From: Limnobacter sp.
GTDB lineage: Bacteria > Pseudomonadota > Gammaproteobacteria > Burkholderiales > Burkholderiaceae_B
Reading direction: 5' to 3'
DNA: 64,000 nt
Assembly: GCA_029866125.1 (NCBI GenBank)
Contig: JARWZZ010000004.1
Span: forward strand, 62,001-126,000
The notes beneath the pieces are model-generated. The model was given only the letters and a program-made list of their open reading frames with translations. It was not told the DNA's origin and did no database searches. This document shows positions 1 to 64,000 of the stretch, in pieces (position 1 is the first letter of the stretch; each line of letters begins with the position of its first letter). Made by a program: the position numbers and the translations under genes.

Positions 1-1
1 A

Positions 2-163
2 ATGGCACTGGGTAGGGAAGCCGACCTAGAGCCTTTGTTTGAAATCAAAATTCAATCGATTGCCCAGATGGAGCAGGCTGAGGCGGCAAAACGCATCAGG
101 GCACCGCGCAAATTTTCCCGCAAAACAACGCCAACAAAAGCTAAACCGGGGCATGCATCGTGA
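2..163 (+). CDS. HipB-like antitoxin (XRE family), 3' end only
   Basis: An open frame runs in from the left edge and stops at the TGA at 161-163. Its first visible residues, MALGREADLEPLFEIKI, resemble the C-terminal tail of HTH-XRE proteins that sit upstream of hipA; the tail after that is Lys/Arg/Pro-rich. The DNA-binding helix-turn-helix would lie outside the window, so it is not seen here. Its stop overlaps the GTG start of the hipA-like gene (GTGA at 160-163), the usual translational coupling of antitoxin and toxin. By family it would bind and neutralise the kinase and repress the operon. The assignment rests on position and a short tail. Confidence 0.6.
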   Translation: MALGREADLEPLFEIKIQSIAQMEQAEAAKRIRAPRKFSRKTTPTKAKPGHAS

Positions 164-1443
164 AGCGTATGTCGGTTTACTACGAGGGTTGGGGCGAGCG
201 TTGGCTGTTGGGCAATTTGGCAGACAATGGCAAGCAGTTGTTATTCGAATATTCTGAGCGAGCATTGAAGGAGGGACTCGAGCTTTCGCCGTATAAGTTG
301 AAGCTTTCGTCTCAGGCTTATGGTGATCTTCCGATGCATTTGAACCGTTTGCCGGGGCTAATATCAGACGCTCTACCTGACGGTTGGGGCTTGATGCTAA
401 TGGACCGTTTGTTCCGCAAAAGTGGAAGAAATGCGTCTACCCTATCGCCTTTAGACCGCCTGGCTTTTATAGGCAACCGTGCCATGGGGGCCTTGGTTTT
501 TGCGCCTGCAGACCTGGAATCAATTGCCCCTGAAGAGCTGGATATTTTAGAACTTTCTAGGCAGGCTTATGCCTTGGCCAATCGGCTGGAGCCTTCAATT
601 GAAGACTCTGAATTCGAGGACTCAGAAAGTGAAGTTTTTCGGCACTTAAAACAGTTGGCATTGCTGGGCGGTTCACCCCATGGCGCAAGGCCGAAGGCGC
701 TTGTGTATTACAACCCCGTCAGCACACGCATCAGCAGCCAAATATTTGAAGGTGGCGAACCTTGGTTGGTGAAGTTTCAGGCCATGGGTGAGCACAAGGA
801 GGCATGTGCAATTGAGCAGCTGTATGCTGAGCTTGCTAGGGCCTGCGGGCTAAACATGCCAGACACCGCCTACTTTGACTTGGATAAGCATTTGGCAGCT
901 TTTGGAATTAAGCGTTTTGATGTAGCGGATGGACTTAGGGTACCGGTGCACACTTTGGCGGGAGTTTTACATGCCGATTTTCGGACAGTGGGGTCTGTGG
1001 ATTACACCACACTGCTGCGCATTACCCGATTTTTGACGCGGGACGAACAGTGTGTCAGAGAAGCTTTTGAGCGCTGTGTGTTCAATGTACTGTTCAACAA
1101 CCGTGATGACCATGCCAAGAACTTTTCTTTCAGATTGAACAAGCAGCGCCAATGGCAGTTGGCACCTGGATACGACCTCACTTTCAATGAAGGGCCCGGT
1201 GGCGAACATCAAATGGACATCATGGGTCACGGTAAAAACATCACCCGTGAACTGTTGCTGAAGCTTGCCACCAGCGGAGGCTTGGCCCCCAGTTGGGCAA
1301 ATGAACCTATTGATCGAATGCTGGAGGTAGGTCTGCAGTTCAACACTTTGGCGAGATCGTTTGCTAGCAATAACTCAATTCGAAGCACAACAATCCGCGC
1401 CATTCAAAACCGCGTGAAAGCAAACGCGGCTTTATTGATTTAA
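160..1443 (+). CDS. hipA: HipA-family serine/threonine kinase toxin
   Basis: This 427-residue protein has the HipA layout. The N-terminal HipA_N/couple_hipA region (about 1-120) contains the DRLAFIGNRAMGAL stretch. A Gly-rich nucleotide loop, GGSPHGARPKA, lies at about 170-180. The kinase-like C-terminal half has the catalytic loop FNNRDDHAKN (about 312-321) and the metal-binding motif APGYDLTFN (about 335-343). Known HipA proteins phosphorylate a tRNA synthetase and halt translation. The GTG start at 160 overlaps the upstream antitoxin stop; an ATG at 169 is the alternative. All key motifs are intact, so the toxin should be active. The gene ends 5 bp from the oppositely oriented glycosyltransferase gene, with no visible terminator between them. 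Target and physiological role cannot be read from sequence. Confidence 0.9.
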   Translation: MKRMSVYYEGWGERWLLGNLADNGKQLLFEYSERALKEGLELSPYKLKLSSQAYGDLPMHLNRLPGLISDALPDGWGLMLMDRLFRKSGRNASTLSPLDRLAFIGNRAMGALVFAPADLESIAPEELDILELSRQAYALANRLEPSIEDSEFEDSESEVFRHLKQLALLGGSPHGARPKALVYYNPVSTRISSQIFEGGEPWLVKFQAMGEHKEACAIEQLYAELARACGLNMPDTAYFDLDKHLAAFGIKRFDVADGLRVPVHTLAGVLHADFRTVGSVDYTTLLRITRFLTRDEQCVREAFERCVFNVLFNNRDDHAKNFSFRLNKQRQWQLAPGYDLTFNEGPGGEHQMDIMGHGKNITRELLLKLATSGGLAPSWANEPIDRMLEVGLQFNTLARSFASNNSIRSTTIRAIQNRVKANAALLI

Positions 1444-1448
1444 AACAT

Positions 1449-3359
1449 TCACCCCAAGTTATTCAACCAATTGTCCTCGGCGTTGTAAGCAACACCCCGC
1501 TCGGCACGCAGTTGGTCTTTGTGGCCGTGGGCCCATTTCATGGCCAGTACAAACTCATCGGCAAAGGCGCTTTCGTCGTTGTGGTGGTGTTCTAGGAAAG
1601 AGGCCGCTCGCACCATGTCTCGCATGGCTTTTAAGCTGGCAGGGTTGTTAATCCAGCTGACTGCACCGGCCACGTAATCATCCACTGTGGTCGCAACGCA
1701 ATAGTCTTCCAGCCCAAAGGTGGCAAGAATGTCGTAATCCGTTCGGGAATGGGGCTCTGCGCCAATCATGGCTATAAACGGCAAGCCCAAGGCCAAGCAG
1801 TCGGCTGAGGAGGACGAGTTTCCAAACGGAAAGGGGCTCAGGGCCATTTGGCATTGCTTAAGCTGGCCCAAGTAGCCTGCATAGTCTTCACGCAAGGCCA
1901 CGATGCAATTGGGGAAGTAGCTACGCAAACGGCGGAAGGTGGCAATGTAATGGAAGCCTTTCTCATAAGGGAAAAACAGGAATTGGATGGGGCGGTTGGC
2001 TTGCTCTTCAATTGATTTGAGGGCGGCCATGAAGCTGACATTGATTTTCATGACGTTGCAAGGCACCGCAATTTTGAGGACTTCCTCACTGCCCTCTTCC
2101 AGCGCTGGTATGTCTACCCCTTCCACGGGTTTGATGGAGTCACCCACGCCAGATTGCAAAATCAGCTGATTTTCCCAATGCACATGCGAGCCACCAAAGG
2201 TGTGGATGTTCATGAACGCAGCGTCCATGCAATCGGAAAAACTGCTGGCTGGGTGGCCGTGGCTCATCACCTGCAATGGGGCCCAACGCAAATTGGCCAT
2301 GGAAATACACCAGGTGCGCATGCCCACGCTGGGGAAGTACGCCACATCGGGCGTGCAAGCGTCCAAAACGGGTTGCAAGCCCATTTCATCAGCCTTGGGC
2401 ACTGTGATGTAATGGTCAAATATGGCTTTGGACTTGGCATCCACATCCATTTCCAAGGCGACCAGCACCACGTAATAATGGGCTTTCAGGCGCTCCACCA
2501 GCGGTGCGTACCAACGGTACATCGCATGGGCCGACCCAAAACTTTCAGCCATCACTGCCATGACAGCTTTGCCCTCGGTGTTGCCGGGCATGTCAATAGA
2601 CCCAAAAGGGTGAACCTTGAGATTTCTAGCCACATGCACGCGCTTGAACCAATCGTTAAGGTGCCGTTTGATGTGGTGTTTTTTCTCGGAGGTGCTGTAG
2701 CTGCAAACCATCCACGAGTTACTGATTAAACCGCGATACCGTTCAATCGGCTGCAAGTTGCCATAAGGGTTGTACTCTTCAAGCAGCAAACGGCGGCTGG
2801 CCTCGCCCACCAAGGTGGAGGGCATAAGCTCAGTCATCAGGCCTAAGGTGAGGATGGCGGCCACTTCGGAATTTTGTATCGACAATTCAACCAATGTGGC
2901 GGTGTCAATCTGGCTGATGGAAGCCACTGCAATCGCACGCACCATGGCTTGGTTTTCAAGCATGCCTTTGCCGCTGTACTCTTTGGTTTTTTCCAGGAGC
3001 AAGTTATGCAAAAACCCAGAGCCCCCAAAACCCGAGGCCTCCATTACACTCAATATATTTCGCTTGTGGTTGGTCAGCATCACCAACTCTTGGAGGTTGA
3101 ATCGGTAACTTAGGTCTGACATCAGTTTGACAATCACTGCCGACATGCGAGTGGCTATGCCAATGGTGCCCACGACCTCTTGCTGCAGTAACCACACATA
3201 GGGTTGTTTGTCCCAGTCCAAGAAGGTTTTAGCCAACTCGGTCAGTACTTTGTCGTGTTGGAAGTTTTTGGAGTAAACCTGAAGTTCGAGCTCATTAAGC
3301 CGTGCTGACATCTCAGCGTAGAGTTCGTTGGCTTCTTGTTCGACTTCCGAATTGCTCAT
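1449..3359 (-). CDS. HMW1C-like (GT41) protein glycosyltransferase
   Basis: A 636-residue soluble protein without signal peptide. The N-terminal 240 residues are helical; the C-terminal half carries the GT-B fold signature of GT41/HMW1C enzymes: FLFFPYEKGFHYIATFRR at about 460-477, then LKQCQMALSPFPFGNSSSSA at about 500-519 and GAEPHSRTD at about 533-541. In HMW1C and ApNGT the PFPFGN and following H-x3-D region bind the UDP-sugar. Family members transfer hexose or GlcNAc to Asn or Ser/Thr of adhesins and flagellins in the cytoplasm. The gene diverges, 24 bp away, from a glycosyltransferase/FkbM gene and lies about 6.5 kb from two flagellin genes, so flagellin is a plausible acceptor; this is inference. 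The sugar donor is unknown. Confidence 0.75.
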   Translation of the reverse strand: MSNSEVEQEANELYAEMSARLNELELQVYSKNFQHDKVLTELAKTFLDWDKQPYVWLLQQEVVGTIGIATRMSAVIVKLMSDLSYRFNLQELVMLTNHKRNILSVMEASGFGGSGFLHNLLLEKTKEYSGKGMLENQAMVRAIAVASISQIDTATLVELSIQNSEVAAILTLGLMTELMPSTLVGEASRRLLLEEYNPYGNLQPIERYRGLISNSWMVCSYSTSEKKHHIKRHLNDWFKRVHVARNLKVHPFGSIDMPGNTEGKAVMAVMAESFGSAHAMYRWYAPLVERLKAHYYVVLVALEMDVDAKSKAIFDHYITVPKADEMGLQPVLDACTPDVAYFPSVGMRTWCISMANLRWAPLQVMSHGHPASSFSDCMDAAFMNIHTFGGSHVHWENQLILQSGVGDSIKPVEGVDIPALEEGSEEVLKIAVPCNVMKINVSFMAALKSIEEQANRPIQFLFFPYEKGFHYIATFRRLRSYFPNCIVALREDYAGYLGQLKQCQMALSPFPFGNSSSSADCLALGLPFIAMIGAEPHSRTDYDILATFGLEDYCVATTVDDYVAGAVSWINNPASLKAMRDMVRAASFLEHHHNDESAFADEFVLAMKWAHGHKDQLRAERGVAYNAEDNWLNNLG

Positions 3360-3383
3360 GTTTTTGCCCGGTAATTTGATGGA

Positions 3384-5600
3384 TTGTCACTGACTTCAAA
3401 AGATATACTAAATGGTGCCCGGCCATTTTGGGAACTGCTAACCCATTTCACTCACAACGGATACGCAATGAGTCAATACAAACGAGCTCAGCTGATGCAC
3501 CAATATTACCGCGATGCATTGATTCAACGGTTTAATTTTGACAATGTGGGCACCCTGCCCAAAGAGTGGATCTTGAGCTTTTTGGACTCAAAAACCTGCG
3601 ACACCTTGGCGGTTGCAGAACAAATACGCATGATGAATTCGGCCCTGCCTGAGACAGAGGATTCTGCCCTGAAGGAAATGTTGCTGCTGATTGCACATTC
3701 CAATATGGCGATGGACCAGTACCGCGCTGGCTTGCAAACCCCCATGCCACTGGGTTTTAAAAATGTAGTGCGTGACGGGGTCATGCGGGTGCTGGACAAG
3801 GTGCCCAGTGTCAGCTACTTGATTAATTGCATTCAAATTTTGTACCGCGTGGGCTTAATCGACGAGGCCATGAGCCTGATTGACCAAAACCCCAGGGTGT
3901 TGGAAGCGTCCCCCGCGCTGCAGCGCATTGCCGCCATGGTGTATTTGATTGAAGGGCGTTACGAAGACGCCCTGCCCCATTTGCTCAAGTTGGTGGAATC
4001 TGGCCCTGAAGGACAATTGCCCTTGGTCAAATTGATGAGCATGAGCTGCCTGTATGCCTTGGGAGGCCAACCGGATGAGCCCGTTGATTTTGGTAGTTTG
4101 AACCCTGAGCTTGCATCCAATAGCCCCTACACCAGCCCCGAGCTGAATTGGGCTTTGCCGATTGTTAAAAAGGGAAGAAGCAAACCAACGGTGGTGATTG
4201 CCTGCGATGAAAAATATTTCTTTGAGCATGCGCTGGCCTTGCTGTATTCCATTCACGACCAAAACGGCGGTGAATTGTGCGTGCACTTCCACCTGTACAA
4301 CCCCAACCCCAGCATGGTGCGCTTTTTAGCCCAAGTGGGGGATCAGTACCCTGAGCTGGAAATATCAGCCACGTCAGAAGCGATTGAGGCTGCGGGCGAC
4401 CCAAAGGGGCCCAATGCAGCAAACAGCAAAGTGATTCAATTTGCAACTCGCCGCTTTATTGCAGCCGATGCGTTGCTAAAGCAAATCAATGCACCGCTGA
4501 TTTTGATTGATGCCGATGCCTTGTGGAAGCAAAACTGGAATGCCCGATTTGGTGGAGTAGCCCAACAGGTGGATGTGATTGCTTGCAAGCCCGAGGTGTC
4601 GCCCAGCTGGGAAAAAATTCTGGCGGGGTTTTTGTATGTGAAGCCCACAGAGACTGGTAAAAATTATTTGCGAGAAGTGGCGGCATTCATTGCCCACAAT
4701 TTGGCTAAGGGTAAGTTTGTGTGGTTTTTGGACCAGATTGCTTTGTCAGCCTGTTATGACCGTTATTTGGAACCCACAGAAAATGCTGCACGGGCTGTAA
4801 AGCCTGCGCACATCATGGATTTTAGCCATGGTGATGAGGCACTGACTTGGGTGGTGACCAACCAAAAAGGGGCGGCTGGGGAATACGCGGAATACAAAAA
4901 GCAGATTCAGATGAAGTACGGGCAAGTGCCCTACTCTGGCCCCAATGATGCGTTTAGGTACATCAGTGAATTAACCAATGAGTCAACTGCGGAACCCAAA
5001 AGGCCAGTGTACTTTTTGCAAGTCGGCGCGATGGACGGCCAAAGTTACGACCCGATTTACCCTTATGTACGGGCCTATGGCTGGCACGGTGTGTTGGTGG
5101 AACCGCTACCCGACATGATTGAACGCTTGCGTGCAAATTACGAAGGCTCTGAAGGTTTGGTTTTTGAAAATGTGGCGATTACCGAGCAGGTTGAAACCAA
5201 AAAACTGTACCGGGTAACGCTTGAAAACATTGTGAAGTACAAGCTGCCAGATTGGTTGAAAGGCATGTCCACATTCAGCGACACCAAGCTGAGGGACTAC
5301 AAAAAATATGTGACCATTCAGCCAGTCAGTTGCATGCCGCTGATGGATTTGATTGAACGCAATTTGCTACCCCGCATTGATGTGTTTCAAATTGACACCG
5401 AGGGCTATGACTACAAAGTGTTCAAGCAACTGGACTTTAATGCATACCGCCCCAGCATTATTAATTTGGAAGTGATCAATTTACAGCCCACGGAAATTGA
5501 GGCGATTCAAACCACACTGGATGAGCAGGGCTATGTGTATTACCGCTACGAATTTGACCTGATTGCGTTTGAACCTGAGTTTTTCAAAAAACGGGCTTAG
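3384..5600 (+). CDS. Two-domain glycosyltransferase / FkbM-family methyltransferase
   Basis: A 738-residue protein with three parts. Residues 1-260 are helical and resemble TPR-like repeats (SYLINCIQILYRVGLIDEA). Residues about 268-480 look like a nucleotide-sugar GT-A domain (PTVVIACDEKYFFEHALALL; LILIDADALWK with a DxD-type motif). Residues about 545-738 are an FkbM-type SAM methyltransferase (YFLQVGAMDGQSYDPI, VLVEPLPDMIERLRANY, IDVFQIDTEGYDYKVF). FkbM enzymes O-methylate sugars or polyketides. The TTG at 3384 is the longest start; an ATG at 3468 (residue 29) is a real alternative because a -10-like TATACT lies at 3404-3409. It ends 5 bp from the convergent acetyltransferase gene. A protein that both adds and methylates a sugar would fit surface or flagellin glycosylation. 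Confidence 0.75.
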   Translation: MSLTSKDILNGARPFWELLTHFTHNGYAMSQYKRAQLMHQYYRDALIQRFNFDNVGTLPKEWILSFLDSKTCDTLAVAEQIRMMNSALPETEDSALKEMLLLIAHSNMAMDQYRAGLQTPMPLGFKNVVRDGVMRVLDKVPSVSYLINCIQILYRVGLIDEAMSLIDQNPRVLEASPALQRIAAMVYLIEGRYEDALPHLLKLVESGPEGQLPLVKLMSMSCLYALGGQPDEPVDFGSLNPELASNSPYTSPELNWALPIVKKGRSKPTVVIACDEKYFFEHALALLYSIHDQNGGELCVHFHLYNPNPSMVRFLAQVGDQYPELEISATSEAIEAAGDPKGPNAANSKVIQFATRRFIAADALLKQINAPLILIDADALWKQNWNARFGGVAQQVDVIACKPEVSPSWEKILAGFLYVKPTETGKNYLREVAAFIAHNLAKGKFVWFLDQIALSACYDRYLEPTENAARAVKPAHIMDFSHGDEALTWVVTNQKGAAGEYAEYKKQIQMKYGQVPYSGPNDAFRYISELTNESTAEPKRPVYFLQVGAMDGQSYDPIYPYVRAYGWHGVLVEPLPDMIERLRANYEGSEGLVFENVAITEQVETKKLYRVTLENIVKYKLPDWLKGMSTFSDTKLRDYKKYVTIQPVSCMPLMDLIERNLLPRIDVFQIDTEGYDYKVFKQLDFNAYRPSIINLEVINLQPTEIEAIQTTLDEQGYVYYRYEFDLIAFEPEFFKKRA

Positions 5601-5605
5601 TGAAC

Positions 5606-6268
5606 CTATAGATAAGATTCGCCCCACTCCCGGCCCCTGACCACCTTGGCCGGGGAGCCATAAGCCACCGTGCTTTCGGGCTGGTTTTTATTGAGATAGC
5701 TGTTTGCGCCCAACACTGCATCACGGCCAATTCGAATGGAGTCTTTAACCACTGCGCCAATTGAAACCGCTGCCCGATCACCCACCTGCACATGGCCACC
5801 CAGTATGGAGCCAGGTGCAATTGAAGAAAATGCGTGCAATACGCAATCATGGTCTACCGATGCGCTGGTGTTGATAAAAGTAAACCGCTCCATCTTGGAG
5901 TTAGGCCCAAGCACTGAGCCCGGCATAATTACACAACCTTCCTCCACTGTACAAAATGAGCTGACCACTGCACTGGCATGAACCAGCGCGGGGTAATGTA
6001 AATCTTTGTGCTGGCGAGTCAGGTTAAGGTGCAGGGTTTCCCGGATGGCGTTGTCGCCTACCCCAATGGCGTAGTGGAATTGACTGGGGCTTGGTAGCGC
6101 AGACACAGCGGCATGCACGGGGTAGCCTAGGAACTGCTGCCCACCTTTTTTGTCGTGGATAAAACACTCAATTTCATACCCGGCAGACAAGGCCACATTG
6201 GCCACACTGGCTGCATGCCCGCCCGCACCAACAATCACGATTTTGGGTTTTTCTTGGTTTGGGCTCAT
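5606..6268 (-). CDS. PglD/NeuD-like sugar O/N-acetyltransferase
   Basis: A 220-residue protein. It begins with a dinucleotide-binding-like strand and glycine turn (KIVIVGAGGHAASVANVAL) typical of the NeuD/PglD N-terminal domain, followed by left-handed beta-helix hexapeptide repeats with the catalytic-site motif SASVDHDCVLHAFSSIAPG and the closing YGSPAKVVRGRE. PglD N-acetylates a UDP-4-amino-4,6-dideoxy sugar with acetyl-CoA; NeuD O-acetylates sialic acid. The ATG at 6268 is chosen because GGGAG lies about 10 nt upstream; a longer start at 6322 would overlap the preceding gene. It is 23 bp downstream of the DegT aminotransferase gene in the same direction, the same pairing as pglE-pglD, which favours the aminosugar acetyltransferase role. 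Confidence 0.85.
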   Translation of the reverse strand: MSPNQEKPKIVIVGAGGHAASVANVALSAGYEIECFIHDKKGGQQFLGYPVHAAVSALPSPSQFHYAIGVGDNAIRETLHLNLTRQHKDLHYPALVHASAVVSSFCTVEEGCVIMPGSVLGPNSKMERFTFINTSASVDHDCVLHAFSSIAPGSILGGHVQVGDRAAVSIGAVVKDSIRIGRDAVLGANSYLNKNQPESTVAYGSPAKVVRGREWGESYL

Positions 6269-6291
6269 GGCTGGGGGCTCCCTGTTTTCAG

Positions 6292-7407
6292 CTATTTTGA
6301 ACAGGCAATAATCATGTCGCACACCCTGTCTACATCATCATGGCTGAGGTCTGGGTAGATGGGCAAACACAACACCTCTTGCGAGGCTTGCACGGCAATC
6401 GGCAAACGCTTGGGGTCGGCTGAAGGCAAACCCCGGTACATGGGCATGCTGCTAATTAATGGGTAGAAGTAACGACGTGCATAGATGTCCTTCTCGCGCA
6501 TGGTTTGGAACAAAGCATCACGCCCAATTGGGTAGCCCTTACCAATGAATATCGGGAAGTAAGAGGCGTTGCGCTCAGTATCCTCACGCAACGGCATCAT
6601 GGTCACACCTTCAATACCGGCCAAACGACTGCGGTAGCGAGCTTCAATTTCCTTGCGCTTGGCCAACATCGCATCAATGTGCTTGAGTTGCAGAAGACCC
6701 AATGCAGCATTCATCTCACTCATTTTGCCGTTGATACCGGGGGCGGTGACGGTGACTTCATCTGCGAATCCGAAATTTTTGAGGTAACCCAAGCGCTCTT
6801 TCATGGCTTTGTCGGGGCATACGATTGCGCCGCCTTCAAAAGTATTGAACACTTTGGTGGCGTGCAAGCTGAGTACGGATAAATCACCCCAGTTCAACAA
6901 ACTTTTGCCTTTGTATTGAACAGCGAAAGCGTGGGCTGCATCGTAAATCACCTTCAAGCCATAAATGTCCGCAAGGCGTTTAATACCCTCTACATCGCAG
7001 GGGTTTCCATAGCAATGCACCGGCATGATTGCGGTGGTGTTGGGGGTGATGGCCTCCTCGATTCGCGCCGGGTCAAGGTTCAGGGTGTGAGCCTCAATGT
7101 CCACAAAAACCGGTTTAAGGTTATTCCACAGCAAAGAATGGGAAGTGGCTACAAATGAATAGGGGGTGGTAATGACTTCGCCTGTAATACGCAATGCTTG
7201 CAGGGCGGTAACCAATGCGACGGTGCCGTTGGTAAACAGGGCCAAGTTATTGACTTGCAGGTATTGGCAAAGCGCAGCTTCCAGCTTTTGGTGGAAGGGG
7301 CCGTTGTTGGTCAGTATCCGGCTTTCCCAGATTTCTTCCAGATATGGAATGAATTCTTGCAGAGGTGGCAAGGCGGGTTGGGTGACGTAAATCGGCTTTT
7401 TGCTCAT
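6292..7407 (-). CDS. DegT/DnrJ/EryC1/StrS-family sugar aminotransferase
   Basis: A 371-residue PLP enzyme. It shows the family's substrate and PLP motifs: NNGPFHQKLE near residue 34, FTNGTVALVTAL at 58-69, the aspartate of IYDAAHAF (D156) and the Schiff-base lysine in SLHATKVFNTFEGGA (K185). Members convert NDP-4-keto-6-deoxy sugars to 4-amino-4,6-dideoxy sugars (PglE, VioA, DesI type). A clear GAGGAAATCAAG precedes the ATG at 7407. With the acetyltransferase next door it would make a 4-acetamido-4,6-dideoxyhexose nucleotide. The 4,6-dehydratase that should feed it is not in the window. VioA-type enzymes act in flagellin glycosylation in Pseudomonas syringae, which matches the nearby flagellar genes. 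Confidence 0.88.
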   Translation of the reverse strand: MSKKPIYVTQPALPPLQEFIPYLEEIWESRILTNNGPFHQKLEAALCQYLQVNNLALFTNGTVALVTALQALRITGEVITTPYSFVATSHSLLWNNLKPVFVDIEAHTLNLDPARIEEAITPNTTAIMPVHCYGNPCDVEGIKRLADIYGLKVIYDAAHAFAVQYKGKSLLNWGDLSVLSLHATKVFNTFEGGAIVCPDKAMKERLGYLKNFGFADEVTVTAPGINGKMSEMNAALGLLQLKHIDAMLAKRKEIEARYRSRLAGIEGVTMMPLREDTERNASYFPIFIGKGYPIGRDALFQTMREKDIYARRYFYPLISSMPMYRGLPSADPKRLPIAVQASQEVLCLPIYPDLSHDDVDRVCDMIIACSK

Positions 7408-8311
7408 CTTGATTTCCTCTTACGGCAGGGCGTGCTGCTTGTTGCCTGATGTTTGGCCGTTGCTTTAGGGCTATTTTGACCGATTTTACGCGTAAGAACC
7501 ATGTTTTGTTCACCAAAACAGGGGGAGATTGTGGGGGTGTTTTGACTCGATGTGTTGGTCGGAGGTTTGGCGATGCTGGGTTTTGCTGGGCGGCGATGCT
7601 TGGTATTGCAACTTGGCCGCTTTCAACGCTGCTCGGTTTTGCAACTTGGCCCCACTCAGCAGACTGGCCCCCTGGCTTGAAGCGGCCTGTTAACCGGGCT
7701 CCCCTGCATGGGCAGATTTATCGGTACTTTGGATGCTTTGTCGCCCGGGGCCGCTTCTCGAATCGCCACGGGGGCTCAGTCACGCTGAGCGGGTCTACTT
7801 GCTAAGCACCACCGCTGAAATTCTCCGCACACCGCACATCGCACATCGCACATCGCACATCGCCATCAAATTGTCACCGTCCAAGCCGCTGCGCAAGCGC
7901 AATCAGGCTGAACCGTGGTTGCGATTCAGGGGGCGCGCCGGGCGACAAAACACATCTGCAGCAATTAATCCAAGCACGCAGCGGCGCCCGGAAACAAGCG
8001 TCACCAAGCAAACATGGTCGGCCGATTGTGCATGCACAGCGGCGAAAATGTGAAAAATACGGTCAGTCGATCGCGATTAAGCAGCTTAAGCAGCGGCAAA
8101 AAGCAACGACTAAAAGCGGCGTAAAAGCAAGCAACAAGCCACCAAAAGAAAATGGCCGATGAACCCAAGTTCACCAGCCATTTTTTGAGAAACCCCCGCT
8201 GCAGACCCGGAAGAGACAGAGGGTGGGAGGATGCAACCGGACCTTGGTACATCACAGCGAGGGTAATCGGCATCCCCGCAAACATCGCAGGGCAATTGTT
8301 CTTGTTTAAGC
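7408..8311. other. Gene-free region between the aminotransferase gene and flhC
   Basis: About 900 bp without a credible gene. Positions 7408-7520 should hold the promoter of the aminotransferase gene, which reads leftwards. Positions 7606-7652 contain two imperfect copies of TTGCAACTTGGCC about 33 bp apart. Positions 7690-8080 are composite repeat element I. Positions 8081-8311 lead to the end of flhC and show nothing recognisable beyond a purine-rich stretch near 8091-8130. Several open frames of 60-130 codons cross the region on both strands but resemble no protein family. Confidence 0.6.
7690..8080. repeat. Composite repeat element I: inverted arm, 7-bp microsatellite, forward arm
   Basis: Three parts are visible. 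The left arm (about 7690-7826) is in reverse orientation. The centre is CGCACAT repeated four times (7833-7860). The right arm (about 7866-8080) is in forward orientation. The right arm aligns with 56656-56885 over its whole length, sharing GCAAGCGCAATCAGGC, CGCGCCGGGCGACAAAACAC and CCCGGAAACAAGCG in the same order. The reverse complement of the left arm shares GCGATTC, CCGGGCGACAAA, ACCGAT-AATCT and GGAGCCCGG with 56656-56885, with nearly equal spacing (10-11 nt between blocks). No coding sequence with family resemblance was found inside. Its nature (mobile element, RNA, or both) is unknown. Confidence 0.75.
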
Positions 8312-8875
8312 TTAGTCTTCCAAATGCGCTTCTTCGTTGACAAACCGTTCTGAAGCGGCCTGCCTGGTTTTTCCAGCGCGGGATGGCATATTGCACAAAC
8401 CGCACACGTAATCGTTTACCAATTCAAAGGTGTGAACCACAAAGCGGCCACGGCAGGAAGTGCATGCAGTGGTGGTCATCATGCCTGCGTCAAAAAACTT
8501 GACCAATCGCCAAGCCCGCGTCAAGGACAACACCTCTGGCAGGCCCAAATGGCGAATCTGCTCGAGGTACAGACGGTAGGCCTTGATGATTGCCTCAATG
8601 TCTTCAATGTCTGAGCTTTTGATAATTGTGTCGTAAATATTGACGAACAACGACGAATGAATATTCGGTTGCCAAGTCATGAACCAATCGGTTGAAAACG
8701 GCAGCATGCCTTTGGGTGGCGATTTGTGTTTTAGCTCTTTGTAAAGCTTCAACAAACGCTCACGTGACAACTGGGTTTCTGACTCAAGCACTTGCAAACG
8801 TGCATCCAGTTGAATCAGCTCGCTGGCCAATTGGATTTGCAGTGCTTCTGACAAAATTGATTTGACTTTAGCCAT
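8312..8875 (-). CDS. flhC: Flagellar transcriptional activator FlhC
   Basis: A 187-residue protein matching FlhC. It has the N-terminal helical region (LQIQLASELIQLDARLQVLE), the central WQPNIHSSLFVNIY motif and the four-cysteine zinc site CTSC ... CGLC near residues 139-161. FlhC joins FlhD in a heterohexamer (FlhD4C2) that activates class II flagellar promoters with sigma-70. It starts 3 bp after flhD, so the two are co-translated. Downstream lies the gene-free repeat region. The C-terminal tail is short and variable, as in other betaproteobacteria. Confidence 0.97.
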   Translation of the reverse strand: MAKVKSILSEALQIQLASELIQLDARLQVLESETQLSRERLLKLYKELKHKSPPKGMLPFSTDWFMTWQPNIHSSLFVNIYDTIIKSSDIEDIEAIIKAYRLYLEQIRHLGLPEVLSLTRAWRLVKFFDAGMMTTTACTSCRGRFVVHTFELVNDYVCGLCNMPSRAGKTRQAASERFVNEEAHLED

Positions 8876-8878
8876 GAA

Positions 8879-9205
8879 TCACTGCCCCAAGTCTGCTGTT
8901 TCGATTGCTTTACCGGCCATCAAAATAGAGGCGTGCATGCCCTGAGCCACGCGGTCTTTGGTGTGGCTGGTCAGCAGGTTCCAAACGATTTCATCGTCAA
9001 AGCGGAAGCGGCACATCAACATGTTGGAGGAAGAGATTCGCATCACTTGCGAAGTGGTCAGTTGATCGACCAAATCCGCAACTTCTTCAGAAATGCCCAA
9101 ACGAACGAGGGCTTCGGCGCGATCCTCTCGAATCAGTTGCTGAGCCAGCAACAGGTAAGACAAGTTCGTCTCTCTGATTTCATCCAGAACGCGACTTGAT
9201 TTCAT
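8879..9205 (-). CDS. flhD: Flagellar transcriptional activator FlhD
   Basis: A 108-residue helical protein matching FlhD (LDEIRETNLSYLLLAQQLI; LTTSQVMRISSSNMLMCRF). It is the partner of FlhC in the flagellar master regulator. The ATG at 9205 is preferred over an upstream in-frame start at 9259: GGAGGG lies 8 nt before it and the length then matches the family. The upstream region (9206-9911) separates it from the divergent fliC and should carry the flhDC promoter. Confidence 0.96.
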   Translation of the reverse strand: MKSSRVLDEIRETNLSYLLLAQQLIREDRAEALVRLGISEEVADLVDQLTTSQVMRISSSNMLMCRFRFDDEIVWNLLTSHTKDRVAQGMHASILMAGKAIETADLGQ

Positions 9206-9911
9206 ATGAACACCCTCCAATCTTTCATTAAACCGGGAAACTGGAACTCGCTTATCCACTTTTTTTGGGTTCGCTTCAGTTCGTTTACTCGGCCATGCCC
9301 CTGAACGTAGTATCGGTTAGCAGGCCAAGGACTTGAATCGTCCAAATTCTAAAAAGCGGGTCATCATTCCAACCATTTCTTCTGTAGGAGAAGCCCTTAC
9401 AAGGAGCGATTTCCTGAGTTCAGTGTGCCTCTACTCGGTTGATTTCAACATCCCACCGCTGTGTCACCCCCTCTGTGCCAACCCCATAGTGCCAACACCA
9501 GGGGGGAGCTTGCTTAGGTGATTACAGGTGCTTTGAAAATCCGACAAGCACTACCGCTCCTTTAAGTTATCGACCGTTTACATCAAAACTTGAGGGTATG
9601 AATAAAAAAATATCCCTCATTAGAGGGTGTTTGTTGTGCACCTATCCGAGCAATAAACCCCCCTCCTCAACCCACTCTATTTGTAGCTAATCAGATAGCC
9701 AACCAAGCAGCTAACTATTTTGAGCTGGCCTCTTTAGGCGATCAGAAAGCGATTGCCGACTCTCGTTAAGCAATCATCGGCGATGCATTGCCGTTTACGG
9801 TTTCGGTCGATAAGGTTCGACTTCGGTCGATATCGTTTTAAATCTGGGTCAATAGCCGCTCATCAATGGCAGACCTTATCTAGTAGTTGAGATTCAACGA
9901 GGAGTAACATC
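9206..9911. other. Regulatory region between divergent flhDC and fliC
   Basis: About 700 bp with no credible gene. Visible structure: GTGCCAAC twice near 9475-9496; a stem-loop candidate at 9591-9617 (GAGGGTAT/ATATCCCTC) that competes with a CCCTC/GAGGG hairpin just downstream (to about 9628); and an exact direct repeat TTCGGTCGATA at 9802-9812 and 9822-9832. No sigma-28 promoter with correct spacing was found in front of this fliC copy. A short frame at 9333-9521 does not look coding. Confidence 0.5.
9802..9832 (+). promoter_or_regulatory. Direct repeat upstream of the first fliC
   Basis: TTCGGTCGATA occurs twice, 20 bp apart start to start, ending about 80 bp before the fliC start. The spacing is about two helical turns, as expected for a dimeric activator site. 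GTCGATAA within the first copy also resembles a sigma-28 -10 element, but no matching TAAA lies at the right distance. Role inferred only. Confidence 0.35.
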
Positions 9912-10718
9912 ATGATCGGTATTAATACAAACTCAGCATCCCTTGTAGCGCAGAAGAACCTTGTAGGTAATTCGGCTGGTTTGCAAACTTCAATTGCCCG
10001 CTTGTCCTCTGGCCTGCGTGTAAACTCTGCCCGTGACGACGCCGCGGGTTTGGCCATCGCCACACGTATGAGTGCTGACATCCGTGGTATGGATGTGGCC
10101 AAGCGTAACGCCAACGATGGCGTGTCTGCCCTGCAAGTGGCTGACGGTACATTGGGTGCTGTGTCTGACAACCTGCAGCGTATGCGTGAGTTGGCTGTGC
10201 AATCTGCCACAGGCACACTGACCTCCTCTGACCGTACCAACCTGAATGCTGAATTCCAAGCCTTGAACACTGAAATTGGTGACCAGGTGAGCAAGGCCAA
10301 CTTCAACGGCGTGAAGCTGCTTGATGGCTCTGCAGCAGCCTTGACGATTCAGACTGGCGCTAAAACAGGCGAAACCATCTCTGCAAACTTGGTGAACGCC
10401 ACTGCATTTGATGTAGGTGGTGACGTCACTTCAGTGGCCAACGCCAACACAGCATTGACAGCGATTGACACGCAGCTTGATGCACTGAACACAGGCCGCG
10501 CCACACTGGGTGCTGGCATCAACCGTCTGGATGCAGCGGTGTCCAACCTGTCCACCACCATGACCAACTTAGCGTCCGCGCGAGGCCGAATCATGGATGC
10601 TGACTTTGCGTCAGAAACGGCGAACCTGACCCGAAGTCAGATTTTGCAACAGGCTGGTACTGCGATGCTGGCCCAGGCCAACCAGTTGCCCAACAACGTG
10701 TTGAGCTTGCTGAGATAA
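9912..10718 (+). CDS. fliC: Flagellin FliC (copy 1)
   Basis: A 268-residue flagellin. The N-terminal D0/D1 region begins MIGINTNSASLVAQKNL and includes the conserved LSSGLRVNSARDDAAGLAIA; the C-terminal D1/D0 ends ILQQAGTAMLAQANQLPNNV-LSLLR. The variable middle is very short, so the filament surface domain is nearly absent. GAGGAG precedes the ATG. It differs from the second copy at only about eight to nine residues, at 21 (S/Q region), around 90-100 and in the centre, so the pair comes from recent duplication or gene conversion. It is followed by a strong terminator, so it is a single-gene unit. Confidence 0.97.
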   Translation: MIGINTNSASLVAQKNLVGNSAGLQTSIARLSSGLRVNSARDDAAGLAIATRMSADIRGMDVAKRNANDGVSALQVADGTLGAVSDNLQRMRELAVQSATGTLTSSDRTNLNAEFQALNTEIGDQVSKANFNGVKLLDGSAAALTIQTGAKTGETISANLVNATAFDVGGDVTSVANANTALTAIDTQLDALNTGRATLGAGINRLDAAVSNLSTTMTNLASARGRIMDADFASETANLTRSQILQQAGTAMLAQANQLPNNVLSLLR

Positions 10719-10814
10719 CCGGCTTGGCTATGCTGTAAAAGTGACGTGACATCCAAGTGGGCTTAACTCCAGTAGGCCTACTCCATTAGATCAATACAAC
10801 GATCCTTAGCGGTT

Positions 10815-10861
10815 GCCCGCATCGAAAACCTCAGTTTTGGTTTACGGTGCGGGCTTTTTTA
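10815..10861 (+). terminator. Rho-independent terminator after fliC copy 1
   Basis: GCCCGCA at 10815-10821 pairs with TGCGGGC at 10848-10854. An inner AAAAC/GTTTT pairing lies between, and a T-run follows at 10855-10860. It sits about 100 bp after the stop. Confidence 0.85.
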
Positions 10862-10963
10862 CGCCCAAATTCAAGCGTGGGCCACCTTAACGGCAGCAGG
10901 TTTTGAAACATGAGGGTTGAGAAACTATATTTGCAAAAGCGCATATTTTATTGATTGCCCCCC

Positions 10964-10990
10964 TAAAGAAATACCCCCAGCGAGCGATAA
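10964..10990 (+). promoter_or_regulatory. Sigma-28 (FliA) promoter of fliC copy 2
   Basis: TAAAGAAA at 10964-10971, an 11-bp spacer and AGCGATAA at 10983-10990 match the FliA consensus TAAAGTTT-N11-GCCGATAA closely. It lies about 86 bp before the fliC copy 2 start. Confidence 0.8.
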
Positions 10991-11076
10991 CTAAGCATGA
11001 GCAGCGAATTTGAAACGCTGCCCAAGTTGAAAGTTAAAAGGGCAATACCCGTGCCCTAAACACCTGGAGAAATATC

Positions 11077-11883
11077 ATGATCGGAATTAATACAAACTCA
11101 GCATCCCTTGTAGCCCAGAAGAACCTGGTCGGTAACCAAGCCGGTTTGCAAACTTCAATTGCCCGCTTGTCCTCTGGCCTGCGTGTAAACTCTGCCCGTG
11201 ACGACGCCGCTGGTTTGGCCATCGCCACACGTATGAGTGCTGACATCCGTGGTATGGATGTAGCCAAGCGTAACGCCAACGATGGCATCTCTGCCCTGCA
11301 AGTGGCTGACGGTACATTGGGCGCAGTGTCTGACAACCTACAGCGTATGCGTGAGTTGGCTGTGCAGTCTGCCACCGGCACACTGACTTCATCTGACCGT
11401 ACTAACCTGAATGCTGAATTCCAAGCCCTGAACACTGAAGTTGCTGACCAAGTGAGCAAGGCCAACTTCAACGGCGTGAAGCTGTTGGATGGCTCTGCAG
11501 CAACTCTGACCATTCAGACTGGCGCTAAAACAGGCGAAACCATCTCTGCAAACTTGGTCAACGCCAGTGCGTTTGATGTGGGCGGTGACGTCACATCAGT
11601 GGCCAACGCCAACACAGCATTGACAGCGATTGACACCCAGCTGGACAACTTGAACACAGGCCGCGCCACACTGGGTGCTGGTATTAACCGCCTGGATGCA
11701 GCAGTGTCCAACCTGTCCACCACCATGACCAACTTGTCCTCTGCACGAGGCCGAATCATGGATGCTGACTTCGCCTCTGAGACCGCGAACCTGACTCGAA
11801 GCCAGATTCTGCAACAGGCTGGCACTGCGATGCTGGCCCAGGCCAACCAGTTGCCTAACAACGTGTTGAGCTTGCTGAGATAA
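11077..11883 (+). CDS. fliC: Flagellin FliC (copy 2)
   Basis: A 268-residue flagellin collinear with copy 1, with the same terminal D0/D1 motifs and short centre. Replacements include GNQAGL for GNSAGL, TEVADQ for TEIGDQ, AATL for AAAL, QLDNLN for QLDALN and TNLSSAR for TNLASAR. It has its own FliA-type promoter and its own terminator. Ser/Thr-rich stretches in the centre are possible O-glycosylation sites given the nearby glycosyltransferase genes, but this is inference. Confidence 0.97.
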   Translation: MIGINTNSASLVAQKNLVGNQAGLQTSIARLSSGLRVNSARDDAAGLAIATRMSADIRGMDVAKRNANDGISALQVADGTLGAVSDNLQRMRELAVQSATGTLTSSDRTNLNAEFQALNTEVADQVSKANFNGVKLLDGSAATLTIQTGAKTGETISANLVNASAFDVGGDVTSVANANTALTAIDTQLDNLNTGRATLGAGINRLDAAVSNLSTTMTNLSSARGRIMDADFASETANLTRSQILQQAGTAMLAQANQLPNNVLSLLR

Positions 11884-11971
11884 GTTGTTTAGCCAAGTTT
11901 AAGAAAGTGAAGTAAATACAGGGCCGGGGCTGCCACAAGTGGCTCCATACCCAAACAGTTCGAGATTCAAG

Positions 11972-12010
11972 GCCCTGCCCGGACACCCTCCGGCGGGGCT
12001 TTGGGTTTTG
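11972..12010 (+). terminator. Rho-independent terminator after fliC copy 2
   Basis: GCCCTGCC at 11972-11979 pairs with GGCGGGGC at 11992-11999 (one G-T pair), followed by a T-rich tract at 12000-12009. Confidence 0.75.
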
Positions 12011-12041
12011 GCTTTTGCTTTAAGAGTTGTAGGTTGAACCC

Positions 12042-12068
12042 TAAAGAAAGGGCAAAACCAGCCGTTAA
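12042..12068 (+). promoter_or_regulatory. Sigma-28 (FliA) promoter of the flaG-fliD operon
   Basis: TAAAGAAA at 12042-12049, an 11-bp spacer and GCCGTTAA at 12061-12068 form a near-consensus FliA promoter about 50 bp before flaG. Confidence 0.85.
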
Positions 12069-12119
12069 TCAGTTAATGATGAGACGCAATGACTCTCTAG
12101 AATCGAGATAGGTGCAACC

Positions 12120-12470
12120 ATGAACATTTCCAATTTATCGGACTTGATCAGTCAATCCCAGAACACTGGCAACGCCGAGAAGGCTGCGCAGGTCAGCACG
12201 CGCCCCACGCCTGAGGTGAAAGCCGAAAAGCCTAAGGCTGAATTGAGCATGTCGGAAATGACTGAAGTGCTTCAAAGAGCAAACAAGGCGATGATTAAGT
12301 CGGGCTCGGATTTGAAGTTTTCCATGGATTTGGAAAATGGCAAACCCGTCATACAAATCATTGACCGTGAAACGGACAAAGTTTTGAGGCAAATCCCATC
12401 TGTAGAGATGTTGGCTTTGTCCAAGGCGCTGGAAAAAATGCAAGGGGTTTTGATGTCCAGAAGTGCCTGA
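12120..12470 (+). CDS. flaG: FlaG family flagellar protein
   Basis: A 116-residue protein. The N-terminal half is disordered (Lys/Ala/Pro/Glu-rich). The C-terminal FlaG domain contains LKFSMDLENGKPVIQIIDRE and VLRQIPSVEMLALSKAL. FlaG proteins influence filament length and often precede fliD, as here. It has a FliA-type promoter immediately upstream and lies 50 bp before fliD. Confidence 0.92.
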   Translation: MNISNLSDLISQSQNTGNAEKAAQVSTRPTPEVKAEKPKAELSMSEMTEVLQRANKAMIKSGSDLKFSMDLENGKPVIQIIDRETDKVLRQIPSVEMLALSKALEKMQGVLMSRSA

Positions 12471-12520
12471 ACCGGCACTGCCGTTCTGGACTTTAAGACC
12501 CAAACACAAGGAGTTTAGCC

Positions 12521-13945
12521 ATGCCCGCTATTACATCTGCCGGAATCGGTTCCGGCCTGGATATTGAAGGCATTATCACAGGTTTGATGAACGCGGAGAA
12601 AATTCCGCTGAACGACCTGAAGACCGAACGCAACACCATCAAGTCCAAAATTTCGATGTATGGACAAATGACGAGTGCGTTTGATGCCCTCAAAACAGCG
12701 TCGACCTTGATCAGCAAGCTGACTGGGCTAAACCCACAAAAAGTAAGCTCCAGCGATGAAAAAATCATCAGTGCAACAGCCAGCGAAAGCGCAACTGCCG
12801 GGCAGTACAGCATCAGTGTGTCCCAATTGGCCAAGCAGCAAAGTATTGCGGTAGCAGGCGAGAGCAGCGTGGACAATGTGGTGGGTACAGGTAGCCTCAC
12901 CATTACTTTGGGCAGCTACACCAGCACACCCGGCAGCTTTACCGCCAATGCCAGCAAAACACCGGTCACTATTAACATTGACCCGACCAACCAAACCCTT
13001 GGTGGCATTAAAGACGCCATTAACAATGCCAATGCCGGTGTAAATGCCACGATTGTGAATGATGGCACGGGCAACCGCTTGGTGTTGACCAGCAAGGACA
13101 CGGGCGATAACTTTGGCTTTAAAATCGATGTGGCAGATGGCGATGCGGGCAATACAGACGGCACGGGCTTGTCCAAGTTGGCCTACAACCCCACAGTCAC
13201 TCCGATTGCATCAAACAACATGACACAGCTGGAAAGCGCAAAAGATGCGCTTTTCAAGGTGAATAACCTGGATATTAAGAAATCCAGCAACACGGTGACA
13301 GATGCCATTTCTGGCGTGACGCTGAACTTGAAATCCTTGACCACCAGCAACATCACGATTGACATCAGCAAAGACTCTGAGTCGCTGAAGACCAATCTGC
13401 AAGGCTTTGTGGATTCGTACAACAAAATTCGCGGTATTTTGAAAGACCAGCAAACCAAGGGCTCGACCTTGGGTAAAGACACCTCCCCCGCCCAACTGGA
13501 ACGCGGCTTGCGCAATGTGATGCGCCAAATCAGCGCCAGCGGTTACAGCATGAGCGATGTGGGCATGAGCATCGACAAAAACGGCACGCTGAGTTTTGAC
13601 CAAAGCAAACTGAACAAAAAACTGGAAACCGATCCACAGGTGTTGGAAAAGTTTTTTGCGGACACCACAGTGGGCGGCGTTGTGACTTCCAAAGGCATGG
13701 CCACGCAAATGAAAGACTGGATTGCCGGGCTAAGTGCAGATGGAGGTTTGCTGGAATCGCGCACTGAAGGCTTGAACAAACGTGTGACCACGCTGGATAA
13801 AAAAGAGGAAAGCCTGAACCTGCGGCTTGACCAAATCGAGAAACGTTACAGGGCGCAGTTTTCGTCCTTGGATGCGATGTTGTCCAGTATGCAGTCCACG
13901 AGCTCGTACCTTAGCCAACAGCTGTCGGCCCTGCAGAATATGTAG
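12521..13945 (+). CDS. fliD: Flagellar filament cap protein FliD (HAP2)
   Basis: A 474-residue protein with the FliD N-terminal domain (ITSAGIGSGLDIEGIITGLM) and C-terminal coiled-coil region (LDKKEESLNLRLDQIEKRY; FSSLDAMLSSMQSTSSYL-SQQL). It forms the cap that folds flagellin subunits at the filament tip. CAAGGAG lies in front of the ATG. It is transcribed with flaG, ahead of fliS and fliT. Confidence 0.96.
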   Translation: MPAITSAGIGSGLDIEGIITGLMNAEKIPLNDLKTERNTIKSKISMYGQMTSAFDALKTASTLISKLTGLNPQKVSSSDEKIISATASESATAGQYSISVSQLAKQQSIAVAGESSVDNVVGTGSLTITLGSYTSTPGSFTANASKTPVTINIDPTNQTLGGIKDAINNANAGVNATIVNDGTGNRLVLTSKDTGDNFGFKIDVADGDAGNTDGTGLSKLAYNPTVTPIASNNMTQLESAKDALFKVNNLDIKKSSNTVTDAISGVTLNLKSLTTSNITIDISKDSESLKTNLQGFVDSYNKIRGILKDQQTKGSTLGKDTSPAQLERGLRNVMRQISASGYSMSDVGMSIDKNGTLSFDQSKLNKKLETDPQVLEKFFADTTVGGVVTSKGMATQMKDWIAGLSADGGLLESRTEGLNKRVTTLDKKEESLNLRLDQIEKRYRAQFSSLDAMLSSMQSTSSYLSQQLSALQNM

Positions 13946-14091
13946 TAGACAATCTGTTTTCTTAAGCACCGAAATATCGCCTAAAAGCACCGTTTATAAG
14001 CCAATCAAAACCGGGCACCGGCACTTAAGATGAACCCTGAAGATTCGTTAAACAATAAACGAGTTGAACTGATTTCAAGAGTGAACACACC

Positions 14092-14514
14092 ATGATGTTT
14101 GGAGCCAAAGCTTACGCGAGTGTCGGACTGGAAACAGGCATAAACAGTGCCTCCCCACACCGATTGATTGTGATGCTGTACGACGGTGCCTTGGAGGCAA
14201 TCCGAAAAGCAAAGTTGTACATGGACATGAAGGATACGATTCAAAAGGCGCAAGCCATTGACAAAGCCTTACGGATTATCAATGAGGGGCTGGCCGCCTC
14301 CCTGAACAGAAATGAAGGTGGACAGTTGGCTGAGCAATTGCTTGCACTGTACGAGTACATTGGCAATGAGCTGGTGTCTGCCAACGCCAAAAATGACGTT
14401 GAGCGTTTGGACAATTGCACCAAACTGTTGGAAGACCTGCGTTCCGCATGGTGTGAAATCGGCAATACACCGAGCCAGTCAGCCGCCCTGCCCACTACAA
14501 CGAATGCCTACTAA
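14092..14514 (+). CDS. fliS: Flagellin export chaperone FliS
   Basis: A 140-residue four-helix protein with the FliS signature YDGALEAIRKAK and ALRIINEGLAASLN. FliS binds the C-terminal D0 helix of flagellin in the cytoplasm and delivers it to the export gate. The first two codons are both ATG (14092, 14095). A 146-bp gap after fliD may hold a weak promoter. It is followed by fliT after 15 bp. Confidence 0.95.
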   Translation: MMFGAKAYASVGLETGINSASPHRLIVMLYDGALEAIRKAKLYMDMKDTIQKAQAIDKALRIINEGLAASLNRNEGGQLAEQLLALYEYIGNELVSANAKNDVERLDNCTKLLEDLRSAWCEIGNTPSQSAALPTTTNAY

Positions 14515-14529
14515 GGACTGCCATTAGCC

Positions 14530-14871
14530 ATGATTTTCGAAGCCCAAGACAACCGCGCTGTGATGCAGTATTACGCAGCGATTGCCCAGCAGAGTGAAGA
14601 AATGCTACGCGCAGCGGAAGCTGGCGATTGGGATATGCTTTGTGAAGCTGAAGAAAAAGTGTCCAACCTTATACAAGAGCTGCAGGGCGTTAAACGCAAC
14701 CAGGCACGCTTGAATGAAGTGGAGCGACAGCAGCACATTGGATACCTGAAAAAAATTCTGGCTGACGATGCAGCCATTCGTAACATCACAGAGCCAAGGT
14801 TGCGTCAGCTGGAGGATTTTTTGCGTGCAGCAAACAATTCTCAAAGACTGAACAACACTTACGGTAGCTGA
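14530..14871 (+). CDS. fliT: FliT-like flagellar chaperone
   Basis: A 113-residue all-helical protein. Its size, position after fliS and the helical motif LCEAEEKVSNLIQELQG agree with FliT, the chaperone of FliD that also dampens FlhDC activity in enterics. Sequence conservation in this family is low, so context carries weight here. Confidence 0.85.
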   Translation: MIFEAQDNRAVMQYYAAIAQQSEEMLRAAEAGDWDMLCEAEEKVSNLIQELQGVKRNQARLNEVERQQHIGYLKKILADDAAIRNITEPRLRQLEDFLRAANNSQRLNNTYGS

Positions 14872-14908
14872 ACAAGGGGGCCCGTGATTTACAGCACGGG
14901 TATGGCGT

Positions 14909-16345
14909 ATGTCGTTGACACCACTTAAGGGCAGTAATACCAACCCGCCCAGCGTCAACAGCCTGTTGCAAGCCAATCCGGGTGACCGCATCAGTGCGGA
15001 CAAGTCGGAAGTTTCCCCCATTGTTGCCGTGTTGTCGCGGCAACTTCCCCTACCCCAAGCACAGCAGCTTAACGGTCAAACGGCTTTGGTCAAGGTACTT
15101 AAAAATGGTACCGGGGGCCAAGCTGAGCTTGAATTCAATGGTCAAAAAATAGCGGTTAAAATGCCACCCGGCCGCAGTTTGACTGCGGGTGAAATGATCA
15201 CCGTTAGCTTTGCCCTCAATGAGAAGGATGGCTTAGGCGCAGCAGGTGGGTCCAGCGGCGCGAAAAAAACTGCGGATGTAAACCGGTTACTGCAAACGGC
15301 GGAGAAAGGGGACTCCTCAGACTCTGAAAGCCCAAGCTTTGTGGACAAATTGTCCAGCTCCGCTCGTATGATTGGCCTGTTGGAAAGGGTAAACGAGGGC
15401 AAAACTATACCCCTCGGTGCATCTGTAAAAAACATGGCTGAATTGATGGTACAGGCCAAAGCGGAACAACAAAGCAAAGCGGCAGCCATACCGATGCCCA
15501 GCCCCTCAGGTTCAAGCCCAGCTGCAGGTACAGCGGGCGCTCAGGCAAGTAATCAGGCTGCAGCTGCGGCGGGCAACGCAGCAACTGGTGCAACCAGTGC
15601 ACAAACGGCGGCTGTTGAAGGTGAAGCAAGTAGCCCTGCCATGCTGGCGGCCGACCTGTCTGCAAACAACACTGCGGGTGGCAAAGGCCCAAGTTCCAGC
15701 GCGGCTAATCAAGCACTGACTACCGCTAGCAATGCCAACAACACCTTGGCTGTGAATTTCAACAAGGCAGTGGATTCGGGCCTGACGGGCTTGCTGGCTC
15801 AAGAGGTGAGCTCGGCCGTGGAAAACAGTGGTTTGTTTTACGAAAACCATTTGCAACAATGGGCAAACGGCCAACGCAGCAAAGACCAGTTAACCCTGGA
15901 GCCCCAAGCCCGGTTTGGCGCTGAACAAGTTATATCCGAAAAGGCAATCAATCCAGATGCGATTAACCAATCTGTGAAATTGGTGTCCTCTCAGTTGGCG
16001 GCGCTGGATCACTCCCGAATTGCTGTATCCATGCAAGGTTTGTTTGACAAACCCGTCAATGTGGAAATTGAACCCGACCAGCGCCAACCCGATGACCCAC
16101 CCGAGGAAGGCGAACAGGCCCGCCCCTGGGTGGCGAAATTAAAACTGGATATGGCCCACTTGGGTGAAATTCATGTGAAACTGCGCATGGTTGGGAATAG
16201 ATGCGATATTCTTCTATCAGGCAGTAGAAACACCAAAAGCGCAATTGACCCCCACTGGACGGACATTCAAGAGGCCCTGAGGGACAAAGGCTTGCAGTTG
16301 GCCCACGGAACCATTCGAACCCGAGAGGACACAGGACATGGCTAA
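14909..16345 (+). CDS. FliK-like hook-length control domain protein
   Basis: A 478-residue protein. Residues about 190-300 are low-complexity Ala/Ser/Gly/Asn. The C-terminal region (about 385-478) resembles the FliK C-terminal (Flg_hook) domain, with WVAKLKLDMAHLGEIHVKLR and MVGNRCDILLSG. It is a second FliK-type protein besides the one in the main fli operon (32720-34483). The next gene encodes the FlhB C-terminal partner domain and overlaps it by 8 bp, which suggests the two work together at the export gate. Whether it measures hook length or does something else is not known. Confidence 0.8.
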   Translation: MSLTPLKGSNTNPPSVNSLLQANPGDRISADKSEVSPIVAVLSRQLPLPQAQQLNGQTALVKVLKNGTGGQAELEFNGQKIAVKMPPGRSLTAGEMITVSFALNEKDGLGAAGGSSGAKKTADVNRLLQTAEKGDSSDSESPSFVDKLSSSARMIGLLERVNEGKTIPLGASVKNMAELMVQAKAEQQSKAAAIPMPSPSGSSPAAGTAGAQASNQAAAAAGNAATGATSAQTAAVEGEASSPAMLAADLSANNTAGGKGPSSSAANQALTTASNANNTLAVNFNKAVDSGLTGLLAQEVSSAVENSGLFYENHLQQWANGQRSKDQLTLEPQARFGAEQVISEKAINPDAINQSVKLVSSQLAALDHSRIAVSMQGLFDKPVNVEIEPDQRQPDDPPEEGEQARPWVAKLKLDMAHLGEIHVKLRMVGNRCDILLSGSRNTKSAIDPHWTDIQEALRDKGLQLAHGTIRTREDTGHG

Positions 16346-16610
16346 AAACACCATGAGCCCCCAACAAGCGGTGGCGCTTGCGTATCTCGAAAACTCTGGC
16401 GCCCCCAAGGTGGTGGCCAAAGGCAAGGGTTTGATTGCAGACCAAATTATTGAACGCGCTAAGGAAAATGGCGTATTTGTACATGAAAGCCGGGAGCTTG
16501 TTTCACTGTTGATGGACGTGGACTTGGACCAACAAATACCCCCTACCCTGTACCAAGCAATAGCCGAGCTTCTGGCTTGGGTGTACCGGATAGAAAACAA
16601 ACAAGCTTGA
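16338..16610 (+). CDS. FlhB C-terminal-domain homologue (EscU/YscU/HrcU family)
   Basis: A 90-residue protein matching only the cytoplasmic C-terminal part of FlhB (AVALAYLENSGAPKVVAKGK; ADQIIERAKENGVFVHES; LYQAIAELLAWVYRI). The NPTH autocleavage site is absent: the equivalent region begins at the chain start. Family members of this stand-alone type (sometimes called FhlB) are found in many flagellated bacteria and can substitute for the cleaved FlhB C-domain. It overlaps the FliK-like gene, its expected interaction partner. Confidence 0.9.
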   Translation: MAKNTMSPQQAVALAYLENSGAPKVVAKGKGLIADQIIERAKENGVFVHESRELVSLLMDVDLDQQIPPTLYQAIAELLAWVYRIENKQA

Positions 16611-16656
16611 AAAAAGCGACCAATACAGCCTGAATTCCAAAGTCAGAGGACAGACT

Positions 16657-17445
16657 ATGAATGACACTGATTCCAGCAACAACTCCAACGGCAACTCGAA
16701 CATTACGGCGATCACTCCCGAGTTTGACTCGACTTTGATCCGCGAGTTTTCCATGTCTTCCCCAATTACCATCGGTAAGTACTTGCACAACATGCAAGAG
16801 GAAGAAAACGAGGTTTATATTTACTTCAACGAAGGGCAACAAAGCTTTGTGACCGAAATTTTGGGCATGGACTTAAGCAATGGCCATGTGTGGCTGGGCA
16901 GGCCGTATGACAAAAACTTGCTCAGCGGCTTGAATGAGCACACCGAGTTTGTGGCTGTGGCATTTCCGGAAAACATCAAATTGCAGTTTCAATGCAAAGG
17001 CATCCTACAAAGCGTGTACGAAGGCGGGCAAGCCTTGCGCATTGAGGTGCCCAAAAGCATGGTGCGTTTGCAGCGTAGAAACTATTTCCGCGTGATGGCT
17101 GACGAGGAAATGATGGCCCACCTGCACATTGAGGACGACGGCTTGAAAGGCGATTACGAGCTGGTGGACATTAGCCTTGCAGGTTGCGGTATTAGTGTGC
17201 CCACGCGCCAACAGTTTAAAGTGGGCCAAATTATTGCCAGCGCCAAGTTGGTGGTGCCTGATGGGTCGCCACCCTTGAAGGTAAAGCTGACTGTCAAAAA
17301 CATTAAAACCAACCCGGATAACAACCAAGACCGCTGTGTGGGTTGTGAAATGATACTGCTCATACCCAAGGAAGAATCGCGTTTGCAGCGGTTTTTATTG
17401 GCTGCAGAAAGGCGACAAAGAGACCACCGTAACTCCATTGATTAA
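16657..17445 (+). CDS. ycgR: Flagellar brake protein YcgR (PilZ domain)
   Basis: A 262-residue protein with the N-terminal YcgR domain and C-terminal PilZ domain. The c-di-GMP binding residues are present: the RxxxR motif in VRLQRRNYFRVM (about residue 130) and the D-x-S-x-x-G motif in DISLAGCGI (about 171-179). When c-di-GMP is high YcgR binds the motor and slows or biases it. It closes the flagellar filament cluster, 46 bp after the FlhB-like gene. Confidence 0.92.
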   Translation: MNDTDSSNNSNGNSNITAITPEFDSTLIREFSMSSPITIGKYLHNMQEEENEVYIYFNEGQQSFVTEILGMDLSNGHVWLGRPYDKNLLSGLNEHTEFVAVAFPENIKLQFQCKGILQSVYEGGQALRIEVPKSMVRLQRRNYFRVMADEEMMAHLHIEDDGLKGDYELVDISLAGCGISVPTRQQFKVGQIIASAKLVVPDGSPPLKVKLTVKNIKTNPDNNQDRCVGCEMILLIPKEESRLQRFLLAAERRQRDHRNSID

Positions 17446-17462
17446 TTGTATAGACGCGTGCC

Positions 17463-17487
17463 TGCGGTGTGTTCGACACCGCACAGA
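17463..17487 (+). other. Hairpin after ycgR
   Basis: GCGGTGT and ACACCGC, separated by GTTCG, form a perfect 7-bp stem just after the ycgR stop (exact ends approximate). No T-run follows, so it may be a Rho-dependent stop site or mRNA end stabiliser. Confidence 0.35.
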
Positions 17488-17558
17488 TAGAAGCTGCGGG
17501 TCCGTCTATCGTGCATTTGGCGCTTTTGCCGAATCACTTAATCCAAGAGGAGACTCAC

Positions 17559-17711
17559 ATGTCACCAAATTCCAAAGACAGCAAAAACGCTCAGAATAAG
17601 CCCATGAAAGACCCTGACCCCAAAGACACCAAGCAGGCCGGCAGAGGGTCGGAGGACAACAAATCGAGCTCCAGCAACGGCTCTAAAAACAAGGGAGAAA
17701 AGAAGAGCTAG
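17559..17711 (+). CDS. Small hydrophilic protein of unknown function
   Basis: A 50-residue frame starting MSPNSKDSKNAQNK and made almost only of Lys, Asp, Ser, Asn, Pro and Gly, so it is predicted disordered. AGAGGAG sits at good distance before the ATG at 17559, which supports translation. It lies between ycgR and galE, 13 bp before galE. I recognise no family; Lys/Ser/Asn-rich small proteins of this type often occur as stress or nucleoid-associated peptides, but nothing here proves it. Confidence 0.5.
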   Translation: MSPNSKDSKNAQNKPMKDPDPKDTKQAGRGSEDNKSSSSNGSKNKGEKKS

Positions 17712-17724
17712 ACCAGATTCTGAG

Positions 17725-18771
17725 GTGACAATCACCCAAAGAATTTTGGTGACCGGTGGGGCAGGTTACATCGGAACACACACCTGCGTTGAACTTCTCA
17801 ACGCGGGTTATCATGTCACCGTCATGGATAACTTTTGCAACAGTAAACCCGAAGCGCTGAAACGCGTGGAGCGGATTACGGGCAAGGTTATTCATTGCAT
17901 GGAGGCGGATATCCGTAACCGGGCGGCAGTTGCCCAAGCGCTTGTACAAAGCAAGGCGACTGCCGTCATTCACTTTGCTGGGCTGAAAGCAGTGGGTGAA
18001 TCAGCCACTGCTCCACTGGCTTATTACGACAACAATGTGGTGGGCACCCTGCGCTTGCTGGAGGCGATGGATGAGTGCGGAGTCAATACCTTGGTTTTTA
18101 GCTCGTCCGCCACTGTGTATGGCAACCCGGAACGCCTGCCCTTTCAAGAAACTCACCGACTTTTGCCCACCAACCCTTACGGACGCACCAAGCTGCACAT
18201 TGAATGCATGCTGCGCGACCTACAGGCAAGTAGACCACAATGGCGGATTGCGATCCTGAGGTATTTCAACCCAGTGGGCGCGCACCCCAGTGGTTTGATT
18301 GGTGAGGACCCACGCGGTGTGCCCAATAACCTGATGCCATTTTTGTCGCAGGTGGCAGTGGGTAGACGCAACCATCTCAATATTTTTGGACGTGATTATT
18401 CAACCCCAGACGGCACAGGTATCAGGGACTACATTCATGTGACCGACCTTGCAATAGGCCATTTGCGGGCGCTTGAACATTTGGACAAGACCACATCAAG
18501 CCACACAGCCGGGCAATGTTTGGAATTGAACTTGGGCACCGGCAAAGGCCACAGCGTGCTGGACCTTGTACAGGCATTTAAGTTGGCCAGTGGCCGACCT
18601 ATACCTTACCAATTTAAGGCACGCCGCGCAGGGGACATTGCAGAGTTTTATGCTGACCCCACCCTGGCCTCGCAACTGTTGGGTTGGGCACCAACAATGA
18701 ACCTGCAGCAAATTTGTGAGGACAGCTGGCGCTGGCAGCGCATGAACCCGGATGGATATCGGTCAGCTTAA
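17725..18771 (+). CDS. galE: UDP-glucose 4-epimerase GalE
   Basis: A 348-residue extended short-chain dehydrogenase. It has the NAD-binding loop TGGAGYIGTH near the start, FSSSATVYG with the catalytic Ser/Thr, and the YGRTK (Y-x3-K) catalytic pair. The GALE hallmark GIRDYIHVTDLA is also present. It interconverts UDP-glucose and UDP-galactose. The GTG at 17725 is the start used here; the ribosome binding site is weak. It converges with, and overlaps by 9 bp, the GH1-RmlD gene whose operon contains Glf, which uses UDP-galactose; GalE therefore likely feeds galactofuranose synthesis. Confidence 0.95.
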   Translation: MTITQRILVTGGAGYIGTHTCVELLNAGYHVTVMDNFCNSKPEALKRVERITGKVIHCMEADIRNRAAVAQALVQSKATAVIHFAGLKAVGESATAPLAYYDNNVVGTLRLLEAMDECGVNTLVFSSSATVYGNPERLPFQETHRLLPTNPYGRTKLHIECMLRDLQASRPQWRIAILRYFNPVGAHPSGLIGEDPRGVPNNLMPFLSQVAVGRRNHLNIFGRDYSTPDGTGIRDYIHVTDLAIGHLRALEHLDKTTSSHTAGQCLELNLGTGKGHSVLDLVQAFKLASGRPIPYQFKARRAGDIAEFYADPTLASQLLGWAPTMNLQQICEDSWRWQRMNPDGYRSA

Positions 18772-20940
18772 AACTTGGTCAGCCTGAAAACGCTCAAACG
18801 CATTGTCCAGCGTGGGCATCATAAACCCCCTGTGACTTGCCAAAGCGCTGTACGCGGGCCTGCGGGCAGGCCGTTGGAATGAGGCGTTGCTGCAGGGGTG
18901 AATGAGGGATACATCTCGATTTGCCACCTCAGCCGCTTTGGTGGCGAGTTGTGCCCAAGTTAAAGCCCCGCCACTGGTGAGGTGCCAAATGCCGGTTGCG
19001 CCATCAATCAACAAATCCAGCGTTGCATTCACCAAATCAGGCACGTAGGTGGGCGACACCACAATGTCATTGGCAACACGCAGTGGTTTGCCCAAAGCCA
19101 GTGCGTCTAGGGTGGTGCTAACAAAATTGTGGCAGTCCCAAGGACCAAAAAATGCACTGCTGCGCACAATCAGCGGCATGGGGTGTGCGGCCACCACCTT
19201 GGCCTCTGCTTCGGCTTTGCTGCGGCCATAAATGTTGACGGGGCCGGGCAAATCGGTCTCGACATAGGGTTGTGCGGAATCCCCACCAAACACCAAATCA
19301 CTGGAAAAAATAACCAGCGCAATGTCGCGCTGTGCGCATGCGGTGGCCAATACCTCGGGGCCTAAGGTGTTTTCCCTAAAGCAGCGGTCAGCGTCGGACT
19401 CGGCTTCATCCACCCGCACATACCCGGCCGCATTAATGACCGCCCAAGGCCGCAGTTGGTTTAAAGCATTGAACACGCTTTGCGGGTTGGCAATGTCCAT
19501 GTCCTGTCGGGACATCAATACAAAAGCCAAGCCACGGCGCTGGCACAAACGCGCAAATGCGCGGCCCAGTGAACCTGTTGCACCGCAAATAAGCACGGGC
19601 CTTGGTGGTGGTAAAGCCACTGTGTTGTTTGAAACTGAATTGGGTGAGGTAAGCTGTGTGGCCTTGGTGGGTTGGCAAAAAAAGCGATCGGCTCGCCACC
19701 ACCAACCGGGCTGGCTTAATACCGGGTGATCGGCTGGTTGGCCAGATGCAAGCTGCCTCACCAAGGTGGCAATTGCGGTTTGGCGCACCTGTGCGCCACG
19801 CACATCAAAGGCCCCTTCTTCATAGTAACCGTGGCATTGGGTCAGTAGGCAATTCCAGTCAAACGAGCCAAACAATGCCCATGCAGTCACCGCTTCAATT
19901 TCAATGCCCTGCCCTTTTGCAGCGGTGCAAGTTGTCCAAATGCTGTGCAACCAACGCAACTGGTCTTCACGCGATGCGTCAATATGCACTTCGGTAATGG
20001 CCAGCGGTGTGCCGTAGCGGGCCCACACTTCGTTTAACAAAGGGGCCAGGCCCGGTGTAGGTGTGGCAAGGCAACGCGCGGCCTCAATGTCTGCATAGGC
20101 TTGCCTGCCATTACCGCCGTGGAAACGTTGGGGGTATTGGGCCAAATGCTCGTCCAAAAACCGCTCGCTGGTGATGTAGTGGTTGACTCCAATTAAATCG
20201 GGCGGACAAGGATTGTCGGTGAACCACATTAACTCTGCCTCAGTTGCCATGCAGCAATTGATTAACCATGCCCACAAGGGGTGGCTGCGGTTCACTCGAC
20301 CAAAAAGTAAGTCCCAGGCCAACCAGCGCATTTCATTGTTGAAGTCGGCTTGGTAGGCCATGGTTGGGGTGCTGTAGGTTTTCCCCAAGTCCTCGGTTTG
20401 CACCAATTGGGCTGAGGGGTTGATGTGGCGAATGGCCCGCATGCCCAGCACAGTGGCGCGGCATTGGTTGACTAAGGCGTTTTTAAAAGTACGCTCGTCC
20501 AGCCCATGCGGGTACCACAGGCCGTATAGCCCACTAAAACGTGCGGTGGTAAGGGGTTCATTGATCGGGGTGTAGCGGTTAATCCAAGGGTAACGCTGTG
20601 CCACGCAGCCTGCGTATTGGGCAAACTGGGTTGCAAAATCAGGATGAACCAGGCTGGTGTAATGCGGCCCACTGCCGTGGTGCAGCAGGCCTGCAATCAC
20701 TTCCATGTTTAAGTGTTGCAGCTTGCCCAAGCGTTGGTCCAGCCACCGCCAATCCATGTCATGGGGGCTATTGGGTGCTGTGCGCTCCCACAAAACCGGG
20801 TAACGCATGGCGCGAATACCCAGCGCTGCGCAGCGGTCCAAATCGTCTTCACGGGTGTCGTGGCCGCTTCGGTCCAACTGGGTGTGGTAGGTGTTGCCCA
20901 CGCGGTTGACTGTGCTTTCTATACCCCCCCACATGTGCAT
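18763..20940 (-). CDS. Fusion of family 1 glycoside hydrolase-like and RmlD-like reductase domains
   Basis: A 725-residue protein. Residues 1 to about 400 resemble GH1 beta-glucosidases (GIRAMRYPVLWERTAP; RYTPINEPLTTARFSGLYG with the NEP acid/base site; PLAITEVHID with the ITE nucleophile site). Residues about 445-725 are a sugar-nucleotide reductase of the RmlD type: VLICGATGSLGRAFARL, INAAGYVRVDEAE, VIFSSDLVFGG and the YGRSKAEAE Y-x3-K pair. RmlD makes dTDP-L-rhamnose. Both catalytic sets look intact. The gene overlaps glf by a TGATG junction, so it is part of a surface-sugar operon. Whether the hydrolase half degrades, transfers or only binds glycan is unknown. Confidence 0.8.
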   Translation of the reverse strand: MHMWGGIESTVNRVGNTYHTQLDRSGHDTREDDLDRCAALGIRAMRYPVLWERTAPNSPHDMDWRWLDQRLGKLQHLNMEVIAGLLHHGSGPHYTSLVHPDFATQFAQYAGCVAQRYPWINRYTPINEPLTTARFSGLYGLWYPHGLDERTFKNALVNQCRATVLGMRAIRHINPSAQLVQTEDLGKTYSTPTMAYQADFNNEMRWLAWDLLFGRVNRSHPLWAWLINCCMATEAELMWFTDNPCPPDLIGVNHYITSERFLDEHLAQYPQRFHGGNGRQAYADIEAARCLATPTPGLAPLLNEVWARYGTPLAITEVHIDASREDQLRWLHSIWTTCTAAKGQGIEIEAVTAWALFGSFDWNCLLTQCHGYYEEGAFDVRGAQVRQTAIATLVRQLASGQPADHPVLSQPGWWWRADRFFCQPTKATQLTSPNSVSNNTVALPPPRPVLICGATGSLGRAFARLCQRRGLAFVLMSRQDMDIANPQSVFNALNQLRPWAVINAAGYVRVDEAESDADRCFRENTLGPEVLATACAQRDIALVIFSSDLVFGGDSAQPYVETDLPGPVNIYGRSKAEAEAKVVAAHPMPLIVRSSAFFGPWDCHNFVSTTLDALALGKPLRVANDIVVSPTYVPDLVNATLDLLIDGATGIWHLTSGGALTWAQLATKAAEVANRDVSLIHPCSNASFQRPARRPAYSALASHRGFMMPTLDNAFERFQADQVLS

Positions 20941-22118
20941 CAGGCTGTGTGCCTACGGGCGCGGGTGGTGTGTATATTGGGCGTTTGCTGTGGAAATTTT
21001 TGCACAATACCTTGCGCACATTTCAGCGCTGCGCCCACACATTGGTCCATATTGAAGTAACGGTATTGGGCCAACCGCCCTACAAAAGTCACATCCACTT
21101 CCTGCTCGGCCAAGGCGGCGTAGCGTTTAAAACGTGCTTCATTTTCTGGCCTGGGTACGGGGTAATACGGGTCGCCTTGGTCGGTAGGAAATTCCCGCAC
21201 AATGGATGTGCCGCTGTGGGTTTGCCCCGTGAGGTGTTTGAATTCGGTGGTGCGGGTGTATTCAAAATCGTTGGGGAAATTGATGGTACCCACTGGTTGA
21301 AAATTGGGAATTCCGGGCAAATGTTGATGCTCAAACCGAATGGAACGGTAAGGCAGCGGCCCGTAGCAATGGTCAAAATATGCGTCGATGGGGCCAGTAA
21401 AAACCGTGTGCAGTGCTTTCAACGCATTGGATGATTCAGCCTTAGATGACCTTCTGTATGCCAAATAATCCACTCCCAATTGAACATCAATCAGCGGGTG
21501 GTCCAGCATGCGTTCAAACAAGCGGGTGTAGCCATCTTTGGGCATGGCTTGAAAGCGGTCAGTGAAATACCTGTCGTCGTGGTTGGTGCGTGTGGGTATT
21601 CGTGCAGCAACGGATGCGGCCAGCTCGGAGGGATCAAGCCCCCATTGTTTGCGGGTGTAGCCTCGAAAAAACTTTTCGTACAAATCCTGCCCAACGGCAT
21701 TGAGCACCACTTCTTCGCTGGTGCATGGGTGTGTGCAGGGTTGGCGCACGCTGTCGTAAAAGTCTTGGATTGTGCTTTCATCCAGTGCCAGCCCATACAC
21801 GGTGTTGACCGTATCAATGTTGATTGGGATGGGCACCAAGGCGTCGCCCGCTTTGGCCAGTACCCGATGTTCATAGGGCCGCCAAGCAGTAAAGGCAGAC
21901 AAATAGTCCACAATGGCATCGCTGTTGGTGTGGAATATATGCGGGCCGTAGGGGTGTATAAGCACCCCATGCTTGTCCTTTACATCATACGCATTGCCTG
22001 CAATATGCGGCCGCTTGTCAATCACCAACACCGTCAAACCGCTGCATGCAAGCCGCTCTGCAACCACTGCGCCTGAAAAACCGGCCCCCACCACCAACAC
22101 ATCATGTACGGTACTCAC
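20940..22118 (-). CDS. glf: UDP-galactopyranose mutase Glf
   Basis: A 392-residue FAD protein. The N-terminal GxGxxG flavin motif (VLVVGAGFSGAVVAERLA) and IDKRPHIAGNAYD are typical. Further family motifs are YGPHIFHTN, KQWGLDPSELAASVAARIPT, EHQHLPGIPNFQPVGTINFP and YPVPRPEN. It converts UDP-galactopyranose to UDP-galactofuranose for surface polysaccharide. It overlaps both neighbours in the operon by a few bases. Confidence 0.97.
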   Translation of the reverse strand: MSTVHDVLVVGAGFSGAVVAERLACSGLTVLVIDKRPHIAGNAYDVKDKHGVLIHPYGPHIFHTNSDAIVDYLSAFTAWRPYEHRVLAKAGDALVPIPINIDTVNTVYGLALDESTIQDFYDSVRQPCTHPCTSEEVVLNAVGQDLYEKFFRGYTRKQWGLDPSELAASVAARIPTRTNHDDRYFTDRFQAMPKDGYTRLFERMLDHPLIDVQLGVDYLAYRRSSKAESSNALKALHTVFTGPIDAYFDHCYGPLPYRSIRFEHQHLPGIPNFQPVGTINFPNDFEYTRTTEFKHLTGQTHSGTSIVREFPTDQGDPYYPVPRPENEARFKRYAALAEQEVDVTFVGRLAQYRYFNMDQCVGAALKCAQGIVQKFPQQTPNIHTTRARRHTA

Positions 22119-23434
22119 AGCTTACCCCGCACCACTTGCAAGCTGGGTTTGTTGGCGGCCTGCTTGGTTTGCTGAGTCTGGCTGTTTTGCTGAATAAGCC
22201 TGGGCAGCTGCTTCACTGCATTAGAAATATTGACCAGCTTGGGCTTTTTCAAAGGAAATGCAGCTGCTTGCAGCACCAATGCGCGCATGTGGCCGACGGT
22301 GACATCCCAAGTTGACTTGGCTGCATGTGCTAAACCTTGGGCCAGCAATTCGGCTTGCGGTTGACGTAGCGCTTGTTGCACAGCATCTGCAAATTCGTCA
22401 TGGGAATAAGCCACTTTGACCACGGGCGTGAAGTGGTGCACCACATCTTGTATGGCAGTGGACACCACGGGCTTGCCAGCAGCCATGTATTCCAAAGTTT
22501 TGGTGGGGTTGATGTATTGCGTGGCCGCGTTCAGTGCAAACGGCATGATGCACACATCAAAGCCTTTCACAATGTTGGGCAAATCTTTGTAGGCGCGCTG
22601 GCCTAACCAATGGATGTTGGGCCGCTTCGGCAATTCCTCAGGGTTGACCTTGGCAAATGGGCCCACCATCACCACGGAAGCAGTTGGAAATTTTTCTGCC
22701 AAGCTGGCTATTAATTCGTAGTCCAGCCGTTCATCAATCACACCAAAATAGCCTATCACTGGGCGTGGAAGTTTGGCGATGTCCAAGCACACGGGGGTGG
22801 CTGCCGCGCGGGCTTTGCCAAAGTGATCGACATCCACACCGCAGCCAAAAAAATGCACATTGCTGTGGCGCTGCGATTTGGCTTTGAACAATTGGTGGCC
22901 GCCAGTAAACACAATATTGGAGTAGGCCAGCAAGGCATCTTCGCGCAGGCTAAGGTCAGCCGGTGCAAATTTAAAGTTGGCCAATTCGTCCATGCAGTCG
23001 TACACCACGGCACTGGCTTGAAACTTATTCATAAACACCTTGGCCGACATGGGTGAATAAAACCACTGAATGGGGTTGGCATACGTGTTTTTCAGTAAGG
23101 GGTGCTCCAACAATGCGTGCTTCAGCAATGCAAGTGTGGACAGGCTTTGCTCATCCACCGACATGGTGCATGCCAACTTGGGTAGCACCGGCACCACACG
23201 GACCACATTGGATTGCACAACGGTTATTTCCAAGCGCCGCAAGCCCTGGCCCTCTATTGGGTCTTCTAAAAAAAGGATGGGGTGATGCTGCGCAAGGCGT
23301 GAAAATATTTGCTGTGGCCTTTGCCATACAAAGTCCCAACGCAGGTGGCTGTGGACCAAAATTGGAGTATGGAAGTTGTTGTTCATTGGCGCTGCTGGTT
23401 GCGGACGCTGGGTGAGTGTGAGTGTATTGGACAA
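22115..23434 (-). CDS. Glycosyltransferase (GT-B, family 1-like)
   Basis: A 439-residue GT-B enzyme. The early motif HSHLRWDFVWQRPQQIFSRL and the later NIHWLGQRAYKDLPNIVKGF and LEYMAAGKPVVSTAIQDV belong to the group of glycosyltransferases often found with Glf. The TTG at 23434 is chosen as start because AAGGA lies 6 nt upstream; the ATG at 23386 has no such site. First gene of a three-gene operon with glf and the GH1-RmlD fusion; a galactofuranosyl- or hexosyltransferase role is plausible but the donor is not determined by sequence. Confidence 0.85.
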   Translation of the reverse strand: MSNTLTLTQRPQPAAPMNNNFHTPILVHSHLRWDFVWQRPQQIFSRLAQHHPILFLEDPIEGQGLRRLEITVVQSNVVRVVPVLPKLACTMSVDEQSLSTLALLKHALLEHPLLKNTYANPIQWFYSPMSAKVFMNKFQASAVVYDCMDELANFKFAPADLSLREDALLAYSNIVFTGGHQLFKAKSQRHSNVHFFGCGVDVDHFGKARAAATPVCLDIAKLPRPVIGYFGVIDERLDYELIASLAEKFPTASVVMVGPFAKVNPEELPKRPNIHWLGQRAYKDLPNIVKGFDVCIMPFALNAATQYINPTKTLEYMAAGKPVVSTAIQDVVHHFTPVVKVAYSHDEFADAVQQALRQPQAELLAQGLAHAAKSTWDVTVGHMRALVLQAAAFPLKKPKLVNISNAVKQLPRLIQQNSQTQQTKQAANKPSLQVVRGKL

Positions 23435-23497
23435 GCTGAATCCTTGATGAATGAAGGTGCTGTTTAGGATTAATGTCGAGGCTTAATGTAGAAAGGC

Positions 23498-25867
23498 TTA
23501 AACCTGGGGCGGGTCAGTTTCCCTTCGGGGGTGGCGGTGCTTGGCAATGGCTGCAGTAAAGGCTTCCAAGGCTGCGGCATTCGCGCTTTCGGCCACCACA
23601 ATGCCGGGGTCAAAACCACCATCGGGAAGTTGGGAGGAAACCCCCGCTTTGTCCAAAAGCTGCGTTGCACCACCCAGTACCAACAGGGTTTTGCCGTGGC
23701 GGTATTGGTCTTTGATGCATTCCATGGTGTGGGCATCCATGGACAAAATTTCCACCGCATCGGCCCCACTGGGTAAAACCAAGGCGTCAAACAAAAAGCC
23801 GGGCTCTGTTTCCATGGACGCTTCGGCCTCCAAAGCCACTGCGTCTGAGGTGTGTAAAGTGCCAATGCGTTGCCCCACCAAGCGGGGTACTGCACCACTG
23901 CAAAGTAAAGTCTCGTACACGGCTTTGCATTCTTCGCCAGACACGCCGTGTGACACAAGAATGGCCACTTTGCGTGCTGCAATTGAATCATCGGGCGCAC
24001 CTGCCATCAGCGACAAAGCGGCTGATTTTTTGACCTCAGGCTGGGCCACATTTTGAATGACTTTGGGCATGGCTTCAGGCAGGGTGACCATGCCCAATCC
24101 TTCGGCGACTTGAAAGGCCAAAACCTCTGAAACATTGCGCAAAGATGCAACCATTCGCTGGCGAATGGCGGGTACGGTCAGCTTGCTTAATTCAAAGCGA
24201 AAGGCCGCCACAATGTGGGCTTGCTCTTGCCTGGTTTGGCTTTCAAAAAACAGGGTGGCTTGGGTGTAATGGTCTGCAAATTTTTCGGGTTTGGCGCGCA
24301 CTTTGCTGTGGTCTTCCTGGGCGGCCATGCGCTCGGGTACTGTGACAAAACCTTGCGCAGCACCCGCTTGGAATGGGCAACCACCGCCCAGTGAATTGGG
24401 CTCATACGCCACCCTGCCCCGTTGAATGGACTGGCGGTGCATGCCGTCGCGCTGGTTGTTGTGCACTTCGGCCAAGGGTGCATTGATGGGTATTTCATGA
24501 AAATTAGGCCCGCCCAAACGTGAAATTTGAGTGTCAACGTAGGAGTGAATACGCCCAGCAAGCAAGGGGTCATTGGAGAAGTCGATGCCCGGCACCACAT
24601 GCGCGGTGCAAAATGCGACTTGCTCGGTTTCTGCAAAAAAATTGTCCGGGTTGCGGTTAAGCACCATGCGGCCTACCCGCGTGACGGGGATCAGCTCTTC
24701 CGGAATAAGCTTAGTGGCGTCCAGTATGTCAAAGCTAAAACCTTGCGCCTGCTCTTCGGTAAAAATTTGCAGGCCAAGCTCCCATTCTGGGAATACGCCA
24801 GACTCTATGCGTTCCCACAAATCGCGCCGGTGGTAATCGGGGTCTGCGCCTGAAATTTTGACGGCTTCATCCCACACTAGGGAATGGGTGCCGAACTTGG
24901 GCTTCCAATGGAATTTAACAAAAACGGACTCGTTGTTGGCATTGACCAACTTGAAGGTGTGCACACCAAAGCCTTCCATGGTGGCGTAGCTTCGGGGAAT
25001 GGCGCGGTCGCTCATGACCCACATCAACATGTGGGTGGACTCGGGCATCAGGGATACAAAATCCCAGAAAGTGTCGTGTGCACTACCCGCCTGCGGCATG
25101 CCGTGGTGCGGCTCGGGTTTTACGGCGTGCACCAAGTCGGGAAACTTGATTGCATCTTGAATAAAAAACACGGGCATGTTGTTGCCCACTAAATCCCAGT
25201 TGCCTGCGTCGGTGTAAAACTTGACGGCAAAGCCGCGTACATCACGCGCAGTGTCTTTGGAGCCGCGCTCCCCCGCCACGGTGGAAAAACGCACAAACAC
25301 TGGGGTAATTTTTCCAGCCTCCTCAAACGGGGCTGCCTTGGTGTGACGGGTCAGTGGTGCATAACATTCAAAAAAGCCGTGGGCGGCAGACCCGCGCGCG
25401 TGAACAATGCGCTCGGGAATTCGCTCGTGGTCAAAGTGTGTAATTTTTTCGCGGAGTATAAAATCCTCCAACAACACCGGGCCACGTACACCTGCTTTCA
25501 GTGAGTTTTGGTTGTCGGCAATTGCCACGCCTTGGTTGGTCGTCAACTGCATGCCGGTGGAGTCCACACGCACTCTATCCAGTGGGCCATTCAACGGGCC
25601 ATTCAGCGAGTTCACCCCTTCAGGCACCATACTGCCGGTTTTTCCCGTGCTGTTTTCTTCAGTCAAAGTGCTGCTGCCGGGCAACCTGGAACTGGCAACC
25701 ACCGAAGGGCCTCGGGGCGGGCAAATGCCCCCCTCCAACTCATACTCCATGGGTTTGACTGGGTTGGACGGCATCCATTCAGCCAATTCTTCAACATGGG
25801 CAGCTTTTACCACCGCTGCGTCATCCGAGGTGTCTTCGGTTTCGTGGGCAGGTGTACGTTTTTTCAT
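23498..25867 (-). CDS. katE: Large-subunit catalase KatE (HPII) with DJ-1-like domain
   Basis: A 789-residue clade 2 catalase. The distal heme histidine lies in [15 protein letters not shown], the distal Asn side in [17 protein letters not shown], and the proximal tyrosine in [15 protein letters not shown]. The C-terminal about 150 residues form the DJ-1/PfpI-like domain ([34 protein letters not shown]). It breaks down hydrogen peroxide in the cytoplasm. A 110-residue N-terminal extension precedes the core, as usual in HPII. The next gene upstream encodes a hemerythrin-like protein on the same strand, 33 bp away, consistent with an oxygen/peroxide stress unit. Confidence 0.96.
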
Positions 25868-25900
25868 GGTTTCTCCAAAAGCTTTTAGGCACTGCGTTGG

Positions 25901-26617
25901 TCAATGTACGGGGGTCAATTCCTGCTTACGGGCAAGGATGCGGCTACCCAAGTCCTTCAAATCCAACTTGCTGCTTTTCACCTTGGGGAACATTTCGTTT
26001 TGCTCCTCCTTCACGTGGTGTTTCACGTATTCACATAAAACCATCATCCTTGCAGCAAACATTTCGCCTTCCGGCTCATGCCCTTCGACTTGCGAAATCA
26101 ATTCCTTCAGGGTTGCATGCTCAACCGTGGCCTCGGGCACCAGTGCCTTGTCTTTTAAAGTGGCTTTCACGGCGGGGTAAAAAATTTCCTCTTCCACCTG
26201 GGCATGCACGGTCAGCTCGTGGCAAATTTGGGCGACAAGGGCCCTTTTTTTGGGTAGGGAACGGGTTTTTTGGTATTCAGAAAAAAGTTCGCTGACCAAG
26301 GCATGGTCGGCACGCAAAATGGCAATTGCGTTTTGAGATTTCGTGGTTTTTTTTGCACCCTCCTTGCCCTGCATTTGTGGGGTAGGCAATGGGTAAGGTG
26401 AGGGCAAGGGTTCTTGCGGAGTGGGCGGGGGAATGGAACCATTATTTGCCCCATTACTGGCCCCTTTACTGGCCCCTTTAATGGCCCCCGACATGGTTGC
26501 CGATGAGGCGGCCCATTTTGCTGCTTTGGCTAGGACGGACGGCTTGGCGACGGCCTTTGGGCTCACCTTCGGGTTGGCTTTGGTCTTTACAACTTTGGCG
26601 CTGTCGGATTTAGTCAT
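25901..26617 (-). CDS. Hemerythrin HHE-domain protein with disordered N-terminal tail
   Basis: A 238-residue protein. The first about 100 residues are Lys/Ala/Pro/Asn-rich, with a short repeat of GASKGASNGANNGS type. Residues about 105-238 form the HHE cation-binding domain: DHALVSELFSEYQKTR, ICHELTVHAQVEEEIFYP, VEHATLKELISQVEGHE and YVKHHVKEEQNEMFPKV supply the His/Glu diiron ligands. Such proteins bind oxygen or respond to nitric oxide and iron. The ATG at 26617 follows AAGGAACCAAG; a longer start at 26665 is less likely. It lies between fliE and katE. Confidence 0.85.
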   Translation of the reverse strand: MTKSDSAKVVKTKANPKVSPKAVAKPSVLAKAAKWAASSATMSGAIKGASKGASNGANNGSIPPPTPQEPLPSPYPLPTPQMQGKEGAKKTTKSQNAIAILRADHALVSELFSEYQKTRSLPKKRALVAQICHELTVHAQVEEEIFYPAVKATLKDKALVPEATVEHATLKELISQVEGHEPEGEMFAARMMVLCEYVKHHVKEEQNEMFPKVKSSKLDLKDLGSRILARKQELTPVH

Positions 26618-26700
26618 CTTGGTTCCTTTTTTGAATAAGGCTCCAAGATAGTTAAGCGTCACCAATCGTTCGGTGCGCTGGCTAACATAGCAAACGGATA

Positions 26701-27033
26701 TTAGACAGGCATGTTCATGATGTCGTTGTAAGCCTGCAGCACTTTGTTACGTGCTTGTATCAAACCTGTAAATTGCAGGCTGGACACGTTCATCGCAATC
26801 ACGGTTTCTTCCAAACTTACTTTGGGGTCATCCATTTGCAAACGTTGGGTGAGGTTGTCAGCCTTGCTGGCTGCGGCGCTGGCCGTGTCCAACACCTGCC
26901 CAATCACATCCGCAAACGAGCCACCCTCAACCTTTTTGCCCCCCTGCAGCGGGTTTGACCCCTGAATACCCTGCAGGCCTTGCAAACCTGTGGAGGGCAA
27001 CATTGCATTGAGTCCAGCCAATTTATCAATCAT
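26701..27033 (-). CDS. fliE: Flagellar hook-basal body protein FliE
   Basis: A 110-residue protein. The C-terminal FliE signature (SFADVIGQVLDTASAAAS; SLEETVIAMNVSSLQF; ARNKVLQAYNDIMNMPV) is intact. It links the MS-ring to the rod. The ATG at 27033 follows GGAG at good distance; in-frame starts up to 27111 would add an atypical N-terminus. It is divergent from fliF, as in many betaproteobacteria. Confidence 0.94.
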   Translation of the reverse strand: MIDKLAGLNAMLPSTGLQGLQGIQGSNPLQGGKKVEGGSFADVIGQVLDTASAAASKADNLTQRLQMDDPKVSLEETVIAMNVSSLQFTGLIQARNKVLQAYNDIMNMPV

Positions 27034-27273
27034 TTTTGTGCTCCAAAATTGCACTTGCATTTTTACCCTCTCTTTGTACAACGCAACAGTGGCAAGCATT
27101 CTGAGAAACAAGGGGTAAAAACCCCTCTACTTTCCCTTCGGTTTGCCATGGCCAACCCTCAAGTATTCAAAATGAGTGCCGTTATAGCCCCTTTTTAACG
27201 ATATGGAATTGCCACACAGGGCGCAGAATGATTGCATCGACTTATGCAATTTCCTCTCTGGAACCCAAATAAC
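27034..27273. promoter_or_regulatory. Divergent fliE / fliF promoter region
   Basis: A 240-bp spacer between divergent flagellar genes that should hold class II promoters for both. A short perfect palindrome AGGGGT-AAAA-ACCCCT lies at 27111-27126. No consensus FliA or sigma-54 site was seen. A 14-codon frame at 27228-27272 ends just before the fliF ATG; it is not proposed as a gene. Confidence 0.4.
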
Positions 27274-28995
27274 ATGGCAGACAGCAACATCATTGATGGC
27301 AACACCAGCAGCGGTGGCAACCCATTGAGTTCAATTCAGGAACGTTTTAAGGCCATGCCGCAGAAAAACAGGGTTGCGATCCTGTTTGGCGTGCCTTTGT
27401 TGTTGGGTGCTTTAATTTCTTTGTTTATCTGGGCCAACCAGGCCTCTTACCGCGTGCTGTTTTCAGGCTTGAACGACAAAGACGGCGGCGAAATCACGGC
27501 CGCGCTGGAACAAATGAAAGTTCCCTACCAGTTCAACAGCCAAGGCACCGCCATCTTGGTCCCATCCGAAAAGGTGTATGACACCCGTTTGGCACTGGCC
27601 AGCAAAGGCTTGCCCAAAGGCTCAGTGGCTGGCTTTGAAGCGATGGACAATCAAAAGCTGGGCATCACCCAGTTTCAAGAACAAGTCAATTACCAACGCG
27701 CGCTGGAAGGCGAGCTGGTCCGCTCCATTCAAAGCTTGTCTGCCGTGCATGGCGCACGTGTGCACTTGGCCATTCCAAAGCCGTCTATATTTATTCGTGA
27801 AAAACAAACCCCCACTGCTTCAGTCATTTTGAATTTGCATGGTGGCCGCACACTGAGCGAATCGCAAATTCAAGGCATCGTGCACATGGTGTCCTCCAGC
27901 TTGCCCGGCATGATGCCCGACAGCGTCAGTATCGTGGACCAAACTGGCCGCCTGCTCACCAACAAAAACGAAAGCACCGAAGGTTTGAACCCCACCCAAT
28001 TGGCCTACACCGGCCAAATTGAAAACAACCTGACATCACGCATTGTTGATATTTTGACCCCCATGTTTGGTCGCGAAAACGTAAAGGCATCCGTCACCGC
28101 CGACGTGGACTTTGCTCGGTCAGAACGCACAGACGAAATTTTCAAACCCAACGGCGACGGCGCGCAGTCCACCATCCGCAGCCAACAGCTCAGCGAATCC
28201 AAAGACGGAAGCGGTACCAACCCCAATGGCGTACCCGGTACATTAAGCAACCAGCCACCCGCGCCTGCAACAGCCCCGATTGGTGGCGACCCACAAGCCA
28301 ACTTGCCTGCAGCAAACAATGCGCAAGCCGCAGCAGCGGGTGCAGACTCCAGCAGCCGCAAAGACTCCACCATCAATTACGAAGTGGACAAAACCGTCCA
28401 ATACACCAAAGAGCAAGTGGGCAAAATCAAGCGCCTTTCTGCCGCAGTGGTGGTTAACTTCAAAAGCATCACCGACCCCAAAGGCAACACCAAACAAGTG
28501 CCTTTGACACAAGAAGAAGTGGCGCAAGTGGACGAGTTGGTCAAGCAAGCCATCGGCTTCACCACAGAGCGTGGCGACAAAGTCAACGTGGTCAACCAAC
28601 AGTTTGCAAGCGAAGAAGTGACCGAAATCTCCATCTGGAGCCAGCCCGAAACACTGGACATGGCCAAATCCATCGGCCTGCCTTTGGGCATCGCACTGGC
28701 GGCAGCCATCGTGGTGTTTGGCTTGTTCCGCCCCATGTTGAAACCGGTCACGCTTGAACGCCTGAACGAAGGCCCAGAACTGCTGCCCGGCCAAAGCAAT
28801 GTACCCCTGCTGGCCAACTCAGTGGGTGGTGACAACGACATCGAATTGCTGGAACAATTGGAACGAGAAGGCACCGTACCCGGCCTGACCCGCGACGACA
28901 AAATGGAGCAACTGCGCCGCTTGGCCCGTGAGCATCCACAAGTGGTTGCAAGCATCGTCAAGAACTGGGTCAATGGCGAAGCACAAGGCGCCTAA
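27274..28995 (+). CDS. fliF: Flagellar MS-ring protein FliF
   Basis: A 573-residue protein with two transmembrane helices (near residues 35-55, and IGLPLGIALAAAIVVFGLF near 480-498) flanking the periplasmic YscJ-like ring domains (ALASKGLPKGSVAGFEAMD; ALEGELVRSIQSLSAVHGAR). A Gly/Ala/Asn/Pro-rich linker sits before the second ring motif. The C-terminal tail (DDKMEQLRRLAREHPQVVAS) binds FliG. The start MADSN at 27274 is preferred to a TTG at 27232. First gene of the fliFGHIJK operon. Confidence 0.96.
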   Translation: MADSNIIDGNTSSGGNPLSSIQERFKAMPQKNRVAILFGVPLLLGALISLFIWANQASYRVLFSGLNDKDGGEITAALEQMKVPYQFNSQGTAILVPSEKVYDTRLALASKGLPKGSVAGFEAMDNQKLGITQFQEQVNYQRALEGELVRSIQSLSAVHGARVHLAIPKPSIFIREKQTPTASVILNLHGGRTLSESQIQGIVHMVSSSLPGMMPDSVSIVDQTGRLLTNKNESTEGLNPTQLAYTGQIENNLTSRIVDILTPMFGRENVKASVTADVDFARSERTDEIFKPNGDGAQSTIRSQQLSESKDGSGTNPNGVPGTLSNQPPAPATAPIGGDPQANLPAANNAQAAAAGADSSSRKDSTINYEVDKTVQYTKEQVGKIKRLSAAVVVNFKSITDPKGNTKQVPLTQEEVAQVDELVKQAIGFTTERGDKVNVVNQQFASEEVTEISIWSQPETLDMAKSIGLPLGIALAAAIVVFGLFRPMLKPVTLERLNEGPELLPGQSNVPLLANSVGGDNDIELLEQLEREGTVPGLTRDDKMEQLRRLAREHPQVVASIVKNWVNGEAQGA

Positions 28996-29035
28996 TTAGT
29001 TCACTGCAGAATACACAGAATCAAGGAACAGCAAA

Positions 29036-30037
29036 ATGGCAGACAACGAAGAAGGCATCGAAAAGGGAGCAATCCTGATGTTGAGTCTGGGCGAGGAAGA
29101 AGCCGCCGAAGTGTTTAAGTTTTTGGGCCCCAAAGAGGCTCAAAAACTAGGCACTCAAATGGCCAAAACCAAAGACGTCAGCCGCAGCCGCATTGAATCC
29201 ATCGCCTCGGAATTAATTGACCGCGCAGCCAGCCAGTCCACACTGGGGCTGGACAGCGACGCCTACATTCGCAGCGTGTTGACCAAGGCCTTGGGTGAAG
29301 ACAAAGCCGGCTTTTTGCTAGACCGTATTTTGCAAGGCAGCGACACCTCAGGCATTGAAGGCCTGAAGTGGATGGACCCGGGTACCGTCGCCGAATTGAT
29401 TAAAAACGAACACCCCCAAATTATTGCCACCATACTGGTCCACTTGGAGCGCGACCTTGCCGCCGCCATTTTGAACATGTTTGTGGAACGCCTGCGCTCT
29501 GACGTTATTCTGCGCATTGCAACCTTGGAAGGCATTCAACCCAACGCCTTGGCCGAGCTAAACGACGTATTGGCCAAAGTACTCAGTGCTGGCGACAAAC
29601 TGAAAAAGACCACCCTAGGCGGTGTACGCGCAGCAGCGGAAATTTTGAACTTCGTAGGCGCCACATCCGAGAAATCCGTGTTGGACGAAATTCGCGAACA
29701 CGACAGCGAACTGAGCCAACGCATTCAGGACGAAATGTTCACCTTCGACAACATGCTGGACCTGGACGACCGTGCCATCCAAACCGTGTTACGCGATGTT
29801 CAAAGCGACCAATTGGTTATTGCTTTGAAAGGAGCAGACGAAACAATCCGCGAAAAGATTTTCAAAAACATGTCCAGCCGCGCCGCAGAAGGCCTGCGCG
29901 AGGACTTGGAATCCCGCGGGCCCGTGCGTTTGTCCGAAGTGGAAGCTGCACAAAAAGACATATTGAAAGTAGTCCGCAAGCTGGCTGACGCGGGCACAAT
30001 CCAGATTGGTGGTGGTGGCGATGACGCATTCGTCTAA
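29036..30037 (+). CDS. fliG: Flagellar motor switch protein FliG
   Basis: A 333-residue protein with the FliG N, middle and C domains. The middle-domain EHPQ motif (LIKNEHPQIIATILVHL) and the C-terminal charged helix with the torque residues (DDRAIQTVLRDVQSDQLVIA; KNMSSRAAEGLREDLESRG) are present. It couples the MS-ring to stator and switch. It overlaps fliH. Confidence 0.97.
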   Translation: MADNEEGIEKGAILMLSLGEEEAAEVFKFLGPKEAQKLGTQMAKTKDVSRSRIESIASELIDRAASQSTLGLDSDAYIRSVLTKALGEDKAGFLLDRILQGSDTSGIEGLKWMDPGTVAELIKNEHPQIIATILVHLERDLAAAILNMFVERLRSDVILRIATLEGIQPNALAELNDVLAKVLSAGDKLKKTTLGGVRAAAEILNFVGATSEKSVLDEIREHDSELSQRIQDEMFTFDNMLDLDDRAIQTVLRDVQSDQLVIALKGADETIREKIFKNMSSRAAEGLREDLESRGPVRLSEVEAAQKDILKVVRKLADAGTIQIGGGGDDAFV

Positions 30038-30833
30038 AAGAATTATCCGTGGCGAAGCCGCACAAAGCTTCCGCTCCTGGGACATCGACATGCTGGGTGG
30101 CGATTACGCAGGCCCAGTAGAACGGCTCATGGGCCAGCTCAACGGCACACGCAACCGCGCAGAAGATATACCTCCCACCGAGCAAGAAATTTTCATGCGC
30201 CAATGGGAAGCCCAGCTTACCCAGCGCGAAGCGCAAATCGACGCGCTGGAACGCGACACCATGCAAAAGGCCGAAGAAATTGGCCAGCAACGTGGCTATG
30301 AAGCAGGCTGGGATGCAGCCCACCATGAGCGCGTGGCCCTGATTCAAGCCGCCAACAGCATGACAGCCGAGTTTGAACGTTTTAAAACCGAACTGGGCGA
30401 AAAAATTCTGGACTTGGCCGTGCTGGTTGCCAAAAAAGTAGTGGGCGACACCGTGCAACTACACCCCGAACAAGCGTACGCAGCCCTGCAAGACATTCTC
30501 AACTCCATGAGCTTGGATGAAAAGTCCATCACCTTGGTGGCCCACCCCCACACACTGGACGTCTTGGCAGCCCAATTCGGAGACCAACGCGAATTGGCTG
30601 GCGTCAAACTACTGTCCGACCCCAAACAACTCAATGGTGGATTTGTGTTGCGCCATCCCGAAGGGGAAGTAGACGCAACCCTGCAAAACCGCTGGTTGAG
30701 GGCAATCGAGGCCTTAGATCGCCACATTGAGTTAACCGACGACGACTTAAAATCGAATCCAATCAAAGGTGTTGAAAATCCCGAAGTTCCGGAAAGTCCC
30801 GAAGACGACGACACCCCACCCACGGACGAATAA
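30021..30833 (+). CDS. fliH: Flagellar assembly protein FliH
   Basis: A 270-residue cytoplasmic protein. The central region has long helices with GxxxG-like spacing, and the C-terminal part matches the FliH/YscL domain (EKILDLAVLVAKKVVGDTVQ; SLDEKSITLVAHPHTLDVL). FliH regulates the FliI ATPase. The ATG at 30021 is taken as start, overlapping fliG by 17 bp; a GTG at 30006 is possible. The C-terminus is acidic and proline-rich. Confidence 0.92.
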   Translation: MTHSSKRIIRGEAAQSFRSWDIDMLGGDYAGPVERLMGQLNGTRNRAEDIPPTEQEIFMRQWEAQLTQREAQIDALERDTMQKAEEIGQQRGYEAGWDAAHHERVALIQAANSMTAEFERFKTELGEKILDLAVLVAKKVVGDTVQLHPEQAYAALQDILNSMSLDEKSITLVAHPHTLDVLAAQFGDQRELAGVKLLSDPKQLNGGFVLRHPEGEVDATLQNRWLRAIEALDRHIELTDDDLKSNPIKGVENPEVPESPEDDDTPPTDE

Positions 30834-30848
30834 ACAAGGCGACACAAC

Positions 30849-32249
30849 ATGGCAGACCTGCTCGACTGGGTAGACAGCTGTAAAAACCTAGTGAATTACA
30901 CCACCCCCGTTTCACAAACCGGCAAACTGGTGCGTGTGGCGGGTTTGGTCATGGAAGCAGTTGGCCTGAAATTGCCTGTGGGCAGCGTGTGCACCGTGGT
31001 ACAAAAAGGCGTGCCCCCGCTAGAGGCTGAGGTAGTTGGCTTCAACGGCGAACGCTTGTTCCTGATGCCCACCACCGACGTGCATGGCATGACGCCCGGC
31101 GCCCGAGTGATTCCCCAAGAGCCCACACCCGTCAAACCCGTACTGGGCCAACAAGCCCACCCCTGGCGTAGGCCCGAAGACAAAACCAAACACCTGCCCG
31201 TTGGCGATGGCTTGCTGGGCCGCGTGGTGGATGCCAATGGCCGCCCGCTGGACGGCTTGGGCGAAGTCGATTACGAAAAGCGTTGCCCCTTGGGCGCACG
31301 CCCCATTAACCCCCTGGAACGTGAACCGATTAGCGAACCCATGGACGTGGGCGTGCGCGCCATCAACGCCATGTTGACCGTAGGCCGCGGCCAGCGTATT
31401 GGCCTTATGGCGGGTTCCGGCGTGGGTAAATCCGTGTTGCTGGGCATGATGGCCCGCTACACCAAAGCCGACCGTGTTGTGGTTGGCCTGATTGGTGAAC
31501 GGGGCCGCGAGGTGAAAGAATTCATTGAACAAATTTTGGGCGAAGAAGGCCTCAAGCGCAGCGTGGTGATTGCCGCGCCAGCCGACGTCAGCCCCCTGCT
31601 CCGCTTGCAAGGCGCGTCTTACACCCAAGTGGTGGCAGAGTACTTCCGCGATCAAGGCCACAATGTGCTGATGATCATGGACTCCCTCACCCGGTACGCC
31701 ATGGCCCAACGTGAAATTGCATTGGCCATCGGCGAGCCACCCGCGACCAAAGGTTACCCGCCCTCCGTGTTTGCCAAACTACCTGCACTGGTTGAACGTG
31801 CAGGCAATGGCAAAAAAGGCGGCGGCTCCATCACCGCGTTTTACACCGTGCTGACTGAAGGCGATGACCAGCAAGACCCAATCGCTGACTCAGCCCGGGC
31901 CATTTTGGACGGCCACATTGTACTGAACCGCCAACTGGCGGAAACAGGCCATTACCCCGCCATTGATGTGGAGCAATCCATCTCCCGAGCCATGCACAAC
32001 ATCGTGACTGAAGAGCACCTGAACGCCGCCCGCAACCTCAAAGCCAACTTTTCGAGGGTTCAACGCAACAGGGACCTGATTACCGTGGGAGCCTACTCCC
32101 CCGGGGCAGACCCACAATTGGACCGTGCTTTGGCCCTTTATCCACAGATTGAAAAGCTGCTACAGCAGTCAATGTTAGAGAGTGCGGGTTATGACGAGGC
32201 ATTGAGCGGGCTCAAAGGCCTATTCCCCGAACTGTTTAAAACCAAATAG
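30849..32249 (+). CDS. fliI: Flagellar export ATPase FliI
   Basis: A 466-residue F1-beta-like ATPase. Walker A is [18 protein letters not shown] and Walker B is [18 protein letters not shown]. The family motif [18 protein letters not shown] follows. It drives substrate entry to the type III export gate. Sits between fliH and fliJ in the usual order. Confidence 0.97.
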
Positions 32250-32273
32250 CAGAACAAATAACAGGGCAAACAG

Positions 32274-32723
32274 ATGAGCAAGGCGATTCAGATCCTGGTC
32301 GAACAATCCAAAGAAAAAGCAGAGCAATGCGCCAAGGACTTGGCACGCACCCGCCAAACATTGGCCCAAGCCCAAAACAAACTGGACATGTTGGAGAATT
32401 ACCTCAACGACTGCCACAGCAATATGCACGAAAAAACCAGGGGCGGTGTGACAGGTTTTCAACTTCGCAGCCAGTTGAGTTTTACCAGCAAAATTGACGA
32501 TGCCATTACTCAACAAAAAAGCGAACTCGAATTTTTAAAGCGCACCGAAGAACACCAAATCGGCCTGTGGCAACAAGCCTTGGCCGATGAGAAAAAATTC
32601 CAAGCCCTGCTGGACCGCGAAGCCGCCCGCAAAGAAAAGCTTGAAAACAAACGCGATCAAAAAATGAATGACGAATACGCAGCCCGAATTTATCGCGTGC
32701 GAACTGCTGGAGAATCTGCATGA
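32274..32723 (+). CDS. fliJ: Flagellar export chaperone FliJ
   Basis: A 149-residue coiled-coil protein (KAIQILVEQSKEKAEQCAKD; ADEKKFQALLDREAARKEKL). FliJ links FliI to the FlhA gate. It overlaps the next gene, fliK, by 4 bp (ATGA type). Confidence 0.92.
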   Translation: MSKAIQILVEQSKEKAEQCAKDLARTRQTLAQAQNKLDMLENYLNDCHSNMHEKTRGGVTGFQLRSQLSFTSKIDDAITQQKSELEFLKRTEEHQIGLWQQALADEKKFQALLDREAARKEKLENKRDQKMNDEYAARIYRVRTAGESA

Positions 32724-34483
32724 GCAGCCTGAACACCAACACCCTGAATAACACCCTGAAGGCCCAACAGCTTTCGGGTAAAAAGGCATTGCAAGACACA
32801 GCCCAAACCGCAGGCAACACGGGTTTTGAAAACCTGTTTGCCACTGCATTAAGCCAGCGCGCCAACCCGCAAGCCAAGCTTTCCATGATCAATGAAGAGC
32901 TGCAAGAAGCGCTAGGCGGCTCAACACACCGCAGCTCAGAAGGCAGTAAAAAGCCATTCAATGCCAGCGAGAGCAACAACCCCAATTCAGACGCAAACCC
33001 CTACGGCATGTCCAGCAACACGCTTGCACAAGCCAATATGTGGGCACAGCGCGACTGGGCGCAAAGCAACCGTGTTGAATCCACAGCAGTCAGCTCAACT
33101 CAGCAAGCTTCAAGTCGGCCAGTCGAATCGGGTGTAAAGCCCAGCGACAACTCGGTCAAAGCTTCAAGCACCGAAGGGCAAACAAATACCCAAGCGGCCA
33201 TTGTTTCGAAGTCAGGCGAGGCATCAAACACTGAAGCCGCCAACAAAACTGAATCGCAGCCCCAATCCAACTCTGCCCAAGGAAAACCGGCTGAAGCCTC
33301 AGGCAGCACAGCCAATGCCGATGGGGCTCCTGCACAAGCCACCAACGCAAACGCAAACGCAGAAAGCACCACTCAAACAGGCCGAGGGGTACAGTCCACT
33401 GACAACAAGTCAGCAGGCATTAACTCCAACGCTGCAATGCTGCCGGGTACAGAGCAAAACCCCGCACTGGACGGCGCGCTGAATGGCTCAACAGGCAGCC
33501 CATCCGATGCTGCATCAGGTACCGCAGCGACCAGCTTCGACGCCACAGCCAATGCTGCACAAGCCGCCGACCCCAGCACATTGGGCCAAGCATGCCCATT
33601 GAGCGCATCCACAGATTCCAAAGCTGACGCAAGCCAAACTGCGCTACAGGGGTTCGAAGGCAAATTGGACGCCTCCCCCACAAGCACTAAAACCGATGGG
33701 CTTAGACCACAACTGGAAGTCACTGGTACCAACAGCCCGGCAAACTTAAGTAATCAGGCAAGCAGGCCCGATATGGCCCAAACCGCAGCAGCCCTGCAAG
33801 CCCAGCAATCCGGTAATGCAAAATCAGGCGCAAACGCCCGTAGCCTCAAAGCTGGTGATGAAATATTGGCCACAGGCGCAACCGGCGCAACCGGCGCCTC
33901 AGGCAGTACCGCAAGCAACCAAGCCGCAGGCATTGGGCTAGCAGGTATGGCCACAGGGCGCACTGGCAGCGCGGCAGAAGCCACCATCAAAACCCCAGTC
34001 AACCAACCCGGCTTTGTAAAAGAGCTGGGCGCACAAGTCCAATGGGCAGTGGGTAAAAACCTATCCACAGTGGATATTCGCCTAAGCGCAGGCCAAATGG
34101 GCGGCGATGCCGGAAGCATGAACATGCGCATCATCCAGCGGGGTCAGGACATACAACTTGTGATTCGCACCCAAGACGAAGCCACCGCCAGCATGCTCAA
34201 CCAAACCATTGCTGGCCTGAAGGAAACCATGGCCCAAAACGGTTTGCAGCTCACACAGGTGCAAATCCAAACTGGCAACAACCCCAACGCTGCAGGCAAC
34301 TCCAGCTTGGCCAATGCGCAACAGCAAGCACAACAGCAAGCGGGCCAGTCAGGCAACAACGCGGGTGGTCAATCTGGTCGCCAAGGCAATGACCAGGGCA
34401 ACACCAACGGCGACGGGCAAGTGGAGGCTGTAGAACCGCAGCGCCGCAACCGCAGCAACGGTAACATTGACCTGGTTGCCTAA
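32720..34483 (+). CDS. fliK: Flagellar hook-length control protein FliK
   Basis: A 587-residue protein. The N-terminal two thirds are low-complexity Ser/Ala/Asn/Thr/Gln, as expected of a flexible molecular ruler. The C-terminal FliK domain (about 425-540) includes GFVKELGAQVQWAVGKNLST, VDIRLSAGQMGGDAG and NGLQLTQVQIQTGN. The last 40 residues are Gln/Asn/Gly-rich. The position after fliJ marks it as the canonical FliK, in contrast to the FliK-like protein at 14909. Confidence 0.93.
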   Translation: MSSLNTNTLNNTLKAQQLSGKKALQDTAQTAGNTGFENLFATALSQRANPQAKLSMINEELQEALGGSTHRSSEGSKKPFNASESNNPNSDANPYGMSSNTLAQANMWAQRDWAQSNRVESTAVSSTQQASSRPVESGVKPSDNSVKASSTEGQTNTQAAIVSKSGEASNTEAANKTESQPQSNSAQGKPAEASGSTANADGAPAQATNANANAESTTQTGRGVQSTDNKSAGINSNAAMLPGTEQNPALDGALNGSTGSPSDAASGTAATSFDATANAAQAADPSTLGQACPLSASTDSKADASQTALQGFEGKLDASPTSTKTDGLRPQLEVTGTNSPANLSNQASRPDMAQTAAALQAQQSGNAKSGANARSLKAGDEILATGATGATGASGSTASNQAAGIGLAGMATGRTGSAAEATIKTPVNQPGFVKELGAQVQWAVGKNLSTVDIRLSAGQMGGDAGSMNMRIIQRGQDIQLVIRTQDEATASMLNQTIAGLKETMAQNGLQLTQVQIQTGNNPNAAGNSSLANAQQQAQQQAGQSGNNAGGQSGRQGNDQGNTNGDGQVEAVEPQRRNRSNGNIDLVA

Positions 34484-34613
34484 CCTATTGAGGTCACACC
34501 CACACAGCAGTCACCGCGAATAGGAGCCAAACAGCGCTCTTATTCAACACTTTAATAACCCAGGATTCATCCACAATAAAACCTATAGAAATGAAACGAA
34601 CGGAGTAAAGACC

Positions 34614-35132
34614 ATGGCCAAAGCAGCCGCCGCCGCAGCCCCAGCAGCAAACGGGGAAGAAGCGCCAAAAAAGGGCAAGAAAAAGCTGATCATCATTCTT
34701 GCAGCCCTTGTCATCATTCTGGGCGCAGCCGGTGCAGGCGCATTCATGTTCTTAGGCTCCAAAGGCGAAGACAGTCAAGCCGAAGTCAAGAAAGAAGAAC
34801 ACCTTGGCCCACCCGTATTCACCGTACTCGACCCCTTCGTAGTCAACTTGGCCGAGCCAGACAGCACCCGCTACCTGCAAATTGGCATCACTTACGAACT
34901 CAAAGACGCCCAAGCCGCCGAGCAGGTTAAAAACTACACACCTGTCATCCGCAGCCGCATCCTGATCGTGTTGTCTGGCAAAAATGTCGGCGACCTCACC
35001 TCAGTGGAAGGCAAACAGCGACTGATGGACGAGCTGGTCGACCTAGCCCGCGTCACCATTCACACCGAAGGCAACAAAGACCCCACTGCAGGCGTGCGCG
35101 ACGTGCACTTCTCCAGTTTCGTCATTCAATAA
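34614..35132 (+). CDS. fliL: Flagellar basal body-associated protein FliL
   Basis: A 172-residue protein with an Ala/Lys-rich start, one transmembrane helix near residues 22-45 and a periplasmic FliL domain (PPVFTVLDPFVVNLAEPDST; YTPVIRSRILIVLSGKNVGD). FliL supports the stator. A 130-bp spacer after fliK separates it from the first half of the operon and could hold a secondary promoter, but none was identified. Confidence 0.95.
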   Translation: MAKAAAAAAPAANGEEAPKKGKKKLIIILAALVIILGAAGAGAFMFLGSKGEDSQAEVKKEEHLGPPVFTVLDPFVVNLAEPDSTRYLQIGITYELKDAQAAEQVKNYTPVIRSRILIVLSGKNVGDLTSVEGKQRLMDELVDLARVTIHTEGNKDPTAGVRDVHFSSFVIQ

Positions 35133-35168
35133 CAGCCACGGCAACACACAGGTTAAAGGACAAGCAAC

Positions 35169-36218
35169 ATGGCAGGCGATTTCTTATCTCAAGACGAAGT
35201 TGATGCGCTACTGCGGGGCGTCAACGGAGAAGAGGAAGCCAAAGAATCAGCAGATTCAAATGAGGGCGTACGCCCCTACAACCTGGCCACGCAAGAGCGA
35301 ATTGTTCGTGGACGCATGCCCACGCTGGAAATTATCAACGAACGTTTTGCGCGCTTAATCCGCATCGGCTTGTTTAACTTCATGCGTCGCAGCCCCGAAA
35401 TTTCAGTCGGCTCAGTCAAAGTTCAAAAGTACAACGAATTCATTCGCAACCTGGTTGTGCCCACCAATTTGAACATCATGTCCATGAAGCCCCTGCGCGG
35501 CAATGGCCTGTTCATTTTTGACCCCAGCTTGGTGTTTGCAGTCATCGACAACCTGTTTGGTGGCGACGGCCGCTTTCACACCCGGGTAGAGGGCCGCGAT
35601 TTCACATCCACCGAGCAACGCATTATTGCCCGCATGCTGGAAGTGGTTCAGAAGGAATTCATAACAGCTTGGGCCCCCGTATTCCCGCTACACCCCGAGT
35701 ACGTGCGCTCAGAAATGCACACCCAATTTGCCAACATCGCCAACCCATCCGAGATTGTGGTCACATCCACCTTCTCCATTGAACTGGGCGCAGGTGGCGG
35801 CTCATTCCACGTGTGCATCCCCTACTCCACATTGGAACCCATCCGCGATTTGCTTTACTCCAGCATGCAGGGCGACCAAGCCGAGCCCGACAAACGCTGG
35901 GTCAACATGCTGAAAAAACAAGTCCAAATGGCCGAAGTCAATTTGGTGGCCCAACTGGCCAAAACCCAACTGACGATTGGTGACATCATTGAACTGCGGG
36001 TTGGCGACGTCATCCCGATTGACATTGAAAAAACGGTCGAAGCCCAAGTGGACCAAGTGCCCGTGTTCGAATGCACCTACGGTACCAGTGGCGGCCAATA
36101 TGCCTTGAAAGTAGAAAAGGCACTGGTGGCAGAACAAGATGAACTGGGCAAAGAAAGCCTCTCGCTGGAAGCCCTACTGGTGAAAAGCGCCAATGAACAA
36201 AAGGCAGCCACTGGCTAA
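35169..36218 (+). CDS. fliM: Flagellar motor switch protein FliM
   Basis: A 349-residue protein with the N-terminal CheY-binding peptide LSQDEVDALLRGV, the middle domain (ATQERIVRGRMPTLEIINER; FDPSLVFAVIDNLFGGDGRF) and the C-terminal SpoA domain (VDQVPVFECTYGTSGGQYAL). It receives phospho-CheY and sets rotation sense. Confidence 0.97.
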   Translation: MAGDFLSQDEVDALLRGVNGEEEAKESADSNEGVRPYNLATQERIVRGRMPTLEIINERFARLIRIGLFNFMRRSPEISVGSVKVQKYNEFIRNLVVPTNLNIMSMKPLRGNGLFIFDPSLVFAVIDNLFGGDGRFHTRVEGRDFTSTEQRIIARMLEVVQKEFITAWAPVFPLHPEYVRSEMHTQFANIANPSEIVVTSTFSIELGAGGGSFHVCIPYSTLEPIRDLLYSSMQGDQAEPDKRWVNMLKKQVQMAEVNLVAQLAKTQLTIGDIIELRVGDVIPIDIEKTVEAQVDQVPVFECTYGTSGGQYALKVEKALVAEQDELGKESLSLEALLVKSANEQKAATG

Positions 36219-36291
36219 TGCTTAAACAGGCCAATGAAGTAAAAAGATTGAAATAACCACCCCAAACAAGTGAAACAGAGGAAGAGTAGTC

Positions 36292-36723
36292 ATGAGTGAT
36301 CCTTCAGACGATTGGGCAGCAGCCCTGGCCGAACAGGCCGAAGCCACCGCCACAGAAACGGAAACAGTGGACACCGATGCCTTGTTTGCCCAGCCCTCCG
36401 CTGCCAAACCCGCAACAGGATTGTTCCAGCCCTTCTCAGGCGGGCCCGCATCCAGCACACCCAACGACATCGACATGGTGTTGGACATTCCCGTTCAGTT
36501 GACGGTGGAACTGGGCCGCACCAAAATCCCAATCAAACACATCCTGCAACTGGCCCAAGGCTCAGTGATTGAACTGGACGGCATGGCCGGCGAGCCGATG
36601 GATGTGCTCGTGAACGGGTATTTGATTGCACAAGGTGAAGTGGTTGTGGTGAATGACAAGTTTGGTATCCGCTTGACTGATATCATTACACCATCAGAGC
36701 GCCTCCGTAAACTGAATCGCTGA
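36292..36723 (+). CDS. fliN: Flagellar motor switch protein FliN
   Basis: A 143-residue protein with an Ala/Glu/Thr-rich N-terminus and the C-terminal SpoA domain (LDIPVQLTVELGRTKIPIKH; LAQGSVIELDGMAGEPMDVL; IRLTDIITPSERL). It completes the C-ring with FliM and FliG. Confidence 0.97.
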   Translation: MSDPSDDWAAALAEQAEATATETETVDTDALFAQPSAAKPATGLFQPFSGGPASSTPNDIDMVLDIPVQLTVELGRTKIPIKHILQLAQGSVIELDGMAGEPMDVLVNGYLIAQGEVVVVNDKFGIRLTDIITPSERLRKLNR

Positions 36724-36753
36724 GGGCTCAAACAACCAACACAGGTGGTTCAT

Positions 36754-37428
36754 TTGAAGTCAGCCCACTCAAGTTTGATCAAACCCCGACGCATTGGCGC
36801 AAACGCGCTGGTCGCCGGGGTTTTGTTTTGCACCGGCATTGCGGCAAGCTTATACAGCGCCAACAGCCTTGCACAAACAGAAAAAGCACAACAGACAGCC
36901 CCTGCAGCGCCGGTGAATGAAGTCAGCCCCCAACCTGAGGCGCCAGCTGTAACACCGCAAACTACACCGCAAACTACACCACAAGCTTCACCACAAGCTT
37001 CACCACAAACTACGCCACAAACTGCGCCACAAGCCACCGCGCCGGCCACTGCACCCGCCACATCGGCGGACAACAACCCCGCCTCATTCGGCGCAAGCTA
37101 CATCATGCAAACCACACTAGGCTTGCTGTTTGTACTGGCCTTGTTGATGGCACTGGCTTGGGTGCTGAAACGTGCAGGCTTTGCTGGCAGGGCCCGCAAC
37201 AACCAGTTTTACAAAGTACTGGCAGTCAGCTCACTGGGCCCCAAAGAGAAAATTGCACTGCTGGAAGTGGGTGAAACATGGTTGCTGGTGGGCATGACCC
37301 CGGGCAGCATCAACACCCTGCACAGCATGCCCAAAGGCAGTCTGGAATACGACCCCCAATCCAATGCCGCAGTCACATTTGCCAAGCTGCTGGAACGCGT
37401 CAAAAAACCAAACTCCATACAAAAGTAG
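36754..37428 (+). CDS. fliO: Flagellar export protein FliO with Pro/Thr/Gln repeat linker
   Basis: A protein of about 224 residues. A signal-anchor helix near the start is followed by a linker of TPQ-, ASPQ- and TAPQ-type repeats (about residues 68-105) and then a second transmembrane helix (TLGLLFVLALLMALAWVLK). The cytoplasmic FliO domain ends the chain (LGPKEKIALLEVGETWLLVG). The TTG at 36754 has AGGTGG 5 nt upstream; a GTG at 36745 is also in frame. FliO helps assemble the FliP-FliR gate. Confidence 0.88.
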   Translation: MKSAHSSLIKPRRIGANALVAGVLFCTGIAASLYSANSLAQTEKAQQTAPAAPVNEVSPQPEAPAVTPQTTPQTTPQASPQASPQTTPQTAPQATAPATAPATSADNNPASFGASYIMQTTLGLLFVLALLMALAWVLKRAGFAGRARNNQFYKVLAVSSLGPKEKIALLEVGETWLLVGMTPGSINTLHSMPKGSLEYDPQSNAAVTFAKLLERVKKPNSIQK

Positions 37429-37431
37429 CTT

Positions 37432-38184
37432 ATGAAACGCCTACTCCTGATCAGCATTGCAAGCGCGCTTGGCTTGCTCGCCCTGGCCGAGCCCGCCTTG
37501 GCCCAGCAAACCATACCCGGCGTCACTGCCACGCCCGGCCCCGGCGGCGCCACCAACTACAGCGTGTCCATCCAAACCATGCTGTTTTTCACCTTCCTCA
37601 GCTTCCTGCCCGCGATGGTGCTGATGATGACAGGCTTCACCCGCATTGTGATTGTAATGAGCCTGTTGCGCATGGCCATGGGCACACAAAACTCGCCGCC
37701 CAACCAAGTCATTATTGGGCTTAGCATGTTCCTCACATTTTTTGTGATGTCCCCCGTGCTGGAAAAAATTTACACCGAAGCGTATCAACCCTTCAACGCC
37801 AACCAAATTGATTTTGAAACCATGGTCACCAAAGCATCCGAGCCCATGAAGGGCTTCATGCTCAAACAAGTCCGTGAACCTGACCTCGCACTGTTCATGA
37901 AACTTGGCGGTGTGGAGCAAGCCCAAAGCCCTCAAGACCTACCCATGAAAATCATCATCCCAGCCTTCGTCACCAGCGAGATTAAAACCGCCTTTCAAAT
38001 CGGCTTTATGATTTTTCTGCCCTTCCTCATCATCGACCTGATTGTGTCCAGCGTCCTGATGGCCATGGGTATGATGATGCTGTCGCCGATGCTGATCTCG
38101 CTGCCATTTAAAATCATGCTGTTTGTGCTGGTCGACGGCTGGACACTGCTCATCGGTTCGCTGGTGGCCAGCTTTCAAGTGTAA
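37432..38184 (+). CDS. fliP: Flagellar export gate protein FliP
   Basis: A 250-residue protein with a cleavable signal peptide (ending about LAQQ) and four transmembrane helices. FliP signatures include PAMVLMMTGFTRIVIVMSLL, QNSPPNQVIIGLSMFLTFF and FLIIDLIVSSVLMAMGMMML. With FliQ and FliR it forms the export pore. Confidence 0.97.
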   Translation: MKRLLLISIASALGLLALAEPALAQQTIPGVTATPGPGGATNYSVSIQTMLFFTFLSFLPAMVLMMTGFTRIVIVMSLLRMAMGTQNSPPNQVIIGLSMFLTFFVMSPVLEKIYTEAYQPFNANQIDFETMVTKASEPMKGFMLKQVREPDLALFMKLGGVEQAQSPQDLPMKIIIPAFVTSEIKTAFQIGFMIFLPFLIIDLIVSSVLMAMGMMMLSPMLISLPFKIMLFVLVDGWTLLIGSLVASFQV

Positions 38185-38198
38185 AGGGAATACAAAAT

Positions 38199-38468
38199 AT
38201 GAACAGCCAAACCGTGCTTACACTGGGGCAAGACGCCCTGCAAATCATGTTGATGGTGTCAGGGCCGCTGTTGGTGGTCGCCCTTATTGTGGGTTTGCTA
38301 GTCAGTATTTTGCAGGCCGCCACACAAATCAATGAAATGACGCTGTCGTTCATTCCCAAAGTGCTGTCCATTTTTGCAACCATGATGCTGCTGGGCCCTT
38401 GGATGCTGTCCACCTTGGTGGACTACACCGCGCGCTTGATTACCAACATACCCAACATCATCGGCTAA
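38199..38468 (+). CDS. fliQ: Flagellar export gate protein FliQ
   Basis: An 89-residue protein with two transmembrane helices and the motif ALIVGLLVSILQAATQINE followed by LSFIPKVLSI. Standard position between fliP and fliR. Confidence 0.97.
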   Translation: MNSQTVLTLGQDALQIMLMVSGPLLVVALIVGLLVSILQAATQINEMTLSFIPKVLSIFATMMLLGPWMLSTLVDYTARLITNIPNIIG

Positions 38469-38498
38469 CCCAAGGTAACCCAAGGCAACCTCAGAAGC

Positions 38499-39263
38499 AT
38501 GATCAACATCAGCGGTGCTCAACTGGATTTGTGGATAGCGTCCGTGCTGTGGCCCTTTGTCCGCATCATGGCCATGCTGGCCACGGCACCCGTGTTTGAC
38601 AACCGCGCCATTACACGCCGCGTGCGCATTGGCTTGTCCGGCATCATCGCCTTGCTGCTGTCCGCCAGTTTGCCTGTGCCACCGCCACTGTCATCCCCTG
38701 AAGCACCCATGATCCTTCTGCAGCAAATCCTCATTGGCGTGTCCATGGGCTTTTCCATGCGGCTGGTGTTTGCAGCGTTTGAGATGGCAGGCGACTTACT
38801 CGGCCTGCAAATGGGTTTGGCTTTTGCGCAGTTTATTGACCCCAGCAAAGGCTCACAAAGCCCCTTGGTGGGTACCTTTTTGGGCCTGCTGGCCTCGTTG
38901 GTTTTTCTCAGTATGGACGGGCATTTGCTGATTTTGGCCACCCTCATCAAAACCTTCGAGGTGGTGCCAGTGGGCGGCAATCTGGGTGTGGTTAATTTCC
39001 AATCCATCGTGTTGGCAGGCAGCTTGATGTTCATGCTCAGCCTGCAAATCTCACTGCCTGTGCTGGCAGCATTGGTGGTGTGCAACGTGGTGCTGGGTGT
39101 GCTGGCGCGCGCCGCGCCTCAGCTCAACGTCATGTCAATTGGCTTTGCCATCACCATTGGCGTAGGCTTGTGGGTGCTGTGGGCCAGCCTACCCTACTTC
39201 ATTTATGGCTTAGACGGTGCAATCAGCAGGATGCTAACGCTTGAAGTGCTCAAGCCTCTCTAA
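38499..39263 (+). CDS. fliR: Flagellar export gate protein FliR
   Basis: A 254-residue polytopic protein with the FliR features ASVLWPFVRIMAMLATAPVF, VGVSMGFSMRL-like ILIGVSMGFSMRLVFAAFEM and LGLQMGLAFAQFIDP. It is the last gene of the fli operon; its 3' end overlaps the opposing receiver gene by 14 bp, so transcription of the two operons converges without a visible terminator. Confidence 0.96.
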   Translation: MINISGAQLDLWIASVLWPFVRIMAMLATAPVFDNRAITRRVRIGLSGIIALLLSASLPVPPPLSSPEAPMILLQQILIGVSMGFSMRLVFAAFEMAGDLLGLQMGLAFAQFIDPSKGSQSPLVGTFLGLLASLVFLSMDGHLLILATLIKTFEVVPVGGNLGVVNFQSIVLAGSLMFMLSLQISLPVLAALVVCNVVLGVLARAAPQLNVMSIGFAITIGVGLWVLWASLPYFIYGLDGAISRMLTLEVLKPL

Positions 39264-39744
39264 AAAGCGGCCCGGTGTCGAACAGGTCACCCTTCAATTC
39301 CGATTTGGCTCGATGTTCCACCACAACTGGCTCCTCAACCTCAGGAAACAGGCTGCGCTGGCTCTTTTGCAGGTGGGTGCTTAACTTGTGCAAAAGCTGG
39401 TTCCAGTCAAAGGGCTTGACCAAGTAATCGGTTGCCCCAGCCGAAAATGCAGTTTTCATGTCTTGGGTGTCACTTCGTGCCGACAAGACCACAAAAGGCA
39501 AACGCAACAAGGTGGACTCCGCCCTCACCAACTTGAGCAAACCCAAGCCATCCAGATTAGGCATCATCAGGTCACTCAACACCAAATCTGGCATTGATCG
39601 GCCCGTCAGCAAACCATTCTGGATTTGATTCCATGCGTTTACACCATCGCTGGCCCTAAGCACATCAAATCCGCTTAGTTCAAGCAGCTTAGCCATATTC
39701 TCGAGAAGAATGGGCTCATCCTCTACCACCATTACGATTGACAT
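39250..39744 (-). CDS. Stand-alone receiver-domain response regulator
   Basis: A 164-residue protein: one CheY-like receiver domain and a short Arg/Lys/Glu tail of about 40 residues with no recognisable output domain. The acidic pocket E8/D9, the phospho-acceptor D58 (LVLSDLMMPNLDG), the switch Ser/Thr in VVLSAR and K110 (YLVKPF) are present. Its ATG overlaps the stop of the upstream sensor kinase by 13 bp, so they are coupled and very likely partners. Output must pass through another protein. Confidence 0.9.
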   Translation of the reverse strand: MSIVMVVEDEPILLENMAKLLELSGFDVLRASDGVNAWNQIQNGLLTGRSMPDLVLSDLMMPNLDGLGLLKLVRAESTLLRLPFVVLSARSDTQDMKTAFSAGATDYLVKPFDWNQLLHKLSTHLQKSQRSLFPEVEEPVVVEHRAKSELKGDLFDTGPLFREA

Positions 39745-41807
39745 TCTGTCTCTCTTGCAAAAGGAAACTCAAGGATCAAGCAAAATTTTAATTCTTGTTC
39801 ATGCTTATGAACCAATATATTAAGCCCGCCTTTAATATTTCGTATCACCCGTTTGGTAAGAAGTAAGCCAAAAGGCAAGGCTTCGTCTTGAATTGGCAAC
39901 ACCAAGGCCTCTTTGCAGCCCTCGGAATCTAAAAGCTTCAAATCCCCACCCACCAGCCAATCGGGCTGGGCTGGCAAACAAACGGACAGACTTACTTTAT
40001 GGGCACCCTCACATCTAACCCGCAAGGTTGCACCGGTCAGTTCTTGCATTACATAAACCACAAACTGCCTGATCGCTTGGGTCAAAGGTATTTCAGCCAC
40101 CTCGATCAGCGCTGGCACATCTCCCACCAGCGTCACCTGCACAGCCTGCTCCAAACTCAAATGGCGGCGCTTGGATTCCAGTTCGATGATGTTGCGTACC
40201 ACCGTTGAAATATCCACCCACGTGGTCTCTAGGTCGTGGGACTGGGTGTTGCCCGAGCTCATGAAGTCCAGCGTCTCATCCACCAAGGACCTTAAAGACA
40301 TCAAAGCATTGGACACCTGCTCCGTGTAATCTTGTGCCCGATCCATATCAAGCCGATTCATCCGTATGTCGCTGTCCATCAAGGCATTCGCAGAGGAAAT
40401 GATAGTCATCGGTGTGCGAATTTCATGCGACAAATAGCTCACAAAATCCGACTTCAGTTTGGACAGGGTACTTTCCTCGCTCAACTCCTTACGGATGGCG
40501 TACTCCACATCCATGTCCTTGGTGCGGTCAGTCAAAATACCGACCAAGCGGTTGGGCAAACCATAGGGGTTGCGTACGGCAACAATCCGCACATCCACCT
40601 TCATGACAACGCCCAAAGGGTTGACGTAACGCAGCTGGGCATGCTCCTGCATGCTGCCTGCTGTCAACAGGTTGCTTATCTTTAACCGTGCACTGGACCA
40701 ATCCTCTGGCAATACGCCCTTAAGCAATGTGTTCAATCGCAATTCGGGCTCCATGTAATCAGGAATACCCAACAAATCGCACCAATAAGGCCCAAGTTTC
40801 AAGGTTTGCTTTTCCAAATCCCACTCAAAAATGCCGTCTTCCAGGTTCAACACCGCAGCAATAAGGCTGTCTGCAGAAATTCCACCCGAGTTGTGTTCCT
40901 GTTGAAGCGAGAATTCCAGCTCCTTCACCCGTGCATTGGTTTTAAACAGCAAGTCCCGCTGGTTGGCCACCACCTTTTCTTTCTGAATATTTTCTTCCGC
41001 CAACATCTCCGCTTCACTTTCAAGGCCCAGCACCCGTTCACACACTGCGGCATACACTTTCATCAGCAGCAAGGTGATTAGAGTGAAACAGACCACGGTG
41101 ATCATCCACTCATAAGTGGAGTGGCTGATGGGCAACCAATACCAAGCCAGCTCTTTGGGCCGCTCGGTGAATTCAGCCATTGAAATGGTGACAAACACCA
41201 TGAACTGCATCACAGAGGTAACCAGCAGAATGTGAATCATCCTCGTCAACACTGGCATTTGTATTTGCCGACTTGCCCGATATGCAAATGCTGAAAGACC
41301 AAACATCATGCAGTAAGCCAATGGAAATGCGATCAGAATCGGCCCCCAGTTCACCTCATAAAGGTTACCGAATTGAGGCAACAACATAAACGCGATGGGC
41401 GTAATAAAAAAGGTAATTGTTGTACCCAGTGCATAGCCAAAGCGGTACTGCCACAGGGATTTAATCTGATTCACCAAGGCAACAATAATGCCAATGGTAG
41501 GCAGCAAAATGAGGTAAGACAAAACAATCGCAGTGACTGAGTAAGAGTCAGTCATGTACTTGGGTAAAGCGAGGCTCCCAAACGATGCACAGAAGAAAAT
41601 AGAGCTTTGGTAGCACAACAGAATGGTGAAGCGCCATAGCAGGTATTTACTGCGGGAAAAACTTTCAGACAGGGAGGTTCGCATCTCCACAGCCACCGTC
41701 ATTGCAAGCAGGGCTGCCAAAAACCCATAGCCAACAGAGGCCATTTCCAGTAAGCCCATTAAATCAAGCCAACTGTTTATTGCTTCATTGACGTTCGTAG
41801 ATTGCAT
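39732..41807 (-). CDS. Membrane sensor histidine kinase with degenerate ATPase domain (paralogue 1)
   Basis: A 691-residue protein. Residues 1 to about 260 hold roughly seven hydrophobic segments forming an unknown membrane sensor region. A coiled coil at about 265-305 follows, then a PAS-like domain (LNLEDGIFEWDLEKQTLKLG) and the dimerisation helix with H461 in FVSYLSHEIRTPMTIISSA. The ATPase region lacks the N-box asparagines (the aligned segment reads AIRQFVVYVMQELTG) and the DxGxG box; only a G2-like stretch (LPFGLLLTKRVIRNIKGGL) remains. ATP binding is therefore doubtful. It overlaps the receiver gene and is a close paralogue of the next gene. Confidence 0.85.
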   Translation of the reverse strand: MQSTNVNEAINSWLDLMGLLEMASVGYGFLAALLAMTVAVEMRTSLSESFSRSKYLLWRFTILLCYQSSIFFCASFGSLALPKYMTDSYSVTAIVLSYLILLPTIGIIVALVNQIKSLWQYRFGYALGTTITFFITPIAFMLLPQFGNLYEVNWGPILIAFPLAYCMMFGLSAFAYRASRQIQMPVLTRMIHILLVTSVMQFMVFVTISMAEFTERPKELAWYWLPISHSTYEWMITVVCFTLITLLLMKVYAAVCERVLGLESEAEMLAEENIQKEKVVANQRDLLFKTNARVKELEFSLQQEHNSGGISADSLIAAVLNLEDGIFEWDLEKQTLKLGPYWCDLLGIPDYMEPELRLNTLLKGVLPEDWSSARLKISNLLTAGSMQEHAQLRYVNPLGVVMKVDVRIVAVRNPYGLPNRLVGILTDRTKDMDVEYAIRKELSEESTLSKLKSDFVSYLSHEIRTPMTIISSANALMDSDIRMNRLDMDRAQDYTEQVSNALMSLRSLVDETLDFMSSGNTQSHDLETTWVDISTVVRNIIELESKRRHLSLEQAVQVTLVGDVPALIEVAEIPLTQAIRQFVVYVMQELTGATLRVRCEGAHKVSLSVCLPAQPDWLVGGDLKLLDSEGCKEALVLPIQDEALPFGLLLTKRVIRNIKGGLNILVHKHEQELKFCLILEFPFARETECQS

Positions 41808-41943
41808 GCGGCATTTGGATCGTTTTTGTTAAACTTGATCTTATTGCGCAGCTTGATAATAGACCAGAAAAAATCACCAAAAAGGCTTAATCCCACCCAT
41901 AAGAGTTACCCAAATTGTAGGATTTTTTGTCGACTATACACGA

Positions 41944-44025
41944 TCAATTGGCTTGACACTCCGTTTCCCTGGCAAAGGGAAACTCCATAGCCAAGCAATA
42001 CTTCAACTCATCTCCATGCAGATGAACCAACACGTTCAAACCTCCGTTGATGTTACGAATGACACGCTTGGTCAACAGCAGGCCAAAAGGCAAGGCCTCG
42101 TCTCTAATTTGCAGGGGAATGGGGTCTTTTCCAGGCAAGTTGGGGGTAAGTTTGTATTCAAAGTCGGACAACCATTCTGGCTCTGAAGGCAGGCAAACAC
42201 CCAACCTGATTTTGTGCTCGCCATCGCATTTCACCCACAGGGTGGCGCCGGTCAACTCTTGCATGACAAACACCACAAACTGCCTTACTGCATGCGTCAG
42301 CGGGGTTTCCGACACCTCAATTAACTCGGGCAGGCTGCCGTCCAACTCCACCTGAATGGCTTGGTCCATATTCAAATGGCGGCGTTTGGACTCCAGCTCA
42401 ATCACCGCACGCACCAAGGCCGACACGTTGACTGGCCGTACCTCCGCCTCCATCAAAGGGGCGCTGGTGCCCGTGCTCATGAAGTCAAGGGTTTCATCCA
42501 CCAATGCCCTCAATGACATCAAGGCATTGGATATCTGATCGGTGTAATCTTGAATGTTGTCGGGGTTGAGTCGATTCATACGCAAATCGCTTTCCAGCAG
42601 CACATTGGCGGAGGAAATAATCGTCATTGGGGTGCGAATTTCATGCGACAAATAGCTCACGAAATCCGACTTCAACCGGGACAGGGTGCATTCCTCACTC
42701 AACTCCTTGCGGATGGCGTACTCCACATCCATGTCCTTGGTGCGGTCAGTTAAGGTGCCCACCAAACGGTTGGGTAAACCATACGGGTTGCGCACTGCAA
42801 CTATGCGTACATCCATTTTTAAGATTGCGCCGCTTGGCCTGATGTAACGCAACTGCGCATGTTCCTGCACACTTCCACCCGTCAGCATATTGCTGATTTT
42901 CAAGCGTGCGCTGGCCCAATCTTCAGGCAGCACACCCCTTAGCAGGGTTGCTTGCCGAGTGGCTGAATCCATATGGGTTGTGATGCCCAACATGTCAGAC
43001 CAAATCGGGCCCAACTTCAGGGAATTTTTGTCCAGATCCCACTCAAAAATGCCATCTTCCAAATTCAATACCGCAGTAATCAAACTTTCTGCACAAATTC
43101 CATCGGAATGCTGTTCCTGCTGAAGAGAGAACTCCAACTCCTTTACCCGCGCATTGCTTTTAAAAAGCAAATCTCGCTGATTGGCCACCACCTCTTCTTT
43201 CAACAAATTGTCTCGGGCAAGTTTTTCCGCAGCGCCCTCCAAACCCAGCATGCGGCTGTAAACCTTTTTGTACACACGAATTGTGAACAGGGTCATCAAC
43301 ACGAAGCACAGAATAGTAAGTAACAGCTCGTAATCCTCATGGGACATGTGCATAAAGTGGTCGGAAGAATCTATGGTTTGAGCTTTGAAGTTCACAGTAG
43401 ACAGCACCACACTGACGGTGCTTTGGATAACTATGGTCACCGCAATCACGTGAAACATTCGTTGCGCCACCGGCATTTGCACCCCATGGCGTGCACTTTG
43501 CGCAAAGCCTGAAACAGAGAGCATCGCTACAAACATCAAAGGCACTGAATACAATAAGGCTGTCCCGTCGACAGACTCGATGTCATCCATCTGCGGAAGC
43601 ACTGCAAAGCAAATGGCACCCGCGTGGAACATCACGGTTGTGCACATTGAATACCAAATTCGATACGCCCATTCGGACTTCAGGCGCGTAACAAGCGTAA
43701 TCATCACACCCACAAAAGGGAGCATGAATGCAAAACCAAGCAAAACAGCACTTGCTGAATAATACTCAGTGATGAAACTAGGCAAAGCAAGGCTTGTAAA
43801 GGAGGCGTTAAAAAAAACCGAAAAAACATAAAAAAAGACGTAGCCCATGCGCCAAGTGACATGCCTAAACCTGGGGAAATCGTCACTCAGGGTGATCCTC
43901 ATTTCAATGGCTACAATCATTGAAAACAAGGACGCCAAAAATCCAAGACCCACAGATGAACTTTCGAAATGGACGATAAGGTCCAACCACCGGTCCACCG
44001 CCTCACTTAAAGTTGTTATGAACAT
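41944..44025 (-). CDS. Membrane sensor histidine kinase with degenerate ATPase domain (paralogue 2)
   Basis: A 693-residue protein collinear with paralogue 1: seven-helix membrane region, coiled coil, PAS-like domain (LNLEDGIFEWDLDKNSLKLG) and H461 in FVSYLSHEIRTPMTIISSAN. The C-terminal domain shows the same losses (AVRQFVVFVMQELTG in place of the N-box; no DxGxG) with the retained LPFGLLLTKRVIRNINGGL. The identical histidine number and matched deviations show a tandem duplication after the domain degenerated. Upstream lies the terminator of the che operon. Confidence 0.85.
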   Translation of the reverse strand: MFITTLSEAVDRWLDLIVHFESSSVGLGFLASLFSMIVAIEMRITLSDDFPRFRHVTWRMGYVFFYVFSVFFNASFTSLALPSFITEYYSASAVLLGFAFMLPFVGVMITLVTRLKSEWAYRIWYSMCTTVMFHAGAICFAVLPQMDDIESVDGTALLYSVPLMFVAMLSVSGFAQSARHGVQMPVAQRMFHVIAVTIVIQSTVSVVLSTVNFKAQTIDSSDHFMHMSHEDYELLLTILCFVLMTLFTIRVYKKVYSRMLGLEGAAEKLARDNLLKEEVVANQRDLLFKSNARVKELEFSLQQEQHSDGICAESLITAVLNLEDGIFEWDLDKNSLKLGPIWSDMLGITTHMDSATRQATLLRGVLPEDWASARLKISNMLTGGSVQEHAQLRYIRPSGAILKMDVRIVAVRNPYGLPNRLVGTLTDRTKDMDVEYAIRKELSEECTLSRLKSDFVSYLSHEIRTPMTIISSANVLLESDLRMNRLNPDNIQDYTDQISNALMSLRALVDETLDFMSTGTSAPLMEAEVRPVNVSALVRAVIELESKRRHLNMDQAIQVELDGSLPELIEVSETPLTHAVRQFVVFVMQELTGATLWVKCDGEHKIRLGVCLPSEPEWLSDFEYKLTPNLPGKDPIPLQIRDEALPFGLLLTKRVIRNINGGLNVLVHLHGDELKYCLAMEFPFARETECQAN

Positions 44026-44154
44026 TTTTTCTTGTCGGCGTGTTTATTACTATCCATGATCATATTTGGCTTTTTGGGTATCACCTAGTTTGGAAAAGCG
44101 AAAAGCTTCAAACCCACCCTTTCAGGGTATATCGTTTAACCACAACGAGTAGCG

Positions 44155-44193
44155 AAAAAAAAGACCCCTCGGTTTTCACCATTGGGGCCTTTG
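44155..44193 (-). terminator. Terminator of the chemotaxis operon
   Basis: On the minus strand AAAGGCCCC (from 44192) pairs with GGGGTCTTT (to 44160) with one G-T pair; the loop is about 15 nt and a T-run follows to 44155. It lies 25 bp after the cheW stop. Confidence 0.75.
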
Positions 44194-44216
44194 GTAATCA
44201 CTGCCTCACAATCTTA

Positions 44217-44792
44217 TTAAAACTGCTCGGCCTCTTCGGCCTGACTGGCCTTGGCTACACTGTTACTGCCTACTTCGATTGCCGGCGGGTGCTCATCAAA
44301 CTCAGTAGGAATGTGGAAGTCCAACAGGCGCTCCACATTCAGCAACATGACAAACTCATCATCCACTTTGCCAATGCCACGCAAAAAGTCGGTTTTAATG
44401 CCTGCACCAAATTGCGGGGGTGCGGAAATTAAGTTTTGGGGAATATCCACCACCGCATTGACTGCATCCACCAAGAAGCCCACCACCTGTGTGTCCTCAG
44501 CCAGTTGGGATTCCAAAATAACGATGCAAGTGCGGCGGTTAATTTCAGTTTTGCCCTGGCCAAAGCGTGCGCTCAAGTCCACCACTGGCACCACCGAACC
44601 CCGCAGGTTGATCACTCCGCTGATGCATTGCTGCATCATGGGCACTACAGTGATTCGACCAAACTCGATGATCTCCTTAATCCTCAGGATTTCCAGCGCC
44701 AGCTTTTGTTCTCTGACCTGAAAGGTCAAGTACTGGTTGACTGCGCTGTCCCCACCGAGGGCATCCATGATTTGTTTGTTCACGCTTTGCAT
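44217..44792 (-). CDS. cheW: Chemotaxis coupling protein CheW
   Basis: A 191-residue CheW. The domain runs from about residue 20 to 165 with YLTFQVREQKLALEILRIKE, GVINLRGSVVPVVDLSARFG and VGFLVDAVNAVVDIP. The C-terminal tail is about 25 residues longer than in E. coli and acidic. It bridges receptors and CheA. Last gene of the operon, followed by a terminator. Confidence 0.95.
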   Translation of the reverse strand: MQSVNKQIMDALGGDSAVNQYLTFQVREQKLALEILRIKEIIEFGRITVVPMMQQCISGVINLRGSVVPVVDLSARFGQGKTEINRRTCIVILESQLAEDTQVVGFLVDAVNAVVDIPQNLISAPPQFGAGIKTDFLRGIGKVDDEFVMLLNVERLLDFHIPTEFDEHPPAIEVGSNSVAKASQAEEAEQF

Positions 44793-44804
44793 AAGGGCTC
44801 CTGA

Positions 44805-47006
44805 TTAAAACTCGTCAAAACTGTCGAAATTGTCACCACCGCGGCTGCCTTGTGGCTTGCCACTGCTGCGGCCTGCGGCTGGGGCTGCCCTGCCTGCGGA
44901 ACGCTTTGCACCCCTCGCACCGGTATTAAAGAAGGCCATGATGCCAGTCAGGTTATTCGCCTGACCGCTCATTTCCTCTGCCGTTGCTGCCAACTCTTCA
45001 GACGCAGCTGCGTTCTGCTGAGTTTGCTGGTTCAAGGTGCCCATGGCTTGGTTAATCTGGGCTACGCCGTTGGTTTGCTCGTTGGATGCTGCGGTAATTT
45101 CCTGCACCAAATCCGAGGTGCGGTTAATCGCTGGCACCATCTCTTCCAGCAGTCCACCAGCACGCTCAGCTTGACGCACGCTGTTGGAGGCCAAGTCGCC
45201 AATTTCCTGCGCAGCCACTTGTGAGCGTTCTGCCAATTTGCGTACTTCAGCAGCCACCACCGCAAAACCTTTGCCGTGCTCGCCTGCTCGAGCCGCTTCA
45301 ATCGCAGCATTCAAGGCCAGCAAGTTGGTTTGGTAAGCAATGTCGTCCACGATGCCAATCTTGTTGGCAATCGCCTTCATCGCATTCACAGTCTCGGTTA
45401 CAGCGCGGCCACCTTCCTTGGCTTCTTCAGCCGCTTTGGTCGCAATTGAATCGGTTACGCGGCTGTTCTCGCTGTTTTGCTTGATGCTGCCAGCCATTTG
45501 TTCAATCGAGGCGGATACTTCTTCCACACCGGCTGCTTGGCTGCTTGCGCCTTGCGACAAACTTTGTGAAGTCTTGGAGATTTCCCGCGCCGCGTTGGTC
45601 AACGATTCAGCGTTTTCGCGCACATCTTCAATCACTGCGCTTAAGCGGTCGATGGTGGCGTTAACGTCTTCCTTCACCTCACCAAACAAACCTTTGTAGC
45701 TGGCGGTGATCTTTTCAGACATATCGCCTTGCGCCAACAGCTTCAGCACGCGGCCCACATCGCCCAAACCGATGGCAGTGGTGGACAACAGGTTATTCAC
45801 GTTGGAAGCCAGGTTCTTCAAGAAACCTTCTTTGTCATCTTCCTTGATTCGGTCTTCAAAATCGCCTTCTGCAGCGCGTTGTACGATGCCGGAAATCTCT
45901 TCCTCAATCGCCACTTCGCCAGTGCGGTCACGCCATTCAACCACCGTACCCAAACGCTCGCCCTTCTCGCTCATCACTGGGGATGCAATCAAGCCAAAGT
46001 GCAAGCTACCCACTTTAATTCCAGTGCGGTAAGTCGTCGTCAAGGCCGACAACATGGAGCGCTGGTGCGATGGATTTTTGTGGAAAATATCAATGTTGGC
46101 ACCAATCAACTTGCGTGAGTTGAAGTTTGGCAGGCTCTTCCTGAGGGTTTCCTCATTGCGCTGCATCATGGATGTCACAGAGTTGTTCATGTAAGTGATG
46201 ACGTTGTCGCTGTTGGCAATCATCACGTTGGTGGTCACTGAGTCCAATGCAATACGAATGGCCAAGTTCTCCAAGGCCACTTTGCGCTCTTGCTCTTTCA
46301 AGTCTTCTTCGCGGGCTTTCAGCAACACTTCTTGTGTGCGGTCTTTCCACTCAACCACGGTACCTACACGGGCGCCAGAGTTATCAAACACGGGTGTAAC
46401 CAGCAGGTTAAAGTGGCGGCCACCAATACCCAAGTTGGTACTGTATGAGTCACGCAAACGACCCAACATGCCACGCTGGTGGCTGGGTACTTTATGGAAT
46501 ATGTCAATATTGGCGCCCAAAATTTTACGGGAATCAAATTGAGGCAAATCTTTCTTGATGTCGCTTTCAGCCTCTACCAACATTTTAGACAGCGAGTTGT
46601 TGACATACACAATGTTGTAGTCCACATCAGCAATCATCACGTTGGTGGCCACGCTTTCCAGCGCTTGCACTTGGCGTTGGGCAAACAGGGTTTCTGCTTC
46701 CAACTTTTTCAGGCCTTCACGCAAGGCTGGCGGTAGGTCATCGCCTGCGCCCTTCAAACTTTCCTTCTTCCACAACTGGTGCAAGCCCTTGACTGCGGAC
46801 TCTTCCATCTTGCGGCTGCGCTCATTCAGCGCGTCAATCATTTCGTTAATCTTGTTGGCCAGGCTCAACGAGTCGCCAGACATACCACTTGCGGGAATGA
46901 CCGGAATCGGGTTGTCGCTCGAAGCTCTAGCTGCTCGCAACGCAACGTCAATCTGTGTGGCCAATTCGGACATTTGTCCATTTTTTAAAAAATCAAACGC
47001 GCCCAT
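44805..47006 (-). CDS. Soluble methyl-accepting chemotaxis protein with two tandem PAS domains
   Basis: A 733-residue receptor with no convincing transmembrane segment, so cytoplasmic. An N-terminal helical region is followed by two PAS domains (about 115-225 and 245-360) that are clear copies of each other: [18 protein letters not shown] and [18 protein letters not shown], each ending with [11 protein letters not shown] or [16 protein letters not shown]-like segment precedes the signalling hairpin with [20 protein letters not shown]-type core and [17 protein letters not shown]. The tail is Arg/Gly/Ala-rich and ends FDSFDEF. It resembles Aer-like or cytoplasmic redox/ligand receptors; the ligand is unknown. 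Confidence 0.92.
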
Positions 47007-47104
47007 CGCATTTATCCTTTCGAGTTGGTTAAACCGCTTCTACCGGTTCCAATTTAATTTATTTGCATTCATTTCAAAGGGTTAATCAACGAGGATTAAT
47101 CACT

Positions 47105-49303
47105 TCAAACCATTTCAGCGTGATTGACTGTGGCGCCACTTACCGAAGCGTTTGACACCTCGCCAATCAATTTGGGTACATCAATAATCAAGGCCACATT
47201 GCCGTTACCCATGATGGTCGCGCCGCTGATTGCCCGATTGCTTTCAAACAAAGTTCCCAGTGGTTTAATCACGGTCTGGGATTCACCGTGTAATTGGTCC
47301 GTCACAATGCCGGCTGTTACACCACCAAAGCTGACTACAATGATGTTCTCGCGCTTGGGCTGTGTTCCGCCCGAGTTGAAAACATTGCGCAAACGCACGC
47401 AAGGCAAAAACTCGCCACGCAAGTCGTAGTGCAGGTCCATTCGGTCGTAGTCACCTAGCTGCGACGATGGCAATTCCAAACACTCACGTACATAACCCAG
47501 CGGTATCACATACATCTCGCTGCCTACGCCAATCATGAATCCGTCAATAATGGCCAAGGTCAGCGGCAAGCGAATTTCGAAGGTCGTCCCTTTACCCAGC
47601 ACTGATTTAACCTGCACGGTGCCGCGCAAGGCTTCAATGTTTCGCTTGACCACATCCATGCCCACACCACGGCCTGAAATGTCAGTCACTTGGTCAGCAG
47701 TGGAAAATCCAGGCGCAAAAATCAACATGTTGACTTCCGCATCACTCAAGGTTTGGTCGGGTGTGATAATGCCCTTCTCAACCGCTTTTTTAATGATTTT
47801 GTCGCGCGCCAAACCACGCCCGTCGTCACGCACCTCAATCACAATGTGACCGCTGTCGTGGTACGCATGCAGGCCCAGTTTCCCGGTTTGTGGCTTGCCG
47901 TTGGCTTCGCGCTCTTCCGGGGTTTCCAAGCCGTGGTCCAAGGCATTGCGCACCAGGTGCATCAAGGGGTCGCCAATTTTCTCGACCACTGATTTGTCCA
48001 GCTCGGTGTCTTCACCCGAAATGTCCAAAGCAATTTGTTTGCCCATGCCCTTGGACAAATCACGCACCACACGCTGAAAGCGCTGGAAGGTTTCGCCAAT
48101 CTGCACCATGCGCAAGCCCAATGCACCATCACGAATTTCTTCGATCAAGCTGGCCACTGCATTGGTGGACTCCAGCATGCTGATGTTGTTCAAATGCTTG
48201 GCTTGTTCAACAGTGCCGGCGTTGGCAATCACCAGTTCGCCCACCAAATTAATCAAGGCATCCAACTTGTCAGAAGGCACGCGAATAGATGCGCTTTGAG
48301 TTACGGCTTTGGATGGGGCTTTTTTCTGCGCCACTTGTACGTTTACAACCGCTTCGGGGTCAGCGGACGCTTGCAGAGCCAATACACTGGCCACTTGTGC
48401 AGCGGGCACTTCCTCGGGTAGGTTTGTGGCTGCCGATGGCTTGTTGAAACCAGCTTGCATCAGCAGTTCACAAGCACGGTCATAGCCCTCGGGCAGGCCT
48501 TGGGCCAAAGCTTCCCAGTCTTCTGGGCTGCACTGATGTGGCAGCACTTTCAGAACACTTTCTTCAGTCAAAAATTCAAAAGCATCCTTAATAAACTCAA
48601 GGCCTTTGTCAGTGCTGTAACACACCTCAAAGCCAAGGTAACAAGCCTCAGGGTCCATCGCTACAAAGCTGGGCAACTTGTCCAGTACTGGAATCATGCA
48701 GACAATTTCCCCGTAGGATCCAAGGTAGGAAAAAATGGGATGGGGGTCAAAACCGTCGCACAAAGTACTCTGTGCAAGCCGCACAGAAATATGCCACTTT
48801 GCATTGCCAGTTTCAGGCTCAGCTTCTGAGCTTGAATGCGCAGCTTGTACCGCCTTTGCCCTTTCGCTTTCCTTGGCATCGTCCACAGAATCATCATGCA
48901 AATAGGCAGTCAGGCGCTTGGTCAATGCCTCTTCAGGTGCTCGCAATTCGTCAGACACCACTTCGGCACTGCCACCAGCCTCGATCGAATCCACCAACTC
49001 AGAAATATGGTCTCGGCATTCCAGCACCAAAGTGCTCATGTCTGCATCAAAACCAATTTCACCGTTGCGTACACGGTCCAACACAGTTTCTAAGTTGTGC
49101 ACAAAATGGGTAATCACCGACAAACCAAATACGCCCGCACTGCCTTTGATGGTGTGCGCTGCGCGAAAGGCTGCATTCAGTGTTTCATGTTCAGTCGGGT
49201 CGCGCTCCAGTTGCAGCACATAACTTTCTACTTCGCCCAACAACTGGCGGGCCTCGGTAAAAAATATGCCGCGGGCGGCTTCTAGATCCAATTCAAAGCT
49301 CAT
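47105..49303 (-). CDS. cheA: Chemotaxis histidine kinase CheA
   Basis: A 732-residue CheA. The Hpt domain has H50 in AAHTIKGSAGVFG. A P2-like domain spans about 170-270, and the dimerisation and ATPase domains follow (LMHLVRNALDHGLETPEERE; EVRDDGRGLARD; DISGRGVGMDVVKRNIE). The C-terminal CheW-like domain ends the chain (IPLGYVRECLELP). All catalytic boxes are intact. It is preceded by the STAS gene and followed by the double-PAS receptor. Confidence 0.96.
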   Translation of the reverse strand: MSFELDLEAARGIFFTEARQLLGEVESYVLQLERDPTEHETLNAAFRAAHTIKGSAGVFGLSVITHFVHNLETVLDRVRNGEIGFDADMSTLVLECRDHISELVDSIEAGGSAEVVSDELRAPEEALTKRLTAYLHDDSVDDAKESERAKAVQAAHSSSEAEPETGNAKWHISVRLAQSTLCDGFDPHPIFSYLGSYGEIVCMIPVLDKLPSFVAMDPEACYLGFEVCYSTDKGLEFIKDAFEFLTEESVLKVLPHQCSPEDWEALAQGLPEGYDRACELLMQAGFNKPSAATNLPEEVPAAQVASVLALQASADPEAVVNVQVAQKKAPSKAVTQSASIRVPSDKLDALINLVGELVIANAGTVEQAKHLNNISMLESTNAVASLIEEIRDGALGLRMVQIGETFQRFQRVVRDLSKGMGKQIALDISGEDTELDKSVVEKIGDPLMHLVRNALDHGLETPEEREANGKPQTGKLGLHAYHDSGHIVIEVRDDGRGLARDKIIKKAVEKGIITPDQTLSDAEVNMLIFAPGFSTADQVTDISGRGVGMDVVKRNIEALRGTVQVKSVLGKGTTFEIRLPLTLAIIDGFMIGVGSEMYVIPLGYVRECLELPSSQLGDYDRMDLHYDLRGEFLPCVRLRNVFNSGGTQPKRENIIVVSFGGVTAGIVTDQLHGESQTVIKPLGTLFESNRAISGATIMGNGNVALIIDVPKLIGEVSNASVSGATVNHAEMV

Positions 49304-49305
49304 TG

Positions 49306-49638
49306 TTAAACCTCCACCGCGCCAGCTTCAATCCAGGACGTCAAGCCCAAACGGCTTGCACGCATGGCCACCAGCTCCGAAGGCTTGGACCAGCGGATGC
49401 GCAGGCTTACCTCAGGGTCATTTTGAATGGCCGCTAAAAACTGCAAACCAGCGGTGTCAATCTCTTGGCAATTGGAGATATTCAGCATCACTGTCTCGCC
49501 ACCCGCTAGGCGGGGTTTCAACTTTTCATACAGGGGGCCGCAGTCGGCAATGGTCAGTGCTTCCACATCCCAAGCACCCTGTTGCTCAACAGCAGCTTGC
49601 TCTAAACATTCATCCATTGTTTCAATATCGTCATTCAT
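49306..49638 (-). CDS. STAS-domain protein in the chemotaxis operon
   Basis: A 110-residue STAS (SpoIIAA/MlaB-like) protein: VMLNISNCQEIDTAGLQFLA contains the D-T/S-A-G-L switch motif, with Thr in place of the usual phosphorylated Ser. Such proteins sit between cheY and cheA in some proteobacterial che clusters. It is 2 bp from cheA. Function in signalling is not known; it might bind CheA or a receptor. Confidence 0.85.
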   Translation of the reverse strand: MNDDIETMDECLEQAAVEQQGAWDVEALTIADCGPLYEKLKPRLAGGETVMLNISNCQEIDTAGLQFLAAIQNDPEVSLRIRWSKPSELVAMRASRLGLTSWIEAGAVEV

Positions 49639-49663
49639 GTTGAGTCCCCTGTCTTTGTTGGAT

Positions 49664-50029
49664 TTACGCGACCAATTTGGCCACGGCTTGCAGCATTTGC
49701 TCGGGCTTGAATGGCTTAACCATCCAGGCCTTCAAGCCTGCTGCCTGCCCTTCTGCTTTCAACTTGTCGTCCGATTCCGTGGTCAGCATAATGATGGGTA
49801 CAAACTTGTAGGTCGGGTTCTTTTTGACTTCCCGTACAAAGGTCAAACCGTCCATGTTGGGCATGTTCAAGTCGCTGACAATCAGATGGATTTTTCGGCC
49901 ATCCAATTTGGTCAGCGCGTCCTTGCCATCGCAACCCTCTACAACTTCAAAACCTTGGCTTTTAAGGGTCATGGAAACCACCTGCCTGAGGGAAGTGGAG
50001 TCATCTACAATCAATATCGTTTTGCTCAT
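49664..50029 (-). CDS. cheY: Chemotaxis response regulator CheY
   Basis: A 121-residue single receiver. D9/D10 and D53 (LIVSDLNMPNMDGLTFV), the switch residue in MLTTES and K105 (WMVKPFKPE) are present. Phospho-CheY binds FliM. It lies 15 bp after the membrane MCP gene. Confidence 0.92.
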   Translation of the reverse strand: MSKTILIVDDSTSLRQVVSMTLKSQGFEVVEGCDGKDALTKLDGRKIHLIVSDLNMPNMDGLTFVREVKKNPTYKFVPIIMLTTESDDKLKAEGQAAGLKAWMVKPFKPEQMLQAVAKLVA

Positions 50030-50044
50030 GTTGTGGCTCTTTAT

Positions 50045-51361
50045 TTAGAAAAAGGTGATGTCGTCTTCGGCGCTTGCTTTGGCTGGTGCGGGCTCATCAT
50101 CAAAAAACTCCATGGATGAGTCTGATGTTGCTGTAGTTACCGCAGCAGCTGCAGCCATCGTGGTCGCTGTTGACCTATGGGCTGCCTTGGCCTTTGCGGC
50201 CTGTGTATGGCTTGGGGCGTGCCTCGGTGCATGATTCACACGCTCTTCCGCCATGGTGTAATTCTTCTCAAGGTCATGCATCAAGGTGTCTACATCCAGC
50301 CCCTCCAAACCCTCGCCGATTTGTGATTTCAGGTGTTCCAAACTTTCCCGCACATGGCCCACAATCTGGGACACTCGGTCCTGAAACTGAAAATGCACCA
50401 CTGCGTTGTTCAACGCGCTGGACACTTGTTGCGTGTTTAGAATAATTTTGTCGCTGGCCACTTGCAGGGGTTCGGTCACCTGCTGGAATTGCGTCACCAC
50501 ATTGCCAACCGTATTGCTGGCATGGTCCAACATCTGCGTGTCAGACGATTCCATTTTTGTAGCGCCTTCACCTGCACGGCGTGCAGCGGCTGAAATGTCT
50601 TGCACCCGCTCGCGAATTCTCAAACCTGTTTCAGCAGACAACATGGAAAGCTTGCGCACCTCATCGGCCACAATCGAAAAGCCTCGGCCCTCTTCCCCAG
50701 CACGTGCCGCCTCAATTGCGGCATTCAATGCCAGCAAATTGGTTTTAGCGGCCAACTCCTCTACCGAGGTTGCCATTTTCTTGAGCTCATCGGTTGAAGA
50801 GATAAAGCCCCGCACTTCCTTAAAAATACCGGCCTTGTCATCAAGTGATTTTTTAAATGCATCCAACATCTGCGACAAAGAGCGAGAAACCTCCACCGCA
50901 AGCCCACCGTCTGCGCCTGAAGAGTTACCCAGCACCGCAGCAGCTTGGTTGGCCACCTTCATGGTTTCGTTCAATTTGGAGTGGATCGCACCAAACGCAT
51001 CAGTGAGGTTACAAATCCCCAACTCCATTTGGCCATTGGCCGTCATCAACTGTTTGTCCAAGGTGGGCACCCAAATGTCCCCCAACACCTTCAGCTGCGC
51101 CTCGTCACAACCCGATTGGGCCGATTGGGCTTGTGAAGCCTCCAGCTCAAACTCGGCCTGACGTTTTGCTTGCTCGGATTGTGCTGGCGCACCCAACTTG
51201 CCCGCGGTGAATGCAATACCCACCGCAATCACGCCAAACACTGCAGACACCATGGGGTTAGGCACAGCCACACTGGCTGCGACCAAGCCCAATGAAAACG
51301 CTCCGCCTGCAATTGGCAAAGCCAGTCCGCTTAATCCTGTGGATGGGCTCTTTTGGCTCAT
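50045..51361 (-). CDS. Membrane methyl-accepting chemotaxis protein without periplasmic sensor
   Basis: A 438-residue receptor. Two close hydrophobic segments (about residues 10-55: [20 protein letters not shown] and [15 protein letters not shown]) anchor it with almost no periplasmic loop. The rest is a cytoplasmic signalling domain with [20 protein letters not shown] and [19 protein letters not shown], then [12 protein letters not shown] and an Ala/Thr/His-rich tail. The start at 51361 has AAGGAC upstream and forms an ATGA overlap with the upstream small gene; longer starts look untranslated. Confidence 0.9.
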
Positions 51362-51597
51362 ATCAGCATGTCCTTTTCGTTTTGAATGGATTGCGGGGCG
51401 ATTAGTTGTCTGACGGGGCATACACCGGGCTCTTCTTCGCCCGGGGCACACTCCAGCACCTCGTACCAGCCCGATTGAATCATTCGCTGATACGCAAGGA
51501 ACAACTCTGCAAAGCCTGCATGCACCCAACAAAGGAACACCAAGGCTGATTGCTTAGCCGCCCCTAGAAACCCACCCTTGTTGTGAACATCACGCAT
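51358..51597 (-). CDS. Small unknown protein, first gene of the chemotaxis operon
   Basis: A 79-residue protein. It has a hydrophobic Ala/Leu/Val-rich stretch (residues about 12-35) and two cysteines in [20 protein letters not shown] lies 11 nt before its ATG and its TGA overlaps the ATG of the receptor gene (ATGA), so translation is coupled. No family is recognised. It may be a receptor accessory or sensing component; this is inference from position only. Confidence 0.6.
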
Positions 51598-51771
51598 AAC
51601 TTGCGCCCCTCGTTAAATTCGACACCTACTTGGATTGGTGGACACTGCACCACCTATGCGGACTAGTGTGAATGAAGCAGACTTTTTCAAATGGATGAAA
51701 AAGCCACCGTTTTGAGGGCTATTTAGAGCCTCTGATGGGGGGGATCAAACAAGGGAGGGTTGTAGAAACAC

Positions 51772-51797
51772 AAAAGCCACCCCGCAGGATGGCTTTC
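51772..51797. terminator. Hairpin terminator of the lipoprotein gene
   Basis: AAAAGCCA and TGGCTTT pair around a 10-nt loop. Read on the minus strand a T-rich tract follows, about 85 bp after the lipoprotein stop. It could act in both directions. Confidence 0.55.
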
Positions 51798-51881
51798 TGT
51801 AGAAAACGTTAAATAAAACCAGATAAAATTAACAATCCATATGCATGGATCAAAAAGAGATGCTTAATCACTCATGCATAA

Positions 51882-52199
51882 CTACTTGGTAACTTCCTTT
51901 TTCAGCTCCATGCCCAAGGGGCCAGCAATTGTTCCGTCGTCTTTCAAATCAAAAATGACGTTTCCACCATCGGCCTGCTGAATTTTAACCTTACCGTCTT
52001 CCACCTTGTATTGGGCTTCTTGAGTAATGCCCATGGTGGACATGTAGACCTTTCCATCCGACTTAAACTCGTAGGTTTGAATACCCAGCTGGTCTTTGTA
52101 CTTTCCACTCAGCGACTTACCGCAGGCGGTTAAAGCTAGGGCCATACTGATTACAGCCAGCCATTTCATGGACTTATTGATTGACTTGTTCATTGACAC
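51882..52199 (-). CDS. Small lipoprotein of unknown function
   Basis: A 105-residue protein with a signal peptide and lipobox (ALALTACGKS, Cys about residue 26). The mature part is beta-rich (GKYKDQLGIQTYEFKSDGKV; YKVEDGKVKIQQADGGNVIF) and resembles small copper-resistance-like or META-type beta folds in general shape only. Alternative in-frame starts lie at the first, third and eleventh methionine. Monocistronic by its terminator. Confidence 0.75.
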   Translation of the reverse strand: MSMNKSINKSMKWLAVISMALALTACGKSLSGKYKDQLGIQTYEFKSDGKVYMSTMGITQEAQYKVEDGKVKIQQADGGNVIFDLKDDGTIAGPLGMELKKEVTK

Positions 52200-52282
52200 C
52201 CTCGTTTTTGGTTATAAATGCCCCATAAGACCTTAGAATCAAGGCTCAGCTTTAATCCTTCTCTGCTAAAGAATATCACCCT

Positions 52283-52666
52283 ATGTCTTACAAAAATTGC
52301 ATTCAACAGGCGGCATTGGCACTTTGCATGGTTCAGCCCTACGCAATATCAGCGCCCGGTCCTTCGGCTACAAAGGAAATAAGCCACCTACTCGGATTTA
52401 TACAAGAAAGCCCCTGCGCCTTCACCCGCAACGGCAAAGCGCATTCGGGCCAAGATGCCAAAAAGCACATACAGGACAAAAGGGATTATTTTGTAGATGA
52501 CATCCAATCGGCTGAAGACTTCGTTCGACTTTCAGCCACACAAAGCGAATTAAGCAGGAAGGCGTACACCGTCAGATGCCCCGGCCAAGCTGAAGAGCCC
52601 AGTAAAGACTGGTTACTCAGGGAACTCAAGCGGTACAGGTCAAACCTTGCCAAACCCACACCTTAA
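52283..52666 (+). CDS. DUF5329-like protein
   Basis: A 127-residue protein with an N-terminal signal-like region and the pattern of DUF5329: ISHLLGFIQESPCAFTRNGK, a K-x3-D-K helix and the closing WLLRELKRYRS. The two cysteines in ESPCAF and TVRCPG probably pair. Periplasmic location is likely. Function is not known for the family. Confidence 0.75.
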   Translation: MSYKNCIQQAALALCMVQPYAISAPGPSATKEISHLLGFIQESPCAFTRNGKAHSGQDAKKHIQDKRDYFVDDIQSAEDFVRLSATQSELSRKAYTVRCPGQAEEPSKDWLLRELKRYRSNLAKPTP

Positions 52667-52716
52667 AACTAGTCATGCAGCCAGCGCTTGTCTGGCTCAG
52701 CTTTCATCGGTTTTTC

Positions 52717-53532
52717 TCAGTTCTCATAAGGAGTCATGCTAACCGCCTCAATCCGATAACCGGCATCACCCATCGAGGAAGCGGTTCTGGTCACCTTCAG
52801 TTCGCCCCACACCCAATACGGCTGCATCGCACCCAAAGCAGGCACTTTATTTTTCAATTTGACGTGGATAATCTGGTTGGCGGGCGGGGGTGGCGTGTGG
52901 ATGCAAGCCCCAAAATAAGGCACCAGCAACAACTCGCTTACCGCTTTGTCAGACTGCTCCAAAGGCACTGCAAAGCCAGCTATTCTTACTTTTCTGCCAT
53001 TCAAGCCACTTTCAACCGGCGCCTCGCTCCACGCCTTTTTCATTTTGTCCAAAGCCTCCATCGCCTTGGGGTCAGAGTCCTTCATCTTGGCCAAATTCAA
53101 ACCTTTGAAGGACGCCATCGGGTCCCAACCCGCCGGGATCAAACTGTCCCAGTCCAACTCGGGGTAAGCCGGGTCAAAGTTGCCTTTCCCTTTTGATTTT
53201 CCAGCGCTGTCGCCCGGCAGTTTTTCCCCCAACTCGTAATTTGAATCGGATTTACCCGCCTCAGCCCGCGCAAGTTCGACAGTGTCCTTACCCGCCACTC
53301 CAAACAAACCCGCCACCACGTTGGACCCGCTGTGCTCCTCCTCCACCTGCTTTAAGGTGTCTTTCAGCGCCTGCCCATCCGCAGAACCCACCACATTGCC
53401 TTCTGCACTGGCTCCCTGATTGGCGTCGTTTTTAGACTGCCCCCAGGACATCATCCACTCGGTGGTGTAATAGCCTGCAGCTGTCAAACTGAGACCAATC
53501 ACAAAGGTTTGCCATGTCGGCTTTGAACTCAT
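52717..53532 (-). CDS. DUF3299-domain protein of the ABC/zinc-type operon
   Basis: A 271-residue protein with one N-terminal hydrophobic anchor. The C-terminal DUF3299 domain contains KVRIAGFAVPLEQSDKAVSE, LVPYFGACIHTPPPPANQII and VWGELKV. The middle is charged and low-complexity. The fourth gene of an operon with ZrgA-like, ATPase and permease genes, 31 bp after the permease. Confidence 0.85.
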   Translation of the reverse strand: MSSKPTWQTFVIGLSLTAAGYYTTEWMMSWGQSKNDANQGASAEGNVVGSADGQALKDTLKQVEEEHSGSNVVAGLFGVAGKDTVELARAEAGKSDSNYELGEKLPGDSAGKSKGKGNFDPAYPELDWDSLIPAGWDPMASFKGLNLAKMKDSDPKAMEALDKMKKAWSEAPVESGLNGRKVRIAGFAVPLEQSDKAVSELLLVPYFGACIHTPPPPANQIIHVKLKNKVPALGAMQPYWVWGELKVTRTASSMGDAGYRIEAVSMTPYEN

Positions 53533-53563
53533 GTACTCACATCTCCAAAATAAATTCGCAAGG

Positions 53564-54856
53564 TTATGCGCGTGGCGTCAATCCCGATTGCACCTGCTGA
53601 CGGTAAGCGCCCCATGCAGGAATCAGTCCCAGCAAAGTACCCATCAAACCGTACACAGCCACTGCAATATGGCCTTGCCCCAGCGCATGCAAGGGCAGCA
53701 AACTCAAACCGAATTCGCTTTGCACCCAAGGGCCTAACAACAACAGGCCCAACCCGGTTAAAGCATAAGCCAAAAGTACACCACCCAACATCACCAAACC
53801 ACTTTCCAGTACCAAAGCACCCGTAATTGTCCAGCGCCCTGCCCCAACAGACCGCAGCACCGCCAACTCACCTCGGCGTTGGCTTAGGGACATCAACATC
53901 ACCCCGACCAAGCCCAAAATGCTCACCAGCCCAACCAGTGCCGAAATCAACCAAAGCAATTGCTCCACATTCCCCAGCATGTCCCACAGCTGGCTCAAAG
54001 CCACGCCCGGCAGCACCGCAGTCACGGGCGTATCAGGAATACCCTCCACCGCACGCTTGACCGAAAACACCGCTGCACGGTTGTTCAAGCCCACCAACAC
54101 AGCTGTCACCGACTTGGGGCTTAAATCAAATTTACCCACCAACTCAGCAGGAATTTTCATACCGGGCAAAGGCGCGCCCGCCTGCCAATCCAAATGAATC
54201 GCTTCCAACGCTGGTAAACCGATATGTACGGTACGGTCTACCGGCGTACCTGTGGCATCCAATATGCCCACCACTTTAAATGGTTTGTCTTTGTGGCTTG
54301 TGCCAATCAAGCTTAGGCCATGAGACAGTTCCAGCTCGTCACCCAAAGCGTGCTTCAGGCGCTTGGCCACCTCACTGCCCAGCACCGCGCCGTACAGCTT
54401 CTCCACGGGCTCACCCACCGCATAATTCTCAAACGGCTTGCCTTGGGCAAAAGTCAGCGGCTGCCTCGCACCATATTTGAAATGCTGAAAATAACTGGCC
54501 TCTGTACCCAACACTGGAAACCCGCGATAGGAATCCCCCAGGCTCATTGGAAGAGCCCAAGCCACTCGCTTGTCTTTCTGAATAAACTCCACAGCAGAAT
54601 ACGGCAACTCCCGCGCAGGTTCACCCAAGCGAAATACGCTGTACAACATCAAACCCATGGGGCTGCCGGGGCCACCCACTATCAAATCGGTGCCCGACAC
54701 ACTCTGCGCAAAACTTTGCTTCGCACTTTGGCGAATCAAATCCAAGCTCAACAACAAACTGGCGGATGTGGCCACGCACACCAGCAACAAAGACAAACTG
54801 GTACTGCGGCTTAAGGCACTGTAAAAAACCAATTTCAACAAGTGGCGCAAGCTCAT
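53564..54856 (-). CDS. ABC transporter permease (FtsX/MacB type)
   Basis: A 430-residue protein with one N-terminal transmembrane helix, a periplasmic domain and three C-terminal transmembrane helices, as in FtsX-domain permeases (LLWLISALVGLVSILGLVGV; QRRGELAVLRSVGAGRWTI). It overlaps the ATPase gene by 4 bp. Probable partner of that ATPase. Confidence 0.88.
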   Translation of the reverse strand: MSLRHLLKLVFYSALSRSTSLSLLLVCVATSASLLLSLDLIRQSAKQSFAQSVSGTDLIVGGPGSPMGLMLYSVFRLGEPARELPYSAVEFIQKDKRVAWALPMSLGDSYRGFPVLGTEASYFQHFKYGARQPLTFAQGKPFENYAVGEPVEKLYGAVLGSEVAKRLKHALGDELELSHGLSLIGTSHKDKPFKVVGILDATGTPVDRTVHIGLPALEAIHLDWQAGAPLPGMKIPAELVGKFDLSPKSVTAVLVGLNNRAAVFSVKRAVEGIPDTPVTAVLPGVALSQLWDMLGNVEQLLWLISALVGLVSILGLVGVMLMSLSQRRGELAVLRSVGAGRWTITGALVLESGLVMLGGVLLAYALTGLGLLLLGPWVQSEFGLSLLPLHALGQGHIAVAVYGLMGTLLGLIPAWGAYRQQVQSGLTPRA

Positions 54857-55578
54857 ACCAAGCCCACCTTTTCATGCCTTTGGAAATACTCACCCAAACG
54901 CAAATCGTGGCTGACCATCATCAAAGCAGCACCTGTGTTGTGGCATTGCTCCAGCAACAAATGCATAAACTGCCGCTGGTTGTCATCGTCAAGGGCAGAG
55001 CTTGGCTCGTCCGCAATAATCAAATCTGGCTTGCCCAACAAAGCACGCGCCACCGCCACGCGCTGCTGCTGCCCCACAGACAAATGCGCCGCCTTGCGCT
55101 CAGCCAAATCCTGCAAGCCAAGTGCTTCCAAACAATCATGTGCTGATTGCTCTATTGACTGCTGAATTGATTGATGTGCTGATTGATCTGTGGCTTGATG
55201 CTCAGACTTCACGCCTGACCTCACCAAGGAATTGCCCCTTCGACGTTCGGAAAAATGCGCAGGCAGCAACACATTGTCCAACACCGACAAATAGGGCAGC
55301 AAATTGAACTGCTGAAAAACAAATCCAATGTGGTCCACGCGCAAGCGGTCACGCTGGCCTTCACTCAAACTGTGGAATGGCTTTCCCATCAGGTCAATGC
55401 TGCCCTTTTGAGGCAACAAAACACCCGCGCACAAATTCAAAAAAGTGGTTTTACCGCTGCCGCTGGGCCCTGTTAAAAACACCGACTCCCCGGCTTTTAG
55501 CTCGAAGTGTTTAATCTCCAAACCCGAGGTGGCGTTGGGGTAACAAAACTCCACGCCCTTGCATTCCAACACAATCAT
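54853..55578 (-). CDS. ABC transporter ATP-binding protein (LolD/MacB type)
   Basis: A 241-residue ATPase with Walker A GPSGSGKTTFLNL, signature HLSVGQQQRVAVARALL and Walker B LIIADEPSSALD. An insertion near residues 110-145 is Gln/Ser/His-rich (HQATDQSAHQSIQQSIEQSA), an unusual low-complexity block. It overlaps both neighbours by 4 bp. Confidence 0.92.
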   Translation of the reverse strand: MIVLECKGVEFCYPNATSGLEIKHFELKAGESVFLTGPSGSGKTTFLNLCAGVLLPQKGSIDLMGKPFHSLSEGQRDRLRVDHIGFVFQQFNLLPYLSVLDNVLLPAHFSERRRGNSLVRSGVKSEHQATDQSAHQSIQQSIEQSAHDCLEALGLQDLAERKAAHLSVGQQQRVAVARALLGKPDLIIADEPSSALDDDNQRQFMHLLLEQCHNTGAALMMVSHDLRLGEYFQRHEKVGLV

Positions 55579-56156
55579 GGCAAGCGCAGCGTGGGGGATT
55601 TGGCAGTCAATGTGCCAGCAGACTGACCATCTGCATCGGCTGCAGCGGCTTGAATTTTTGCAAATCTGGGGTATGCCTTGAACAGGGGCAAACGCAACTC
55701 CTTCAGCAAATCCGGTTGCTCACAATGGAATTCCCAACTCGCTTCGGATTCAGCATGCACATCGCCTTTGTGCGAATGCGTCTTCGGCAACCCGGGTTCA
55801 AACTCCGCTCGCTTGAGTTTGCAGAGGGCCTCGGGGTTAAACGCGATCAACTCTTTCGTCGCGATGTCTGATTTCGCTTTCTCAATTGCGGCCTTCTGCG
55901 CAGCATTGCGCGGCGCATGCTCAAAACCCACCCAATTGTCCAAAGGGGAAAGCAATGAAACACTTAGCTCTGTACCCTGCGCAATCAATTCCAAACGCGC
56001 GACTCCATGCACATGGGCTGGCAATTGCTGCGCCAACACAGCAGTGGAGAGCGATACGGCCACAAAAGGCAGGGCCAACACGGCTATGCGAAGGGACTTG
56101 CCCCACTCAAGCAAACGCATACTGCAGTTGATGTGTTTCAAATCCAACTCTCCCAT
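55575..56156 (-). CDS. ZrgA-like (DUF2796) zinc-associated protein
   Basis: A protein of about 193 residues with a signal peptide and the DUF2796 pattern: AHVHGVARLELIAQGTELSV, LDNWVGFEHAP, then THSHKGDVHAESEASWEFHC with clustered histidines. ZrgA in Vibrio binds zinc and is needed with ZrgBCDE for zinc uptake. The start at 56156 follows GGAAAAG at short distance; a longer start at 56216 would run through a palindrome at 56184-56196. First gene of the four-gene operon. The operon likely handles zinc; assignment by family and context. Confidence 0.85.
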   Translation of the reverse strand: MGELDLKHINCSMRLLEWGKSLRIAVLALPFVAVSLSTAVLAQQLPAHVHGVARLELIAQGTELSVSLLSPLDNWVGFEHAPRNAAQKAAIEKAKSDIATKELIAFNPEALCKLKRAEFEPGLPKTHSHKGDVHAESEASWEFHCEQPDLLKELRLPLFKAYPRFAKIQAAAADADGQSAGTLTAKSPTLRLP

Positions 56157-56183
56157 CTTTTCCAGTGCAAACATACTGCTAAA

Positions 56184-56196
56184 CAGATTGTATCTG
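56184..56196. promoter_or_regulatory. Candidate operator upstream of the ZrgA-like operon
   Basis: CAGATTGTATCTG is a perfect palindrome about 28-40 bp before the proposed start. It does not match the enteric Zur consensus, so it is only a candidate site for a regulator of this operon. Confidence 0.3.
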
Positions 56197-56383
56197 GTCG
56201 AATTGGTTCCACACATTCGACTGAGCGGTTTGATTGCATCGTCGCCGCATCGCTCCTTTGCCTGAGTCGTTGCTTCTTCTTTGCTGCATCTTTGCTGCTT
56301 CTTTGCTGCTTCGTTGCTACCCCGTCACCACTTCGCACCCTCGCCTGAGCCGTTGCTGCTTGAAGGGCCTTCGGTTCCGCACA

Positions 56384-56514
56384 CCCTCTGCCTGTCCATG
56401 CCCCGCACGCAACTCGCTGAACCAGAACTTCCCAAGTTCTGGTTCTAGCTCAAACATGCGTGGCGCGGGGGCTCTTCAGCCTTGAGGCTGAAGACCAATG
56501 GACAGGTGCGAGGG
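56384..56514. ncRNA. Candidate branched structured RNA or DNA element
   Basis: Four nested or adjacent perfect or near-perfect stems. The outer stem is CCCTC plus CCTGTCCAT (56384-56399) with ATGGACAGG (56498-56506) plus GAGGG (56510-56514). The second is GCCCCGC-ACGC (56400-56410) with GCGT...GCGGGGGC (56458-56472, small bulge). The third, inside it, is GAACCAGAACTT/AAGTTCTGGTTC (56419-56445, loop CCC). The fourth is TCTTCAGCC/GGCTGAAGA (56473-56494, loop TTGA). Such a four-stem fold is unlikely by chance. Strand and expression are unknown. Confidence 0.45.
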
Positions 56515-56519
56515 CTTAG

Positions 56520-56885
56520 CGGCGGCCCTTCTTGAATCGCAGCAAGACTCCAGGCTGACGGCGCTTGGGTGACTGCGCTGGGGACGACGCAGTTGCCGAT
56601 GCCGATGCCGATGCCGATGCCGATGCCGATGCCGATGCCGATGCCGATGCCGCTAGAATTATCACCGCCCCAAGCTGCCGTGCAAGCGCAATCAGGCAGA
56701 ACCGGATAAGCGATTCAGGGGACGCGCCGGGCGACAAAACACATCTACACCGATGAATCTAAGCACTCTGTGGAGCCCGGAAACAAGCGGCACCTAGCGT
56801 TCTGGTCTGTCGATTGCGCTTGAAAAGGCAGCGACGAGTGGCAGAAACGCGGCATCTATCGCTTAGGTCAGTCGACTGCACTCAC
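56520..56885. repeat. Composite repeat element II: weak inverted arm, 6-bp microsatellite, forward arm
   Basis: The left arm (about 56520-56590, reverse) shares CTTCTTGAATCGC and the AAGCGC/TCAG order with the arms of element I. The centre is GCCGAT repeated nine and two-thirds times (56595-56652). The right arm (56656-56885, forward) matches the right arm of element I in order and spacing, up to GGTCAGTCGA near its end (56865-56875). The left arm is shorter or more diverged than in element I. Confidence 0.7.
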
Positions 56886-56901
56886 ACTGTTCCAGTGAAT
56901 G

Positions 56902-56926
56902 AAAAAGGCCGCATTCCTGCGGCCCT
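56902..56926 (-). terminator. Terminator of the beta-helix/cytochrome gene
   Basis: GGCCGC (56907-56912) and GCGGCC (56919-56924) pair around a 6-nt loop; the minus-strand T-run is at 56906-56902. It lies about 25 bp after the stop at 56950. Confidence 0.85.
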
Positions 56927-56949
56927 CTTTCACACTACATCAAAATAAA

Positions 56950-59900
56950 TCAGCGCCGCGCCGCAGTCCTGGCCGCAGTCGGCACTGGAATATTCCCCAA
57001 CACCGGCAAACCAGCCTGACTGCTTGACCCCGCCGCACACGCATCCGCATTGGCATAGGTGTTGTCCACCACCTCATTAATCCAGCGATTCAACAACGCC
57101 ACACCCTCCTCATGCACCACCACACGGGCAACTGGCGGCATACGCGCTGCCAAATCCTTGGCTTCGGGGCCAACCCGGTATGTCAAAATCGAGTCGGCAG
57201 CCTTGCCCGGGTGAATGTCATACAAACGTCCGCCACGTCCTTCAGACCCACTGGCTGTAGGCTTCTTGCAAACACCAAACGTACCGTCCACAGGGCGGAA
57301 ATAATCAGTGTAGAAGCCCGTATTGGAGGCCTGCCCGGTCGTGTTGTGGCAATGCGCACAATTCACTTCCAAGTATGCGCGTGCCCGCATTTCTATGTCT
57401 TTCTTTGAATTGGCAGGCTGGCCTGAATCCCCTGCCACATCAAACTTGGGCACATGTCCGGCCGCCTTCACCACTCCCCGGCTGTCTTCAGTCATGTCGC
57501 TTGGGCAACCCTTCATCAAGCCGGTATCGCACATAAACTTCAACTGGTTTTTGCCGGTAATTGAATGCTTGGCTTGGCCGGTGGCCAAAGGCGAATCATT
57601 CTCATATTTGCGGTTCAAGTTACGTGGCTTGGGTCCAATCGGTGCAGACCCTGGCTCCAAATTCGTGTTCGAGTGGCACAGCACGCACTGGTTCATGTTG
57701 GGCGAATTGTAAGCCGCCAAACTTCCCTGTACGCGGCGTCCAGACTCCTTGTCCACAAAGTCCCACTTGGCGGGTGCACTTCCACCGCCCTGGCGCAGCA
57801 CTGCTTTGCGGTTTGCACCCTCACCTTCCCAGAAGTAACCCAAAGCATCCCAAAACACTTGCCCATCCGTGCGGGTGCGCTTAATCAGCAAGCGGGTTTC
57901 CATCACAGTCTCTTTGCCTGCGGGTTGGTCCACATAGCTAAAGCTTTTTGCAATCACCGTACCCACCGGGAAGTCCACCGTGGAATTCGGGCGGCTCTTT
58001 TCATCAGCAATGTAAGTGGCCTGCTTGCCATCCGGAATATAAATCACCCGGTGTTTGGTTGTGTAATCCGAGAACAACTTCGAATTCAAGGTGTACGGCA
58101 TGCCGCGGCCATTGGGCAAACTGGTTGGGTTCAAGGGGTCAGCAAACAAATTGTACTGGGCCAAGTCGGGGCAATTCACCGCGGTCAAAGCCTCTTGATT
58201 AATCACGCCTGACTTCAATGGCGCGGTACACAACTTGGTCACCAACTCAGCCGCAGGTGCCGGGTCAAACGACCCACTGGGTACAAACTTTTCAAATTCA
58301 AAGTCAGGAATACGCGGCAGCTCTTTGCCGTAAGCCTTCGCGCAATCATGCTTGCTCATGTCAAATGTGGAGCGAAATTCTGCCAAGCCAGCCACGCTGG
58401 ATTGCAAAAACTCTGGATTCAACACCGCCGCAGGGTCAGACGGGTTCAACTTCACCACCAAATCCAAGCCTTTGGTGCCATTGAAATTGGCAAATGTACG
58501 GCTGTCCGCATTGAACTTGTTGTTCGGGTTAATGCAACTAAACCACCAATCAGGCGTTTTGCGCTTGCCCTGCGCATCGAACTTGTACTTGTTGTAAATG
58601 CAAGAGGGGTTGGGGTTTTGGTTGCCCTGTATAGGCTTGCCGTCCGCATCGGCAGGCACCGGTTTACCGTTTGCGTCTACTGGGTAAGGGCAATCATTGC
58701 GCACGCTGTCTTGGTAACCGTCCCACACAATGTGGCCGCCTGAGTAGCCATAGCTGTCGCCACCCGCGGCATTCTTCAAACCCACCAACATCGGGAAGGC
58801 TGAGGTTACCTGCCCACCTTGGGTTGCAATAATTTGTGCCACATCAGGGCGGGGCAAATCATTCCCGTTGTTAATAAACGTATTGTTGAAAATATTCACA
58901 GCTTCCGTGTAGTAATCCATGCGGCGGTCGCCAGGAATACCCAACAAGTCATAGCTGGTCAAAATAATGCCAGCAGTGCCATTGTTCTCAAACGTGTTGT
59001 CAAAAATATCAATCTTGTCGTAGGCCAAGGTGATAAAGCCAGACCCACGGGGCACGTTGGCCACAATCGACCCCGGCACCGCAAAGTTGTAAGTGTTGTT
59101 GTTGCGTGAAATGTTGTTGTACACCCGTGACTTCGACCCATACTGCGTCAAGCCGTCCAAGTCATACACCAAAAAACCGCCAGTGTTACATTCAGCAATG
59201 TTGCCGTTGTACTCGCCGTTTTGCACGTTCTCGATTTCAAATCCAAACACGTTGTAAGCAGCGCGGCTGTTGCGAATTTTTGCAATATTGGTCTGCCCCA
59301 CATAAATACCTGCGTCTGAGGCACCAATGGATTCAGTGTCTTCCACTAGAATATTTCGGCTTTGTACGGGGTAAATACCATAGCGGCCAGAGGCTGAGCT
59401 CACCGTGTAATCGGGGCTGGTGGTGTCCTCAATTGGCAAAGCACCGGCAGGGTTCACAGTGGCAGGGTCTGTACAGGCCACTTTAATTTCTTTGGCAAAG
59501 TTGGCTGCGGTAATTGGGCGTTCGCTGGGCAGTTTGCGGCCACTGCTCCAAATCGTCCGCACACTGCGGATCGTGCCGTGGTTTACGCCTTTCATCTTCA
59601 CCGCATCGCCTGGCGAGTCACCAATCGTCAGGTCACTCAAGGTCACACCGCGCACATTGGACGCCAAAAAGCCTTCTTGGGAGTCACTGTTACGGAAGTT
59701 CAAATAGGTGCGGTCTTTTCCGCAACCCTTAATGGTCACGTCCTCAGTACCCGCGATTTGAATTCCGGTTGTCAAATCAAAAAAGCCGCATTCAAACTGG
59801 ATCACATCTTTGGGTTTGAGTTGCACCATGGCAGCCACCATTTCACGTGTGGCATTGGGTCCGGGTTTGATCAAAAACACACGCCCCGTGGATGCTGGGG

Positions 59901-60075
59901 TCAAAGTCGAACCGCCGGATTCCGACGGCGAAGTGGGTGTGCCCCCTCCCGCAGCAGTCGTATTCAAGGAGTCCCCACCCCCCAAGCATCCCGCTAGGCC
60001 CAGCAGCGAACTGAAGACGAAGCCGCTTGCCAACAAACGCAAGGGTCCAGAAGGTTTCGTGATGCGCAGTTTCAT
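56950..60075 (-). CDS. Parallel beta-helix / diheme c-type cytochrome fusion lipoprotein
   Basis: A 1041-residue lipoprotein (signal peptide with LLGLAGC, Cys about residue 30). Residues about 65-430 form a right-handed beta-helix (VTIKGCGKDRTYLNFRNSDS; GIYVGQTNIAKIRNSRAAYN; NTFENNGTAGIILTSYD). The C-terminal part (about 640-1041) resembles SO2930-type diheme cytochromes, with heme motifs CVLCH near residue 794 and CAHCH near 903 and a PAKWDFVDKESGRRVQG stretch. In other bacteria I know these two parts are usually adjacent separate genes; here they are one chain. Located outside the inner membrane; substrate unknown. Divergent from fccAB. Confidence 0.8.
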   Translation of the reverse strand: MKLRITKPSGPLRLLASGFVFSSLLGLAGCLGGGDSLNTTAAGGGTPTSPSESGGSTLTPASTGRVFLIKPGPNATREMVAAMVQLKPKDVIQFECGFFDLTTGIQIAGTEDVTIKGCGKDRTYLNFRNSDSQEGFLASNVRGVTLSDLTIGDSPGDAVKMKGVNHGTIRSVRTIWSSGRKLPSERPITAANFAKEIKVACTDPATVNPAGALPIEDTTSPDYTVSSASGRYGIYPVQSRNILVEDTESIGASDAGIYVGQTNIAKIRNSRAAYNVFGFEIENVQNGEYNGNIAECNTGGFLVYDLDGLTQYGSKSRVYNNISRNNNTYNFAVPGSIVANVPRGSGFITLAYDKIDIFDNTFENNGTAGIILTSYDLLGIPGDRRMDYYTEAVNIFNNTFINNGNDLPRPDVAQIIATQGGQVTSAFPMLVGLKNAAGGDSYGYSGGHIVWDGYQDSVRNDCPYPVDANGKPVPADADGKPIQGNQNPNPSCIYNKYKFDAQGKRKTPDWWFSCINPNNKFNADSRTFANFNGTKGLDLVVKLNPSDPAAVLNPEFLQSSVAGLAEFRSTFDMSKHDCAKAYGKELPRIPDFEFEKFVPSGSFDPAPAAELVTKLCTAPLKSGVINQEALTAVNCPDLAQYNLFADPLNPTSLPNGRGMPYTLNSKLFSDYTTKHRVIYIPDGKQATYIADEKSRPNSTVDFPVGTVIAKSFSYVDQPAGKETVMETRLLIKRTRTDGQVFWDALGYFWEGEGANRKAVLRQGGGSAPAKWDFVDKESGRRVQGSLAAYNSPNMNQCVLCHSNTNLEPGSAPIGPKPRNLNRKYENDSPLATGQAKHSITGKNQLKFMCDTGLMKGCPSDMTEDSRGVVKAAGHVPKFDVAGDSGQPANSKKDIEMRARAYLEVNCAHCHNTTGQASNTGFYTDYFRPVDGTFGVCKKPTASGSEGRGGRLYDIHPGKAADSILTYRVGPEAKDLAARMPPVARVVVHEEGVALLNRWINEVVDNTYANADACAAGSSSQAGLPVLGNIPVPTAARTAARR

Positions 60076-60191
60076 AAAGTTTACTCACTTGCTTATTCGA
60101 AATTGTTATAGCTCGTTCGTCGTCGATACCGCGCAGACTCGAACACTTCATCTCCTAACCTGATACGATCATTGTGGACAATTGGATTGAA

Positions 60192-60219
60192 AAAACTGTC
60201 AAGTTCCAGACACAGTTTT
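60192..60219. promoter_or_regulatory. Inverted repeat in the fccAB upstream region
   Basis: AAAACTGT (60192-60199) and ACAGTTTT (60212-60219) form a perfect 8-bp inverted repeat with a 12-bp spacer, about 90 bp before the cytochrome start and between divergent genes. It may be an operator; no known consensus is assigned. Confidence 0.35.
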
Positions 60220-60309
60220 ACAATTCAAAATGAATATGGTTCTTGATCGATTATTAATTGAGCAATAAGTCAAAAACTACTCAGAAGTGAACAAGGAGAG
60301 GACTCAAAG

Positions 60310-60660
60310 ATGAAAAAACACCGCAACCACAGTCAAACCCTGCTTTGCGCATTGGCAATTGGCCTGTTTTCCAGCACTGCATTTGCAGCAGGCCCGGTCA
60401 AAGTCGACCCAATTAAAGACGAAACCACACTCAAAGCCGCCAGTCTTGCCGCCACATGCGCCAACTGCCACAACACAGGCGGCAAAGGCGTTGAAGGTGC
60501 TGCAGTGCTGGGTCTTTCCTACCTCAAAGCCAGCTACATTGAATCCCAGATGCTTTCCTTCAAACGGGGCGAGCGTGAAGCCACGGTGATGCATCAGCTC
60601 TCCAAAGGCTACACCGACGAGCAAATCAAGATCATCGCCGACTACCTCGGTCAAAAATAA
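60310..60660 (+). CDS. Sulfide dehydrogenase cytochrome subunit FccA-like
   Basis: A 116-residue protein with a Sec signal peptide (cleaved about AFAAG) and one c-type heme motif, CANCHNTGGKG. The Met ligand region is ESQMLSFKRGE. Small monoheme cytochromes of this type pair with FccB/SoxF flavoproteins. AAGGAGAGG precedes the start. It is 18 bp from the flavoprotein gene and accepts electrons from it in the periplasm. Confidence 0.88.
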   Translation: MKKHRNHSQTLLCALAIGLFSSTAFAAGPVKVDPIKDETTLKAASLAATCANCHNTGGKGVEGAAVLGLSYLKASYIESQMLSFKRGEREATVMHQLSKGYTDEQIKIIADYLGQK

Positions 60661-60678
60661 CAAAGAAGGAGAACCCAC

Positions 60679-61950
60679 ATGGATCGTCGTCAATTTGTAC
60701 AAAGTGGCATTGCAGCCTCCATCATCACCGGTGTGTCCCCCTTGGCATTGGCCAAAGGCAACAAAGCACAAGTTGTGATCGTAGGTGGGGGTTATGCGGG
60801 TGCGACAGCAGCCAAATACATCCGCTTGCTGTCCAACTACAAAGTCAACGTCACATTGATTGAACCCAACCCCACATTTGTGTCCTGCCCTATGTCCAAC
60901 CTTGTGGTCGGCGGCATCAAGAAAATCAGCGACATCAGCAGCCCCTACACCAACCTGCAAAAACGCCATGGCGTAAAAATGATCAAGTCCAGCGTGACTG
61001 CAGTGGATTCAGAGAAAAAAACCGTCACCTTGGCCGATGGCAAAACCATTCAGTACGACAAACTGGTCATGTCCCCCGGTATCGACCTGATTTACGACAG
61101 CATTGAAGGCCTGAAAGCCGCCAACGATGCAGGCGTTACCATTCAAGCCTGGAAAGCTGGCCCCGAAACAGTGGCGCTTCACAAACAACTTGAAGCCATG
61201 AAAGACGGCGGCGTCTTTGCCATTTCCATCCCCAAAGCGCCTTACCGCTGCCCCCCCGGCCCTTACGAGCGGGCCAGCATGGTGGCCAACTACTTCAAAC
61301 AGTACAAGCCCAAAAGCAAAGTGCTGATTCTGGATGCCAATGACAACATCGTGTCCAAAGCAAAATTGTTTTCAGATGCATGGAAAGCCAATTATGGCGA
61401 CATGGTGGAATACCGCCCCAAGCACCAAGTCACAGCAGTGGACGCCGCAAACCGCACATTGAAGTTTGAATTCGAAAACGCAATTCAGGCCGATGTACTC
61501 AACGTACTGCCCGACATGCGCGGCGGCCGTTTGGCAGTGGATTCCGGCATTGCCAACCTCAACAAGCGCTGGGCCGATGTGAATTACATGACTTTCGAGT
61601 CCAAAGTGGCCAAGGACGTCCATGTGATTGGCGACACCGTACAAGGTGCACCTCAAATGCCCAAATCGGCCCACATGGCCAACTCACAAGCCAAAGTGGT
61701 GGCAGCTGCCATTGTGTCCGAAGTCAACGGCTGGGCGCCAAACGCCACACCACTGACCAACAACACCTGCTACAGCTACATCAACACCACCAACGTCATT
61801 CACGTGGCCAGTGTGCATTTGTACAATGCAGAAAAAGGCACCTACCTGCCGGTTGAAGGCTCGGGTGGTGTGTCCAAAGCCCCAAGTGAACTGGAAGGCC
61901 AGTACGCCTGGAGTTGGGCACAAAACATTTGGGCAGACACTTTGGTTTAG
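60679..61950 (+). CDS. fccB: Sulfide dehydrogenase flavoprotein subunit FccB/SoxF-like
   Basis: A 423-residue FAD protein. A Tat-like signal (MDRRQFVQSGIAASIITGVS) leads to the flavin motif VVIVGGGYAGATAAKYIRLL. The redox cysteines lie in FVSCPMSNLVVGG and YRCPPGPYERA, as in flavocytochrome c sulfide dehydrogenase. It oxidises sulfide in the periplasm and passes electrons to the neighbouring cytochrome. Downstream is a bidirectional terminator. Confidence 0.92.
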   Translation: MDRRQFVQSGIAASIITGVSPLALAKGNKAQVVIVGGGYAGATAAKYIRLLSNYKVNVTLIEPNPTFVSCPMSNLVVGGIKKISDISSPYTNLQKRHGVKMIKSSVTAVDSEKKTVTLADGKTIQYDKLVMSPGIDLIYDSIEGLKAANDAGVTIQAWKAGPETVALHKQLEAMKDGGVFAISIPKAPYRCPPGPYERASMVANYFKQYKPKSKVLILDANDNIVSKAKLFSDAWKANYGDMVEYRPKHQVTAVDAANRTLKFEFENAIQADVLNVLPDMRGGRLAVDSGIANLNKRWADVNYMTFESKVAKDVHVIGDTVQGAPQMPKSAHMANSQAKVVAAAIVSEVNGWAPNATPLTNNTCYSYINTTNVIHVASVHLYNAEKGTYLPVEGSGGVSKAPSELEGQYAWSWAQNIWADTLV

Positions 61951-61998
61951 TCGTTTCAGTATCAATATTCTGCTGCCATGACTTGGGCAGCAGGGACG

Positions 61999-62028
61999 AA
62001 AAAAAACCACCCAGAGGGTGGTTTTTTT
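61999..62028. terminator. Bidirectional terminator between fccB and the desaturase gene
   Basis: An A-run, CCACCC, AGA loop, GGGTGG and a T-run (62022-62028) form a perfect stem working on both strands, serving the two convergent genes. Confidence 0.9.
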
Positions 62029-62069
62029 ATCTGCGAATCAGCTGCAGCTCAATGTTTAGCCTCAGCCAA

Positions 62070-63260
62070 TTAGGCATAACGCCGTATGCGCTGGCTCATC
62101 GCCTCAAGCCAACGAATACCGCTTTTCTCTGCGTTGTCGCACCAAGCGCGCAAATTGGCCAGCATCTGCTCTTTGCTCAAATTGGTGCTTTCCCAAATTT
62201 CACGCAACTCACGGCGCTTTTCAACCAGAGTGTGAATCACTTGTGAACGCTTACACAATTCAGCCAAAGACGCTTTTTGCTCCACGCTCAACTTGGATTC
62301 ATCCACGCTCAGCAGCTTTTTAGCCTTCACAATCATTCCGCGTTCTTCGGCGCTGCGGGCCTCGCTCAGCATACGGGCAGACTCTTCTCTAAAAGCCTTG
62401 CGCAAATTGCCTGCATAACGGGCCATTACATCATAGCGGTGGTTAATCAAGGCTTGAACCGAGGCCAAATCCAAATGACCTGCTGGCTTAAACTTGGGCG
62501 CTTCAGCCACTTTCTTAATTTTGACCAAACCCAGCATGCTGAAAATGCGAATGTACATCCAGCCAATATCAAACTCATACCACTTGGAACTGAGCTTGGC
62601 CGAAGTGGCATGCGTGTGGTGGTTGTTGTGCAATTCTTCGCCACCCACAATAATGCCCCATGGGAACACATTGCGGCTTGCATCCGGGCAATCGTAGTTG
62701 CGGTAGCCCCAGTAGTGGCCAATGCCGTTAATCACACCAGCAGCCCAGAAAGGAATCCACACCATTTGGATGGCCCACATGGTCAAGCCGGGCAAACCAA
62801 ACATCAGGAAATCAATCACCAACATCAAACCCAAGCCTTGCCATGGGAATGCGCTGTAAACCTTGTTTTCTAGCCAATCGTCCGGCGTACCATGCCCGTA
62901 TTTGCGAATGGTTTCGGTGTTTTTTGCTTCAGCACGGTACAGCTCAGCGCCTTCCCAAAACACCTTCTTCAAACCACGGGTTTGTGGGCTGTGCGGGTCT
63001 TCGTCTGTTTCGCATTTGGCGTGGTGTTTGCGGTGAATCGCAGCCCAAGCACGTGTGCCCATGCCTGTCGTCATCCACAACCACAAACGGAAAAAATGGG
63101 CCAGCGGTGCCTTCACATCCAAAGCACGGTGCGCTTGTGCACGATGCAAATACACAGTTACTGCAATAATAGTAATGTGGGTTGCAATCAGGGTGTACAC
63201 CACCATCTCAGTGATGGTGGAACCGGTCAGGCCGGAGGTTAAAAATTCAAGCATATTCAC
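62070..63260 (-). CDS. Acyl-CoA delta-9-type fatty acid desaturase
   Basis: A 396-residue membrane protein. The three histidine boxes are HRAQAH, HRKHH and EELHNNHHTHATS, the ligands of a diiron centre. Several transmembrane segments lie between them. The C-terminal about 110 residues are charged and helical, beyond the usual desaturase core. It introduces a double bond into membrane acyl chains using oxygen. The first ATG (63260) is used; the third codon is also ATG. Promoter region 63261-63372 is unremarkable. Confidence 0.93.
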   Translation of the reverse strand: MNMLEFLTSGLTGSTITEMVVYTLIATHITIIAVTVYLHRAQAHRALDVKAPLAHFFRLWLWMTTGMGTRAWAAIHRKHHAKCETDEDPHSPQTRGLKKVFWEGAELYRAEAKNTETIRKYGHGTPDDWLENKVYSAFPWQGLGLMLVIDFLMFGLPGLTMWAIQMVWIPFWAAGVINGIGHYWGYRNYDCPDASRNVFPWGIIVGGEELHNNHHTHATSAKLSSKWYEFDIGWMYIRIFSMLGLVKIKKVAEAPKFKPAGHLDLASVQALINHRYDVMARYAGNLRKAFREESARMLSEARSAEERGMIVKAKKLLSVDESKLSVEQKASLAELCKRSQVIHTLVEKRRELREIWESTNLSKEQMLANLRAWCDNAEKSGIRWLEAMSQRIRRYA

Positions 63261-63372
63261 CTACTCAATTTGTAATCTGTTCGCCTATCATAACGTCTTA
63301 CACGAAGAGTGACTTGATCCAAATCAATCAGTGTACAAGTGTACTTATATTACCTGAGCTTTACTTTTTGCT

Positions 63373-63999
63373 CTACTCTTCATCACGGGTGGCTTCAACC
63401 ACCCCATCAGCAAGCACCGCAGTCTTGCTTCGTTGCAGTACAGCCGCAAAAAATCCGTCTGAATTGGACTGGTCAGGCCACAAACGCAAGGTGTCAGTGG
63501 TTTGGTCTGCCCCGTCTGGGCGCTCATTCGGGTTCAACACTTCAACCCAACGGCGCAGGCGGAAATCCGGGTTCTTGGCGAGGAAATCCTCAACAATGTC
63601 CTCGTTCTCTTCACGCAACACGCTGCATGTGATGTAAACCAAGCGCCCATCGGCCTTCACCAAACGGGCTGCATGTTCGATAATCGACTTCTGCTTTTCC
63701 ACCAACTCAGCCACAGTGTGCTGGTCTTGGCGAAATTTCAAATCGGGGTTACGCCTCAATGTGCCCATGCCCGTACAAGGCGTGTCCACCACCACACGGT
63801 CTGCTTTGCCGTAGTAAGTGTTCAAACGTGGGTCTGCTTCATCATTAATGACCATGGTGGAGCAATTGCTAACACCCGCACGCGCGGCACGTGGTTTTAA
63901 TTTTTGCAGGCGGCGTTCGGAGGTGTCAATGGCCACAATTCGGCCTGTGTTGCGCATCAATGCAGCGATGGCAAGTGTTTTTCCACCTGCACCGGCGCA
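63373..63999 (-). CDS. rsmB: 16S rRNA m5C967 methyltransferase RsmB, 3' part
   Basis: An RsmB/NOP-family methyltransferase cut by the right edge. The visible 208 codons begin with the SAM loop CAGAGGKTLAIAALM (from the minus-strand end at 63999), then IVAIDTSERRLQKL, RVVVDTPCTGMGTLRRNPDL with the catalytic cysteine region, and VYITCSVLREENEDIV with the second conserved cysteine. It methylates C967 of 16S rRNA. The N-terminal NusB-like domain lies outside the window. Confidence 0.93.
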   Translation of the reverse strand, partial: CAGAGGKTLAIAALMRNTGRIVAIDTSERRLQKLKPRAARAGVSNCSTMVINDEADPRLNTYYGKADRVVVDTPCTGMGTLRRNPDLKFRQDQHTVAELVEKQKSIIEHAARLVKADGRLVYITCSVLREENEDIVEDFLAKNPDFRLRRWVEVLNPNERPDGADQTTDTLRLWPDQSNSDGFFAAVLQRSKTAVLADGVVEATRDEE

Positions 64000-64000
64000 A

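Follow-up and report, generated by a model that had tools for sequence, protein, structure and literature searches.

The closest described systems are families of short repeats. Structured intergenic repeats are common, and for many of them the cause of spread is obscure. REP/BIME elements, which are associated with RAYT, are built of palindromic modules in alternating orientation and lie at gene 3' ends; many BIMEs exist without a RAYT nearby. The REP unit is itself short and carries a conserved 5' tetranucleotide. The pneumococcal BOX element has a boxA-boxB-boxC layout. Bacterial MITEs (Correia/NEMIS, ERIC, RUP, RPE, CIR), as described in the available parts of two sources, are short, gene-free, mostly intergenic and present in many copies, and their transcripts are predicted to form long stem-loops; they mostly have terminal inverted repeats and target duplications, and are A+T-rich (PMC2229807, PMC10969869). 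A further source, also available in part, reports 92 stem-loop sequence families in 40 genomes, repeated, largely intergenic and with a common predicted structure (mostly stem-loops, some double hairpins or more complex forms), whose function is mostly unknown; the word 'compensatory' is absent from that part of its text (PMC2267715).

We analysed a window of 64,000 nucleotides (G000:C16:62001-126000) from a draft Limnobacter genome of 3.28 Mb in 21 contigs (93% complete), the one genome from which the repeat family is described here. Like REP/BIME, the family has palindromic modules, alternating orientation and a position at gene 3' ends. Unlike REP/BIME, its modules measure 156-240 nt (no REP units were recognised in the modules read), and the 93%-complete draft contained no Y1_Tnp domain (PF01797; control positive in 5 of 14 genomes). 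The reverse transcriptase domain RVT_1 (PF00078; control positive in 3 of 14 genomes), expected of a group II intron or a retron-type element, was likewise not found in this draft. With BOX, to which we liken it by layout and not by sequence, the family has in common a modular composite whose middle part varies in repeat number; however, the Limnobacter middle is a microsatellite of 6-7 bp and the modules are inverted hairpins. MITEs, in so far as the above sources cover them, resemble the family in being short, gene-free, intergenic and multicopy with long predicted stem-loops. They differ from it in that its copies have ends that look ragged by eye, that no target duplication was recognised by eye in the flanks of three solo copies, and that the G+C of two copies (0.575 and 0.605) lies above that of the window (0.522). 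As in the stem-loop families, going by the available part of that source, the repeat is largely intergenic with a common predicted structure, but one of its modules is branched and has one helix replaced wholesale (PMC2267715).

Our leading reading, in which our confidence is about even, is that this is a lineage-specific, non-autonomous, gene-free and structured intergenic repeat family. It is best read as MITE- or BIME-like in behaviour, with membership in either class not established. The family offers a testable case of fold-dependent spread, or of fast hairpin evolution by template switching. This case rests on strong covariation, one clean syntenic gain, recent copies, and a helix that changes almost completely amid stable surroundings. 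Further work would best start from the layout in two modules and from the helix that is replaced.

Two composite loci and the arms of the first

The first element sits between flhC (8312-8875, minus strand) and a gene for a DegT-family aminotransferase (6292-7407, minus). From left to right, it comprises an outer tail of degenerate GC(T)GC-rich short repeats (about 7560-7645, read from the sequence and resembling the tails of other copies), a left module that is a diverged inverted B-type hairpin (B', 7646-7804, minus; a row of alignment A4), a central (CGCACAT)6.1 microsatellite (7826-7867, Tandem Repeats Finder), a right B-type hairpin module (7883-8039, plus; R1 match of 157.5 bits, with BLAST copies and covariation), and an outer tail of AAGCAGC-like short repeats (about 8040-8144, from sequence reading and the tails of other copies). 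A terminator-like hairpin (8149-8184, minus; two hairpin scans) lies between flhC and the element. The original prediction was of a gene-free repeat with two arms around a (CGCACAT)n core. The core was recovered as such, and none of the three ORFs overlapping the element contained a Pfam family, in agreement with its being gene-free. The arms are real as well, but their predicted limits were off (the modules span about 7646-7804 and 7883-8039).

At the second locus, a left outer tail (56236-56341) with 11-bp TTGCTGCTTCT units at 56252-56318 (Tandem Repeats Finder; tail comparison) is followed by module A, of about 240 nt (56342-56581, plus), identified by BLAST copies and alignment A3 and predicted to form a branched fold with a three-way junction. 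Its variable helix (56416-56449, plus; alignments A2 and A3) carries the commonest of four alleles. A (GCCGAT)n array of 9.8 copies (56594-56652, Tandem Repeats Finder), a B-type module (56672-56827, plus; R1 match of 181.7 bits, E 3.8e-44) and a right outer tail (about 56828-56890, from sequence reading and the tails of other copies) complete the composite.

The predicted recurrence of the right arm at the second locus was confirmed: blastn within the window aligned it to 56657-56822 with 81% identity over 167 columns (E 5e-39), and the local score was 212, whereas none of 2000 dinucleotide shuffles scored above 50. The left arm had been called a diverged reverse-complement copy of the same sequence. 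Its reverse complement scored 54 against the right arm, where the shuffle maximum was 43 (0 of 2000 shuffles reached the score), and the same-strand control scored 18, a value that 1350 of 2000 shuffles attained. With plain blastn in the window, E was 0.10-0.15 for the two arms and 0.03-0.04 for the left arm against the second copy, so the arm match is about as faint as pairwise methods can show. Model R1, a structure model built without the left arm, recovered it at 7646-7804 on the minus strand with 64.6 bits (E 1.7e-13). We also observed that the right arm scores 58 against its own reverse complement, each arm being itself an imperfect palindrome, and part of the complementarity between the arms follows from this; R1 on the reverse strand of a right arm, however, gave 16.4 bits (C16:119-274, minus), in comparison to the 64.6 bits of the left arm. 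The blastn values within the window are what could speak for a chance or composition artefact. With 0 of 2000 shuffles, and 47 matches in the own genome as against 0 in 15 congeners under the identical model, we regard that explanation as refuted; the arms occur genome-wide and do not arise from chance composition.

The 'giant palindrome' of the original prediction holds as a layout only. In the RNA minimum-energy fold of the first element (folding energy z -3.8) the arms pair mainly with themselves, as two long hairpins, so that the palindrome describes the inverted arrangement rather than the best fold.

Copies, arrays and folds of the family

BLAST found 25 copies of B, of which 23 were aligned (L015 and L024 were left out) to build R1. 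With an E limit of 1, R1 returned 47 matches from the own draft genome; the weakest (E 0.72) is just the reverse strand of another match. The B-type module, of about 156 nt, folds into a single long hairpin with interruptions, and it is found alone, in inverted pairs or behind module A. In all seven pairs of opposed full-length B modules the minus copy lies to the left of the plus copy, with the 5' ends towards the centre (R1 matches at C1:7270/7477, C13:113515/113868, C13:162291/162473, C15:31383/31562, C16:69646/69883, C16:135382/135610 and C16:314678/314843). At eight other loci (C1:155k, C2:104k, C9, C14:82k, C16:118k, C16:150k, C20 and C21; R1 and BLAST) module A stands 5' of B in matching orientation with a hexamer array between them, and a ninth such locus lies where contig C6 begins and is truncated there.

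Many copies have a (GCCGAT)n centre, of 2 to 21 units where the array is complete; at the first element the unit is CGCACAT, and some copies (e.g. L002, L013) have no clear array. Of the 42 ends of the 21 contigs, eleven among those read lie within 5 bases of a hexamer array, so the array lengths there are minima; in practice the arrays break the assembly at these ends. Family places number 19 internal and 14 at contig ends and, since end pieces may join in pairs, these amount to about 26 to 33 sites. Degenerate short repeats were seen in the outer tails of copies, and partial tandem B modules behind several of them. Solo B copies end in paired stems, while the outer ends of composites, read by eye, vary between sites, and no consistent copy ends were found.

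We examined the fold of module B in alignment A4, which holds 33 full-length copies from the 47 R1 matches; partial matches, the reverse-strand match, the longer C13:113515 (with an insertion), C2:104652, C13:113369, C15:230 and C19:305380 were left out. The RNAalifold consensus of these 33 copies has 25 pairs, and 96.2% of 825 cells are paired. Compensated changes were seen in 12 of the 25 pairs, with 75 cells altered on both sides, and neither number was reached in 500 shuffles. The same was true of the covariation score (0.291 versus 0.124) and of the fraction of paired cells; the number of further pair types was reached by 11 of 500. The covariation signal was lost when the pairing partners were slid. 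Copies found by R1 are biased towards the structure model; with the alignment restricted to the 23 copies from BLAST, 6 of 35 pairs were compensated. The fold of module B is thus kept across copies by compensated changes.

Module A gave 18 BLAST matches in the own genome. Thirteen copies were aligned, and twelve were used for the fold (L077 is cut by a contig end), which has 77 pairs with 97.6% of 924 cells paired. The folding energies of the A region were low on the two strands (z -7.0 and -6.2), and that of the second composite gave z -7.1 (20 shuffles). Here the 12 compensated pairs all fall in one 15-pair helix, and the other seven helices have none. The covariation score (0.179 versus 0.075) and the number of cells changed on both sides were reached by 0 of 500 shuffles; two of the five measures were unremarkable (the number of compensated pairs, reached by 24 of 500, and that of further pair types, by 479 of 500), which reflects the few independent changes. 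The branched fold of module A is likewise kept across copies by compensated changes. Among wobble cells counted by hand, G-U exceeds A-C (13 against 7 in module B, 4 against 2 in module A), which does not decide between the strands. Homology of modules A and B is weak (the score was reached by 41 of 2000 shuffles) and is not claimed.

The helix that is replaced wholesale is the unusual part of the family. It has four alleles among the 13 copies (in seven, two, one and three copies). Its geometry is constant, as are the letters next to it, a C-rich loop and a position left unpaired on the 3' side, and the remainder of the module hardly varies. Template switching within a hairpin can change both arms of a helix at once and leave the surroundings as they were. 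One could also imagine a novel fold-dependent mobile nucleic acid whose modules flank a slippage-prone core, the helix being swapped between sub-lineages as a tag of specificity or identity towards some partner (an enzyme, a target or a competing element). As template switching needs no role in specificity, we give this reading a low probability.

Genomic sites, relatives and the proposed manner of spread

For the analysis of sites we took 32 places, of which 18 are internal and 14 lie at contig ends, and set aside the weak C16:343476; genes were predicted by a simple codon score. Ten of the internal sites lie between convergent genes, eight between tandem genes and none between divergent genes. 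The first count had been nine, nine and none; two loci, L204 and L210, were re-read, and the reading of L204 moved one tandem site to convergent. If a quarter of gaps are assumed to be divergent, the chance of finding none in 18 is about 0.006 (hand calculation). At 12 of the 14 contig-end places the 3' end of a gene faces the element. Nearly all sites of the family lie behind genes. A promoter scan gave two weak matches near the first element, none at its centre and none at the second locus.

This position, together with the folds kept in A and B, could indicate an RNA that serves the host at 3' ends, transcribed from the neighbouring genes and acting as a BIME-like bidirectional terminator, an insulator or a protector of mRNA 3' ends, with host selection keeping the fold. 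In favour, several convergent sites (e.g. C20:61.5k, C13:162k, C13:113k and C6:79k) showed no terminator-like hairpin between the stop codon and the element on either side. In a count over 29 of the 32 places, however, 16 of 38 facing gene ends already have such a hairpin ahead of the element, and those transcripts should stop short of it. As this rate is close to that at other gene ends in the window (5 of 14), the elements do not seem to replace terminators, an idea that we dropped. The family is also absent from 15 congeners, which share the neighbours at two loci. We think the host role rather unlikely.

In these relatives, R1 at E 0.01 found nothing in any of the 15 congeners, and neither did BLAST with module A. 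BLAST with the right arm across 40 genomes including the own matched the own genome and a single 27-base stretch in G006 (E 9e-4), which we took as chance. The composite was not found in 267 other genomes of the taxonomic family (two candidates scored per genome), nor an exact 21-mer in genome contigs (a set that perhaps excludes the own genome). Plasmids and phages gave no match to the repeat family. Rfam 15 had none at gathering score across the whole window, and at loose E-values only weak matches that either fall elsewhere than in the modules or score well under that threshold, which agrees with the prediction that no described RNA family would fit. A limited literature search, beyond which we claim no absence from print, found no paper combining all features of the family.

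We compared five loci with congeners. At C16:135k the neighbours (presumably a GGDEF gene and a clpA-like gene) are syntenic, and the interval is 597-728 bp shorter in 9 of 10 congeners (differences taken by hand; the tenth had no middle match, and four of the ten sequences were read). This one locus, about 600-730 bp shorter in relatives, supports a gain of the element in the own lineage. In G008 and G010, congeners with a genome in a single contig, the two sides of C16:150k are far apart; at least 11 drafts have them on different contigs, among the matches listed (which do not include the right side of G002 and G011). At C20:61.5k all six congeners compared, two of which are single-contig, have the two sides apart. 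The second locus (C16:118k) is syntenic, but a gene that we take to be channel-like, noticed by eye in the congener sequences L237-L240 (four congeners), is missing where the element stands. For the first element, the FlhC of the window has 84-89% identity to the eleven best loci, mostly named Limnobacter (e.g. L. humi, L. alexandrii), which places the genome in that genus. The sequence downstream of flhC differs in 11 flhC loci, and the DNA examined at 22 loci contained no recognised DegT aminotransferase. Synteny is thus broken at 3 of the 5 loci. Since a break against all four compared congeners also occurs at a plain terminator without an element (61950-62105), the association of elements with breaks is suggestive only.

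All 11 Limnobacter flhC loci show strong conservation of a segment of about 80 nt directly behind flhC (8187-8264, minus). The ends of this segment are complementary, a terminator-like hairpin comes next, and Rfam matches here are weak only; it is possibly a small RNA or a 3' UTR element.

Averaged over comparisons with every other copy, the identity of single copies runs from 0.58 to 0.80, and the closest pair reaches 0.99. The 23 right modules have a mean identity of 0.83 to one another; for the seven inverted B' modules the corresponding mean is 0.66, and it is 0.59 when they are compared with the right modules. Judged by these identities, the copies range from old to recent.

Can such a family have arisen with no mobility at all, from a few old hairpins that grew in number through segmental duplication, gene conversion, slippage and rearrangement? 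The ragged tails, tandem partial modules, microsatellite centres and synteny breaks would all fit. The number of dispersed sites does not, nor do copies that have the module but not the flanking genes in common, the solo B copies in short intergenic gaps and the one clean syntenic gain, and we consider this origin unlikely. The modules could also be folded recombination sites of the integron (attC-like) kind, i.e. single-strand hairpins for a tyrosine recombinase; their imperfect pairing, conserved layout and one variable helix speak for this. We did not recognise attC end motifs by eye, and saw no cassette-like arrangement in the loci read. We hold this to be very improbable.

A lineage-specific non-autonomous repeat family, the reading that we prefer, would spread through a folded single strand (RNA or DNA) acted on by an enzyme or a copying process. 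Badly folding copies would then leave no descendants, as the folded strand is what gets acted on. At the 3' ends of genes the element would be tolerated, since an insertion there disrupts neither promoters nor reading frames; its central array may grow by slippage, and copies may sometimes turn into points of local rearrangement. The ending of transcripts between convergent genes would be a secondary role. We infer the dependence on the fold, and host selection would yield equal covariation. The original prediction had offered a non-autonomous mobile element or a structured RNA pair; these are non-exclusive, and the data do not separate them. The gene-free family, the conserved fold and, from one locus, the gain in this lineage are supported; mobility itself is inferred, with no consistent ends, target duplication or enzyme found. 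The suggested comparison of occupied and empty sites gave the clean gain at C16:135k.

Several candidates were rejected along the way. Exact 19-base matches to two viral contigs, L084 and L083, had raised a viral origin; L084 is A+T-rich and unrelated. In L083 (10329-10374, minus) the 19 bases come from module B and are joined by a closing arm of GCCGG type, a short hairpin match (E 0.073) that is probably due to chance, and the module A pattern was not found in the search for a viral origin. A hexamer array in congener G010 (L167) proved to be GCCGAT in frame, coding an Ala-Asp repeat in a 744-aa ORF; the hexamer places in G009 (L165, L180) lie near similar protein sequence and look related to it, judged from ORF lists. 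A 97-bp stretch with many congener matches (50648-50745) was dropped as it lies inside a coding frame, which we take to be of methyl-accepting type.

The window holds further repeats. Two 300-bp stretches (9901-10200 and 11066-11365), 1165 bp apart, are 94% identical, and the first lies inside an ORF that is presumably flagellin-like. A direct duplication at 39725-43250 has a spacing of about 2215 bp and four blocks that are 70-82% identical, and 12-bp tandem repeats occur at 26439-26488 (4.2 copies) and 36952-37032 (6.8 copies).
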